From positions 1 through 49,334 of the forward strand of contig JAJYXI010000071.1 of assembly GCA_021791055.1 (NCBI GenBank): a stretch of 49,334 nucleotides of DNA. The letters run 5' to 3'. Source of the stretch: Nitrospirota bacterium. GTDB taxonomy: Bacteria; Nitrospirota; Thermodesulfovibrionia; Thermodesulfovibrionales; Dissulfurispiraceae. Under the pieces are notes generated by a model that saw nothing but the letters and a program-made list of their open reading frames with translations, ran no database searches and was not told the DNA's origin. Shown here in pieces: positions 1-49,334 of this stretch (the first letter of the stretch is position 1; each line of letters begins with the position of its first letter). A program made the position numbers and the translations under genes.

Positions 1-126
1 TTTACAATCGGCAGAGGAAACAGGCAAAGCTGGGGTATTTAGCGCCAGTTGCTTATGAGAAAAAGTTTTATCAAACGAGGATTGCAGCATGAGTGAATTG
101 GTATCCACTATTGACATCCGACCTCA
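1..126 (+). mobile_element. Right end of an IS3-family insertion sequence (partial)
   Basis: The first bases encode the last 29 residues of an IS3-type transposase, followed by a short tail. Read backwards from about 126, that tail begins TGAGGTCGG, which fits the TG...CA ends of the family. The exact end is inferred because the left end is outside the window. An RTX reading frame is open from 127 but closed inside the element (TGA at 112-114), which marks the junction. The tail contains TTGACA at 111-116; with TATTTT at 133-138 (16-bp gap) this could form a hybrid promoter reading into the RTX genes. Confidence 0.65.
3..92 (+). CDS. IS3-family transposase OrfB, C-terminal fragment
   Basis: This frame runs open from the window edge to a TGA at 90-92. 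It ends in YNRQRKQAKLGYLAP followed by VAYEKKFY, the usual C-terminus of the rve-type integrase domain in IS3-family OrfB proteins (the pattern R..LGYLsP..YE). The DDE catalytic residues lie upstream, outside the window, so activity cannot be judged. The gene is 5'-partial only because of the window boundary. It belongs to the element whose insertion removed the start of the neighbouring RTX gene. Confidence 0.75.
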   Translation, partial: YNRQRKQAKLGYLAPVAYEKKFYQTRIAA

Positions 127-132
127 GACGTT

Positions 133-138
133 TATTTT
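133..138 (+). promoter_or_regulatory. Possible hybrid promoter -10 (IS -35 at 111-116)
   Basis: TTGACA lies in the terminal sequence of the insertion element and TATTTT lies 16 bp downstream in the host flank. Outward -35 boxes in insertion-sequence ends that build promoters with flanking DNA are known for several IS families. Here it would drive the RTX array after the original promoter was separated from it. This rests on hexamer matching only. Confidence 0.3.
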
Positions 139-150
139 CAGACCGACAAC

Positions 151-1890
151 ATGTACACCATCGCAAATGAATGGGTGAATGTGCCTGATGATATTGCAGA
201 GCTTCCGGATTTGCAGGGATACGGCAATGTATATGACCTCCAACAAGCAATGGCAAGGGAACAACTGGCAATAGGCAATGGGCAAGAGGCTATAGGCACT
301 ACCTTAAAATCACTTGTTGAACAATTTATGAATGAAACAGACGCTGATGCGCGGCACGCCCTTCTCACGCAGATCCTCTATAAATGGACCGGAGTGGAAA
401 ATGTTGATCCTTTGAGCCGCGCAGCGAGGATATTCTACGGCAATGCCATAGGCGATGCCCGCAAGCTCGCCACTCTTGAAGCCTTCATGGGCGAAGCCTA
501 CGTAGGCACATGGTGCTGGGGCGAGCGCGACCCCAACCCTCATGGTCCGGCTTCAAAGATACTCCTTCGGGCGTTTGATGAACTATCAGGCAGCATATAT
601 AGCCAGCTTATGGCGCAGACGCACTTGAAAGACCTTTATGGAATGATTACATACACATGGGATGATGCAACACAGAGCGTAAAAGCGGACATGAGTGCAG
701 TTATAGCAGATATTCAAAACCAACTTTCAACCGATGAATCAGCAGGCAAAGCAGTTTTGGGCGAATTCTCCCGCACCATCCGCGGCTTCGGTGCGCAGGA
801 GATGGTCAACTATTTAAACTTCCGTGAAACTTTCATCCAAATGAACCCTGAATTTGGCTGGGTGATTGACTCCGCAGGATTACCTGTGTATGACAGAGTT
901 CATCAAGGACAAAGAGCATGGTCTCCTCACATGGAAGGCACAGACAACGCAGACGCAGTAAAGGGAAGTCTCACAGAAGGAGACGGTGCCATCAATGGAT
1001 TATTAGGCAATGATGTTATTTACGGAACAGCAAGAGATGAAATGCTAATCAACGAAACAGGCAATGCAACAATGGTTGCAGGTGCAGGCAATGACACCAT
1101 TTTTGCTGGTGCAGGGAATGACATACTGGATGGTGGTGAAGGAAACGACACCCTCTATGGAGAAGCAGGAAATGATACCTACATCCTCCGTATAGGCTCT
1201 GGAAGGGATACTATCTTTGACACTGATGCTACAGCCGGAAACACAGACACCATCTATATCGGCAGCAATCTAACTCCAAATGACATCACACTAAGAAGAA
1301 TAGGCAATGACCTAATCGTAAAAATCACAGACACCTCTGACAAACTCACGGTAAGAGACTATTTCAAAAATGACAGCCCATTAAATCGTATTGAACGCAT
1401 TCAATTCACAAACGGCACGGTGTGGGATGTGCAGGAAATGTATCATCAGGTAGCCCTTTCTACCGAAACCGACGATATCATCTATGGAAGCAGCGGAGAC
1501 GGACACGACCTGCTTGTAGGCGGAGGAGGAGACGATGTTATTTTTGGCGACAAAGACCTGACTGCAGCCTTTCCCGGATGGTCAACAACCGTTGAGTCTA
1601 CCGAGATGCCGGATGGATTTGTCTCGTATACGGTAATAGGCAATAATCAAGGCTGGACTGAAGGCACCTTTAAAGGAGACGATACAATTTACGCCGGAGC
1701 CGGAAACGACTTTGTTGCAGCAGGCGGAGGCGGAGACGAGGTCTACGGAGGCTTGGGCGATGATGTTGTCTTCGGCGAAGGCGGGGATGATTTTATCGAA
1801 GGCGGCGGCGGTAACGACTGGCTTTTGGGCAACAGCGTAATAAAAAGGCAACTGTTTGAAAAGGAGGTGTTTGCATGCGTTGGAAATTGA
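151..1890 (+). CDS. RTX calcium-binding protein, truncated at both ends
   Basis: This is a 5'-truncated RTX protein. The frame is already open at 127, where the residues before the first ATG (DVYFQTDN) still look like the interior of a large RTX protein, and no ribosome site precedes the ATG. Residues about 1-290 match the non-repeat region common in large RTX proteins (GYGNVYDLQQAMAR, QILYKWTGVENVDPLSRAAR). GGxGxDxL nonapeptides and one HCBP-related module (about residues 355-430) follow. The protein stops after GGNDWLLGNS, in mid-repeat, where the ribosome site of the next gene begins, so it lacks an export signal. Period-7 repeat DNA (246-300) adds an in-frame insertion containing AIGNGQEAIG. 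Probably non-functional. Confidence 0.8.
   Translation: MYTIANEWVNVPDDIAELPDLQGYGNVYDLQQAMAREQLAIGNGQEAIGTTLKSLVEQFMNETDADARHALLTQILYKWTGVENVDPLSRAARIFYGNAIGDARKLATLEAFMGEAYVGTWCWGERDPNPHGPASKILLRAFDELSGSIYSQLMAQTHLKDLYGMITYTWDDATQSVKADMSAVIADIQNQLSTDESAGKAVLGEFSRTIRGFGAQEMVNYLNFRETFIQMNPEFGWVIDSAGLPVYDRVHQGQRAWSPHMEGTDNADAVKGSLTEGDGAINGLLGNDVIYGTARDEMLINETGNATMVAGAGNDTIFAGAGNDILDGGEGNDTLYGEAGNDTYILRIGSGRDTIFDTDATAGNTDTIYIGSNLTPNDITLRRIGNDLIVKITDTSDKLTVRDYFKNDSPLNRIERIQFTNGTVWDVQEMYHQVALSTETDDIIYGSSGDGHDLLVGGGGDDVIFGDKDLTAAFPGWSTTVESTEMPDGFVSYTVIGNNQGWTEGTFKGDDTIYAGAGNDFVAAGGGGDEVYGGLGDDVVFGEGGDDFIEGGGGNDWLLGNSVIKRQLFEKEVFACVGN
246..300 (+). repeat. Period-7 degenerate tandem repeat inside the RTX gene
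   Basis: The words ggcaata, ggcaatg, ggcaaga and ggctata follow one another at a 7-bp period. They add residues within a segment that in this protein type normally runs from AMAR straight into TLKSLVEQF. It is the same word family as the tracts at 16873-17003 and 17775-17820. Confidence 0.65.
1498..1830 (+). repeat. RTX segment closely repeated at 8637-8967
   Basis: The DNA from GHDLLVGGGGDD through FPGWSTTVES and on to GGDDFIEGG is very similar to 8637-8967 in the fourth RTX gene, with the first roughly 105 bp nearly identical. A central part has diverged. The last bases before the break (the 25 bp coding NDWLLGNS) instead match the fourth gene at about 8420, so this gene looks like a recombinant. 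Confidence 0.7.
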
Positions 1891-2621
1891 TAGTAATACT
1901 GTTGCTGGCATTCTGCTTGATGGTGCAGCCTGCAACTGCTGAGAAGGGTAAGGCAAAAGCAGGAGGAAAGACTACGACAAAACCTACCAAATGCTGGAAG
2001 AGAATGCCGCCGCTTGATAAGACGCTAATGACACCGGAATACAATACCGTTTGCAAGGCATTTGAAGAAGTGCTGAATAAGACTTGCGAGCCGCCTGAGA
2101 AGCTGCAATGTAACTGGACACTGCCGAAGGGAGAAAAGAGATTCAAAAAACTTGAGTGGCAGCCGCTTGATCCGAAAGAACATTGGGGATTGATTGAGGA
2201 CATGGCATTGAGCGGTTGGAATGAAAAGTTCCGTACAGGTCAATGGGAACGGATAGGGGACGAAGTCCGTAAGGAGTTTGATAATGGACAACGAATCCTT
2301 GCAGTAACATCAGTTGACATTGACCACGATGGAAATGCTGAACTTGTTGTACGAGATGATAACATACCTTGTGAGGGTAATGCTGGTGTTACATTTGGCG
2401 TCATGATACCCGAAATAAAACGGATAGACTGGAATCTCAATAACGTATTTTTTCATACCAATGCTTTCTCTGAAGGCTCCGAAATCATGATATATGAGGG
2501 ACAGGCATTCATGTTTAAGTGGGAGCGTGATTTTAAAGAAGCTATGATCTATGAAGGGTTTCCCCATGGATCAGGCAATGTATGTCGTTTCAAATACCTT
2601 AAAGGGAGGAAAAAACAATGA
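1875..2621 (+). CDS. Small exported protein 1, candidate RTX-muramidase inhibitor
   Basis: This 248-residue protein has an N-terminal signal sequence (residues 1-22, hydrophobic core IVILLLAFCLM, likely cleaved after ATA). Around residue 147 it has SVDIDHDGNAELVV, a DxDxDG acidic motif, and it ends near VCRFKYLKG. Both features recur in the proteins at 4369 and 6139, so the three are paralogues. No known family is recognised. Its ribosome site (AAAGGAGG) lies inside the truncated upstream RTX frame, which it overlaps by 16 nt, and its TGA overlaps the ATG of the next lysozyme-RTX gene (ATGA at 2618). The inhibitor role is inference from context: an exported partner beside each wall-degrading gene. 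Confidence 0.75.
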   Translation: MRWKLIVILLLAFCLMVQPATAEKGKAKAGGKTTTKPTKCWKRMPPLDKTLMTPEYNTVCKAFEEVLNKTCEPPEKLQCNWTLPKGEKRFKKLEWQPLDPKEHWGLIEDMALSGWNEKFRTGQWERIGDEVRKEFDNGQRILAVTSVDIDHDGNAELVVRDDNIPCEGNAGVTFGVMIPEIKRIDWNLNNVFFHTNAFSEGSEIMIYEGQAFMFKWERDFKEAMIYEGFPHGSGNVCRFKYLKGRKKQ

Positions 2622-4372
2622 CAATTCAGTACAACAATCAACTGACAGACGAGCAGTACAGGGACAAGCGGTATAATGTGTTGCGATGGATTGAAAGCGC
2701 TGGAGGCAAAGTAGACCTAAAACCGTATACAGATAATCCCAATGGCGGCTATGCCACGATAGGCGCAGGTTTTAAGATTGACTCAAATTGGGATGCAATC
2801 CTCACGGCATTGGGGTTTGATACGTCTAAAGGTGCCCCTAAAACCGAGAAAGACTATATAAGCCGAATTAAAACCTTAGTCGGCAAAGACAGAAATTTTA
2901 CCAGCAGCCAGATGACCACGCTCATCAATGATCTCAATTCAATCATGGTTGAACGCTATAACTACTATAAGACAAACTTCAATGATGAAACCAAAAGGAT
3001 GGAATTCAAATTTACCAACGAGCCTGAAGTTGAAGCGACATTTCAGGTCATAGCAGACGACAGAGATAAGCGAATACTGACGAAGTGGCTTGGAGAGACA
3101 TCTGAAACGCAATATAGTATTGTCCCCAGAGGCAACGAGCGGATAGCGCTACTTTCACTCGTGTATAACAATGTGATCGGATTTTCGGACAGCGCACAGA
3201 CAAAGCCAAAATCGCCCAAGCTTCTCGATGCGCTCAAAAACGGCAACAGAGCAGAAGCATGGTTTGAGATCAGATATAACTCCAACAAACCCGGCACAGG
3301 CCTTGAGGATGGAATCGCCAAGCGTCGGTATTATGAATCACAGTTGTTCGGCTTATACAACAACCCTCAGAGTGTTGACGCAGAAGAAGCAAAACAGACA
3401 TATAGCATGCTTCAACTGCACCGAGACAAAATATATTCTTACGAAGCTAAATACGGCACAAATCCTAATGGCGGAAGCCCTGATGATAATAGTCCTGACA
3501 GTAACGCCAGCAGTCGGATAAAAACAGCAAATGCCGATTATAACCTTACCGACGATGCTGCTAAAGTACAAACCCTCACGCAGATTCTTGAGTCTGCGAA
3601 AAACGCCATGCTGACATATCTTCAGGGTCTCCATCCTCAGCTTGGCCAGTTGTCGGTCGACCGTGCAATAGACATTTATTTAGATCCGGGCAGAGATAAA
3701 TCCGGAGAAACGTTCAATCTCAATCATAGCGCAACTTTGGATGCAAGAAGCGGAGACAGCCGCAGCTCACGAGATATACTCATCGGCGAAGGCGGTGATG
3801 ACAAGCTTCGTGGAGGTAAAGGGAATGACATTCTTCTCGGTGGCGAAGGAAAAGATACCTATTATTATAGGAGTGGAGATGGCAATGACCAGATCGTTGA
3901 CACAGGGGAAAACACAATAATCATTGAAGATGCTAATGGCAATAAGCGCACCATCACAAATGTCTACAAAACAGGAGCGAATATCTGGACAACGGCGGAT
4001 GGAGAAATCAAAGCAACGAAAAACTCTCCATTAAAGATAGTTCTTGAAGACGGAAGCACCATCACCCTTGGCGAGAACTTTCAAGACGGAGATTTTGGCA
4101 TACATCTTCTCGAAGCGCCTGATAGTCCTCAGACAAATATCATAGGCGATTTGACGCCTATAGATTTCGATCCAACTATCGAAGGCATACAAACCAAAAC
4201 AGATGTATGGGGCAATGTCATAGTTGATCCAAAAAATCCTTACCCTAATCGCAACGACATGCTATATGACACTTCAGGTAATGATCGTATAGAAGGCGGA
4301 GGCGGTGAGGATTATATAGAGGCAAAGCATAGTGGCGATGAGTTTGTTTTAATTGAAAGGAGGGCGGCATGA
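2618..4372 (+). CDS. Lysozyme-like (GH24) RTX protein, truncated in its RTX region
   Basis: 584 residues. The N-terminal domain (about 15-270) resembles T4 lysozyme. Glu26 (RWIESAGG), Asp39 (PYTDNPNGG) and Thr47 (YATIGAGF) fit the Glu/Asp/Thr triad. RIALLSLVYN, NRAEAWFEIRYN and AKRRYYESQLFG align in order with T4 segments around RCALINMVFQ and the C-terminal helices. A linker and a few RTX nonapeptides (about 385-415) follow. The frame then breaks off after EDYIEAKHSG, where the fourth RTX gene continues with NDWLLGNS. It has no C-terminal export signal. It is translationally coupled to both neighbours by ATGA overlaps. The expected reaction is hydrolysis of the peptidoglycan MurNAc-GlcNAc bond; this is not proven. 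Confidence 0.8.
   Translation: MTIQYNNQLTDEQYRDKRYNVLRWIESAGGKVDLKPYTDNPNGGYATIGAGFKIDSNWDAILTALGFDTSKGAPKTEKDYISRIKTLVGKDRNFTSSQMTTLINDLNSIMVERYNYYKTNFNDETKRMEFKFTNEPEVEATFQVIADDRDKRILTKWLGETSETQYSIVPRGNERIALLSLVYNNVIGFSDSAQTKPKSPKLLDALKNGNRAEAWFEIRYNSNKPGTGLEDGIAKRRYYESQLFGLYNNPQSVDAEEAKQTYSMLQLHRDKIYSYEAKYGTNPNGGSPDDNSPDSNASSRIKTANADYNLTDDAAKVQTLTQILESAKNAMLTYLQGLHPQLGQLSVDRAIDIYLDPGRDKSGETFNLNHSATLDARSGDSRSSRDILIGEGGDDKLRGGKGNDILLGGEGKDTYYYRSGDGNDQIVDTGENTIIIEDANGNKRTITNVYKTGANIWTTADGEIKATKNSPLKIVLEDGSTITLGENFQDGDFGIHLLEAPDSPQTNIIGDLTPIDFDPTIEGIQTKTDVWGNVIVDPKNPYPNRNDMLYDTSGNDRIEGGGGEDYIEAKHSGDEFVLIERRAA
4076..4329 (+). repeat. RTX segment nearly identical to 8160-8413
   Basis: About 254 bp align without gaps at an offset of 4084 to the fourth RTX gene, with roughly ten differences counted by eye. 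The shared segment codes from the NFQDGDFGIHLLEAP stretch to EDYIEAKH. Homology ends within about 15 bp of the ribosome site of the next exported-protein gene, which marks a recombination junction. Confidence 0.85.
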
Positions 4373-5112
4373 GGAGAGGAATATTTTTGTCGTTATTAAT
4401 TTTGTTTTTTGTATTTTCAGCATCAGCGTTTGCGGATGAGCTTAAATTGGTGAAAGGCAAGGGTGTTCCGGTATGCGAGGCGCACTATAAGAATCTCAAG
4501 TCTCTCACATTAAATGAAATGGTTTGTGAACGAGACGAAACTTACCCTGAAGAAAATGGCATTACAAGGCCGAGGTGGGAGAGATTGGAGTTAAAGGGAA
4601 AAAAGGAGTTGGTAAAAAAAATACGCAAGTTTTTTTATTATGGCGATCAGCTTGCTAAAGTGAAAACATATGATGATGCGGCTGAGTTTGAAGACTATCT
4701 GTCAAGCGATTTGATGAGTAATGTTATAAAAGCATCAACGGTAGATATAGCCAACAACGGCAAGCAGGAAAGAGTAATGCTTTATAGCGACCATACATGC
4801 AATATACCGGAAAATATAGCATGGAATAGAGGCCCATATTCTCGACCGTTGTTTGTTTTGGACGAAGCCAAAGATGTGATTGATATTAAAAAGACAGAGC
4901 CGCTGTTGCAGAATATATCAAAATCTGGTTATGACATTAAAACTAAAGCAATTGAGCATTTATATAGACTTTATGATGTGTTCTTTTATAAGAAAGACAC
5001 GTATTTTGATAAATGGAACATGTACGACTGGACACTAACTGTCTATAAATTGTCAAAAGACAGAGGAAGCGAAGTTTGCCGGTATAAATACAAAACAAAC
5101 TATCAAAAGTAA
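4369..5112 (+). CDS. Small exported protein 2, candidate RTX-muramidase inhibitor
   Basis: 247 residues with a clear signal peptide (MRRGIFLSLLILFFVFSASA, cleavage near AFA). Around residue 126 it carries TVDIANNGKQERVML, a weaker version of the DxDxDG motif of its paralogues, and it ends near EVCRYKYK. Its start overlaps the stop of the truncated lysozyme-RTX gene (ATGA), and its ribosome site (AAAGGAGGG) is read as that protein's last residues (ERRAA). The next RTX gene begins 13 bp after its stop. It is too diverged from proteins 1 and 3 for a shared target to be assumed, as expected for specific inhibitors. Function is inferred from position only. Confidence 0.72.
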   Translation: MRRGIFLSLLILFFVFSASAFADELKLVKGKGVPVCEAHYKNLKSLTLNEMVCERDETYPEENGITRPRWERLELKGKKELVKKIRKFFYYGDQLAKVKTYDDAAEFEDYLSSDLMSNVIKASTVDIANNGKQERVMLYSDHTCNIPENIAWNRGPYSRPLFVLDEAKDVIDIKKTEPLLQNISKSGYDIKTKAIEHLYRLYDVFFYKKDTYFDKWNMYDWTLTVYKLSKDRGSEVCRYKYKTNYQK

Positions 5113-5125
5113 GGAGGACAAGAAA

Positions 5126-6142
5126 ATGAGAACAGAGACATTGCATTTAGTAGAGGACTATATGGCAGAGTTGTTTAGTTTTGTAGTAGATAAGGAAGGC
5201 TTTGCAGAAGGCCTGCCATACTTTGATACTGCAAATCCCAAAAGGGCAACCATCGGTTATGGATTTAACATTGAAGCAGATACGGACAACTTATTGCTTG
5301 TACTTGAACAGATGGGAATTGTTAATGATAAAATGACAACTTTTAAAATAACAACTATAAGAAATGAATTTCAAACAGCAATAAATAATACACCGCATAC
5401 AGGTAGCACTGATACAATAAACGCTCAACTGCGCGCGAACCTAAACAAGGTCGCCAGCCGGTACGGTGTTGCTACATTTCAGATTGATAAGCCACAAGGC
5501 TACACCGTCTTCCGTGAGATTATCGAGGGCACAAAGGTTGGAAACATTCCAATTCAGGGCAAGCAGGAGAGGCTTGATGCACTTCTGCAAGACAGCCTTG
5601 CCCATAATTCAAAAGAATATATAGCAGTGATGTCGTTGTTCTACAACGGTGAAAGTCTTGTGGATAGTAAACAGCGCCTGTTAGCAAATGCCATTATCAA
5701 GGACAACCGCGCCGAGGCGTGGTTTGAGATTAGATATAACTCGAACAATGGCAGCAATCGATCTGCACTTGCTCAGCGCAGATACAGAGAATCAGATTTA
5801 TTCGGCTTACTTGATAGCGGAGCGTTTACAGATGAAGGCACAAAAGAAGTTTTCAGAATGTATACAAAGCATCGATCAGAAATTGATAAATATGAAAATA
5901 ATTTTCCACCTCCTTCATCCGCATATTTTTCAATATCTGCTCCGGTATTACAAGCAAAAGAATATCTTGTCAACAAATTCGGGCAAGGAAAGACGATAGA
6001 CAACATCATCGTGGGCGCAGGGTTAGAAAGCTATGCCTATCAGGAAAAATGGACGATAGACAAAATATTTGGCACAGGTGGAAACGAATTGATCTTTGGA
6101 GAAAAAGGAGAAGATTATTTTTTAATGCGGAGGGTGGCATGA
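5126..6142 (+). CDS. Lysozyme-like (GH24) RTX protein, severely truncated
   Basis: 338 residues, almost all lysozyme-like head. Glu24 (DKEGF), Asp34 (PYFDTANP) and Thr42 (RATIGYGF) match the T4-lysozyme triad with spacing close to T4. IAVMSLFYNG, DNRAEAWFEIRYN and AQRRYRESDLFG cover the rest of the fold. The segment IIVGAGLESYAYQEK leads into a single RTX motif (ELIFGEKGED), after which the frame ends as FLMRRVA. The fourth gene continues at the same point with ILDGGAGED. A strong ribosome site (AAGGAGG) precedes the ATG. Without the C-terminal tail, type I export is unlikely, so it may be a silent head awaiting recombination. Confidence 0.78.
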   Translation: MRTETLHLVEDYMAELFSFVVDKEGFAEGLPYFDTANPKRATIGYGFNIEADTDNLLLVLEQMGIVNDKMTTFKITTIRNEFQTAINNTPHTGSTDTINAQLRANLNKVASRYGVATFQIDKPQGYTVFREIIEGTKVGNIPIQGKQERLDALLQDSLAHNSKEYIAVMSLFYNGESLVDSKQRLLANAIIKDNRAEAWFEIRYNSNNGSNRSALAQRRYRESDLFGLLDSGAFTDEGTKEVFRMYTKHRSEIDKYENNFPPPSSAYFSISAPVLQAKEYLVNKFGQGKTIDNIIVGAGLESYAYQEKWTIDKIFGTGGNELIFGEKGEDYFLMRRVA

Positions 6143-6879
6143 GGAGAAAGATAATTTTAGTTTTGATTTTACTTGTATTACCTGTAGTTGTATGGGGCGA
6201 TGAATATGTGCTGGTAATGAGCAAAGAGGACAATGTCTGCCAGCATATGCTGGGGCTTTATAATGAGGATTTGAGAAAATACGGGAAGATACAATATGAC
6301 GAGCATGAAGCGTTTACGGTGATTAAGTGGGAGGAGAAAAAATACTACACAACATATCCTGATGGAAAAAAGCATTATCCTATGAGTCTACCAGATACGG
6401 TGTTAATCTCAAAATTTGATATTAACAATGATGGAAAGGAGGAATTGGTTGTTAAAGATACTGTTCCTGTAAGAGGCCGACCATCTGAAAGCCTATATTA
6501 TTTGAAAAATGAAGATTCGGTCTACTTTAAAGATGATGAAGTTGATGTAAAGATTTTATACGATAAGGCTACTGGAGCAGTTGGTACTGGAGCAGGTGGA
6601 GCTTTTAAGGCAAATGTTTACTTTCTCAAAAAACTTCCACCATTCGGAATACGTGACATTGAACCTTTTAAAGGGCACTTACGCTACTATTCTTTAGGAG
6701 GATGGTTCATTCTTAATCCCTTTGTTTTCAAAAAGGCTTATTACATAAGCATGATGGACAATGATCCTTCAGAAAACAAGAAATTTTTGGTGATTCTAAA
6801 ATATAGCAAAGACAATCAGCTAAAAGATATTTGCTATTATCTAAAAACTTTAGACTGCAAAAATAAAGGAGGTAACTAA
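6139..6879 (+). CDS. Small exported protein 3, candidate RTX-muramidase inhibitor
   Basis: 246 residues. The start at 6139 (ATGA overlap with the previous stop) gives a signal peptide (RKIILVLILLVLPVVVWG, cleavage before DEYV), so the longer upstream frame is rejected. Around residue 93 it has KFDINNDGKEELVV, the clearest calcium-loop-like DxNxDGxxE motif of the three paralogues, and it ends with DICYYLKTLDC. The ribosome site of the following lysozyme-RTX gene (AAAGGAGG) lies inside its last codons. Since the fourth RTX gene has no small gene after it, the natural pairing is this protein with the gene downstream. Its inhibitor function is inferred. Confidence 0.75.
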   Translation: MRRKIILVLILLVLPVVVWGDEYVLVMSKEDNVCQHMLGLYNEDLRKYGKIQYDEHEAFTVIKWEEKKYYTTYPDGKKHYPMSLPDTVLISKFDINNDGKEELVVKDTVPVRGRPSESLYYLKNEDSVYFKDDEVDVKILYDKATGAVGTGAGGAFKANVYFLKKLPPFGIRDIEPFKGHLRYYSLGGWFILNPFVFKKAYYISMMDNDPSENKKFLVILKYSKDNQLKDICYYLKTLDCKNKGGN

Positions 6880-6881
6880 TC

Positions 6882-9374
6882 ATGGCACTTACAAATTTAC
6901 ACACAAATTGGGAGAATGGGTCGTATGCAAACGACAGAAATAAATTTTTGAAGGAAAAAGAAAATCCAAACCTTGCAGGAGGTGGGTCGTATGGTTTAAC
7001 GCCATACTTTGACGGCAGCATAGCCATCGGCTATGGCTATGACCTGCTTGTGCATACCAATGCCCAGATTAACAGTCTTTTAACGAGCATGGGAATGCAG
7101 CCATTAAGCACTGCCGATGCCACGCTATTAGACCAAGCCCGTGCGCAAGTAAATGCGGGAACAGCGACTCCAACTTATCTCAGGGATGATGTTGCCAGCC
7201 AACTTACTCTCACCCTTCCCAACGAGCCTGTGGCGGCTGCGATGCTTGACACTATGCTCAACCAATACGAAACCGCCTTGGACACCGCCCTTGGTGGGCA
7301 TGATCAGCTTGGCGACTCAAAAGAAAGGGCGGCGATTATTTCACTGCTCTACACAATGACAACGCCTACTTCTGCAGCTATCAGCGCTACAATTCCGTCT
7401 ACAATAAAAGCCATTATCAACGATAACCGCGCCGAGGCGTGGTATGGGATCAGATACGGGTCCAATGCGGACGGTCAACATGCTTCAAGACGCTACGCCG
7501 AAGCTCACTTCTTCGGCCTTTATGACAGCGGATCAACATTTACTGATCCGAACGAGGCTAAAGAAGTCATGCGGATGTATACGAAGCATAAGTTCGAGAT
7601 TGTTACCTATGAGATAAATTATCCTCCTTCATCGAACGGCAATTATGCAAGCATAGATACAGATATAGCCCCAGCTAAGAATTACCTCATTTCTACTTTT
7701 GGACAAGGACAATCTATAGGCAACGTAATTGTAGGCAAAGGTTTAGACAGCTATGTCTATCAGGAACAATCCTCTCTCGATAAGATAATAGGAACAACCT
7801 ACAACGACCTGATATTTGGAGAAAAAGGCTCAGACATCCTTGATGGCGGTGCTGGTGAAGATGTCATTTATGGCGGTGAAGGCAACGACATGATAACAGG
7901 AGGACAAGGCAACGACTATCTGGAAGGAGGTGCAGGCAATGACATTTACTACATCAACACAGGAGACGGCACAGACACTATAGAAGACAAAGAAGGAAAC
8001 AACAGAGTTATTGTCAACGGCAAAGAAGTCGGACTCTTGATCAAACAAGATGATGGCACTTATAAAAACCCTGACGGCAAAATAAAAGCAACCATAGAAG
8101 GCACGGATTTAGTCCTATACGACACCGTTACCGGAGCAAAAGTCACCGTCCTTAATGAAAACTTTCAAGACGGCGATTTTGGCATACATCTTCTCGAAGC
8201 GCCTGATAGTCCTCAAACCAACATAGTAGGCGATTTGACACCTATAGATTTCGATCCAACTATCGAAGGCATACAAACCAAAACAGATGTATGGGGCAAT
8301 GTCATAGTTGATCCAAAAAATCCTTACCCTAATCGCAACGACATGCTATATGACACTTCAGGTAATGATCGCATAGAAGCCGGAGGCGGCGAGGATTATA
8401 TAGAGGCAAAGCACGGCGGGAACGACTGGCTTTTGGGCAACAGCGGCAGCGATGTCCTGCATGGAGGCGCTGGAGACGATCAACTCTTCGGTGAAAGCAG
8501 CGGTGACATGGAGACACTCATAGTAGATGGTGAAGTTGCGCAGGGCACAGGCGGCAGAGGCGACCTTGCGGCAGGCGCTGAGGGAAATGATCTTGTGTAT
8601 GGCGCAAACGGCAACGATACGTTACTTGGTGGAGACGGGCATGACCTGCTTGTAGGCGGCGGAGGAGACGATATTATTTTCGGAGACAAAGACCTGACTG
8701 CAGCCTTTCCCGGATGGTCAACAACTGTTGAGTCTGCCGAGTCAATAGAAGGCGGGGTATGGAGCGGTTTTAACAGCTACACTATACATGGCATTAATTT
8801 AGGCTGGGTTGAAGACACTTTTAAGGGAGACGATGTTATTTACGCTGGCGCTGGGAATGACCTTGTAACTGCGGGAGGAGGCGGAGACGAAGTCTACGGA
8901 GGCTTGGGTGATGATGCTGTTTTTGGCGAAGGCGGCGATGATTTTATCGAAGGCGGCGAAGGTAACGATCATTTGACGGGAGATCTTTATCCTACTTTAT
9001 TACCGATTGCAGAGCATGGCGACGACTATATAGACGGCGGAGCCGGGGACGACAAAATCCGGGGTGGCGGCGGTAATGATGACCTGTTCGGTGGCGACGG
9101 GAACGACTTAATCCATGGTGATTACACCGAGTTCTTCGAGAGTGCGGGTGATGATTATATAGACGGCGAGGCAGGAGACGACTGGATTCGTGGCAATGGC
9201 GGCAATGACACGATATACGGCGGAGAGGGCAATGATTGGCTTCAGGGCGATGACGGTGATGATTATATCGATGGCGAAGCGGGCAATGACACCTTAATCG
9301 GCGGCAAGGGCAGTGATATATTCAGATTCGACATAGGCAGCGGGCAGGATATCATAATTAATGAAGTTGATTGA
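6882..9374 (+). CDS. Lysozyme-like RTX protein, N-terminal part (frameshifted at about 9371)
   Basis: 830 residues up to a TGA. The head (about 1-240) resembles GH24 lysozyme, with Glu25 or Glu27, Asp44 (TPYFDGS) and the GYGY turn, but the catalytic Thr position is Ala48 (IAIGYGYD). AAIISLLYTM, NRAEAWYGIRYGS and SRRYAEAHFFG complete the domain. RTX repeats begin near residue 305 (LIFGEKGSDILDGGAGED) and continue in several blocks. The protein ends as DIGSGQDIIINEVD, the middle of a module that continues in the -1 frame at 9371 with SSSDVDAIEFGEG. The two parts were almost certainly one protein of about 2,550 residues. Confidence 0.82.
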   Translation: MALTNLHTNWENGSYANDRNKFLKEKENPNLAGGGSYGLTPYFDGSIAIGYGYDLLVHTNAQINSLLTSMGMQPLSTADATLLDQARAQVNAGTATPTYLRDDVASQLTLTLPNEPVAAAMLDTMLNQYETALDTALGGHDQLGDSKERAAIISLLYTMTTPTSAAISATIPSTIKAIINDNRAEAWYGIRYGSNADGQHASRRYAEAHFFGLYDSGSTFTDPNEAKEVMRMYTKHKFEIVTYEINYPPSSNGNYASIDTDIAPAKNYLISTFGQGQSIGNVIVGKGLDSYVYQEQSSLDKIIGTTYNDLIFGEKGSDILDGGAGEDVIYGGEGNDMITGGQGNDYLEGGAGNDIYYINTGDGTDTIEDKEGNNRVIVNGKEVGLLIKQDDGTYKNPDGKIKATIEGTDLVLYDTVTGAKVTVLNENFQDGDFGIHLLEAPDSPQTNIVGDLTPIDFDPTIEGIQTKTDVWGNVIVDPKNPYPNRNDMLYDTSGNDRIEAGGGEDYIEAKHGGNDWLLGNSGSDVLHGGAGDDQLFGESSGDMETLIVDGEVAQGTGGRGDLAAGAEGNDLVYGANGNDTLLGGDGHDLLVGGGGDDIIFGDKDLTAAFPGWSTTVESAESIEGGVWSGFNSYTIHGINLGWVEDTFKGDDVIYAGAGNDLVTAGGGGDEVYGGLGDDAVFGEGGDDFIEGGEGNDHLTGDLYPTLLPIAEHGDDYIDGGAGDDKIRGGGGNDDLFGGDGNDLIHGDYTEFFESAGDDYIDGEAGDDWIRGNGGNDTIYGGEGNDWLQGDDGDDYIDGEAGNDTLIGGKGSDIFRFDIGSGQDIIINEVD
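8160..8413 (+). repeat. RTX segment nearly identical to 4076-4329
   Basis: This is the partner copy of the block in the second RTX gene, about 96% identical by eye. Here the reading frame continues past the point where the other copy is interrupted. Confidence 0.85.
8637..8967 (+). repeat. RTX segment closely similar to 1498-1830
   Basis: This is the partner copy of the block in the first RTX gene. It contains DLTAAFPGWSTTVES and the GGGGDEVYGGLGDD repeat. Identity is highest at the two ends and lower in the middle. Confidence 0.65.
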
Positions 9375-12300
9375 GTAGTAGTGATGTTGACGCTATAGAG
9401 TTTGGCGAGGGGATAAACAGCAGTGATTTAGACTTATACAAAGAAGGCGATGACCTTCATATAAAATTCAAAGGTATAACTGACTCTTTGACAATTAAAG
9501 GCTGGAGCTGGTTTACATATGGTACTCAGAGAATTGGAATACAGGAATTTAGATTTGCAGACGGTACTGTTTTGAGCGCATACGATATAGATGCCATAGG
9601 CTATAAAGTATATGGAACTGCCGGTGACGACCTTCTCATCGGTTCACTCTATAAGGATGAGATATTGGGATATGACGGTAATGATAGGCTTGAGGGCAGC
9701 GCAGGAGACGATATCTTGGATGGCGGGCAGGGAAATGATTATCTAGTAGGCGACCAGGGCAATGACACCTATAAATTCGGAATTGGCAGCGGGCAGGATG
9801 TGATAAATGACTTGTCTTATTTTGGAAGTAATTATGTTGATAAAGTAGAGTTTAGGGAAGGGATAGCTATTACAGATTTGAGGCTAATAAATCAGCGAGA
9901 CGATTTAATAATCAATATCAATGGTTACAATGATTCATTATTAATTCAGGGATGGTTTGGTAGTAATGCTCAAAAAATAGAGCAATTCGTATTTGCTGAC
10001 GGGACTATCTTGAATGCATCGGATCTCGAAGCAATGGGTTATGAAATACACCCCCAGTTAAATGCAACAAGCGGAAATGATTTGCTTGAAGGGGCATCCG
10101 GTAGTGACGAGATATACGGCTATGAAGGAAACGATGAACTATATGGTTACAGCGGCGATGACATTCTTGACGGAGGAACAGGAAATGATGCATTAGTCGG
10201 CGGAGATGGGAATGATACATATATCTTTGGCAGGGGCAGCGGACATGATGCTATTTCTGACGGAATCACCGGCAATATAGATACTGTAAAATTTGCAGAG
10301 GGGATAACAAAAGATGATTTGGAATTCGTAAAAGAAAAAGAAGACTATAATCTGCGGATAAACATCAAAGGCACAACAGATTCTCTGAACATTGTTAACT
10401 GGTTTGCGAGTAATCATTATAAAATAGAGCAGTTCATGTTTGCAGATGGAAGTGTTTTAACGCCTTCTGATATCGATGCTATCGGCTATAAATTATACGG
10501 AACATCGGATAATGACTATATAGAAGGCCGGGATGGACATGCGAGATATGAACTATACGGTTATGAGGGAAACGATAAACTATACGGCAACAAAAATGAC
10601 GACATCCTCGACGGCGGAGAAGGCGATGATCACATGGAAGGCTCAACAGGCAATGATAAATATATATTTGCCAAGGGCAGAGGGCAGGACACCATTTATG
10701 ACAGTGATTGGAAAAACGGCAATATCGATGTGGTCGAATTCGGGGAAGGGATTGCTGCCTCAGACATTGAATTGGTAAGGGATGGGCATAACCTCCGAAT
10801 AAATATAAAAGAAAGCACGGACTCTCTGACAATAAAAAGCTGGTTTTTAGGAGATGCATATAAGATAGAACAGTTCAAATTCTCAGACGGCACGCTGCTT
10901 ACCCCGTCCGATATCGAGGCAATGGATATTGGAGAGATTAACATTAATAAGATATACGGCACATCGGATGATGATTATCTGGGCGGATGGTATATGAATG
11001 ATGAAATATTCGGCTATGAAGGCAACGACAGCCTTGGAGGAGGTGACGGCGACGATATAATTCACGGAGGACAAGGCGATGATTTCATGAGCGGATGGAA
11101 CGATAATGATATGCTTTACGGAGAAGAAGGCGACGACAAACTTTATGGCGATAGGGGCAATGACACCCTCGACGGCGGAGCAGGCGACGATATATTGCGT
11201 GGCGGGGAAGGAGACGATGTATACGTTTACGGCAAAGGCTCAGGAAACGACAACATCAACAACTATGAATATGACTGGTGGACAGGCAATGTAAACGGCT
11301 ATGACACCATACAATTCAAAGAAGGCATCACCCCCGACTCATTTGAATATATTCAGGAAGACAATAATCTTATCTTAAAACTCAAAGAAACCGGCGAGAC
11401 CCTCACTATTACCTACTGGTTTAACGGTGAGAGATATGATGCAGAGCAATTCAGATTCGCAGACGGAACCGTTCTTACTACAGCGGACATCAACAATATG
11501 ATCTTCAAGACAAACGGCACTGCAGAAGGCGAGTTTATAAACGGCACTCAATTCAAAGACGATATAAGCGGATATGAAGGTGACGACACCATATACGCAT
11601 ACGAAGGCAACGACATAATCGACGCAGGAAAAGGAAACGACTACATTTCAGGCGGCTACGGCGCTGACACCTATATCTTCAACCGTGGAGACGGCGAGGA
11701 CTACATAAGAGAAGAAGGCTGGGACAATACAACGGACAAAGATGTAATCAAATTCGGCGAAGGAATAACAAAGGACGACCTCGTATTCGACAGGCAGGAT
11801 TACAGTCTCGTCATAAGCCTCAAAGACACCAATGACAAACTCATCATTGAGGACTGGTTCGATACAAGAAAAGTGAGAGTAGAAAGATTCGAATTCAACG
11901 ACGGCTCCATAATGCGGAGCGTCGAAATAGACAGCATAGAGTCTTTGAAAATTATTAATGGAACAGAAGGAGACGACTATCTCTCAGGGCGTGATGGCGA
12001 CGATATATTACAGGGAGGAGCAGGAAACGACTATATCTACGGTGGGAGCGGAAACGACACCTATATCATCAACAGGGGAGACGGGAACGATTATATCGAC
12101 AACTATCCCGGCAGCGCGTTCGGAGATACGGACACCTTATCATTCGGCAACGACATTAGCCCTGATGACATCTCTGCTTATGTTGATGCAGACGGCAATC
12201 TAATTGTCTCGATAAACGGAAGCACGGACAGCATTACCATACCGTGGTTTAGTTCCAATAACGGCGGGGAGGAGGTTCCTTTGGTCGTGGAGATATCTCC

Positions 12301-14542
12301 CATGCTGCTCAGCGAAGAAGGGACAAACAACAACACCGGCATTGCACGTATACAGTTCACCAATAACGGCAATACCCGTATTTTCGACCTGAACGGCATC
12401 GTGAATGCGCTTTACGACAACCTCGTCTCAACGAGTGCCGACAGCCCTATTCCTTTATTTACCGATGCAACAGCCGATTTTGAACTAACCGGCAGCGATG
12501 CCTTCATCAGCAAAGAGCCCGACATTACAGGCACGGAAAGTAATGATACGCTGAACGGCAGCAGCACAGTTGACTATATCGCCACATATGGAGGAGATGA
12601 TGTAATTGCCGGAGGAGAGGGCGATGATATATTGGACGGCGGCAGCGGAAGCGACACCTATGTATTTAATCTTGGTGATGGAGTGGATACCATTCAGGAT
12701 ATTGCCACAGATGCGGAAGGCAATCTCATAGTATTTGGAGAAGGAATAACGAGAGAGGATTTGAAATTAAGCTATCAGCCCTCAGCTATCAGCGGTCAGG
12801 ACAATAGCGTACTTACTATAAAAATAGGTACAGGCGGTGATGAAATTAATCTGCTTAATTTCAATCCCGACAATCCTAATGTTCAAACAATCGAATTCAG
12901 TGATGGAACGCAAGTGCAATTGAAAGACCTCCTCGATCCTGGCACAGAAGGAGACGACATTATTAACACCGGCGCAAGCGATGATGTGATTAATGCCAAA
13001 GGCGGAAATGATATAGTCAACACAGACGGAGGCAATGATACTATCACTGGAGGAAAGGGCAATGACATCCTCAACGGAGGCGCAGGAGACGACACCTATA
13101 TCTACAACATCGGCGACGGCGTTGACAGAATCAATGATACTGCCACTGCTACTGAAGGCAATACACTGGTTTTTGGAACAGGCATAACCCCTGATTCATT
13201 GAGCCTGAGCCTCGGTTCCCTATTAATCAGAACCGGAAATGAGGGTGATGAAATTCATATCGATAACTTCAATCCCGATGATGCTTATGGCACACACGCC
13301 ATTGAGACATTCCAATTCGCCGATGGACCAAGCTTATCATACAGTCAATTAATCCAAAAGGGATTTGACCTCACAGGCACATCAGGCGATGACACAATCA
13401 TTGGCACAAACGTTATTGACCGCATCACTACCTTTGAAGGCAATGACACCATTAATGCTGGAGAAGGAAACAATATCGTCAATGCAGGTGCAGGCAATGA
13501 TGTAATAACTGCCGGAACAGGTAATGATGTCTATCAATACAACACCGGTGACGGCCTTGACAGCATCAATGATATATCAGGCGCAGATACCATTCAAATG
13601 GGCTCCGGTCTTGACTTTGACCACACAATCATCCGCATACAGCAGGGAGTAGCGCACCTTCGTCTCCTCGATGCCGAAGGCAATGAAACATCGGAAGGAA
13701 TCGATATAACTCTCAATCCTGACGGAAGCATTCCTGTTGAGACGATCAACTTTGCAGACGGAAGCAGCTTCAGTATGAATGACCTCATCATCCAACAGAA
13801 AACCACCTACGGCACGAAAAAGAGCGATACGATCCGCACTGGCAGGCATGACGACACAATCTATGCAGGCAAGGGCGGAGACACTGTTTGTGCCGGACTG
13901 AGCAATGACACCATATTCGGAGAAAAAGGAAACGATAAACTATACGGAGAACAGGGCAATGACATCATTTATGGAGACAAGGGCAATGACATTCTCGATG
14001 GCGGAAATGGAAACGATATTCTTTACGGCGGAAAAGGAAAGGACACCTTGATAGGCGGAAAAGGAGACGACATCATTTACGCAGGCAAAGGCAAAGACAC
14101 CATCCTTTTCAACAAAGGAGACGGGCACGACATAATCAAGAGCTATCAGCAGTCGGCCTTCAAATGTGAGGATGATGGGCATGGGGGGCATGAAGACAGA
14201 TTAAAGTTCGATGTCAATCCCCTCGACCTGATATTCTCACGCTCCGGCAGCGACCTTGAAGTCATGATCAATGGAAGCGCAGATAGAATTACCATAGAAG
14301 ATTGGGACTGGAAAGGCGATGACCACAGGGGGAGGAGACGCGAAAGGGACCATAAGGAATTTCTTATTGACGAATTCAGGGCGTCCAATGGAAAAAATCT
14401 TGACGACAGGAGAGTCGAGCAGCTTATTCAGGCTATGGCCACATTCAGCACGGACAACGGCATGAGTTGGAGCGACGCTATCCAGCAAAAGCCGCAGGAG
14501 GTGCAGGCGGTGCTGGCACAGTATTGGGAGCCGCAGAGATAA
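9371..14542 (+). CDS. Giant RTX protein C-terminal part with type I export end
   Basis: The 1,724-codon frame opens at a TTG with no ribosome site, so it is best read as the continuation of the gene ending at 9374. It holds about eleven repeats of one module: RTX nonapeptides (GGxGxDxLxG), then a TYxFxxGxGxDxI strand, then an HCBP-related block ending in FADGTVLxxxDI. The last module runs into DDRRVEQLIQAMATF and ends with EVQAVLAQYWEPQR, like the uncleaved C-terminal signals of type I-exported RTX proteins. Calcium-dependent folding outside the cell is expected from the family. Period-7 repeat DNA at 12770-12800 adds an in-frame loop (QPSAISG). Confidence 0.85.
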   Translation: MSSSDVDAIEFGEGINSSDLDLYKEGDDLHIKFKGITDSLTIKGWSWFTYGTQRIGIQEFRFADGTVLSAYDIDAIGYKVYGTAGDDLLIGSLYKDEILGYDGNDRLEGSAGDDILDGGQGNDYLVGDQGNDTYKFGIGSGQDVINDLSYFGSNYVDKVEFREGIAITDLRLINQRDDLIININGYNDSLLIQGWFGSNAQKIEQFVFADGTILNASDLEAMGYEIHPQLNATSGNDLLEGASGSDEIYGYEGNDELYGYSGDDILDGGTGNDALVGGDGNDTYIFGRGSGHDAISDGITGNIDTVKFAEGITKDDLEFVKEKEDYNLRINIKGTTDSLNIVNWFASNHYKIEQFMFADGSVLTPSDIDAIGYKLYGTSDNDYIEGRDGHARYELYGYEGNDKLYGNKNDDILDGGEGDDHMEGSTGNDKYIFAKGRGQDTIYDSDWKNGNIDVVEFGEGIAASDIELVRDGHNLRINIKESTDSLTIKSWFLGDAYKIEQFKFSDGTLLTPSDIEAMDIGEININKIYGTSDDDYLGGWYMNDEIFGYEGNDSLGGGDGDDIIHGGQGDDFMSGWNDNDMLYGEEGDDKLYGDRGNDTLDGGAGDDILRGGEGDDVYVYGKGSGNDNINNYEYDWWTGNVNGYDTIQFKEGITPDSFEYIQEDNNLILKLKETGETLTITYWFNGERYDAEQFRFADGTVLTTADINNMIFKTNGTAEGEFINGTQFKDDISGYEGDDTIYAYEGNDIIDAGKGNDYISGGYGADTYIFNRGDGEDYIREEGWDNTTDKDVIKFGEGITKDDLVFDRQDYSLVISLKDTNDKLIIEDWFDTRKVRVERFEFNDGSIMRSVEIDSIESLKIINGTEGDDYLSGRDGDDILQGGAGNDYIYGGSGNDTYIINRGDGNDYIDNYPGSAFGDTDTLSFGNDISPDDISAYVDADGNLIVSINGSTDSITIPWFSSNNGGEEVPLVVEISPMLLSEEGTNNNTGIARIQFTNNGNTRIFDLNGIVNALYDNLVSTSADSPIPLFTDATADFELTGSDAFISKEPDITGTESNDTLNGSSTVDYIATYGGDDVIAGGEGDDILDGGSGSDTYVFNLGDGVDTIQDIATDAEGNLIVFGEGITREDLKLSYQPSAISGQDNSVLTIKIGTGGDEINLLNFNPDNPNVQTIEFSDGTQVQLKDLLDPGTEGDDIINTGASDDVINAKGGNDIVNTDGGNDTITGGKGNDILNGGAGDDTYIYNIGDGVDRINDTATATEGNTLVFGTGITPDSLSLSLGSLLIRTGNEGDEIHIDNFNPDDAYGTHAIETFQFADGPSLSYSQLIQKGFDLTGTSGDDTIIGTNVIDRITTFEGNDTINAGEGNNIVNAGAGNDVITAGTGNDVYQYNTGDGLDSINDISGADTIQMGSGLDFDHTIIRIQQGVAHLRLLDAEGNETSEGIDITLNPDGSIPVETINFADGSSFSMNDLIIQQKTTYGTKKSDTIRTGRHDDTIYAGKGGDTVCAGLSNDTIFGEKGNDKLYGEQGNDIIYGDKGNDILDGGNGNDILYGGKGKDTLIGGKGDDIIYAGKGKDTILFNKGDGHDIIKSYQQSAFKCEDDGHGGHEDRLKFDVNPLDLIFSRSGSDLEVMINGSADRITIEDWDWKGDDHRGRRRERDHKEFLIDEFRASNGKNLDDRRVEQLIQAMATFSTDNGMSWSDAIQQKPQEVQAVLAQYWEPQR
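12770..12800 (+). repeat. Period-7 repeat inside the giant RTX gene
   Basis: Words of the form agctatc, agccctc, agctatc and agcggtc repeat every 7 bp and code for YQPSAISGQ. The same protein string PSAISHQ arises from a similar tract in nrnA at 32569-32598. Confidence 0.65.
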
Positions 14543-14568
14543 AATAAAAGAAAGGTTAATAGTGATTA

Positions 14569-14703
14569 GACCAGTAGGGCACAGTATTTCCGCTTCATTC
14601 TCGAATGGCATCCGGCCATTCTCCGAAGCTACGCCAGCCCGCCCTCGACATCCTGTCAGGGCTTGGGCTGCCGAAGTCGCTCCAATACAATGCCCTACTG
14701 GTC
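14569..14703 (+). repeat. 135-bp element with 20-bp inverted ends and internal hairpins
   Basis: The left end GACCAGTAGGGCACAGTATT (14569-14588) pairs with the right end at 14684-14703 with two mismatches. Inside are further hairpins: GAATGGC/GCCATTC with loop ATCCG, and GCCCT/AGGGC around GAC/GTC. It fills the gap between the RTX gene and the ABC exporter gene. It has no coding capacity and could be a MITE-like element or a structured RNA or attenuator. No T-run follows it, so a simple terminator is less likely. Confidence 0.6.
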
Positions 14704-14717
14704 TATAAACTGGATCT

Positions 14718-16898
14718 ATGGAAAAAGAACATATAAAAACTGAACAAGATGTTAATGAGCAGAAGCAAAAGGTAGACACTGGCTTAAGCTGCCTCGTGAT
14801 GATAGCGAAATATCACGGCGTTGCCGCTGAGCCGGAGCAGATAAAGCACGCCTTTGCAGTCGGAAACGACGGCATGAACGAGACCGACATTGTGAGGGCG
14901 GCGCGGGAACTCGGGTTTAAGGCAAAGGCGGCGAATGTTGAATACGAAAGGCTGCAAAAGCTTCCAGTCCCTTTTATCGCGGAAGTAGAAACGGCAGGCG
15001 ATAGGCATTTTGTAATTATCGCAAAGGTCGAGGGCGAGCAGCTTCTTATACTTCATCCGGCTGAGAACAAACCCAAAATTCTGAAGCGTGAAGAATTTGT
15101 TTCAGGATGGCAAGGCAAGATAATCCTTCTTTCTCATCGCGGTCTCAGCTTTCTGAAATCCGAGGAGTTCTTCGGCCTCAAGTGGTTCATCCCCGCGATA
15201 TGGAAGTATAGGAAACCCCTATCCGAAGTATTGATAGCCTCATTAGTCCTTCAGATATTCGGGCTCGTTACGCCCATATTCACGCAGGTGATAATCGACA
15301 AAGTCCTTGTTCATCGCGGATTGACCACGCTCGACGTCCTTGCCATAGGGCTGCTCGCAATAGCCTTATTCGAAGCCGTCTTAAGCATAACGAGAACATA
15401 TGTATTCACCCATACCACAAGCAAGATAGATGTTACCCTCGGAACAAAATTATTCAAGCACCTGCTTGCGCTGCCGCTCAGATACTTTGAAGTGCGAAGG
15501 GTAGGAGACACGGTTGCGAGGGTTAGGGAGCTTGAGAACATAAGGCATTTCCTTACAGGAGCGCCGCTTACATCCGTGCTCGATGTAATGTTCATGGTTA
15601 TATTCATAGCGGTGATGTTTTTCTACAGCACAACATTAACGCTCGTAGCATTAGCCGCGCTGCCCTTTTTCGCGGGGCTTTCGGCTCTTATAACTCCGAT
15701 GCTCAGGCACAGGCTCGACGAGAGATTCAACAGGGGAGCGGATGCCCAGTCATATCTTGTCGAGGCGGTTACCGGAATGCAGACCGTAAAATCATTCGCC
15801 CTCGAACCGGAAGCTCAGAAAAAATGGGAAGGTCTTTTGTCAGGCTACATCAGATCGAGCTTCAAGACCTATCAGCTTTCGGGCATTGCCGGGGCTATAG
15901 GACAATTCATAAACAGGGCATCGTATCTGGTCATTTTATGGGTCGGAGCGCATCTTGTAATAGACGGGAGCTTGAGCGTAGGCCAACTGATAGCCTTCCA
16001 GATGCTCTCGGCAAGGGTGATAGAGCCGGTGCTTAGGCTTGTACAGATGTGGCAGGAATTTCAGCAGACAGGTCTTTCGATAAAGAGGCTCGGAGATATA
16101 TTCAACACAAAACCCGAGCCCGCGATGAACCCTACAAAGGCGAGGCTGCCTGCCATAAAAGGAAAAGTAAAACTCGAAGGCGTACGTTTCAGATACAGGG
16201 TGGACGGCTCCGAGATATTGAGAAACATGTCCTTCGATATAGCGCCGGGAATGACCATAGGCATCATGGGAAGGAGCGGTTCAGGGAAAAGCACGGTGGC
16301 AAAGCTTATTCAAAGGCTTTACATTCCCGAAGCTGGAAGGATACTGATAGACGGCATCGACATATCGCTCGCGGACCCGGCGTGGCTCAGAAGGCAGATA
16401 GGAGTTGTGCTTCAGGAGAATTTTCTTTTCAACGGAAGCGTCAGGGACAATATAGCGATACATTATCCGTCCGCTTCAGTCGCTGATATTATCAGGGTCG
16501 CGCAACTGGCAGGTGCGCATGATTTTATTCTCGAACTGCCTGAAGGATATGACACTATGGTCGGGGAGAAAGGCGCAGCGCTCTCAGGCGGGCAGAGGCA
16601 AAGAGTAGCCATAGCGAGGGCGCTTCTTACGAATCCGAGGCTTCTGATATTCGACGAGGCCACGTCCGCGCTCGATTACGAATCGGAAAGCATTATACAG
16701 AGGAACATGAAAAAGATGTGTCACGGCAGGACGGTTATCATCATAGCCCACAGGCTTTCTACGTTGAGGAATGCGGATAAGATAATGGTGATAGACAAAG
16801 GCGAGCTTATAGAATCGGGAAGCCATGAGGAGCTTATGAAGCAGGAGGGGCTTTATCATTATATGTATAGCAAACAGGCAATAGGCGATGGGCAATAA
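14718..16898 (+). CDS. Type I secretion ABC exporter with C39-like domain (HlyB type)
   Basis: 726 residues that energise export of the RTX proteins across the inner membrane. Residues 10-135 form a C39 peptidase-like domain in which the catalytic Cys is replaced (VDTGLSCL, Thr21), as in HlyB, where it binds rather than cleaves the substrate. Transmembrane helices span about 165-440. The nucleotide-binding domain has Walker A GRSGSGKST (about 516), signature LSGGQRQR (about 622), Walker B LLIFDEATSALD and a switch His in IIAHRLST. The 3' end is made of period-7 repeat DNA (SKQAIGDGQ). The adaptor gene follows on the same strand. No TolC-type outer-membrane gene is present in the window. Confidence 0.93.
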   Translation: MEKEHIKTEQDVNEQKQKVDTGLSCLVMIAKYHGVAAEPEQIKHAFAVGNDGMNETDIVRAARELGFKAKAANVEYERLQKLPVPFIAEVETAGDRHFVIIAKVEGEQLLILHPAENKPKILKREEFVSGWQGKIILLSHRGLSFLKSEEFFGLKWFIPAIWKYRKPLSEVLIASLVLQIFGLVTPIFTQVIIDKVLVHRGLTTLDVLAIGLLAIALFEAVLSITRTYVFTHTTSKIDVTLGTKLFKHLLALPLRYFEVRRVGDTVARVRELENIRHFLTGAPLTSVLDVMFMVIFIAVMFFYSTTLTLVALAALPFFAGLSALITPMLRHRLDERFNRGADAQSYLVEAVTGMQTVKSFALEPEAQKKWEGLLSGYIRSSFKTYQLSGIAGAIGQFINRASYLVILWVGAHLVIDGSLSVGQLIAFQMLSARVIEPVLRLVQMWQEFQQTGLSIKRLGDIFNTKPEPAMNPTKARLPAIKGKVKLEGVRFRYRVDGSEILRNMSFDIAPGMTIGIMGRSGSGKSTVAKLIQRLYIPEAGRILIDGIDISLADPAWLRRQIGVVLQENFLFNGSVRDNIAIHYPSASVADIIRVAQLAGAHDFILELPEGYDTMVGEKGAALSGGQRQRVAIARALLTNPRLLIFDEATSALDYESESIIQRNMKKMCHGRTVIIIAHRLSTLRNADKIMVIDKGELIESGSHEELMKQEGLYHYMYSKQAIGDGQ

Positions 16899-17003
16899 AA
16901 CTACAGGCTATAGGCACGAGGCAATGAAAAGACAGGCTAAAGGTAAATGGCGAATGGCTAAAGGCAGAAACCTTTTACCTTTAACCTTTTGCCCTTTGTC
17001 TGT
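16873..17003 (+). repeat. Period-7 repeat tract after the ABC exporter gene
   Basis: The words aggcaat, aggcgat, gggcaat, ggctata, ggctaaa and ggtaaat continue from the last codons of the ABC gene into the intergenic region. They are answered by complementary words (ccttttacctttaacctttt), giving a long imperfect hairpin. It belongs to the same repeat family seen elsewhere in the window. Confidence 0.6.
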
Positions 17004-17004
17004 T

Positions 17005-17106
17005 TTATTTAGCCTTTTTAGGATGGTCTTCCCTATAGGAAATTATAAAGACAATAAGAGCAATAACCACTATTCCTGCAAGTATTATATACAATCCTTC
17101 AGACAT
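17005..17106 (-). CDS. 33-residue single-helix membrane protein
   Basis: The frame starts MSEGLYIILAG, has one hydrophobic helix (IVVIALIVFIISY) and ends with a charged tail (REDHPKKAK). Its ATG directly abuts the stop codon of the upstream minus-strand gene, and AAGGAGG lies 8 nt before it, read within the end of that gene. This arrangement supports real, coupled translation. No family is recognised. It lies antisense to the exporter operon. Confidence 0.6.
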   Translation of the reverse strand: MSEGLYIILAGIVVIALIVFIISYREDHPKKAK

Positions 17107-17304
17107 TTACTTAACCTCCTTCTTTTCAGGAATTGCATAAAAGCCGATGAGAAATACAATTATAGCGATAACAAAAAAAGCAATGCTTGTAGCATAAGAG
17201 ACCTTTTCGGTAAGAACGCTACCTATCACACCAACAGTAAGCAAATACTTGGTAACATCCATGAGCATTTTACCTGCTTCTTTTCTTCGGTCCTCGTGCT
17301 TCAT
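17107..17304 (-). CDS. Small hypothetical membrane protein (65 aa)
   Basis: The N-terminus is charged (MKHEDRRKEAGKML). Two hydrophobic stretches follow (YLLTVGVIGSVL and SIAFFVIAIIVFLIGFYAI), then a basic tail. TATAAT occurs 7 nt before the ATG without a Shine-Dalgarno, so the transcript may be leaderless. It forms a two-gene unit with the 33-residue protein downstream, inserted between and opposite to the ABC and HlyD genes. Function unknown; a moron-like or housekeeping membrane peptide is possible. Confidence 0.65.
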   Translation of the reverse strand: MKHEDRRKEAGKMLMDVTKYLLTVGVIGSVLTEKVSYATSIAFFVIAIIVFLIGFYAIPEKKEVK

Positions 17305-17341
17305 GATTCCAATTATATCATAAAAAGAGAGGCAAGAGGCG

Positions 17342-18712
17342 ATGCTTAAACGATTGAAAGATTATTTTAAGGGCGACAATTTGCAATACGAATTTCTCCC
17401 TCCAGCGCTTGAGATAGAGGAGACGCCGCCATCTCCCGCACGGAGACTGCTGATATGGGCGATATTCATTATGATAATCATTGCCTTTTTATGGTCGTAT
17501 TTCGGAAAGGTGGACGAGGTCGCTGTAGCTCGTGGAAAGGTCATTCCCGATGGAAGGGTAAAGGTCATTCAGCCTATGGAGACGGGAGTCATAAAGGCTA
17601 TTCACGTTGAAGAAGGGCAGAGGGTAAAGGAGGGACAGATGCTCATTGAACTTGACCCTACAATCAAGCAGGCAGATGTGGCAAGCACTGCAAAGGCATT
17701 GTCAATTCACATGACCGATAAGGAAAGGCTGATAGAGGAGCTGAATGGAGAAAAGACAGGCGAAGGGCAATATGAAGGCTCAAGGCTAAAGGCAAATGGC
17801 AAATGGCAAGAAGCAAAAGGTATACTGCAACTCCAGAAGCAGCTTAAAGAAGCGAGGGAGTCGGAATATAAGGCGAGGGAAGATGCGCTGAGGCTCATTA
17901 TTTCCCAGAGGGAAAATGCACTTTTTGCAGCAGAGGCAATTTTAATAAAACTTGAAAAAACACATGCGATATTAAAGGAGCAGGAGATAGCATATAGAAA
18001 TCTTTATAAGCACGAATACATATCTAAAATGGATCTGCTTAACAAGCAGATGGAATTTCACTCTGCCGAGCAGGAGCTTGAGGCACAGAAGAGGATAGCG
18101 AGGCAGGCGAAGGACAGTCTTGAAGAGGCGCGGAAAAATCTCGATGCCCTTAAAAAAGAGAGGGAGAAGGGAATACTCAGCGATATCGTAGACAGGGAAA
18201 AGAGCATTACTGCCATTGAAGGAGAGGTCATAAAGGCAAAGAAGCGATATGAGCTCGAAAGGCTCTGCTCTCCTGTAGCCGGGACTGTTCACGGACTTGC
18301 CTCATATACTGTTGGAGGTGTAGTGACTCCGGCTCAGCCTATTGTCACTGTTGTCCCTGAAGGAACGCCTCTTATAATAGAAGTAATGGCCTTAAATAAG
18401 GATATAGGATTTTTAAAGGTAGGTCAGGAGGCGGAAGTGAAGCTCGATACCTTCCCCTTCCAGAAATACGGGACTATTAAGGGTAAGGTGGCATTCATAA
18501 GCCCTGATGCCTTTGAGGATGAAAAGCTTGGGTCTGTATATAAAATGAAGGTGGAACTGGAGAAAGCGAGTATTAATGTCGATGGAAACGGTATCCCTGT
18601 TTCGCCCGGAATGGCTGTGACTGTTGAGGTGAAGACGAATAAAAGAAGGATAATAGAGTTTTTCCTGTCGCCGATTGTTAAATATGCGAAGGAGAGCCTG
18701 ACATTAAGATAG
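17342..18712 (+). CDS. HlyD-family type I secretion adaptor (membrane fusion protein)
   Basis: 456 residues. A short cytoplasmic segment is followed by one membrane helix (LLIWAIFIMIIIAFLWSYF, about 36-54), a lipoyl-like half (GRVKVIQPMETGVIKAIHVEEGQ), a long coiled coil (about 120-305), the second lipoyl half (RLCSPVAGTVHGL) and a beta-barrel ending in GMAVTVEVKT. It bridges the ABC exporter and an outer-membrane channel. Period-7 repeat DNA at 17775-17820 lengthens the coiled-coil region in frame (SRLKANGKWQEAKG). With the upstream ABC gene it forms the export machine for the RTX proteins. Confidence 0.93.
   Translation: MLKRLKDYFKGDNLQYEFLPPALEIEETPPSPARRLLIWAIFIMIIIAFLWSYFGKVDEVAVARGKVIPDGRVKVIQPMETGVIKAIHVEEGQRVKEGQMLIELDPTIKQADVASTAKALSIHMTDKERLIEELNGEKTGEGQYEGSRLKANGKWQEAKGILQLQKQLKEARESEYKAREDALRLIISQRENALFAAEAILIKLEKTHAILKEQEIAYRNLYKHEYISKMDLLNKQMEFHSAEQELEAQKRIARQAKDSLEEARKNLDALKKEREKGILSDIVDREKSITAIEGEVIKAKKRYELERLCSPVAGTVHGLASYTVGGVVTPAQPIVTVVPEGTPLIIEVMALNKDIGFLKVGQEAEVKLDTFPFQKYGTIKGKVAFISPDAFEDEKLGSVYKMKVELEKASINVDGNGIPVSPGMAVTVEVKTNKRRIIEFFLSPIVKYAKESLTLR
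17775..17820 (+). repeat. Period-7 repeat inside hlyD
   Basis: The words ggctcaa, ggctaaa, ggcaaat, ggcaaat and ggcaaga repeat at 7 bp in frame with the adaptor gene. Confidence 0.65.
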
Positions 18713-18785
18713 GTAAAAGGTGAAAGGTAAAAAGTGAAAGTGATAAAATCCTTGACCGTTAACCCTTTACCATTAACCGTTTGCC
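18712..18785 (+). repeat. Period-7 inverted repeat between hlyD and the helicase gene
   Basis: The words aggtaaa, aggtgaa, aggtaaa and aagtgaa face complementary words (ttaaccctttaccattaaccg), making an imperfect hairpin at the convergent 3' ends of two genes. The right arm supplies the last codons of the helicase gene. It may serve as a terminator, but there is no clean T-run. Confidence 0.55.
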
Positions 18786-21091
18786 AAGAGGCTTTTCAAA
18801 AAATACATTGCCCCGTTTTTGTCCAATGGCTGGTTTGCTGAGCCGCACTGGGAGTCCTGAACGCATGAAGGGCATCCTTCTTCGCAGTCGCAGTTCTGAA
18901 TTATTTCTATTGCGGATTTAATCCATTCAACAGGGACATCGAGAACCCGCTTTGATAATCCTATCCCGCCTTCATATCCATCGTAGATAAAAATGGCTGG
19001 TGTCTTGAATTCAGGATGTACGGCATAACTATAACCGCCGATGTCTCCCTTGTCGCAGAGTGCAAATAGAGGCATGCAGGCGATGGTTACATGCTCTGCT
19101 GCATGAAGGGTTCCCGGCAAATCATATCCTTTATCAATAATTTTGTTTGCAAGGCTTTTGTGAATAACCATCCATATGCCTTCTGTATCGAATATGTATT
19201 CAGGCATTTCCACTGTGTGCCTTGACATCCTTGTGCCATCGAACAAATTTTTCTTGTCATAGCCGATTACCTGATAAGTAATCTTCATCATTCCATGATA
19301 GAGATCAACATCTCTGGATAAAGGAATGCGAGATTTTTGGGGCATTCCGATAATCTCCACATATTCATTTGATAATGCCTGCGTGTAGTAATTTACATCT
19401 ACCTCTCTGCATATGGCTTCATTATTTTCTAAATCGAGGTTTAATACCTGATACTGCTTCCCTCTGTGAAGGTAAATTGCACCCGGGAATGCCTCACGAT
19501 AAATTCTTTTGCCGTCAAGGTCTCCGATATGCCTGCCCATTTCATCCTTGAGTTTTAATGGCTTTCCGATAGTCCTTATCCCGATTTCTCTTTGGGGCAT
19601 TCTTTTTTTTGAAAACCATATGTCGCCGAGTTTGCCTGTTTTGAGGCTGTTCTCATCGACCAGTTCGTCAATGACATCAGACATTTTATTAATGTCATAT
19701 ACAGTATCATCTGCCCTCAGATAAACCTCATCTGCAGCACATATGAGATGTTTTTTTAAGATATTTTTATTTGATGGGTCGCAGATTGATGCCTCGTGGG
19801 GCTTTTCAAGGAATGCCTCCGGATGAGAGATAAAATAGTGGTCAAGGGCATCCTTAATTGCAATCATTACTATCAATGATTCCTGCCCGTTCTTTTCATA
19901 TCTCCGGCCAACACGGCCAGCCCTCTGCCATGTGCTTGAGATGGAGCCGGGATAGCCGCAGAGTATGCATACATCGAGGCCTCCGATATCAACTCCCAAT
20001 TCAAGGGCGCTTGTGGATATAACACCCATCAATTCACCGCTGAAGAGCTTTTGTTCTATCTCTCTTCTCTCAGTGGGAAGGAATCCTGCCCTGTAAGGGC
20101 TTATTTTGTCGGATAGCAGCGGCGCACGTTCCATGCTCCATTTATATATCAATTCCGTAATCTTCCTTGCCTTTGTGAAGAGTATCGTCCTTAATCCCGA
20201 GTTTATGCATTTCAGGAATATCCTCGTTGCCTCTGTATAGGGACTGTCGAGGGGACTTAAGAAAAGAAAGTGTTTTCCCGATTGAGGTGCTCCTGTTTTG
20301 TCTATCACATCGAATGGGACTCCGATGAGTGTTTCTGCAAGTTCCTTTGGATTTGCTATTGTTGCAGAGCATGCTATGAATTGGGGATTGCTTCCCCAGT
20401 AATTGCAGATCCTTCTGAGCCTTCTGAAAACATGGCTTACATGCGAGCCGAATACTCCTCTGTATGTATGGATTTCGTCAACAACTATATATTTCAGATT
20501 TCTAAAGAAGTCCTCCCATTTTTTGTGGAATGGATTAAGGGCAAGGTGAATCATATCAGGGTTTGTAAAAATTACATTGGGGATATGTTCTCTTATCTTT
20601 TTTCTTCTGTAAGGTGTGGTGTCGCCGTCATAAACTTCAGCAAAGGCGCTCACCCCCCTGTTTCCCCCCTTGGTAAGGGGGGAATTAAAGGGGGGTATTT
20701 CTATGCACTCACTTAAGAGTCCTCGCAGATTCTTAACCTGATCCTGCTCTAATCCCTTTAATGGAAAGATATAGAGTGCCTTTGTTTCAGGATTTTCGAG
20801 GATGGATTCTATGACAGGGATATTGTAGATAAGGCTTTTACCGCTGGCAGTAGGCGTCATTACAACCACATTCTGCCCTTGTCTAATGAGATTTATTCCT
20901 TCAACCTGATGAGTGTAAAATTTTTCTATGCCTCTACTTTTTAATGCATTTTTTATTTCATCCTTCATTTCTAAATCGGCAAAGTTAGCATCCTCCGGAG
21001 GGATATATTTGTGGGCTGTGATTCCAGCGTTGATGAGGCGGTCTTTTTTGAGAGAATCAATAAAATCGTTGATATTTGTCGAGTCCTGCAT
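18773..21091 (-). CDS. DEAD/DEAH-box helicase with C-terminal zinc domain (MrfA-like)
   Basis: 772 residues. RecA-like domain 1 has the Walker A-type motif TPTASGKS (about 79-86) and VVDEIHTYRGVFG (motif II). Domain 2 has TSALELGVDIGGLD and QRAGRVGRR. The C-terminus is a DUF1998/MZB-type domain with four cysteines in CDCEEGCPSCVQDSQCG, an iron-sulfur or zinc site typical of MrfA/YprA DNA-repair helicases. A G/C-rich hairpin repeat (20651-20697) adds an in-frame insertion (NSPLTKGGNRGV) between motif Ia and the next strand. The ATG lacks a Shine-Dalgarno; TTTAAT lies 5 nt upstream. Confidence 0.88.
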   Translation of the reverse strand: MQDSTNINDFIDSLKKDRLINAGITAHKYIPPEDANFADLEMKDEIKNALKSRGIEKFYTHQVEGINLIRQGQNVVVMTPTASGKSLIYNIPVIESILENPETKALYIFPLKGLEQDQVKNLRGLLSECIEIPPFNSPLTKGGNRGVSAFAEVYDGDTTPYRRKKIREHIPNVIFTNPDMIHLALNPFHKKWEDFFRNLKYIVVDEIHTYRGVFGSHVSHVFRRLRRICNYWGSNPQFIACSATIANPKELAETLIGVPFDVIDKTGAPQSGKHFLFLSPLDSPYTEATRIFLKCINSGLRTILFTKARKITELIYKWSMERAPLLSDKISPYRAGFLPTERREIEQKLFSGELMGVISTSALELGVDIGGLDVCILCGYPGSISSTWQRAGRVGRRYEKNGQESLIVMIAIKDALDHYFISHPEAFLEKPHEASICDPSNKNILKKHLICAADEVYLRADDTVYDINKMSDVIDELVDENSLKTGKLGDIWFSKKRMPQREIGIRTIGKPLKLKDEMGRHIGDLDGKRIYREAFPGAIYLHRGKQYQVLNLDLENNEAICREVDVNYYTQALSNEYVEIIGMPQKSRIPLSRDVDLYHGMMKITYQVIGYDKKNLFDGTRMSRHTVEMPEYIFDTEGIWMVIHKSLANKIIDKGYDLPGTLHAAEHVTIACMPLFALCDKGDIGGYSYAVHPEFKTPAIFIYDGYEGGIGLSKRVLDVPVEWIKSAIEIIQNCDCEEGCPSCVQDSQCGSANQPLDKNGAMYFLKSLLANG
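20651..20697 (+). repeat. G/C-homopolymer hairpin repeat inserted in the helicase gene
   Basis: The tract holds runs of six C and six G around a perfect stem (CCCCCCTT at 20664-20671, loop GGT, AAGGGGGG to 20682), flanked by more C and G runs. It matches the dispersed type in which blocks of CCCCC and TTTAATCCCCC alternate, seen in many bacterial genomes. It is in frame, so the helicase stays open. Confidence 0.75.
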
Positions 21092-21223
21092 TTCTTATTA
21101 AAACAGATATTCAAGTGTTTGTTCTACTTTGCAAGTAGGACTGTTTAAGGCGGGTATGCATACGGTAAAAAGCTTTACAAATGCACGATTGGGTTTTAAG
21201 TCCCGGCTTAACCATCTCTTTTT

Positions 21224-21242
21224 TTGCGCAAATTTTGCGCAA
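21224..21242 (+). promoter_or_regulatory. Twin TTGCGCAA palindromes upstream of the hydrogenase promoter
   Basis: Two copies of the 8-bp palindrome TTGCGCAA are separated by 3 bp, and the whole forms a near-perfect larger palindrome. It ends 10 bp before the -35 box at 21252, a typical activator or repressor position. No known regulator is assigned to the site. Confidence 0.45.
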
Positions 21243-21251
21243 AATTTTTTA

Positions 21252-21280
21252 TTGACAACACATTTGGGGTCATCTATGAT
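21252..21280 (+). promoter_or_regulatory. Sigma70-type promoter of the hydrogenase operon
   Basis: TTGACA (21252-21257) and TATGAT (21275-21280) are separated by exactly 17 bp. The predicted transcript starts near 21287, about 40 nt before the first gene. This is the only good promoter in the 234-bp divergent gap. The rest of the gap holds the twin palindrome and a small CTACTT/AAGTAG hairpin and no convincing gene. Confidence 0.7.
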
Positions 21281-21325
21281 TTGATTATTAAAGCCTGTCA
21301 ATAAGCGCTATTCCAAGAGGAAGCA

Positions 21326-22387
21326 ATGAAAGATGTCGGGTATTTAATATTGATGAAAGAGGACTTAGGCAATTTCATATCGAGGCTTTCAAGGCTCCAG
21401 AAATTGTTTGCGCCTGTATCAAAAGGATACAACAACTTTTCATTTAAGGAAATAAGCCCGGCAGATGAAATTGCACTGAAATACATACCCACAATACTTC
21501 CTCCAAAAAAGTTCTTCATGCCCCAGCAGGAGCCCCTTCTTGAATTCAGCACTGCAAAGGGTTTGGATGCAAGGCCTGTCGTGGAATACGAAAAGATGAC
21601 CATATTCGGCGTCCATACATGCGACCTTGCAGGAATACAGTGCCTGAACATGGTCTTTTCTGTGAGACCGAGGGACTACAACTACCTTATCAGAAAGAGG
21701 CTAATAGATATAATCGGCCTTGAGTGCAATGAATACTGCGATGAGTATGCAAGCTGCTGTCTTGTTAGCTCTCACATGCCGAGCGGCGGATATGATATGT
21801 TTTTTACCGACCTTGGAGATTACTTCATAGTGCATGTAAATACACAGGTTGGTGAAAACATTGTAGAGTCAATAAAGTTTTTCGAGCAAGCCGGAACAGT
21901 GCACTTGGAAGAGCTTAAAGAAATGAGAGACAGGAAGAGAGCCATATTTAAAAACGAGGTTCCTGTTGAACCGAGATTTATACCAGAGCTATTCGACAGG
22001 TCTTTTGAAAACAAGGTGTGAAAGGAATTGGAAGAGAGGTGCCTTGCATGCGGCAACTGCACAAATGTCTGTCCTACCTGCTACTGCTTTGACATCATAG
22101 ACGAAATAGAACTGGACATGAAGACAGGGAGACGCTACCGCAGATGGGATTCGTGCCAGCTTGAGCCTTTTGCAAAGGTGGCAGGAGGCGAGAACTTCAG
22201 GAAGGAGCGCTCTGCAAGACAGAGGCATCGCTATTACCGCAAATTCAGGTATCCTGTGAGCAAGTTTGCACGGTTTTTCTGCACCGGCTGCGGAAGGTGC
22301 AGCAGGACATGCATGGCAAAGATAAATCTCAAAGACGTGCTGAGCGCCCTTTTAAAGGAGATGGATTCATCCCTATGGAAAAGGTAA
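21326..22387 (+). CDS. hydB: Sulfhydrogenase beta subunit (AsrA-like) with in-frame TGA
   Basis: One reading frame of 353 codons, interrupted only by TGA at 22019-22021. The N-terminal part has the family hallmark FGVHTCDLAGIQCL. The part after the stop has CLACGNCTNVCPTCYC and CTGCGRCSRTC, two [4Fe-4S] binding sets. The total length matches AsrA/HydB proteins, which pass electrons between the NAD(P)-binding subunit and the hydrogenase. The stop falls between ENKV and KELEERC, where, from memory of the family, homologues usually carry Trp, so TGG to TGA is the simplest explanation. Either the mutation inactivates the gene, it is a base error, or the stop is read through. AGAGGA precedes the ATG. 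Confidence 0.8.
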
Positions 22388-23211
22388 TTATAAAAGAGTC
22401 CAATTACAGGATAAGAACCGCCAGGGTTATCAAGACAAAACAGATGACGGCGCATGAGAAGCTTTTCGAAATAGCGCTTGAAGGCGGAGAAAGCCTCGAT
22501 TATGAGCCCGGCCAGTTTGTCATAGTCTCTCTCATGGGCATTGGCGAGGCGCCGATATCTATCTGTTCTTCTCCCACAAAAGCCGGTTCTTTTGAGATCT
22601 GCGTGCGGGCTGTCGGCAAGGTTACCAATGCAATGCACAGATTAGAGGCGGGAGACGAAATAGGAATTAGGGGACCTTATGGCAAGGGCTTTCCTATAAG
22701 GATACTGGAGGGAAACGATTTGCTTTTTGTTGCCGGAGGGCTTGGTATAGCGCCGCTTCGTTCTCTTATTAGGTATACATTCGACAACCGCCGTGACTTC
22801 GGAAAGGTACATATCCTTTTAGGATGCAAGACCTCGCAGGATATGCTCTTTTCGGATGAGCTTGAGCAGTGGTTCAAGCGGATGGATGTTCACTATGAAT
22901 GTACGGTTGACCGTGCAGCCCCGGACTGGGCCGGACATGTCGGGCAGATCACCACGCTTATCCCGGGTGTCCACCTTGCGCCCGAGAGGACATTTGCAGT
23001 GATTGTCGGTCCTCCTATTATGTACCGGTTTGTGATAAAGGAGCTTATATCTAAGAACATACCTGAATGCCAGATATTTGTATCTCTCGAAAGGCATATG
23101 AAGTGCGGTATGGGCAAGTGCGGGAGGTGCCAGATACAGAATTTATACTGCTGTCAGGACGGGCCTGTGTTTAACTATGCAGAGATTAAAAACATGAAAG
23201 AGGCATTATAA
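22375..23211 (+). CDS. hydG: Sulfhydrogenase gamma subunit, FAD/NAD(P)-binding (AsrB-like)
   Basis: 278 residues from the ATG at 22375, which overlaps the upstream stop by 13 nt. The further-upstream start is less likely because AAAGGAG at 22354 suits this one. A ferredoxin-reductase-like FAD domain (LDYEPGQFVIVSL, APISICSS) is followed by an NAD(P) domain (FVAGGLGIAPLRSLI). The C-terminal [2Fe-2S] ligands are in MKCGMGKCGRC and CCQDG. It should exchange electrons with NAD(P)H in the group 3b hydrogenase. The next gene starts within its stop codon (TAATG). Confidence 0.9.
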   Translation: MEKVIIKESNYRIRTARVIKTKQMTAHEKLFEIALEGGESLDYEPGQFVIVSLMGIGEAPISICSSPTKAGSFEICVRAVGKVTNAMHRLEAGDEIGIRGPYGKGFPIRILEGNDLLFVAGGLGIAPLRSLIRYTFDNRRDFGKVHILLGCKTSQDMLFSDELEQWFKRMDVHYECTVDRAAPDWAGHVGQITTLIPGVHLAPERTFAVIVGPPIMYRFVIKELISKNIPECQIFVSLERHMKCGMGKCGRCQIQNLYCCQDGPVFNYAEIKNMKEAL

Positions 23212-23969
23212 TGAGAAGACCAAAGGTTGCTTTCTTCGACCTTTCATGCTGTGAGGGATGCCAGCTTCAGGTTGTCAATTTCGGCGAATCCCTTCTGGAT
23301 ATTCTTGATACCATCGATGTCGTGGAGTTCCGCGAGGTTATGTCAGAGAAGTGGGACAGGGAGGTTGATATTGCTATCGTAGAAGGCAGCGTAACCGATG
23401 AGCATGCAGTTGAACGCGTCAAACAGATACGGGAAAAGTCTAAGATTCTAATTGCCTACGGCTCATGCGCAACCATAGGCGGCGTGAATGGAATGAAAAA
23501 CAACTTTGACCTCACAGAGATAAGGAAGCATGTGTACGGAGAGGGTTATAAATTCTTTCATACAGCTATGACAAAGGCTGTTTATCAAGTTGTAAAGGTG
23601 GATTATTTTGTGAACGGATGCCCCATTTACCAGCCTGAATTCGAAAGGGTTTTGAAGAGCGCTATACAGGGTATTCCTTATTATGTGCCTGACTATGCGG
23701 TATGCGTGGAGTGCAAGCTGAATGAGAATGTCTGCATGTATGACAGGGGAGTAACATGCCTCGGTCCTGTCACGAGGGCCGGGTGCAATTCGTGGTGCAT
23801 AAACAGCGGAAACATATGCTATGGATGCAGGGGCCTTGTGAGTAATCCCAATGAAAAGGGTATGAAGGATGTGATTGCGCGATACGGCATCAACATGGAG
23901 CTTATCATTAATAAAATGGGCATGTACAACAAATGCAGGGAGCTGGTGGAGCATGAAGAAGAAGATTAA
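23211..23969 (+). CDS. hydD: [NiFe] sulfhydrogenase small (delta) subunit
   Basis: 252 residues. DLSCCEGCQLQ (Cys14 and Cys17), GSCATIGG and NGCPIYQPE supply the proximal-cluster cysteines. A Cys-rich C-terminal half (CVECKLNENVCMY, CLGPVTRAGC, CYGCRG) carries two further clusters, as in group 3 hydrogenase small subunits. No Tat signal is present, so the enzyme is cytoplasmic. The gene overlaps both neighbours, confirming a tightly coupled operon. Confidence 0.92.
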   Translation: MRRPKVAFFDLSCCEGCQLQVVNFGESLLDILDTIDVVEFREVMSEKWDREVDIAIVEGSVTDEHAVERVKQIREKSKILIAYGSCATIGGVNGMKNNFDLTEIRKHVYGEGYKFFHTAMTKAVYQVVKVDYFVNGCPIYQPEFERVLKSAIQGIPYYVPDYAVCVECKLNENVCMYDRGVTCLGPVTRAGCNSWCINSGNICYGCRGLVSNPNEKGMKDVIARYGINMELIINKMGMYNKCRELVEHEEED

Positions 23970-25302
23970 GCGTAACCTGAATATAAATGTAGAGTATCTG
24001 ACAAGGGTCGAAGGCCACGGAAACATCGTGGTCAATGTAAAGGAAGGAAGGCTTGAGGAGTGCCGCCTCGATATAATCGAATCTCCGCGCTTCTTCGAGG
24101 GAATCTTGAGAGGCCGCTCTATCTTTGAGGCTCAGCATATCACAAGCAGGATATGCGGTATATGCGCATGCGGACACTCACTCGCATCCATTCAGGCTGC
24201 CGAAGATGCCCTCGGTATTGTGCCTTCAGAACAGACCGTAAAGTTAAGGCAGCTCCTCCTTCATATGGAAATTCTGGATAGTCATATACTTCATATATAT
24301 CTTTTAGCCGCTCCAGACCTCGTCGGTGCCAAGAGCTTTGTGCCGTTGATAGAGACCCATAACAAAGTTGTAAGAAGGGCGCTTCGCATGAAAAAGACCT
24401 GCAATGATGCCTGCGATACCCTTGTCGGCCGGCATGTGCATCCAATAGCAGCTATTGTGGGAGGCTTTACAAAACTTCCAAGAGACAAGGATATTGATGC
24501 AATGCTCGACCTGCTCGGGGGCATGATTCCCGATATGGACGCTACAGTGGATTTTATATCAACCCTCAGATTCCCTGAGTTCGAGCGTGACACAGAATAT
24601 GTTGCACTGGTAAGCAATGACAGCGAATATCCCCTTTTGATGGGTGACATAGGCTCTACCGACGGTGTGAGGATGAATAAGAAGGATTACAAAAAAATCA
24701 CCAATGAGTTTATCGTGCCTCATTCAACTGCAAAACACACAAAGCTGAGCCGTGAGTCTTATGCTGTGGGTGCGCTTGCCCGGTTTAATCTTAACTATGA
24801 AAAACTGAGGCCAAAGGCCAAAGAGGTTGCAGCCACTTTTGGGATGATGCCAAAGTGCGTAAATCCCTATCTCAATACCGCAGCACAGCTTGTTGAGAGC
24901 GTGCATTGCCTTGAGGATGCGATAGCCATACTCGAAGGCCTGAAAAATACCGGAATCGACTACCGTGAAGAGCTTGTGGTTGGTTTAAATGAGCATGGAA
25001 AGATTCCTGTAAGGGCAGGAAACGGCGTCGGTGCAGTCGAAGTGCCGAGGGGAGTGCTCTTTCATAATTACGAGATAGATGGAAATGGAGTTATCGTTCA
25101 TGCCAATTGCATTATCCCCACAAACCAGAACCTGAACAACATAGAGTATGACATGAGAAAGCTCGTTCCAGAGATACTTGGGAAAGAAACTGAAAAAAGC
25201 GACGAAGAGATAACGCTTGCCCTCGAAATGCTCGTGCGTGCGTACGACCCATGCATCTCATGCTCAACGCATATGCTCAATGTAAGATTTATCAATAAAT
25301 GA
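23953..25302 (+). CDS. hydA: [NiFe] sulfhydrogenase large (alpha) subunit
   Basis: 449 residues from the ATG at 23953 (17-nt overlap with hydD; GGTGGAG upstream). The earlier start is rejected because it lies deep within hydD. The nickel ligands are present in RICGICACGH (L1) and DPCISCSTH (L2), all cysteine, so this is not a selenium form. The nine residues after the last His are the peptide expected to be removed by a maturation protease. Together with the AsrA/AsrB-like subunits this fits group 3b, a bidirectional NADP-linked hydrogenase that can also reduce sulfur. No hyp or protease genes are in the window. Confidence 0.93.
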   Translation: MKKKIKRNLNINVEYLTRVEGHGNIVVNVKEGRLEECRLDIIESPRFFEGILRGRSIFEAQHITSRICGICACGHSLASIQAAEDALGIVPSEQTVKLRQLLLHMEILDSHILHIYLLAAPDLVGAKSFVPLIETHNKVVRRALRMKKTCNDACDTLVGRHVHPIAAIVGGFTKLPRDKDIDAMLDLLGGMIPDMDATVDFISTLRFPEFERDTEYVALVSNDSEYPLLMGDIGSTDGVRMNKKDYKKITNEFIVPHSTAKHTKLSRESYAVGALARFNLNYEKLRPKAKEVAATFGMMPKCVNPYLNTAAQLVESVHCLEDAIAILEGLKNTGIDYREELVVGLNEHGKIPVRAGNGVGAVEVPRGVLFHNYEIDGNGVIVHANCIIPTNQNLNNIEYDMRKLVPEILGKETEKSDEEITLALEMLVRAYDPCISCSTHMLNVRFINK

Positions 25303-25339
25303 GATAACGGTTCTGTTGTTACCTGCCGCATAACATAAA

Positions 25340-25369
25340 TTGACAAACCAATCCTGTAACATTTACACT
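25340..25369 (+). promoter_or_regulatory. Promoter of the tig-clpP-clpX operon
   Basis: TTGACA (25340-25345) and TACACT (25364-25369) are separated by 18 bp. The start of transcription would fall about 35-40 nt before the trigger factor TTG, after which the ribosome site AGGAGGA is seen. Confidence 0.55.
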
Positions 25370-25412
25370 AAAAAGATTAAAAATCAAGCACTAATTTACA
25401 CAGGAGGAGACA

Positions 25413-26663
25413 TTGTTAAAGTCAGTGGAAGATATATCATCGACAAAAAAGCGGCTTAAAATAGAGGTTCCTGCAGAGGCCATAGAGTCAGAGATAAAGA
25501 AGGGACTCGGTGAAGCCCAGAAAAAGGCCAGAATTCCCGGTTTCAGGCCCGGCAAGGCGCCTATGCACCTGATAGAAAAGAAGTTCGGTAAGGATATAGA
25601 GGCAGATGTTTTAGAAAAGATAATTCCTGAATTTTACCTCAAGGCAGTAAAGGAAGCGGATGTAACACCTGTTTCGAGGCCTGTTGTGGAAGATTCGTTT
25701 GACTTTAAGAGAAACGAGCCCCTTTCTATGACAGTTGCCGTTGAGGTCAGGCCTAAGGTAGAGAACCTTAATTATGAAGGCGTAACTGTCAAGGGAGTCT
25801 CTGTTGAAGTAAAGGATGATGAGATAGATACCGTCCTGAATCGCCTTGCAGAAGAAAAGGCTACATATGAATCTGCTGATGAGGCTGTAAACCAGGGCGA
25901 TCTTGTGACTATCGACTATACTGTAAGAGAGGCCGGAGAGGACAATACTGTTGCAAGGGATGTTGTTTTAAAGGTCGGCAGCGGACCTTATCCTCAGGAG
26001 TTTTTTGACGGGCTTGCTGGAAAGAAGAAAGACGAGGAGTTTACCGTAGAGGCCAGCTTTCCCGAGGATTCACAGTCGCCATTTGCAGGCAAGAGGCCCA
26101 AGTTTGAAATAAAGATTAAAGATATCAAGAGGCGCAGTCTCCCTGCCATTGATGATGAGCTTGCAAAGGATCTCGGCTTTGAAAATATAGGATTATTAAA
26201 GGATAAGGTAAGGGAGAATATACTTTCATCAAAGAACAGGGAGGCTGAAAGGGCCAGGCAGAGGGAGATACTCGACAAGCTTATAGAATCCCATAGTTTT
26301 GATGTGCCGGAAAGCCTTCTCAATGCCGAGATTGGCGGGATAATAAGCGAGATAAGGGCGGCAGGAAAGGACGAAAGAACAGACGAGGCCATTAAAGAGG
26401 AGCTAATGCCTCATGCAGAAAAGAGCGTAAAGGCGTCAATCCTGCTTGAACTGATAGGTGAGAAGGAGGGGATAACAGTCTCTGACGATGATGTGAAGGA
26501 AGAGCTGCTTGATATGGCCCAAAAATATTATGTCTCTCCTGACAATATTATAAAGTATTATATGGCAAAAGACGGTTCTCTGGAAGGCCTTAAACATTCT
26601 GTCTTTGAGAAGAAGGTGTTGAACTTTCTCTTAAATAAAGCGAAAATAGAAAAAGGAGAATAA
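25413..26663 (+). CDS. tig: Trigger factor (ribosome-associated chaperone, PPIase)
   Basis: 416 residues starting at TTG with AGGAGGA 5 nt upstream. The N-terminal ribosome-binding domain has the signature GFRPGKAP. An FKBP-type prolyl isomerase domain (about 150-235, [11 protein letters not shown]) and a helical C-terminal arm follow. It binds nascent chains at the ribosome exit tunnel. The order tig-clpP-clpX is the classic bacterial arrangement. Confidence 0.95.
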
Positions 26664-26667
26664 TTTT

Positions 26668-27267
26668 ATGAGCATAGTTCCTATTGTTATAGAGCAGACA
26701 GGCAGGACAGAGAGGGTTTATGATATTTATTCGAGGCTTCTGAAGGACAGGATAATATTTATCGGGACCGCAATAGACGACAATGTGGCGAATGTAGTTA
26801 TAGCGCAACTGCTTTTCCTCCAGACGGAAGACCCTGACAAGGATATTCATATCTATGTAAATTCGCCCGGAGGTGTTGTTTCAGCAGGCCTTGCCATATA
26901 CGATACCATGCAGTATGTAAAGCCTGATATTGCAACATACTGCATAGGTCAGGCTGCGAGCATGGGCGCGCTTCTTTTGTGCGCCGGGACAAAAGGGAAG
27001 AGGTTTGCGCTTCCGCATTCGCGCATAATGATACACCAGCCAATAGGCGGCTTCTACGGACAGGCAACTGATGTGGAGATACACGCAAAAGAGATATTAA
27101 AGATGAAGGAGACATTAAACGGTATCCTTGCAAGGCACACCGGACAGCCTCTTGAGAAGGTTCATGCGGATACAGAGAGAGACTTTTTTATGTCCGGTAG
27201 TGATGCAAAGGATTACGGCATAGTGGATGATGTAATAGCCACTGTAAAGGAGACGAAGAAGAAATAG
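26668..27267 (+). CDS. clpP: ATP-dependent Clp protease proteolytic subunit
   Basis: 199 residues of usual length. The catalytic triad is visible: Ser in GQAASMGA, His in SRIMIHQP and Asp in ERDFFM. It begins 4 bp after tig. It forms the tetradecameric protease chamber that works with the ClpX unfoldase encoded downstream. A 90-bp gap containing a period-7 inverted repeat separates it from clpX. Confidence 0.96.
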
Positions 27268-27346
27268 CTTTTGGCTCATAGCTCATTGCTCATAGTCCAA
27301 GGTAATATTTTTACTATGAGCTATCAGCTAACAGCTATGAGTTAAA
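27268..27346 (+). repeat. Period-7 inverted repeat between clpP and clpX
   Basis: The words gctcata, gctcatt and gctcata face ctatgag, ctatcag, ctaacag and ctatgag, giving a long imperfect hairpin. It sits inside the operon upstream of the clpX ribosome site (CGGAGG) and could affect read-through or RNA stability. Confidence 0.65.
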
Positions 27347-27358
27347 TCGGAGGTTTTA

Positions 27359-28600
27359 ATGGCAAAGAAGACAAATGAAAGCATTCTCAGGTGCTCTTTC
27401 TGCGGGAAGGGGCAGGATGAGGTCAAAAAGCTGATCGCAGGGCCGATGGTTTATATATGCGATGAATGCGTAGGCCTCTGCAATGAAATAATAGATGAAG
27501 AGCTTAATATCCCGGAAAAGGGATTGTCCAAGAAGCTGCCGACTCCTGTTGAAATACACAAGTTTCTTGAAGACTATGTAATAGGTCAGGAGAGGGCAAA
27601 GAAAATATTGTCGGTGGCAGTTCATAATCATTACAAGAGGATATTCAGCGTTTCAAAGACGGATGTTGAATTGCAAAAGAGCAATATACTGCTGATTGGA
27701 CCGACAGGAACAGGAAAAACACTTCTTGCGCAGACCCTTGCAAGATTTCTCGATGTGCCCTTCACAATAGCAGATGCCACTACACTCACAGAGGCGGGCT
27801 ATGTCGGAGAAGATGTGGAGAATGTGCTTCTAAAACTGCTTCAATCAGCGGATTATGATGTGGAAAAGGCACAGATGGGGATAATCTATATCGATGAAAT
27901 CGACAAGATAAGCAGAAAGGCTGACAGCCCGTCCATAACGAGGGATGTATCAGGAGAGGGTGTTCAGCAGGCCCTTTTAAAGATAATAGAAGGAACGATT
28001 GCAAATATACCTCCTCAGGGCGGCAGGAAGCATCCGCAGCAGGAGTATATACAGCTTAATACAACCAATATACTCTTTATATGCGGCGGCGCTTTTGTAG
28101 GACTTGATAAGATTATTGAGCAGAGGATAGGCAAAAAGAGCATAGGTTTCGGCGCAGAAATGCTCAGCAGCAAGGAGAAAAAGATAAGCAATGTCTTGGG
28201 TATTGTGGAGCCCGGGGATTTGATGAAGTACGGGCTTATCCCCGAGTTTATAGGCAGGCTTCCTGTTGTTGCTACACTTGATGAGCTTGATGAGGCAGCC
28301 CTCATAAAGATATTGACCGAGCCTAAGAATGCACTGACAAAGCAGTATCAGAAACTCCTGTCACTGGATAATGTCCGTTTAAAGTTTACAGACGCCGCTT
28401 TAAGTGCTATAGCAAAGAGGGCAGTAGAGAGAAAGGCAGGTGCAAGAGGGCTGAGGGCAATACTGGAAGATGTGATGCTCGATGTTATGTATGAGATACC
28501 CTCCCGCGGCGGGGTAACAGAATGCATAATAAACGAAGAGTCCATTACCAAAAAGGAAAAGCCGATAATCGTATACGAAAAGAAGGCAGAATCAGCGTAA
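27359..28600 (+). CDS. clpX: ClpX ATPase, substrate-unfolding subunit of ClpXP
   Basis: 413 residues. The N-terminal C4 zinc-binding domain (CSFCGKG ... [10 protein letters not shown]) recognises substrates and adaptors. The AAA+ module has Walker A GPTGTGKT, Walker [11 protein letters not shown], and the [10 protein letters not shown] and AGARGLRAI segments typical of ClpX. It starts after CGGAGG. It converges with dciA, overlapping it by 9 nt at the 3' ends. Confidence 0.96.
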
Positions 28601-29032
28601 GGACTTTTCAATCGTCTTCTTGATGCTCTCTTTCAGGTCGGTATCCTGTATGTTTGAGATTGTCTGATCTATCCACTCAAGGTCAGAGTCGGATATAGGC
28701 TTGGATTTCTTGGCACGGAGTTCTGAGTAAGACTCAGGGTTCCGTGTTTTTTTCTGATAAACCCTTCCGTGTTTAAACTTAACCGAATTTATGTTATAGG
28801 CGTGTAGTTTTTTAATTATATCCTGCTTAAAGAACTTCAACTGCCCGAGCCATGCAGGTGAATCAACATTTATGATTAGCTCTCCGTCTTTCATATCCAC
28901 AGGATAGATGTGCAGTGATAGAGGCTCGGTGAACAGATTATGCCATTCCTCCTGCATTGAGCTGAGCTTGATTTTATCTTCAATGCCGAGGTTTCTAAAG
29001 ATAGAGTAGAGGAGTGAGCCGACTTTTTTCAT
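28592..29032 (-). CDS. dciA: DciA/DUF721-type protein
   Basis: 146 residues from the ATG at 29032; an upstream TTG at 29062 would add ten residues encoded by repeat DNA and is less likely. The core ([31 protein letters not shown]) matches the DUF721 family, whose DciA members load the replicative helicase DnaB in bacteria without DnaC. The leader is made of period-7 repeat DNA, with no clear ribosome site. It lies downstream of rpmB. Confidence 0.72.
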
Positions 29033-29033
29033 A

Positions 29034-29132
29034 TAAGGCAAAAGGAAAAGGGCTAATGGCAAGAGGCTTTTAAATAAACTTGTTTTAGTATGTCTTTTTC
29101 GAGCCTTTTTGCCCTTAGCCTTTAGCCTGTTT
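29034..29132 (-). repeat. Period-7 inverted repeat between rpmB and dciA
   Basis: One arm near 29036-29070 (words ggcaaaa, ggctaat, ggcaaga) pairs imperfectly with complementary words at 29101-29131 (gcccttagcctttagcctg). It is the same repeat family as the other period-7 tracts. Confidence 0.6.
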
Positions 29133-29321
29133 TTATGCTGCCTTTACCACTTTCTTAGAGCGAATGCATCTGGTGCAGACATATGCCCTTTGAGTTCCGC
29201 CTTCTGTTACAATCCTGATTCTCTGGATATTGGGCATTAAGATGCGTTTTGTCTTATTATTTGCGTGGCTTACATTATTGCCAAATGTTTTTTTCTTTCC
29301 ACAAACAGAACAGCTTGCCAT
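29133..29321 (-). CDS. rpmB: Ribosomal protein bL28, zinc-binding form
   Basis: 62 residues from the ATG at 29321, chosen because AGGAGG stands 5 nt before it. The protein has CSVCGKK and YVCTRC, the four cysteines of the C+ form of L28, plus the family core [12 protein letters not shown]. It is a component of the large ribosomal subunit, transcribed divergently from infB. Confidence 0.93.
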
Positions 29322-29363
29322 AACTTCCTCCTTTGTTAATTGCATAAAAAAAGTCTTTTATGA

Positions 29364-29385
29364 TAACATTTTAAGAATAATGTTA
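29364..29385 (+). promoter_or_regulatory. Inverted repeat in the rpmB-infB divergent region
   Basis: TAACATT and AATGTTA (7 bp, perfect) flank an 8-bp centre. Its central place in the divergent gap suggests an operator or overlapping promoters; no regulator is assigned. Confidence 0.3.
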
Positions 29386-29440
29386 CAAGTGGATATAAAA
29401 ATAAGAGAGAACGAAGGTTTTATTGGAGGTTAAGACATAA

Positions 29441-31852
29441 ATGTCTGATAAGGAAATAAAGAGTACTGAGCTGGCAAAGGAATTAGGTGTAAAGGCTACG
29501 GACGTTGTAAAAGAAATTGGAAAGCTTAGAGGTGCCGAGTATAAGAAGGGCACTACAAATGTGAAGCTCAGTGTTGAAGAAGCAGAGAAGATAAGGGGAA
29601 TATTTAAACCGGCAAAGGTTTTAAAACCTAAGGAGAAGGCTGCGCCTGTTAAAGAGGCAAAGGCAGAGGAAAAAATTGAGAAGGTCGAAAAGGTTGAAAA
29701 GGTTGAGAGATTAGAGAAACCTGAAAAGAGAGAGAAGATAGAGAAGCGACCAGAGCCTGTTAAACCTGTTATAAGGGAAGAGATTAAAGCTCAAGAGGAA
29801 CCTTCCCCAAAAAGAGTAGAAGTAAGTATTCCTGAGGAGACCGGGGCAGAAGCGGCAGCTCCTTCAGCCGTTGTTATCCCCGAAGAGGAAGAAGAGGTAA
29901 AGATACCTGACAGGTTCAAAAAGGAGATAGAGGTTGAGAAAGTAGAGAAATTCAAGGTAAAGCCTACAATGCAGAAGGCCTTTCAGGCAATTAAAAAAAT
30001 AGAGCCCAAAAAATGGGCTGAACAGAAGCCTGTAAAGAAACTGAAAGATAAATTCAGGAGGGCAGAGCCAGCACCGCAGCCGCAAATAACTGCACCAAGA
30101 AAGAAGTCAATAAAACTTGAAGAAGGCACAACAGTAAAAGAGTTTGCAGAGTTGATAGGCTGTAAGATTCCAGATGTAATCAAGAAGTTCATGGAAATGG
30201 GCTATATGCCAACTGTCAACCAGCCTGTCGATATGGATGCCGCAATGCTTGTGGCTGAAAGTTTCGGAGTCAAGACTGAAACCGTAACTGCAGAGCAGAT
30301 CGATATCATAGAAGAGGTAGTGGAAGAGGCCGCCAATCTTTCTCATCGACCTCCTGTTGTTACTATAATGGGTCATGTTGACCATGGGAAGACCTCTCTG
30401 CTTGATGCAATAAGAGAGACAAAGGTAACAGAGACAGAGGCTGGCGGAATTACACAGCATATTGGCGCATATAAGGTATCACTTCAGGGCAAGGATATAA
30501 CATTCCTCGATACACCGGGTCATGAGGCATTCACAGCGCTCAGGGCAAGGGGTGCAAAGGTTACGGATATTGTTGTTCTTGTTGTAGCAGCGGACGATGG
30601 AGTTATGCCGCAGACCGTAGAAGCAATAGACCACTCAAAGGCAGCCAATGTACCTATTGTTGTGGCTGTGAATAAGATAGACAAGCCTGAAGCAAACACT
30701 GCAAGGGTTAAAAATGAACTTGCGGAACGCGGGGTTGTATCGGAGGAGTGGGGCGGCCAGAATATCTTTGTAGAGGTTTCGGCAAAGAAAAGGATTGGCA
30801 TCGAACATCTGCTGGAGATGATATTGCTTCAGGCAGATGTTATGGAATTAAGGGCAAACCCTAATAGGCCTGCAAGGGGAACTATCATCGAGGCAAAGCT
30901 TGACAGGGGCAGGGGGCCGGTGGCTACAGTTCTTATACAATCAGGTAAATTGAAGGTTGGAGATGCCTTTGTTGCAGGGGCGGCATCCGGTAAGGTTAGG
31001 GCATTGATAGACGATACAGGGAAAAAGATAAATGAGGCAGGGCCGTCAACCCCTGTTGAGATTATCGGCTTTTCAGAAGTGCCGACTGCCGGCGATGTAT
31101 TTACATGTGTTGAAGACGAAAAGAAGGCAAGGCAGATTGCCCTTGCAAGGCTTCAGAAACAGAGGCTTGCAGAGGTTGCAAGGCACAAAAAACTGACCCT
31201 CGACGAACTGTATTCGAAGATAAAGGAAGGACAGATAAAAGAACTCTGCATTGTTATAAAAGGAGATGTGCAGGGCTCTGTTGAGGCTATAAGAAGCGCC
31301 TTTGAAGGCATAACTCATCCTGAGGTCAAGGTAAGAGTTATCCATGCTGCTGTTGGCGGTATAAACGAGTCTGATGTTATGCTGGCAACTGCCTCCAATG
31401 CGATTATAATAGGTTTTAATGTCCGCCCCGAGCTGAAGGCATCCCAGCTTGCAGAAAAAGAGGGTGTTGATATAAGGCTTTATAACATAATTTATGAGGC
31501 CATCGAGGATGTGAAAAAGGCGCTTGAGGGAATGCTGGAGCCTACACTTAAGGAGAAGGTCTTGGGCAGGGCAGAGGTAAGACAGACATTTCAGGTATCG
31601 AGACTCGGTACAATTGCAGGGTGTTATGTCATAGACGGAATGATAAGCCGTGCAAGCGACGGCATAAGGGTTATAAGGGATAATATAGTAGTTTATGAAG
31701 GCAGGCTTTCATCATTGAAGAGATTTAAGGAAGATGTCAAGGAAGCGCAGACAGGCTATGAATGCGGTATTATGATAGAGAATTTCAACGACCTTAAAGT
31801 CGGGGATATACTGGAAAACTACATCATCGAGAAAATAGCAGCAAAACTGTAA
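29441..31852 (+). CDS. infB: Translation initiation factor IF-2
   Basis: 803 residues. An N-terminal domain is followed by a Lys/Glu-rich low-complexity linker (about 60-225) and the GTPase domain with G1 [15 protein letters not shown]3 DTPGHEAF, G4 NKID and G5 SAKKRIG. Domains II to IV end in [11 protein letters not shown]. It brings initiator tRNA to the 30S subunit. GGAGG lies about 12 nt before the ATG. rbfA and nrnA follow, the usual infB cluster. Confidence 0.96.
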
Positions 31853-31921
31853 TAGGCTCATAGTTCATAGCTCATGGCTCATAGCGGCTATGAGCTATCG
31901 GCTATCAGCCATGAGCTAATC
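31853..31921 (+). repeat. Period-7 inverted repeat between infB and rbfA
   Basis: The words ggctcat, agttcat, agctcat and ggctcat face ctatgag, ctatcgg, ctatcag and ccatgag. It takes up the whole gap, so rbfA has no normal ribosome site. Confidence 0.65.
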
Positions 31922-32281
31922 ATGCATCCATATAAAAGATCACAGAGATTAAGTATCCTCCTCAGGGAAGAGATTGCCGACATAATCATGCGAAGGGTAA
32001 AAGATCCCCGCCTTGGATTTGTCACTGTTACCGATGTGGAGATGTCAGAAGACCTGAAGATTGCAAGGATATTCATAAGCGTAATGAATGAGAAAGACAA
32101 AGAGATGACCCTCGAAATTCTGAACGCAGCAAAGGGTCTTATACGCAGTGAGGTTTCGAAAAGGGTGAGGACAAAGTTCATTCCTAACATTGAATTCAGG
32201 ATTGACAGGTCAATAGAACATGGAGACAGGATTGATAAGCTGCTGAGGGAGATAAAGGAAAGCAAAGGAGAGGCGGAGTAA
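31922..32281 (+). CDS. rbfA: Ribosome-binding factor A
   Basis: 119 residues from the ATG at 31922 (MHPYKRSQRL); the upstream in-frame start would add residues encoded by repeat DNA. The protein has the KH-like core REEIADIIMRRVKDPRLGFVTVTDVEMS and FRIDRSIEHGDRIDKLL. It takes part in 16S rRNA and 30S maturation. It lies between infB and nrnA as in many bacteria. Confidence 0.93.
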   Translation: MHPYKRSQRLSILLREEIADIIMRRVKDPRLGFVTVTDVEMSEDLKIARIFISVMNEKDKEMTLEILNAAKGLIRSEVSKRVRTKFIPNIEFRIDRSIEHGDRIDKLLREIKESKGEAE

Positions 32282-32347
32282 TGGAGTATCGGAGTATTGG
32301 AGAAAATACCCCAACACTTCATCACCCCAATGCTCACAGCATTAATA
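32282..32347 (+). repeat. Short-period repeat between rbfA and nrnA
   Basis: The words ggagtat, cggagta and ttggaga are followed by complementary cccaaca and ccccaat words. The period is about 8 bp. It is degenerate and fills the gap. Confidence 0.45.
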
Positions 32348-32348
32348 T

Positions 32349-33332
32349 ATGTTACCTCCAATAGAACTACTGAACTTTTTAAAAAAAGAAGACAATTTTC
32401 TTATTGCAACACATATAAATCCTGATGGCGATGGGCTCGGTTCGGCAATTGCTCTTTCAACAGCCCTTAAAAAGCTTGGCAAAGAAACAGTCCTTCTATG
32501 CAAAGACCCTGTGCCTAATCAGTATAGGTTTTTGCCAGGTCAAGAAAAGTTTATCACTTTTGGAAGCTTTCAGCCGTCAGCCATCAGCCATCAACTATTC
32601 AGGAATTTAATCCTCATTGACTGCAACGATATAGACCGCATTATAGATACTTCTAAAACTTCTAACTTCTCACTTCCCACTTCCTACTTTTCTGTAGTTA
32701 TTGACCATCACGAATCAGAAAGGCCATTTGGTGATATCCGATGGGTGATGCCTGATTCAGCAGCCACCGGCCTGATGATCTTTTATATCATAAAGGCGCT
32801 TGGCATACAAATTACCGAAGAGATGGCAGTGAACCTTTATTCAGCAATAGCCGTTGATACAGGAAATTTTCGGTATGAAAACACCACACCGGAAGTCCTT
32901 CGTGTCGCTGCAGACCTGAAGGAGGCTGGTGCAAAGTCTCATGTGATTTATAGAGAGCTTTTTGAGTCATGGTCAGGGGGGCGTTTTGATCTTTTTATGA
33001 AGGTGCTCAATACACTCCAGAAGGAGGACGGTATCGCTATTGTTCAGGTCACAAGGAGGATGTTTGAGGAGACATCCACATCCCCCGACGATGTTGAGCA
33101 TTTTGTTGAATTCCCAAGGATTATGAAGGATGTGAAGGTCTCGGTTCTTTTCAGAGAGATCGAGGATAATTGTTACAAAATCAGCCTGAGGTCAAAGGAT
33201 GATATAAATGTGGCTCGTGTTGCAGAGGCATTCGGCGGCGGAGGGCATAAAAATGCAGCAGGATGCAGGATAAAGGCTGATTTTGAGACAGCGAAGAAAG
33301 AAATTTTAGTAAAGGTTAGAGCATTAACATAG
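32349..33332 (+). CDS. nrnA: DHH/DHHA1 nano-RNase / pAp phosphatase
   Basis: 327 residues. The DHH domain has THINPDGDGLGSA, LIDCND and VIDHHESERPF (metal ligands), and the DHHA1 domain ends with FGGGGHKNAAGCRI. NrnA proteins degrade short oligoribonucleotides and dephosphorylate pAp. Two period-7 tracts (32569-32598 and 32649-32693) insert QPSAISHQ and SKTSNFSLPTSYF in frame into loops of the DHH domain. They flank but do not break the catalytic strands. It converges with vorB, overlapping it by 9 nt. Confidence 0.9.
   Translation: MLPPIELLNFLKKEDNFLIATHINPDGDGLGSAIALSTALKKLGKETVLLCKDPVPNQYRFLPGQEKFITFGSFQPSAISHQLFRNLILIDCNDIDRIIDTSKTSNFSLPTSYFSVVIDHHESERPFGDIRWVMPDSAATGLMIFYIIKALGIQITEEMAVNLYSAIAVDTGNFRYENTTPEVLRVAADLKEAGAKSHVIYRELFESWSGGRFDLFMKVLNTLQKEDGIAIVQVTRRMFEETSTSPDDVEHFVEFPRIMKDVKVSVLFREIEDNCYKISLRSKDDINVARVAEAFGGGGHKNAAGCRIKADFETAKKEILVKVRALT
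32569..32598 (+). repeat. Period-7 repeat insertion 1 in nrnA
   Basis: The words cagccgt, cagccat, cagccat and caacta lie in frame and code for QPSAISHQ. Confidence 0.65.
32649..32693 (+). repeat. Period-7 repeat insertion 2 in nrnA
   Basis: The words aacttct, aacttct, cacttcc, cacttcc and tactttt lie in frame just before the catalytic IDHH motif. Confidence 0.65.
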
Positions 33333-34370
33333 AGTCAATAATTTTTCATGCAGTTCTTCCGGCGTGATTATTGCACCGCCGGGCCTGCCGTAAAAAAGAA
33401 CCTCTGATTTACCATTAACAGCAAGCCTTACATCTTCCACCATCTGACCCGCATTCAGTTCGACTGCAATGAATCTTCTATTTTTATCAGCCAAATCGTT
33501 TAATTGTTTTTCAGGAAATGGGAATAGTGTTATAGGTCTGAAAAGTCCGATTTTATGGCCTTCGCTTCTCAGTTTTCTGACTGCAGACATTGCAATGCGT
33601 GCTGCAATGCCGAAGGCAACAACGATTATTTCTGCATCATCCGTATTATATGTCTGGAATCTCACCTCGTTGTCTCTCATCTGCTGATACTTATCCTGAA
33701 GCATATAGTTTCTCTGTTCAAGTTCCCCCTCTCCCATGAAAAGGGATTTTATTACATTTGGTTTTCTCCCTTCACAGCCGCTAAGCGCCCATGTTTTCTC
33801 AGGAAGTTCAGGTCTTACATAGGGTGTTGGAACAAATGGCTCCATCATCTGTCCGATGATTGCGTCCCCAAGTATCATGACAGGATTTCTGTATTCATCG
33901 GCCTTATCAAAGGCAAGCATAGAAATATCCCAAAGCTCCTGCAAATTGTATGGCGCATAGACCAATAGTCTGTAATCTCCGTGCCCGCCTCCTTTTACTG
34001 CCTGAAAATAGTCTGCCTGACTTGCTGATATATTTCCGAGGCCAGGGCCTCCCCTCTGCATATTCACAATAACTGCAGGAAGCTCAGCCCCTGCAAGGAA
34101 TGATATGCCTTCCTGTTTAAGACTTATTCCAGGACTGCTTGATGATGTCATTGCTCTTGCTCCGCAGGCTGATGCTCCGAATACCATATTTATAGCTGAA
34201 AGTTCGCTTTCTGCCTGTATGAATGTGCCGCCGACTTCAGGAATACGCCATGACATGTATTCGGGGATTTCGTTCTGTGGGGTTATGGGATAGCCTGCAT
34301 AAAATCTGCATTCAGCCTGTACTGCAGCCTCTGCAATGGCCTCATTGCCTTTCATCAGAATTTTTTTCAT
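33324..34370 (-). CDS. vorB: 2-oxoacid:ferredoxin oxidoreductase alpha subunit (VorB-like), solitary
   Basis: 348 residues. The N-terminal pyrimidine-binding domain starts MKKILMKGNEAIAEAAV and has the family signature AGYPITPQNEIPEYM. GASACGARAMTSSSSPG and NMQRGGPG follow, and the C-terminal domain ends FYGRPGGAIITPEEL. These enzymes oxidatively decarboxylate branched-chain or other 2-oxoacids with ferredoxin. The thiamine-binding beta and gamma subunits and the ferredoxin gene normally adjacent are absent on both sides. TATAAT stands 5 nt before the ATG with no Shine-Dalgarno. Confidence 0.9.
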   Translation of the reverse strand: MKKILMKGNEAIAEAAVQAECRFYAGYPITPQNEIPEYMSWRIPEVGGTFIQAESELSAINMVFGASACGARAMTSSSSPGISLKQEGISFLAGAELPAVIVNMQRGGPGLGNISASQADYFQAVKGGGHGDYRLLVYAPYNLQELWDISMLAFDKADEYRNPVMILGDAIIGQMMEPFVPTPYVRPELPEKTWALSGCEGRKPNVIKSLFMGEGELEQRNYMLQDKYQQMRDNEVRFQTYNTDDAEIIVVAFGIAARIAMSAVRKLRSEGHKIGLFRPITLFPFPEKQLNDLADKNRRFIAVELNAGQMVEDVRLAVNGKSEVLFYGRPGGAIITPEELHEKLLTLC

Positions 34371-34375
34371 AGGGA

Positions 34376-34381
34376 ATTATA
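34376..34381 (-). promoter_or_regulatory. -10 element placed for a leaderless vorB transcript
   Basis: TATAAT ends 5 nt before the ATG on the minus strand. A transcript from it would begin at or next to the start codon. The -35 region is weak (TTGTCT, 19-bp spacing). Confidence 0.5.
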
Positions 34382-34466
34382 ACATTAGACCATGGACATT
34401 AGACAATAGATAAGCCGTTCATCGGCTATATGTGGCAGGGCTGGCTTTCTCAAAATTAAACTATGT

Positions 34467-34472
34467 TAAAAT
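34467..34472 (+). promoter_or_regulatory. -10 element placed for a leaderless mutL transcript
   Basis: TAAAAT ends 5 nt before the mutL ATG. No Shine-Dalgarno is present and the -35 is weak. Confidence 0.45.
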
Positions 34473-34477
34473 AATCC

Positions 34478-36187
34478 ATGCCAAGTATAAACATCCTTCC
34501 ATTAAACCTCCGCAATAAGATTGCCGCAGGCGAGGTGGTTGAAAGGCCTGCATCTGTCGTAAAGGAGCTTATGGAAAACTCCATAGATGCGCGGTCTTCA
34601 CGGATTGAAATAGATATTTTAAAGGCAGGGAAAAGGCTTATCAAGGTTTCTGACAACGGCACCGGCATGGACAGGGAGGATGCGCTGCTTGCCTTTGAAA
34701 GATATGCCACAAGCAAGATTAAAGATGAAGACGACCTCTTTAATATAAGGACTATGGGCTTTCGTGGCGAGGCCATTGCATCCATCGCATCGGTCTCAAA
34801 GGTTCGGATGACTACATCCCTACAGAATGAAGTAGGGACATGCATAGAGATCATCGGAGGAGATGTAAAAGAGGTTAGGGATTGTCCGTCAATAGGCACA
34901 ACCATAGAGATAAAAGACCTTTTCTTCAATACACCTGCACGGCGTAAATTTCTTAAATCAGACAGCACAGAGAATTACCACATCATTGACGCAGTGACAA
35001 GGGAGGCAATAGCTCATTACCAGATAGGATTTGTTCTGAGGATGGATGGGGAGGATGCGATGAACCTTCCAACAGCCTCATCGCACAGGGAAAGGCTTGT
35101 GCAGATTTTCGGAAAGGATTTTGTTGGCGGGTTGCTGGAAGCTGAAGCGGAAGATGGTCAGATGAGCGTTAAAGCATTTCTTGGTAAAGCCACAAATCTA
35201 AGGAATAACAGAAACAATCAATTCCTGTTTATTAATAACAGGCCTGTCAAAGACCAGTCAGTAACCTATGCCGTTTATAAGGCTTATGAGGAATTGATAC
35301 CAAAAGACAAGCATCCTGTATTTTTTCTTTTTATGGGAACAAATCCAAGTAAGGTGGATTTCAATGTCCATCCCACAAAAAAGGAAGTGAGGTTTGAGGA
35401 TAAGAGCAGGGTATTTAACTTTGTGTATCAGGCAGCGAAAGAGGCACTCAGCAGTCAGCACTCAGCAGTCAGGAGTAATATAGAAATTGAGAAGATAAGA
35501 AGTTGGGAAGATAAGAAGACAGCAGGATTTGAGAATATTTCAACTTCTCAACTTCCCAGCTTCTCAGCTTCTCAAGATGTAATTTCTGAACGGCTGGACT
35601 CTTTTTATATCAGCGATATCCCTTTCCTCTACCTTGGCGATACCCTTGTTGCAATAACAGAAAATGAGGGTATCATGATAATTGATTATCATGCTGCGCA
35701 TGAGAGGATTAATTATGAGAGGCTTTTAAAGAGGATTGATACGATTTCTTATAAGCTGTTGTTCCCCCAGCAGGTTAAACCTCAGGTTAATGAATATAGG
35801 GTGCTGCTTGAAAATATACAACTTTTAAATGAACTCGGTATAGAGTTTGAAGATTTCGGTCATGGAACTATAATTGTACGGAGCCTGCCTGAATTTTTAA
35901 GAGATGCAGATTTGAATGCATTGATGAGCGATATGGCAGCAGCATTAATAAATCCCGCAAAACTCGAAAATGAAGATTTAGAGCCTCTGGATTCCGTTAA
36001 GAAAATGCTTGCTGCAAAGCTGGCATGCCATTCATCAATCAGAGGTAAGGAGATTCCTGATGGGATTAGGATTGCACAATTGCTGAAAGACCTTGATAAT
36101 GCAGACAATCCAAACACCTGTCCCCACGGCAGACCAACAAGGATTTTTATTTCGATGGATGAGTTAAGGAAGATGTTTAAGAAGTAA
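34478..36187 (+). CDS. mutL: DNA mismatch repair protein MutL (endonuclease type)
   Basis: 569 residues. The GHKL ATPase domain has [33 protein letters not shown] and [10 protein letters not shown]. The C-terminal dimerisation domain has [12 protein letters not shown] (the DQHA-type metal site), ACHSSIRG and CPHGRP, the set found in nicking-type MutL. The linker (residues about 320-370) is largely encoded by short-period repeat DNA (35446-35473 and 35488-35576), which changes its length without touching the domains. Confidence 0.95.
35446..35473 (+). repeat. Period-7 repeat in the mutL linker
   Basis: The words cagcagt, cagcact, cagcagt and cagg lie in frame and code for SSQHSAVR. Confidence 0.6.
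35488..35576 (+). repeat. Period-8 inverted repeat in the mutL linker
   Basis: A left arm with gagaagataagaagttggg and a right arm of words caacttct, caacttcc, cagcttct and cagcttct are near-complementary. They would fold into a long hairpin in the mRNA while remaining in frame. Confidence 0.65.
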
Positions 36188-37433
36188 CCCTCTCAATATC
36201 AGCCCCGACATGCCTGAGTTTTTCGTCCATTTTTTCATAGCCCCTGTCGAGGTGATAGATTCTATGAATAACGGTCTCTCCTTCGGCGCATAATGCTGCT
36301 ACTACGAGCGATGCCGATGCCCTCAGGTCTGTAGCCATTACAGGAGCGCCTTTGAGCTTATTCACGCCTTTTATTGTGGCTGTACCGCCTTCTATGCTGA
36401 TGTCAGCTCCCATCCTTTTCAGTTCTGCCACATGCATAAACCTGTTTTCGAATACGGTCTCTTTAATAACGCTTGTCCCATTTGCAATTGTCATCATCGT
36501 CATGAACTGTGCCTGCATGTCTGTGGGGAATCCAGGATATGGTATTGTCTTTACATCCTTAGCAGTAAGTCTTTTAGGGCCTATTACCCTCAATCCCTTT
36601 TTTGTCTCTTTAAATACAACCCCTGTATCTTTTAATTTCATCACTACTGCATCAAGGTGCTCTGGCCTGCAGTCTTTGAGGGTTAAGTCACCGCCTGTAA
36701 TTCCTGCTATTGCCATAAATGTGCCTGTCTCTATTCTATCCGGTATTATTTCGTAATTTTTTATAGGCTTTAGCTCTTCTACGCCTTCTATTTCAATAAC
36801 ACTGTCGCCTGCGCCTCTTATCTTTGCGCCCATGGAGATAAGGCAATTAGCAAGGTCAACCACCTCCGGCTCTCTTGCTGCGTTTTCGAGGATGGTTGTG
36901 CCTTTTGCAAGCGCTGCAGCCATCATGAGGTTTTCTGTGCCTGTTACGGTAATGGTATCGAAATATATGGATGCGCCTTTTAAGCGGGTTGCCTTTGCAA
37001 TGACATATCCTGATTCAAGCTGTATCTTGGCGCCCATCTTCTCCAGACCCATGAGATGAAGGTTTATAGGCCTTGCACCTATTGCGCACCCTCCGGGAAG
37101 CGAGACCCTTGCCCTGCCGAATCTTGCCACAAGAGGGCATAGCACAAGGACAGATGCGCGCATGGTTTTTACCAGATCATACGGCGCCTCAAAGTTGTTA
37201 ATGGATGAACTGTCTATTGTTACAAGACCATCTTTGTGGTCGAATTTTGCTCCCATGTTAGACAGGAGTCTGCCCATCGTTTTTACATCCATTAGATTCG
37301 GAATATTGTAGATTGTGTTTTTTCCTGATGATAGGATGGATGCGGTCATAATAGGCAGGGCTGCATTCTTTGCTCCGCTTATCCGAACCTCGCCCTTGAG
37401 GGGCTTTCCGCCTTTGATAATTAGTTTGTCCAT
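36177..37433 (-). CDS. murA: UDP-N-acetylglucosamine 1-carboxyvinyltransferase
   Basis: 418 residues from the ATG at 37433 ([20 protein letters not shown]). The longer frame adds 17 atypical residues and is rejected. The catalytic Cys is in [11 protein letters not shown], and [10 protein letters not shown] and the late DLRASASLV segment are typical. It catalyses the first committed step of peptidoglycan synthesis, PEP addition to UDP-GlcNAc. It overlaps mutL by 11 nt tail to tail and is divergent from rsh. TATATT lies 4 nt before its ATG without a Shine-Dalgarno. Confidence 0.95.
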
Positions 37434-37437
37434 GGCA

Positions 37438-37443
37438 AATATA
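37438..37443 (-). promoter_or_regulatory. -10 element placed for a leaderless murA transcript
   Basis: TATATT ends 4 nt before the murA ATG. It lies in the same 41-bp gap as the oppositely directed -10 of rsh. Confidence 0.4.
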
Positions 37444-37463
37444 TTAACATATCTCAAAAGAGT

Positions 37464-37469
37464 TATAAT
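37464..37469 (+). promoter_or_regulatory. -10 element placed for a leaderless rsh transcript
   Basis: A perfect TATAAT ends 5 nt before the rsh ATG. No Shine-Dalgarno and no strong -35 are visible. Confidence 0.5.
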
Positions 37470-37474
37470 AAAAC

Positions 37475-39595
37475 ATGAAGACAATTAATAAACTCATAGA
37501 AAAAGTCCTCTCCTATAACCCAAAAGCTGATGTAGATCAGATAAAGAAGGCATACATCTTTTCGAGAGAAGCGCACTGCAGCCAGAAACGGGTTGAGGGC
37601 TCTCCATATATACACCATCCCTTGGCTGTGGCAGATGTGCTTGCTGATATGAAGCTCGACACAGCTACTATTGCCGCAGGACTCCTTCACGATACTGTGG
37701 AGGACACAGGCACATCAACGGATGATATAAAGGAAATGTTCGGAAGCGAAATCGCCTTTCTTGTGGATGCCCTCACAAAGCTGAGCAGGGTTGAATTTAA
37801 AACAAGGGAAGAGGCGCAGGCAGAGAATTTCAGGAAGATGCTCCTCGCAATGTCAAAGGATGTAAGGGTTATTCTGATCAAATTTGCGGACAGGCTTCAT
37901 AATATGAGGACTATCAAGCATCTCTCTGAAGAAAAGCGCAGGAGGATTGCGTCAGAGACCCTCGATATTTACGCCCCTCTCGCCAATAGGCTTGGAATAG
38001 GATGGTTAAGGATAGAGTTTGAAGACCTGAGCTTTAAGGCTGTGATGCCCGACCTCTTCGGTGATCTTCAGAAGAAGGTTGCCAAGCGCAAAGAAGAACA
38101 ATATAAATATATCGATGAGGTTAAGAATATAATCTCAGAAAAGCTCTCTGCAGCAGGAATTCCTGCAAAGGTCAAGGGAAGGATAAAGCATTACTACGGC
38201 ATCTATCAGAAGATGGTCCAGCAGAAGATACCATTCGAGCAGGTAAATGATGTCATTGGCTTGAGGATAATGACAGACACTGTGAGCCATTGTTATGACA
38301 TACTCGGAATTATACATTCATTATGGCCTCTTGTGCCCGGAAGGTTTAAGGATTTTATAAGCCTTCCGAAATCCAATATGTATCAGTCCCTTCATACTAC
38401 TGTAGTCGGTCCCGGAGGAGACAGGGTGGAATTTCAGATAAGGACGGAAGACATGAATGAGATTGCAGAGGAGGGCATTGCTGCGCATTGGAGATACAAA
38501 GAGAGGGATGGCATTGATAAAAAGAATTCACGGTTCATAGCATGGCTGAGGGAGCTTGTTAAGGAGATCTCTGATGCAACGGAATTCCTTGAGGCTGTCA
38601 AGGGAGAGGTGGTTCCTGAGACTGTGTATGTTTTCACTCCGAATGGAGATATAAAAGAGCTTCCCGCAGGTTCTACGCCTGTTGATTTTGCTTACAGCAT
38701 TCATACGCAGGTTGGCCATAAATGTGTAGGCGCAAAGGCAAACGGAAGGATAGTCCCTCTGAGATATAAGCTAAACAGCGGAGATGCTGTGGAGATTATA
38801 ACCTCACCTTCTCACATTCCGAGCAGGGACTGGCTTAAATTTGTTGTAACACAGAGGGCAAAGAGCAGGATAAAACAATGGATAAAGACAGAGGAGAGGA
38901 AGCAGAGCATAGAGCTTGGCACAAAGCTGGTAGAGGAGGAGATCAGGAGACACGGTCTTTCACTTTCGATTCTAAAAACAGAGAAAGTAGATGAGGTCTT
39001 GAAATATTTCAGTCATTCGTTTCTCGAAGACCTCTATGTCTCGATAGGCTACGGGAAGATATCAGCCCATCAGGTGGTTAACAGACTTGCACCAGAGAAG
39101 ACAGAAAAAACCGAAGAGATGGAGCTGCCCAAGCTAACAAAAACACCAAAGGAGAAGGGCGGCGTTATTACTATCAAAGGGATCGATAATGTGCTTTACC
39201 ATGTCGCAAAATGCTGCTTCCCTGTGCCCGGCGACCAGATTGTCGGGTTCATAACAAAAGGCAAAGGCGTTACAATTCACAGAAAGGAATGCAGCAACCT
39301 CGAAAGGCTTGCTGTGGATATAGAGAGGCTGATCGATGTGGAGTGGAGCCGCGATACCGATATTACATCTCCAACAAGGCTATATATCGAGAGTATTGAT
39401 AAGCCCGGAATGCTTGCCAATCTTAGCTCTCTCATATCATCTGCAGATGTGAACATAAGTTCGCTGAAGGCGAACTCCACACATGATAAGAGGGCATTGT
39501 TTGAGCTTACCCTTGAAATCAGGAACAGAAGCCAGCTCATCAATCTTGTGAACAAGATATCACAAATGGACGGAATCCTGAATGTAAGGCGATAA
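37475..39595 (+). CDS. rsh: Bifunctional (p)ppGpp synthetase/hydrolase (RelA/SpoT family)
   Basis: 706 residues. The HD hydrolase domain keeps its metal ligands ([29 protein letters not shown]), so hydrolysis is expected. The synthetase domain has [23 protein letters not shown] and [25 protein letters not shown] domain ([24 protein letters not shown]) and a C-terminal ACT domain ([20 protein letters not shown]) follow. It sets the alarmone level during stringent response. The hup gene lies 102 bp downstream with its own promoter. Confidence 0.95.
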
Positions 39596-39620
39596 AATAG
39601 CGACTGCCTTAACTTTTCTC

Positions 39621-39649
39621 TTGACAAATGCCGTTTTTCTTGGTAATGT
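39621..39649 (+). promoter_or_regulatory. Promoter of the HU gene
   Basis: TTGACA (39621-39626) and TAATGT (39644-39649) are separated by 17 bp. A purine-rich ribosome site (AAAGGGGGG) precedes the gene. Confidence 0.6.
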
Positions 39650-39697
39650 TTATACCAAACCGTTGATATTCAATAATTCCACGAAAGAAAGGGGGGA

Positions 39698-39979
39698 ATG
39701 AAAAATATGACAAAGGCAGAACTTATTGATAAGATTGCATCCAGCGCTAGCCTTACGAAGACCGATGCAGGAAAGGCGCTTGACGCAACTCTCGATTCAG
39801 TAAAGGCAGTTCTTAAGAAAGGGCAGAAGGTTACACTCGTCGGCTTTGGAACATTCTCAGTATCCAAGAGAAAGGCAAGAAAAGGCCGCAATCCAAGAAC
39901 AGGCGCAGAGATCAAGATTCCTGCAACAAAGGTTCCAAAGTTCACCGCAGGAAAGACACTGAAAGATGCAGTAAAATAG
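39698..39979 (+). CDS. hup: HU-family DNA-binding protein
   Basis: 93 residues. The N-terminal helical dimer region ([14 protein letters not shown]) is followed by [22 protein letters not shown], the DNA-binding arm signature of HU/IHF, and [13 protein letters not shown]. It bends and compacts DNA. It has its own promoter and a strong terminator. Four extra residues (MKN and M) depend on which ATG is used; the first lies closer to the ribosome site. Confidence 0.95.
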
Positions 39980-39996
39980 GTTGATTGTTTTTTTAT

Positions 39997-40031
39997 ATAA
40001 GGGGTGGCTGTTTCAGCCACCCCTTATTTTT
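39997..40031 (+). terminator. Rho-independent terminator after hup
   Basis: A perfect 14-bp stem (ATAAGGGGTGGCTG with its complement at 40014-40027), a 3-nt loop and a T-run at 40027-40031. It is the clearest terminator in the window. Confidence 0.92.
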
Positions 40032-40073
40032 GCTGAAATCAGCCTGCTTAGAAGGGAGGCATAAATAACAGCA

Positions 40074-40961
40074 ATGAAAAGTACTTTTAAAACAGAGAAG
40101 ATACTTGCTGCAATAGATCTCGGTTTAGACACAGAAAAGATACTTGCCTATGCATTCTGGATGTCTAAAACAGCAGGGAATGGTGCTGCCGAGATAGATA
40201 TGCTGTATGTAATTGACTATGCCCTTACTCCTCCTGCATATATGGTTCCGTACATAGAAAAAGAGAAGAAGGCCGACGAGGAGGAGCTTTGCAAATGGAC
40301 AGAAAGACTGAAAGGTCTCGGCATAAAGGCAGGACATGCTATTGCAGTTGGAAGGCTTGTTGAGGCATTTAATACGGCGATAAAGGATATGCGGGAGGAC
40401 ATCCTTGTTCTTGGGCATAAATCCCATATTGTAAGGCCGAGCAGTTCTGAAAGGCTGATAAAATCTCTCGATATACCAATGCTGGTTGTCAGGGGGCAGA
40501 AGTCAGAGAGGGCATTGATAGGCAATGTAAGCATAGAAAAGATTCTATGTCCTGTTGATTTCTCCGAGCCTTCAAAAAAGGCGCTTGAATTTGCAAAATC
40601 ATTGTCTGAGAAGACTTCGGCAGGTTTGGTCGTATCCCATGTAGTTTCGAGCGTTAAAATGGAAAAGGGTTTTGAGAAATTGAAGGGCATGTCAGAAAAA
40701 GATAAAAGCGACTATAAAAACGGGCTGATAAAAGACGCAGAAGAAAAAATGTGCTCTTTCCTTAATATCTGCGGCGGAGCAGAAAGTGTTGTCAGGATAG
40801 GGATTCCCTATACGACCATCAATGAGATAGCAACGGAAAAGGAAGCGGATTTAATAGTTATGGGAGCGAGGGGATTGTCTTACACTAAAGGGGTAATACT
40901 TGGAAGCGTTTCAGAATCCATCATAAAGTCATCTCCCTGCCCTGTTATGATAGTTAGATAA
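40074..40961 (+). CDS. Tandem universal stress protein (UspA family)
   Basis: 295 residues containing two Usp domains, about 8-145 and 155-295. The second has the ATP-binding pattern GARGLSYTKGVILGSVS (G-2x-G-9x-G-S). The first is degenerate in its motif (LGHKSHIVRPSSSERLI). Such proteins respond to starvation and oxidative stress, but no partner is certain. GGGAGG precedes the ATG. The exchanger gene begins 4 bp after its stop and probably shares the transcript. Confidence 0.88.
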   Translation: MKSTFKTEKILAAIDLGLDTEKILAYAFWMSKTAGNGAAEIDMLYVIDYALTPPAYMVPYIEKEKKADEEELCKWTERLKGLGIKAGHAIAVGRLVEAFNTAIKDMREDILVLGHKSHIVRPSSSERLIKSLDIPMLVVRGQKSERALIGNVSIEKILCPVDFSEPSKKALEFAKSLSEKTSAGLVVSHVVSSVKMEKGFEKLKGMSEKDKSDYKNGLIKDAEEKMCSFLNICGGAESVVRIGIPYTTINEIATEKEADLIVMGARGLSYTKGVILGSVSESIIKSSPCPVMIVR

Positions 40962-40965
40962 AGAT

Positions 40966-41988
40966 ATGGAGATAGTATTTCTTGTCCTCAGCCTGCTGAT
41001 GATACTGCTTAGTGCTGAGTTCTTTACAAATGGTGTCGAATCTCTTGGCAAAAGGCTTTCTCTGTCACAGGCAGTTGTCGGAAGCATTCTTGCTGCTGTC
41101 GGAACCGCCCTGCCTGAGACAATACTTCCTTTTGTCGCCATTCTTATACACGGCGGCGATGCTGCAAAAAATATAGGCGTAGGCGCTATTTTAGGCGCGC
41201 CATTTATGCTTACCACGCTTGCATTCTTTCTTGTGGGCGTTTCTGTAGTCGTCAGTTTTTTAATGAAAAAGAGAAGGTTTGAATTGACTGTTGAAGTGCA
41301 CTCGATGAAGCGGGATCTCATGTTTTTTGTCGTCATGTATTCATCGGCAATTTTCTTCCCACTGCTTGTACCAAAATCGCATATGTTTATTGCAGCATCC
41401 CTTGCAGTCGGATATTTGATATATGCATATATCACATTTAAGGGTGAAAGCGCTGATATAATGCATGCAGAGGAATTGTATTTCAGGAGATTCGTTGCTG
41501 GCGGTTTGAGGCTTACAGGAAAGCTCCCTTCAGCCGAGTCTGCGGCCAGTCTGCCCCTTATAGCATTTCAGGTTTTAGCAGCCCTTGCCATAATGGTCGG
41601 CGGTGCACATGTCTTTGTCGGAAATCTCGAGAAGATATCAACGGCGTGGGGCATGAACCCTCTGCTCTTTGCCCTGCTGATTGCTCCTGTTGCAACAGAG
41701 CTTCCTGAAAAGTTTAACAGCGTTACATGGACGCTGAAGGGGAGGGATACACTCGCCATGGGCAATATTACGGGTGCAATGGTATTTCAATCCACATTCC
41801 CGGTATCCATAGGATTGTTGTTTACGGACTGGGACATTTCAGGCTTTGCCCTATTTTCTGCGATCCTGGCATTGGCTTCGGCTGTAATTGTAATAGCAGA
41901 TATCCATATCAGAAAAAGGATATCCCCTGTTACGATACTAATAGGCGGTGCATTCTATCTGATCTATGCCGTGGTTGTCATATTCTAA
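40966..41988 (+). CDS. Sodium/calcium exchanger family membrane protein (CaCA)
   Basis: 340 residues with about ten hydrophobic helices. The two alpha repeats of the family are visible: GSILAAVGTALPETILPF and, later, APVATELPEKFNSVTWTLKG with GNITGAMVFQSTFPV. They place acidic residues in the ion path. It should exchange Ca2+ or another cation for Na+ or H+ across the inner membrane. No Shine-Dalgarno is seen; translation is probably coupled to the Usp gene. Confidence 0.88.
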   Translation: MEIVFLVLSLLMILLSAEFFTNGVESLGKRLSLSQAVVGSILAAVGTALPETILPFVAILIHGGDAAKNIGVGAILGAPFMLTTLAFFLVGVSVVVSFLMKKRRFELTVEVHSMKRDLMFFVVMYSSAIFFPLLVPKSHMFIAASLAVGYLIYAYITFKGESADIMHAEELYFRRFVAGGLRLTGKLPSAESAASLPLIAFQVLAALAIMVGGAHVFVGNLEKISTAWGMNPLLFALLIAPVATELPEKFNSVTWTLKGRDTLAMGNITGAMVFQSTFPVSIGLLFTDWDISGFALFSAILALASAVIVIADIHIRKRISPVTILIGGAFYLIYAVVVIF

Positions 41989-42021
41989 AGTCACCTTTTT
42001 CTCCCTACACTTCCCGCAACT

Positions 42022-42132
42022 TTATTGAATATTCTTTTTCTTTTCTTCAAATTCTTCTTTGGTTATCTCACCTCTTGCATATCTCTTCTTAAGAATATTA
42101 TCCAGTCGATCTTCTGATTTTACCTCTTTAAG
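42022..42132 (-). pseudogene. SHOCT-domain remnant
   Basis: The minus-strand frame codes DRLDNILKKRYARGEITKEE and then FEEKKKNIQ before its stop, a complete SHOCT domain, normally found at the C-terminus of small membrane proteins. The frame is open only from just after a TGA and has no usable start codon. It overlaps the 3' end of the DsrC-like gene in another frame. It is probably a leftover from a deletion, or a fusion separated by a frameshift. Confidence 0.55.
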
Positions 42133-42472
42133 TCACTCCGCCTTCACCTCTAATCTCTGCTATAATATGCTCGTCCGGTTTCGGAAGACCTGCTATCTTC
42201 CATGCCTTTATGGGATCTAAAAAATTTTCACTAAAGCACTCTTTTGACTGATGTACATTTCTGCAAACAGCTCGTAGAATTGGGAATGCATGATATGTTT
42301 TGTAATATTCCCTCATGAATTTAATTATGTCTATCCTTGCCTTTGTGAGTTCATCCACTTCTTCTTTTTCAGACAGGGCACATGCTACATTCTCATTCCA
42401 ATCATCCATGTTCACAAGATAACCCTCATCGTCAATGTTTACAGAGACTCCGCCATATTCAATTACAGGCAT
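42128..42472 (-). CDS. DsrC/TusE-family protein lacking the C-terminal cysteine
   Basis: 114 residues. The fold signature is present: DDEGYLVNMDDWNENVA, FMREYYKTYHAFPILRAV and the KAWKIAGLPKP motif before the C-terminal arm. In true DsrC the arm ends with a redox Cys one residue from the C-terminus. Here the protein continues as DEHIIAEIRGEGGVT with no Cys; the only cysteines are internal (ACALS, AVCRNV, KECF). A sulfur-carrier role is therefore doubtful, and a regulatory role is possible. AGGAGG precedes the ATG. Confidence 0.78.
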   Translation of the reverse strand: MPVIEYGGVSVNIDDEGYLVNMDDWNENVACALSEKEEVDELTKARIDIIKFMREYYKTYHAFPILRAVCRNVHQSKECFSENFLDPIKAWKIAGLPKPDEHIIAEIRGEGGVT

Positions 42473-42489
42473 ATTATACCTCCTGAATT

Positions 42490-42744
42490 TTATTTCCTCT
42501 CCTCAAAGGTTTTAATAAACTCCCAGATGTGAACACCAAGATAAACACACTTGATATTATTCATGCAATCATCGGCATCCTTCTTTTCAAGATGGGTTGT
42601 TAGTTCTTGACCCTCCTTTTCAAATTTCACGATATAGGCATTTTTTTCTTCATCAAATGTTAGACCTACAGAGATGCCGTGCTGGCTTATCTCCGGATAC
42701 ATCTCCATAATCTTTTCTTTTAGAGCTACGATTGTATATCCCAT
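42490..42744 (-). CDS. Hypothetical protein (84 aa)
   Basis: The protein starts MGYTIVALKEKIMEMYPEI and contains no signal peptide or membrane helix. It has GLTFDEEKNAYIVKFEKEG, suggesting a small alpha/beta fold. AGGAGG lies 6 nt before the ATG. It lies between the superoxide dismutase and DsrC-like genes on the same strand with short gaps, so it is probably co-transcribed with them. I do not recognise the family. Confidence 0.65.
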   Translation of the reverse strand: MGYTIVALKEKIMEMYPEISQHGISVGLTFDEEKNAYIVKFEKEGQELTTHLEKKDADDCMNNIKCVYLGVHIWEFIKTFEERK

Positions 42745-42753
42745 AAAAACCTC

Positions 42754-43332
42754 CTATCCGAGTCTTGATTCTGCTGTGTTCCAGTCTATATTTTTGAAAA
42801 ACGCTTCTATGTAATCTGCCCTTTTTAGTCCGTAGTCGATCATAAAGGCATGCTCGAATACATCCATTATCAGTATTGGATTGCAGCCTGCAGGATGTGA
42901 CACGTCATGCTCATTTATCCAGAAATTCATGAGTCTTCCATTAGTAATATCCTGATAAAGCACAGCCCAGCCGATGCCTCTCATTGTCCCCACACCTTTA
43001 AAATCTTTTTCCCATGCCTCATAACTGCCGAAATCCTCTGCCATCTTCTTTGCAAGCTTTCCGTCCTTATTAATCCCATCTTTTCCGCCGAGGTTTTCAA
43101 AGTAATACTCGTGGAGCCTCATGCCGTTGAACTCCCATCCCAATCTCCTCTTCAATTCAGCAAATTCCGGCGTCCCTGTCTTTCCGTCCTTTAACATCTG
43201 TTCCAATGCCTCTAACACCTTATTCGTGTTTGTTACATAGCCTTGATAAAGGGTGAAATGGTTTTTTAATAATGTCTCACTGAATCCTTCCATGCCGATG
43301 AGTTTTGCATAATCCTTTGCTGTGTATGCCAT
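42754..43332 (-). CDS. Iron/manganese superoxide dismutase
   Basis: 192 residues from the ATG at 43332 (MAYTAKDYAKLIG), preceded by AAGGAGG; the upstream ATG is rejected. The metal ligands are His in KNHFTLYQGY, His in RLHEYYFENLGG, and Asp and His in MDVFEHAFMIDYG. There is no signal peptide, so it is cytoplasmic. It converts superoxide to oxygen and peroxide, which the catalase gene further along the strand would remove. Metal preference cannot be set from sequence alone. Confidence 0.92.
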   Translation of the reverse strand: MAYTAKDYAKLIGMEGFSETLLKNHFTLYQGYVTNTNKVLEALEQMLKDGKTGTPEFAELKRRLGWEFNGMRLHEYYFENLGGKDGINKDGKLAKKMAEDFGSYEAWEKDFKGVGTMRGIGWAVLYQDITNGRLMNFWINEHDVSHPAGCNPILIMDVFEHAFMIDYGLKRADYIEAFFKNIDWNTAESRLG

Positions 43333-43348
43333 CTTCTTTTCCTCCTTT

Positions 43349-43978
43349 TTAATATTTTTCAAATTTCACAAATTCATCGATACTTCTCCTGAATGCCCTC
43401 GGAAGCAGTGTTATTCCCTGTCTTAAATAACCGACTGCTATGAGCAGGGGTATTATCTTGTCTTCCGGGATGTTGAATTCCTTTTTCACGCACTCCTCAT
43501 CAAACCCATCCATTGGGTGAGTTTCGAGTCCGAGTCCCTTTGCAGCAATCATAAGATTCATTGCAAACAGGGATGTGTTTTTTACTGCAAATATTTTTCT
43601 TTTCAAACTGTCTGCCGGGCCGTATAGGTTGTTTGCCATTCCTTCGTATGTCTCTCTCATCTCCGGCTTCATGTATCCAAGCTCCTGCCAGCTATCGAGC
43701 ATCCTGTCTATGTTTTCTTCCATTGCTCCGGGATCGGCAACCATAATCAGTACTGCGGATGCCTCCTCAACCTTCGGCTGATTAAAGGCGCACTGCCTTA
43801 ACACCTTCTTCCTTTCAGGGTCTTTTACCACTACCACCTTCCATGGCTGGAGGTTGAAGGACGAAGGTGCAAGGTTTGCTGTCTCAATCAGTTCTTTAAG
43901 TTTGCCGTCAGGGATTTCCTTGCCTGTCTCGAAGAAATTTATAGAACGCCTCTCTTTGATGGCCTGAATGACATCCAT
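43349..43978 (-). CDS. Nitroreductase-family flavoprotein
   Basis: 209 residues. The FMN-binding opening AIKERRSINFF is followed by LAPSSFNLQPWKVVVV, and the C-terminal region has GLETHPMDGF and LLIAVGY. It reduces quinones or nitro-aromatics with NAD(P)H; the substrate is unknown. GGAGG lies 6 nt before the ATG. It is immediately upstream of the superoxide dismutase gene (16-bp gap), suggesting joint redox control. Confidence 0.88.
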   Translation of the reverse strand: MDVIQAIKERRSINFFETGKEIPDGKLKELIETANLAPSSFNLQPWKVVVVKDPERKKVLRQCAFNQPKVEEASAVLIMVADPGAMEENIDRMLDSWQELGYMKPEMRETYEGMANNLYGPADSLKRKIFAVKNTSLFAMNLMIAAKGLGLETHPMDGFDEECVKKEFNIPEDKIIPLLIAVGYLRQGITLLPRAFRRSIDEFVKFEKY

Positions 43979-44109
43979 TGTTAGCCTCCAAATAAAAAGA
44001 ATTATAAATTAATTTTATCACTACAATGCGGAAAGTCAAACGGTTTTCACAAATATAAAAAATATTTCAAAATGAAGAAAGGCCAGATTTTCCAAATTTG
44101 TCTAATTTA

Positions 44110-44133
44110 GGTGCCGGCGTACTCACCGGCACC
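44110..44133 (-). terminator. Hairpin after katA
   Basis: GGTGCCGG and CCGGCACC form a perfect 8-bp stem with an 8-nt loop, 16 bp beyond the katA stop. The T-run is weak (TAAATTAG), so termination is only likely. The rest of the 170-bp gap to the nitroreductase gene holds A/T-rich sequence with no gene. Confidence 0.45.
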
Positions 44134-44148
44134 AGTTTATTGTTTTGT

Positions 44149-45672
44149 CTATGCATAAGTTCCTTGCGTTGTAGTCATAGCACGTTCCTCATTGGACATG
44201 TTAGCCAGACGTTCGACTTCTTTTACATCAAGATTTAAGCCTTCGGCAACACGGCGTCCATAACCAGGGTCTGCCTTGTAGAAGAGGGCGGTCTGGCGAT
44301 ACTGGATGCGTTTTTGTGCGCCTCCCAGATGGGCTGCAATATTACCTATCAGATGGTCTCGAGCTGTGTCTGTCATGACCTTACGATACAAATCCCCAGC
44401 CTGCACGAAATCATCATTTGGATGAGTATATCTTTGGCGTGCTGCCTTGCCGGATACTTCAAAGGGAGGCTCGGCAACAGAGGGTTCGGGTACAGGACCG
44501 CCAAAGCTGTTAGGGTAGTAATTTGGGCTGCCGCCGCCATTGTTGTCAAACCTCATGAACCCGTCGCGCTGGTAGTTGTTCACCGGGCACCCTTTGGCTG
44601 AGTTAACCGGCAAGAGATGGTAGTTAGGCCCAAGACGGTGACGATGGGTGTCGTGATAGCTGAAAAGGCGACCCTGCAGCATCTTGTCCGGTGATGCAGC
44701 AATACCATGCACGAAGTTGGCGGGGGAGAAGGCGGCCTGTTCCACCTCAGCAAAGTAGTTTTCCGGGTTGCGGTTAAGCACCATGCGGCCGATTGTGATT
44801 GGCGGAAAGTCTGCATGGGGCCAGACCTTTGTGATGTCGAAGGGATCAAACCGGTAATCGGCAGCCTGCTCGGGTATCATAATCTGCACTTCCAGCCTCC
44901 ACGACGGATATTCCCCCCTTTCGATAGACCGGTAGAGGTCACGGGTAGCATGGTCTGGGTCCTTTCCCTTCATCACCTCTGCCTCTTCTTTTGTCAGGTT
45001 CTGGATTCCCTGTTCTGTTTTGAAATGGTATTGCACCCAAAAATACTCGCCCTTATCGTTATACCACTTGAAGGTGTGGCTGCTGTAGCCGTTCATATGG
45101 CGGTAACTTCTGGGTGTGCCCCGGTCCGAAAAGAGAATGGTAACCTGGTGTATGGACTCCGGCGTTAGCGATAAGAAATCCCAAAACATGTCAGGGTCCT
45201 TCAGGTTGGTTGCAGGATGCCGTTTTTGAGTATGGATAAAATCAGGAAACTTCAGCGGGTCTCTTATGAAGAAGACAGGGGTGTTATTCCCCACCATGTC
45301 ATAGTTGCCTTCCTCTGTATAGAACTTCACTGCAAATCCGCGCGGGTCTCGTTCCGCGTCGGCAGATCCCTTCATATCGCCCACTGTAGAGAAACGGACA
45401 AAAATCTCTGTGCGTTTGCCTATTTCAGAAAGGAACTTTGCCCTCGTATATTTGGTCACATCAGCAGTGACTTCGAAGTAACCATAAACACCTGCGCCTT
45501 TGGCATGCACCACACGTTCAGGAATTCGTTCCCGATCGAAATGTGCCAGTTTTTCAAGCAGATGGACATCCTGCATCAGAACAGGTCCCGGGATGCCAGT
45601 GGTTAGGGAGTTCTGGTCATCATCCACCGGCGCTCCAAAGTTATTGGTAAGTGTCTTACTTTTATTCTCCAT
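44149..45672 (-). CDS. katA: Monofunctional haem catalase
   Basis: 507 residues from the ATG at 45672 (MENKSKTLT), preceded by AGGAGG; the upstream ATG is rejected. The active-site residues are present: His in [16 protein letters not shown], Asn in [10 protein letters not shown], and the proximal haem Tyr in [14 protein letters not shown]. It dismutates hydrogen peroxide. The length fits the small-subunit catalases. It is a typical target of the PerR-type regulator found nearby. Confidence 0.95.
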
Positions 45673-45727
45673 ACTAACCTCCTGATACATTAATTATAAA
45701 GCATCTCCTTTTTCAGGGTTTTTGTTT

Positions 45728-45759
45728 CCCGGTGACTTTTGCGGGAATAAGACACCGGG
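45728..45759 (-). other. Stem-loop between the small cytochrome gene and katA
   Basis: CCCGGTG and CACCGGG (7 bp) enclose an 18-nt loop. There is no T-run on the transcribed side, so it is more likely a processing or attenuation structure than a terminator. Confidence 0.3.
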
Positions 45760-45776
45760 GAAAACATTCGTCATAC

Positions 45777-46052
45777 TCACTTGCTGTAGTTTTTAGACAG
45801 GTAATCAATGATTACCTTTGCCTCTTCATCTGTTATAGGACAGCCATTGACATTCTTCATCCGCATCACCGTGCTTTCCCACTCCTTTGCTGTCTTCTTC
45901 TTTGACTTCGGCCTGTCTATGCTGTGGCATGTGCTGCACTTCTGCTCGAAGAGCGCCTTAGCATCCACCCTTGGCTTCTCGGCACTAGAGACAGACATCC
46001 CGGATACGACCAAAAATGCTATGCCTAAAATGCTCACCCCTAACTTTTTCAT
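45777..46052 (-). CDS. Small exported c-type cytochrome
   Basis: 91 residues with a signal peptide (GVSILGIAFLVVSGMSVSSA). A single haem-binding motif CSTCH follows and a Met in VMRMKNVNGCPIT could be the distal ligand. It resembles small sulfur-oxidation or photosynthetic-type cytochromes with a C-terminal YLSKNYSK end. It is periplasmic and its electron partner is unknown. AAGGAGG precedes the ATG. Confidence 0.85.
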   Translation of the reverse strand: MKKLGVSILGIAFLVVSGMSVSSAEKPRVDAKALFEQKCSTCHSIDRPKSKKKTAKEWESTVMRMKNVNGCPITDEEAKVIIDYLSKNYSK

Positions 46053-46117
46053 TTCTAATCCTCCTTTTTAAGTTTCTTAACTTGAAAATAACAACGCTGC
46101 AATCGAATCTCTATCCA

Positions 46118-46315
46118 TCACCTCCTTTTCATAGGCATGCAATGACTGCAACAGCCAAGATACTCAAATCTCATGCCCACTATCTGAAAGTCGGTCTCTT
46201 TCATAACCGACTCCGCGGAAACAGGCAGGTCTGTTCTTAACTCAACCTCTTTCCCGCATTTCGTGCAGACGAGTTTTACCTTTCTATCGATCTCACTGTG
46301 CCTATAGTTTTTCAT
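46118..46315 (-). CDS. Stand-alone Fur-type C-terminal zinc domain
   Basis: 65 residues. VKLVCTKCGKEVELRTDLPV and GMRFEYLGCCSHC match residues about 81-131 of the Fur-family protein encoded just upstream on the same strand (LNLICMKCGK, EMRFEYYGCCREC), keeping both CxxC zinc pairs. The winged-helix DNA-binding half is absent. A duplication followed by loss of the N-terminus is likely. It could pair with the full regulator and weaken its DNA binding, or be a decaying copy. The start is not supported by a clear ribosome site. Confidence 0.6.
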   Translation of the reverse strand: MKNYRHSEIDRKVKLVCTKCGKEVELRTDLPVSAESVMKETDFQIVGMRFEYLGCCSHCMPMKRR

Positions 46316-46368
46316 AGGTGTTCAAACCCTATAGATCGGAATCATTCCAGTTCTCACGCTAAAAAATT

Positions 46369-46773
46369 TTACCGTCTCTTTCCTCGACACTCCCTGCAGC
46401 AGCCATAATACTCAAAGCGCATCTCATTCACCTTAAAACCGGTCTTTTGTTCCACGCTCTTTAGGGGTATGGGCAAGTCTTCCATGAAATCCTGAATTTT
46501 TCCGCATTTCATACAGATGAGATTAAGATGATTCGATATATTACCTTCATATCGGTTCTCCATGTCGTAAAATTCGATTTCCTTTATCAATCCCTCTTTT
46601 TTCAACATGTTCAGAGTATAGTAAACCGTTGACATGCTCATCTTCGGGGCCTTTTTTCTTGCCTTTGTCAGGATATCCTGGACGCTCGGGTGACTTTTGT
46701 CACTGGAAAGGATATCTATAATCTCAAGCCTCTGAGGAGTGAGCTTAAGCCCCTTTTCTTTCAGGCCATTCAA
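46369..46773 (-). CDS. Fur/PerR-family metalloregulator
   Basis: 134 residues from a TTG at 46773. The frame is open some 18 codons further up but has no standard start there, so the N-terminus is uncertain. The winged helix (LKLTPQRLEIIDILSSDKSHPS and MSTVYYTLNML) is complete. The C-terminal half has CMKCGK and CCREC, a structural zinc site. Catalase, superoxide dismutase and nitroreductase genes nearby favour a peroxide-sensing PerR role over iron control. Confidence 0.85.
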   Translation of the reverse strand: MNGLKEKGLKLTPQRLEIIDILSSDKSHPSVQDILTKARKKAPKMSMSTVYYTLNMLKKEGLIKEIEFYDMENRYEGNISNHLNLICMKCGKIQDFMEDLPIPLKSVEQKTGFKVNEMRFEYYGCCRECRGKRR

Positions 46774-46837
46774 CAGCCGCTCTCTGATTTCTTTAGGTTT
46801 TATGACACGCCTCTCATTCGTAATGGTTCCTGATTAA

Positions 46838-46866
46838 AGGGTATATTAGATTGTGTTTAATGTCAA
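46838..46866 (-). promoter_or_regulatory. Possible promoter of the Fur/PerR gene
   Basis: On the minus strand TTGACA (46861-46866) is followed after 17 bp by TACCCT (46838-46843). The -10 is poor. Confidence 0.35.
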
Positions 46867-46900
46867 GGCGCATTTCTCATTTGGAGGAGACAATCTTTGT

Positions 46901-47029
46901 TCAAACCTGTGGCATGTCTTTTTTCAAGGATGCAATATCCACCTGAATCCCTTCTTCCTTCACTCTGCAGTATGGAACAAGGAGCTCTGAATCCTCAAAA
47001 TTGTCTGCACTGATAATCAATGCCTTCAC
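46901..47029 (-). pseudogene. DJ-1/PfpI-family N-terminal fragment
   Basis: A GTG start with GGAGGTG 8 nt upstream opens a 42-residue frame: KALIISADNFEDSELLVPY, then VKEEGIQVDIASLKKDM. This is the first two strands and helix of DJ-1/PfpI proteins, which are normally about 165-190 residues. The frame then ends, and the catalytic Cys segment is not found downstream. The ribosome site is intact, so a short peptide could still be made, but it is most likely a remnant of a deleted gene. Confidence 0.6.
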
Positions 47030-47120
47030 CCTTTATCACCTCCAGTATGAACAATTATTTGCTTTCAGTATGAAAAAGGCTTTAGTTCTCCCTGGATATC
47101 TACCTTGCCGCCTTCAATCC

Positions 47121-47330
47121 TTACAACTGTTTTTCTTTATAGGTGCTTATCCCGAGCACCTTCCAGAGAGGTCAAAAGCCAAAGATACCAGTGAAAAGGG
47201 CTATAATAGCAACGAGAAGTGTAACGGCTTGAACCCCTCCCCCAATCGGTGCAAATAACCCTACAATGGCAAGAACGATTCCAGCAATTATCCTTAATGC
47301 CTTATCAATTCCTCCGACATTCTTCTTCAA
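47121..47330 (-). CDS. DUF2892 membrane protein with in-frame TGA at a conserved Cys: candidate selenoprotein
   Basis: The start is TTG at 47330 with AGGAGG 8 nt upstream. The frame gives MKKNVGGIDKALRIIAGIVL, two hydrophobic helices and LFTGIFGF, then TGA (47172-47174), then PLWKVLGISTYKEKQL to a TAA, 69 codons in all. This matches DUF2892 membrane proteins end to end, whose second helix is followed by GFCPLY-LLG-T. The TGA replaces exactly that Cys. A perfect 7-bp hairpin lies 11-31 nt after the TGA. Decoding as selenocysteine is the best single explanation. Otherwise the protein ends after 52 residues as a nonsense mutant. Confidence 0.75.
47141..47161 (-). promoter_or_regulatory. SECIS-like hairpin in the DUF2892 gene
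   Basis: On the minus strand AGGTGCT and AGCACCT form a perfect stem with the loop CGGGATA. The loop begins 18 nt after the TGA, and G is its second base. Bacterial SECIS elements of the E. coli fdhF type have a short stem with G in the first two loop positions and the loop about 16-37 nt after the UGA, so all these conditions are met. Confidence 0.65.
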
Positions 47331-47391
47331 TTTTTTTTCCTCCTTTACTTGACTGTTCTTCTTATCAACCTTTATCAGTGTACAGAGCGTC

Positions 47392-47706
47392 CTATTGTCC
47401 TCCTTTCTTCCCGCGGGTGCCGCCCAAGGCAGGGAACCCTCCGGGGTCTGGCTCTGACCCTCTTTTAAGGATTTCCAATCGTCTTTTCATTGCCTCTATC
47501 TCTGTCTGTTGAGCTGCGATTATATCCTCTGCAAGCTTACACACTATGGGATCCTTTCCATGAATAAGCAGGAGGCGAGCCATTTCAATCGCACCTTTAT
47601 GATGCGGAATCATCATTGCCAGAAAATCTACATTAGGATCTCCAGAATAACCCGGTGCATGCATGTCGTCCATCATCTTTTCCATCCTCTTAATCATCTT
47701 ATCCAT
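47392..47706 (-). CDS. DUF305-family protein
   Basis: 104 residues. The signature DFLAMMIPHHKGAIEMARLLL, with the paired His, and a later AAQQTEIEAMKRRL helix define the DUF305 family, four-helix proteins often linked to copper or other metals. Most members have a signal peptide; here the frame begins in the first helix and a stop lies just upstream, so the N-terminus may be lost or the protein may be cytoplasmic. The C-terminal tail is Gly-rich and unusual (GGFPALGGTRGKKGGQ). Confidence 0.75.
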   Translation of the reverse strand: MDKMIKRMEKMMDDMHAPGYSGDPNVDFLAMMIPHHKGAIEMARLLLIHGKDPIVCKLAEDIIAAQQTEIEAMKRRLEILKRGSEPDPGGFPALGGTRGKKGGQ

Positions 47707-47752
47707 CTCTCTCTATCATCATCTCTTTCCTCTCAGCATGCTTCGTCTCTGT

Positions 47753-48188
47753 CTAAACCCTTTTCTTGAATTCATGTTCAGGCCAGAAACCCTGTTCTGC
47801 CATAGCATTTATTATATTCTTCCTGCTGATTATACCTACGAGCTTTTTATTCTTTACAACTGGCAATATGGAGAATCCCAGAGAATACATAATCTCTACA
47901 ATATCCTCTATCGGTGTATCGGATGTTACAGTAACAGGGGTGCTGCAGACCTCATGCTCTGCATGGCCGCAGCTCATAACGGATTCGGCACTGAACTCAT
48001 GAATGGTTCTTCCTTCTTTAAGGGCATCCAGAATATCATACTCTGAGACAATACCAATAACCTCAAGGTTATCGTTCACCACGGGCAGGGTAAGGACACA
48101 TCAGCTTTTTCAAAAGTTCAATACCCCTCTCCTTTGCTGGTAAACTAACCCTGGGATGCATTATATCTTTTGCAGTTATACAAGACAT
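47753..48188 (-). pseudogene. CBS-domain pair protein, frameshifted
   Basis: The gene begins at 48188 (AAGGAG upstream) with MSCITAKDIMHPRVSLPAKE, runs to KKLMCPYPA and stops at 48069. The -1 frame continues with LPVVNDNLEVIGIVSEYDIL and a complete second CBS domain (LGFSILPVVKNKKLVGIISR) to 47753. Joining the frames near 48085 restores a normal two-CBS protein of about 145 residues. CBS pairs bind adenylate ligands. A small deletion, natural or from sequencing, explains the break. The C-terminal 109 residues could be translated alone but have no ribosome site. Confidence 0.75.
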
Positions 48189-48311
48189 TTTTTTCTCCTT
48201 TCAGGCATAGCGCCTCATTAAAGATTTGTAAAATATCCCTTAAAAAAGGGTATCATATTTTTAAACAATGCCAAGGACATAAACTCCAACGAATATTCCT
48301 TACTATATCTG

Positions 48312-48860
48312 CTATCGTTGTGGATACTTTGTGAATACAAAATCCCGTCCTTTTACAATAGTATGACAGACATTGCATTCCTGCTCAAAAGATGCATCAT
48401 TACCGTAAGGTTTGAAGGTATTAGTCTTTGCATTATATACAAACCTCGCGTATCCCCATCCGTTGGTATTCTTAAATTTCTTTGCATCCTTAATCATTAA
48501 CTCAACCCTCTGTAAGACATCTGGCTCAATAGCCGCTGGAAAATCCGGGCTCTTTCTCTCTGAGTATGCGATTTTTACCAATATAGAGCCATCAGGAAAG
48601 GGTACGCCGTTTTCAGGGATACCTTCACGGTAAGCCTTAATAATCGTATCATTACCGAGGATGAACCGTATCTCGTTCTTGTCCGTTCGGTAACTCGGGG
48701 CTACGACCTTCCAGCCTTCATATCCGCGGACTTCAGAGAAAGATATCCCATTTGGTGACTTGAGCTCATACTTGTCCTGTGCTGTAAGTATCGCCGTTCC
48801 CATGATGAAAAAAATGGCGGTGGTAATAAAAATGCCACGAAAAATGTTTCCTGTCTTCAT
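48312..48860 (-). CDS. Cytochrome P460-family exported protein
   Basis: 182 residues with a signal peptide (IFITTAIFFIMGTAILTA). The family segments NGISFSEVRGYEGWKVVAPS, LGNDTIIKAYREG and FPDGSILVKIAY are present, followed by a single haem site CNVCH. P460 proteins can oxidise hydroxylamine or bind NO when a Lys crosslink to haem is present; here such activity is not shown. AGGGAGG precedes the ATG. It lies 18 bp downstream of the SorB-like cytochrome gene and is probably co-transcribed with it. Confidence 0.87.
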   Translation of the reverse strand: MKTGNIFRGIFITTAIFFIMGTAILTAQDKYELKSPNGISFSEVRGYEGWKVVAPSYRTDKNEIRFILGNDTIIKAYREGIPENGVPFPDGSILVKIAYSERKSPDFPAAIEPDVLQRVELMIKDAKKFKNTNGWGYARFVYNAKTNTFKPYGNDASFEQECNVCHTIVKGRDFVFTKYPQR

Positions 48861-48878
48861 ATTTGCCTCCCTCTGATT

Positions 48879-49202
48879 TTAATTTCTTGCACCATAGGAT
48901 GTGGTAAGATAATTTACTATTATCTCCGCATCCCCCTGTGAAACAGGTGCACCAAAGACCTTTATCATCTTGTTAACAGTCGCGGTCCATTGGGCATTAG
49001 AAAGCTTCGGCTGCATGGTTATATAATCAACACTATGGCAGATATTACAAAACTCCTCTACCTTTTCTCTGCCATCTCCTGGTTTAAGTTCAGTGCGAAT
49101 TGTAGGAAGATTGATAGAAGTTACCATATCCTGAGAGCCTCCATAGGAAAATCCAACAACTACAACAAATATTATTATTGTCAAAAGTATAAATTTTTTC
49201 AT
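48879..49202 (-). CDS. sorB: Single-haem cytochrome c, SorB-like sulfite dehydrogenase subunit
   Basis: 107 residues with a signal peptide (LLTIIIFVVVVGFSYG). One haem motif CNICHSVDYITMQP and a Met in VNKMIKVFGAPVS, a likely axial ligand, match the SorB pattern. It begins 9 bp after the stop of the molybdenum-enzyme fragment, the usual sorA-sorB order. It would accept electrons from sulfite oxidation in the periplasm. GGGGGATG precedes the ATG. Confidence 0.78.
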   Translation of the reverse strand: MKKFILLTIIIFVVVVGFSYGGSQDMVTSINLPTIRTELKPGDGREKVEEFCNICHSVDYITMQPKLSNAQWTATVNKMIKVFGAPVSQGDAEIIVNYLTTSYGARN

Positions 49203-49211
49203 CGCATCCCC

Positions 49212-49334
49212 CTATTTAACAACTACTTCTGTCTTTTCTATCTTATTCCAGAGATAACCTGAAGGATTCCATAAGCTGTCGAATGGCTGTGACTCTCCGA
49301 TACTATTTGTTGCAAGCGCCATTAAGGTATATTT
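49212..49334 (-). CDS. sorA: Sulfite oxidase-type molybdopterin enzyme, C-terminal part (SorA-like)
   Basis: The minus-strand frame runs from the window edge to a TAG at 49212-49214. It codes YTLMALATNSIGESQPFDSL and WNPSGYLWNKIEKTEV, the C-terminal Mo-cofactor dimerisation domain of sulfite oxidase-family enzymes (the pattern A-TDS-G-QP...WNP-GY-WN). The catalytic Cys domain is outside the window. With the adjacent cytochrome it suggests sulfite dehydrogenase. Confidence 0.75.
   Translation of the reverse strand, partial: KYTLMALATNSIGESQPFDSLWNPSGYLWNKIEKTEVVVK

Follow-up and report, generated by a model that had tools for sequence, protein, structure and literature searches.

Does the in-frame TGA of a short minus-strand gene in a Nitrospirota genome end a membrane protein after 52 residues, or is it read as selenocysteine (Sec) within a protein of 69? 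We addressed this question for the window, i.e., the whole stretch of 49,334 nucleotides analysed here (contig JAJYXI010000071.1 of assembly GCA_021791055.1), where an earlier note, made from the letters alone, had pointed to a DUF2892 gene with a TGA at its conserved Cys and a hairpin downstream. An in-frame UGA at the Cys position of homologues, with homology on both sides, is one criterion for a selenoprotein gene, and both parts of it are found at this locus (Table 1). From comparative sequence evidence we consider it very probable that the gene product is a bacterial selenoprotein, namely the Sec form of a YgaP-like two-helix membrane protein, with Sec predicted to be inserted at residue 53.

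Table 1. Positions of the putative selenoprotein gene, its signals and neighbouring genes in the window
Feature	Position	Strand	Basis or detail
Putative DUF2892 selenoprotein gene, 69 aa	47121..47330	minus	PF11127 match, 76.4 bits with Cys at the TGA
Shine-Dalgarno AGGAGG of the DUF2892 gene	47339..47344	minus	8 nt before the TTG start
UGA codon, residue 53, at the invariant Cys of PF11127	47172..47174	minus	Alignment of 59 sequences
SECIS hairpin, predicted	47141..47161	minus	Arms 47161-47155 and 47147-47141, loop 47154-47148
DUF305 gene, directly upstream of the DUF2892 gene	47392..47706	minus	PF03713, 63 bits
Cytochrome P460 gene	48312..48860	minus	PF16694
Catalase gene	44149..45690	minus	PF00199
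Fur/PerR-type regulator gene	46369..46773	minus	PF01475, 110 bits

Reading frame, protein family and predicted hairpin

The frame runs from a TTG start at 47330 through 52 codons, the TGA and 16 further codons to a TAA stop at 47123-47121, giving the protein MKKNVGGIDKALRIIAGIVLAIVGLFAPIGGGVQAVTLLVAIIALFTGIFGFUPLWKVLGISTYKEKQL, in which U marks the TGA residue; translation of the plus strand over the same interval does not give the DUF2892 protein. The Shine-Dalgarno motif that the earlier note had reported at the start is indeed there. Residues 1-67 align with positions 1-66 of the 66 in the Pfam profile PF11127 (YgaP-like TM, DUF2892), and the score lies above the Pfam gathering cut-off of 25.3 bits, which places the protein in the family. 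Since the alignment continues through residue 67, homology extends beyond the TGA, and the family resemblance claimed for both sides of that codon is borne out over the whole profile. The claim that the TGA substitutes a conserved Cys also holds, as each of the 59 aligned sequences has either Cys or the TGA in column 53. The protein fits no NCBIfam model, and no match was returned by an Rfam scan of the gene, a PDB sequence search with the protein or a search for it on plasmids.

Downstream of the TGA, the transcript is predicted to fold into AGGUGCU-CGGGAUA-AGCACCU, a perfect 7-bp stem with a 7-nt loop whose second base is G. The stem begins 10 nt and the loop 17 nt downstream of the TGA, so that the stem and loop G described earlier stand, but the distance of 18 nt given with them fits roughly the loop and not the stem. 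Published limits for bSECIS elements comprise a loop of 3-9 nt, a stem of 4-16 bp, a distance of 16-37 nt from the UGA, a G within the first two loop positions and a minimum free energy (MFE) of -7.5 or lower (PMC13188914), and the hairpin lies within all of them (loop 7, stem 7, loop start CG, 17 nt, and -11.3 kcal/mol for the 45 nt counted from the TGA). Taken alone, a hairpin of this kind in a single sequence is not very unlikely to arise by chance: synonymous codon shuffling of the gene produced a stem of at least 6 bp in 7% of trials, and the folding z-score of this gene sequence by itself is -1.6. The earlier argument that TGA and hairpin would hardly coincide by chance gains little from the hairpin of this one sequence and is sustained through conservation across relatives, described below. 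An intrinsic terminator, which would have a T run behind a GC-rich hairpin, was rejected, as the hairpin lies inside the reading frame and is then followed by ATAAAGAAAAA. The SECIS DNA pattern had no match among viral contigs.

Selenocysteine machinery and alternative fates of the UGA

We propose that SelB with Sec-tRNA would meet the ribosome at the in-frame UGA, where it would be held by the coding-region SECIS hairpin starting 10 nt downstream, yielding a 69-residue inner-membrane protein with two TM helices followed by Sec53-Pro at the edge of the membrane, then a short helix and a basic tail. The genome of the window (G000) encodes much of the machinery that such decoding would use, including selA (633 bits), selB (381 bits) and a selD that itself carries a TGA, in RAAGUAAK, together with an FdhA with a TGA in CARLUHAPT. 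The FdhA and SelD hairpins of this genome are comparable to that of the DUF2892 gene, with loops at 19 and 17 nt from the UGA, respectively. Two close Fdh-alpha copies occur in G000 (C49:9524-11545 and C38:79267-81291), one with a TGA at the Sec site and the other without an internal stop. Of the genomes carrying the TGA gene, 12 were tested, and every one has selD as well as a TGA-containing Fdh-alpha gene.

Of the genes that the earlier note suggested looking for, selA, selB and selD are thus in the genome, but tRNA-Sec (selC) was found in the draft assembly neither by covariance model nor by the pattern TTCAAA...GGTTCRANTCC. A tRNA-Sec (UCA) is present in eight other TGA-gene genomes (G012, G033, G045, G188, G330, G342, G381 and G398), is cut off at a contig end in G228, and was not found in G174, G250 and G288. 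Two genomes of the same genus as the window's, G001 and G002, have selC, which in G001 is flanked by a small conserved gene on one side and a lysine-rich/radical-SAM gene pair on the other. In G000 these two flanks are on separate contigs (C5 and C27), and C27 stops 153 bases past the shared sequence, in a transposase-like tail (L152 2900-3037) that may be IS256-like. Since selC would be expected where a contig breaks off in a transposase-like fragment, either an assembly break or a loss could account for its absence.

If selC has been lost to an insertion sequence, the Sec form, though real in the family, would be dead in this genome, where UGA would act as a stop and the product would have 52 residues. 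The missing selC and the transposase-like fragment at its syntenic site fit such a decay, as do a fragmentary DJ-1/PfpI gene downstream of the DUF2892 gene (a gene start of 42 residues, 46901-47029, minus strand) and a CBS-domain gene upstream (47753-48190, minus strand) with an apparent one-base frameshift near 48100. However, the assembly has intact SelA and SelB and intact Sec-type SelD and FdhA, which would be unexpected long after selC had been lost; the gap coincides with the end of a contig, as is left when repeats interrupt an assembly; and the Sec gene retains its frame, its Shine-Dalgarno motif and a full hairpin. We regard decay in this genome as improbable.

Hardly credible is a reading in which the UGA would be decoded as Cys by a selC*-type tRNA-Cys, leaving an ordinary Cys protein. 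G000 does contain a tRNA-Sec-like tRNA of this type with a long variable arm (C71:61270-61392; L002 1501-1623), and selC* tRNA-Cys occurs in Nitrospirae, in some cases with a UCA anticodon (PMC7609411). However, the anticodon of the G000 tRNA is GCA, which decodes UGC and UGU, so UGA is not readable by it; relatives carry a canonical tRNA-Sec with UCA, and the same genome has UGA at the known Sec sites of FdhA and SelD. An alternative genetic code was likewise rejected, because TGA is the final stop of the DUF2892 gene in G033, G045, G174 and G250. The selC*-type tRNA lies directly upstream of a gene resembling a YeeE/YedE-type permease.

Conservation of the TGA and its hairpin in Nitrospirota

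A search of 60 related genomes identified three further genes with one in-frame TGA each, at 61-68% identity, and a profile built from the four TGA genes was run over 396 genomes of the phylum Nitrospirota. Among the best 14 profile matches, 13 genomes have exactly one TGA, the exception being a TGT gene in G371, and one additional TGA gene was found on a UBA6898 contig. The TGA therefore occupies the same codon in 14 Nitrospirota genomes, including that of the window, from at least five families and at least ten genera, with four families (f1, f4, f9 and f13) in the same order as the genome of the window and one (f15) in the same class; the remaining relatives have TGC or TGT at this position. 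The earlier suggestion to look for the TGA elsewhere was thereby rewarded in 13 other genomes. One of the two peptide patterns used in the wide genome search could not detect FGFCPLWK with a TGA in it, and that search may therefore have overlooked Sec forms outside Nitrospirota.

Counting as a hairpin any stem of at least 6 bp whose loop lies 16-37 nt beyond the TGA and has G as its first or second base, we found one in 13 of the 14 TGA genes (the window's included) compared to 9 of the 94 different Cys genes (Fisher p 3e-10, with kinship ignored), and synonymous shuffling of each TGA gene gave a qualifying stem in 3-7%. TGA homologues without a hairpin had been named beforehand as evidence against the proposal, and one such case exists against the 13 that carry it: in G398 (L132), close to the end of a contig, the gene still has its TGA, but both the frame behind it and the hairpin have decayed. 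This gene is likely a dying copy or a product of poor sequence.

The strongest evidence for the predicted hairpin is codon use. In 27 codon columns, 11 or more of the 13 members share the residue and synonymous codons are possible; four of these are monomorphic in codon, and they are exactly the stem codons V58, L59, S62 and T63 (GTG, CTC, AGC and ACC), a coincidence that would occur at random once in 17,550. At codon 57 the residue itself varies between K, A and S (AAG, GCG, TCG), with the paired third-base G retained, and upstream third positions in the TGA genes are 34% identical as a pairwise mean. The arms GGTGCT/AGCACC are invariant in 13 of the 14 TGA genes, and the covariation that the earlier note had hoped to test yielded no compensatory stem changes among them; since the stem is invariant, support for the hairpin comes from constraint and not from covariation. 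Conservation across relatives nevertheless raises the predicted hairpin above chance. It is scarcely conceivable that a Cys codon became the TGA through a nonsense mutation or an error of sequencing, accompanied by a chance stem such as 7% of shuffles produce, when 14 genomes from at least ten genera share this TGA and the stem codons stay fixed where other third positions are saturated, and a pseudogene or sequencing error was rejected on this conservation of TGA and stem.

The G371 gene (L134 1408-1698) is the nearest Cys form and is placed among the Sec forms, in a tree that is poorly resolved. It reads TGT ... AAA GTA CTC, with AAA GTA in place of AAG GTG, two silent changes that break two stem pairs. 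At least one lineage within the Sec group seems to have returned to Cys, with a matching silent decay of the SECIS stem, and this Cys form would represent a natural experiment on SECIS decay after Sec has been abandoned. G371 retains a tRNA-Sec and a Sec-type FdhA; selD was not found in this genome, which is 83% complete.

Relation to known systems and possible function

The protein shares with the Cys forms of PF11127 its fold, the NVGGID start, two TM helices and the placement of the critical residue, with Sec at the invariant Cys after TM2, but it differs in the TGA with its SECIS hairpin and in the motif UPLW[KAS]VLG, where Cys forms mostly have CPLY, CPPY or CPAW. It resembles bSECIS selenoproteins such as FdhA and SelD in having a UGA at a Cys position and a loop-G hairpin 17 nt downstream. 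Sec forms have been listed for the sulfur-related YeeE/YedE and rhodanese proteins (PMC13188914), but these are other families, for which no homology to the DUF2892 protein was found. Among the 119 families and subfamilies of prokaryotic selenoproteins catalogued in 2026, PF11127, DUF2892 and YgaP do not occur (PMC13188914); the earlier note, too, knew of no described selenium form of this family. Our literature search found no paper linking DUF2892 or YgaP with a selenoprotein, within a coverage that excluded most subscription papers and therefore allows for an earlier report. The novelty lies in a putative selenium form of a family otherwise known with Cys alone; Sec would be inserted by the mechanism already described for bacteria.

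An AF2 model from 59 sequences (mean pLDDT 92.6) predicts TM helices at residues 7-26 and 31-50 and a short helix at 54-59, with Sec53 just after TM2; a Foldseek search with this model had no hit at E <= 0.001, as would be expected for a two-helix protein. Sec53 aligns with Cys159 of E. coli YgaP (b2668) at the end of TM2, and the DUF2892 protein corresponds to the TM part of YgaP alone, without the N-terminal rhodanese domain. In YgaP, Cys159 is reported to lie near a thiocyanate-binding site, TM2 packs tighter upon SCN- binding, and the protein has been proposed as a thiocyanate exporter (PMC4730233). Lysines in the tail, together with the cytosolic location of the YgaP rhodanese domain, suggest that the Sec53 end of the protein is on the cytosolic side.

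The catalase, Fur-type regulator, Fe-SOD, DUF305 and cytochrome P460 genes of the window agree with an oxidative-stress setting. G012 also has an Fe-SOD gene, G174 a rubrerythrin-like gene, and in G045 a P460 gene (PF16694) lies directly upstream of the Sec gene, but beyond such weak oxidative-stress themes no conserved neighbourhood was found among the Sec-bearing genomes. The DUF305 gene taken as a partner in the earlier note does adjoin the DUF2892 gene in the window, but was not seen beside it in other genomes. Since neighbourhoods are not conserved, homology alone points to function.

On that footing, a single selenol at the edge of the membrane, in the place of Cys159, may serve as a fast nucleophile at the cytosolic face for sulfane sulfur/persulfide or peroxide, a proposal that we regard as roughly evenly poised. 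Alternatively, the Sec residue might act in the binding or export of a metal, selenium or an anion and not in redox chemistry or sulfur transfer, as the proposal of thiocyanate export by YgaP would suggest (PMC4730233). The DUF305 and cytochrome P460 genes nearby would suit such a role. However, the neighbours vary across Sec-bearing genomes and a single selenol without a second Cys makes an unusual metal site, and we consider binding or export a possible but rather doubtful function. For the redox or sulfur-transfer reading as a whole, i.e., a new Nitrospirota family of two-helix inner-membrane selenoproteins with a selenol in the place of Cys159, handling sulfane sulfur or peroxide, and with at least one lineage back to Cys, we see an even chance.

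With this gene the selenoproteome would gain a family whose members automated annotation would cut at 52 residues. The role of the invariant Cys of PF11127 becomes testable through Sec/Cys/Ser exchange, and its replacement by Sec in one lineage suggests that this residue is probably reactive, a redox-type nucleophile.
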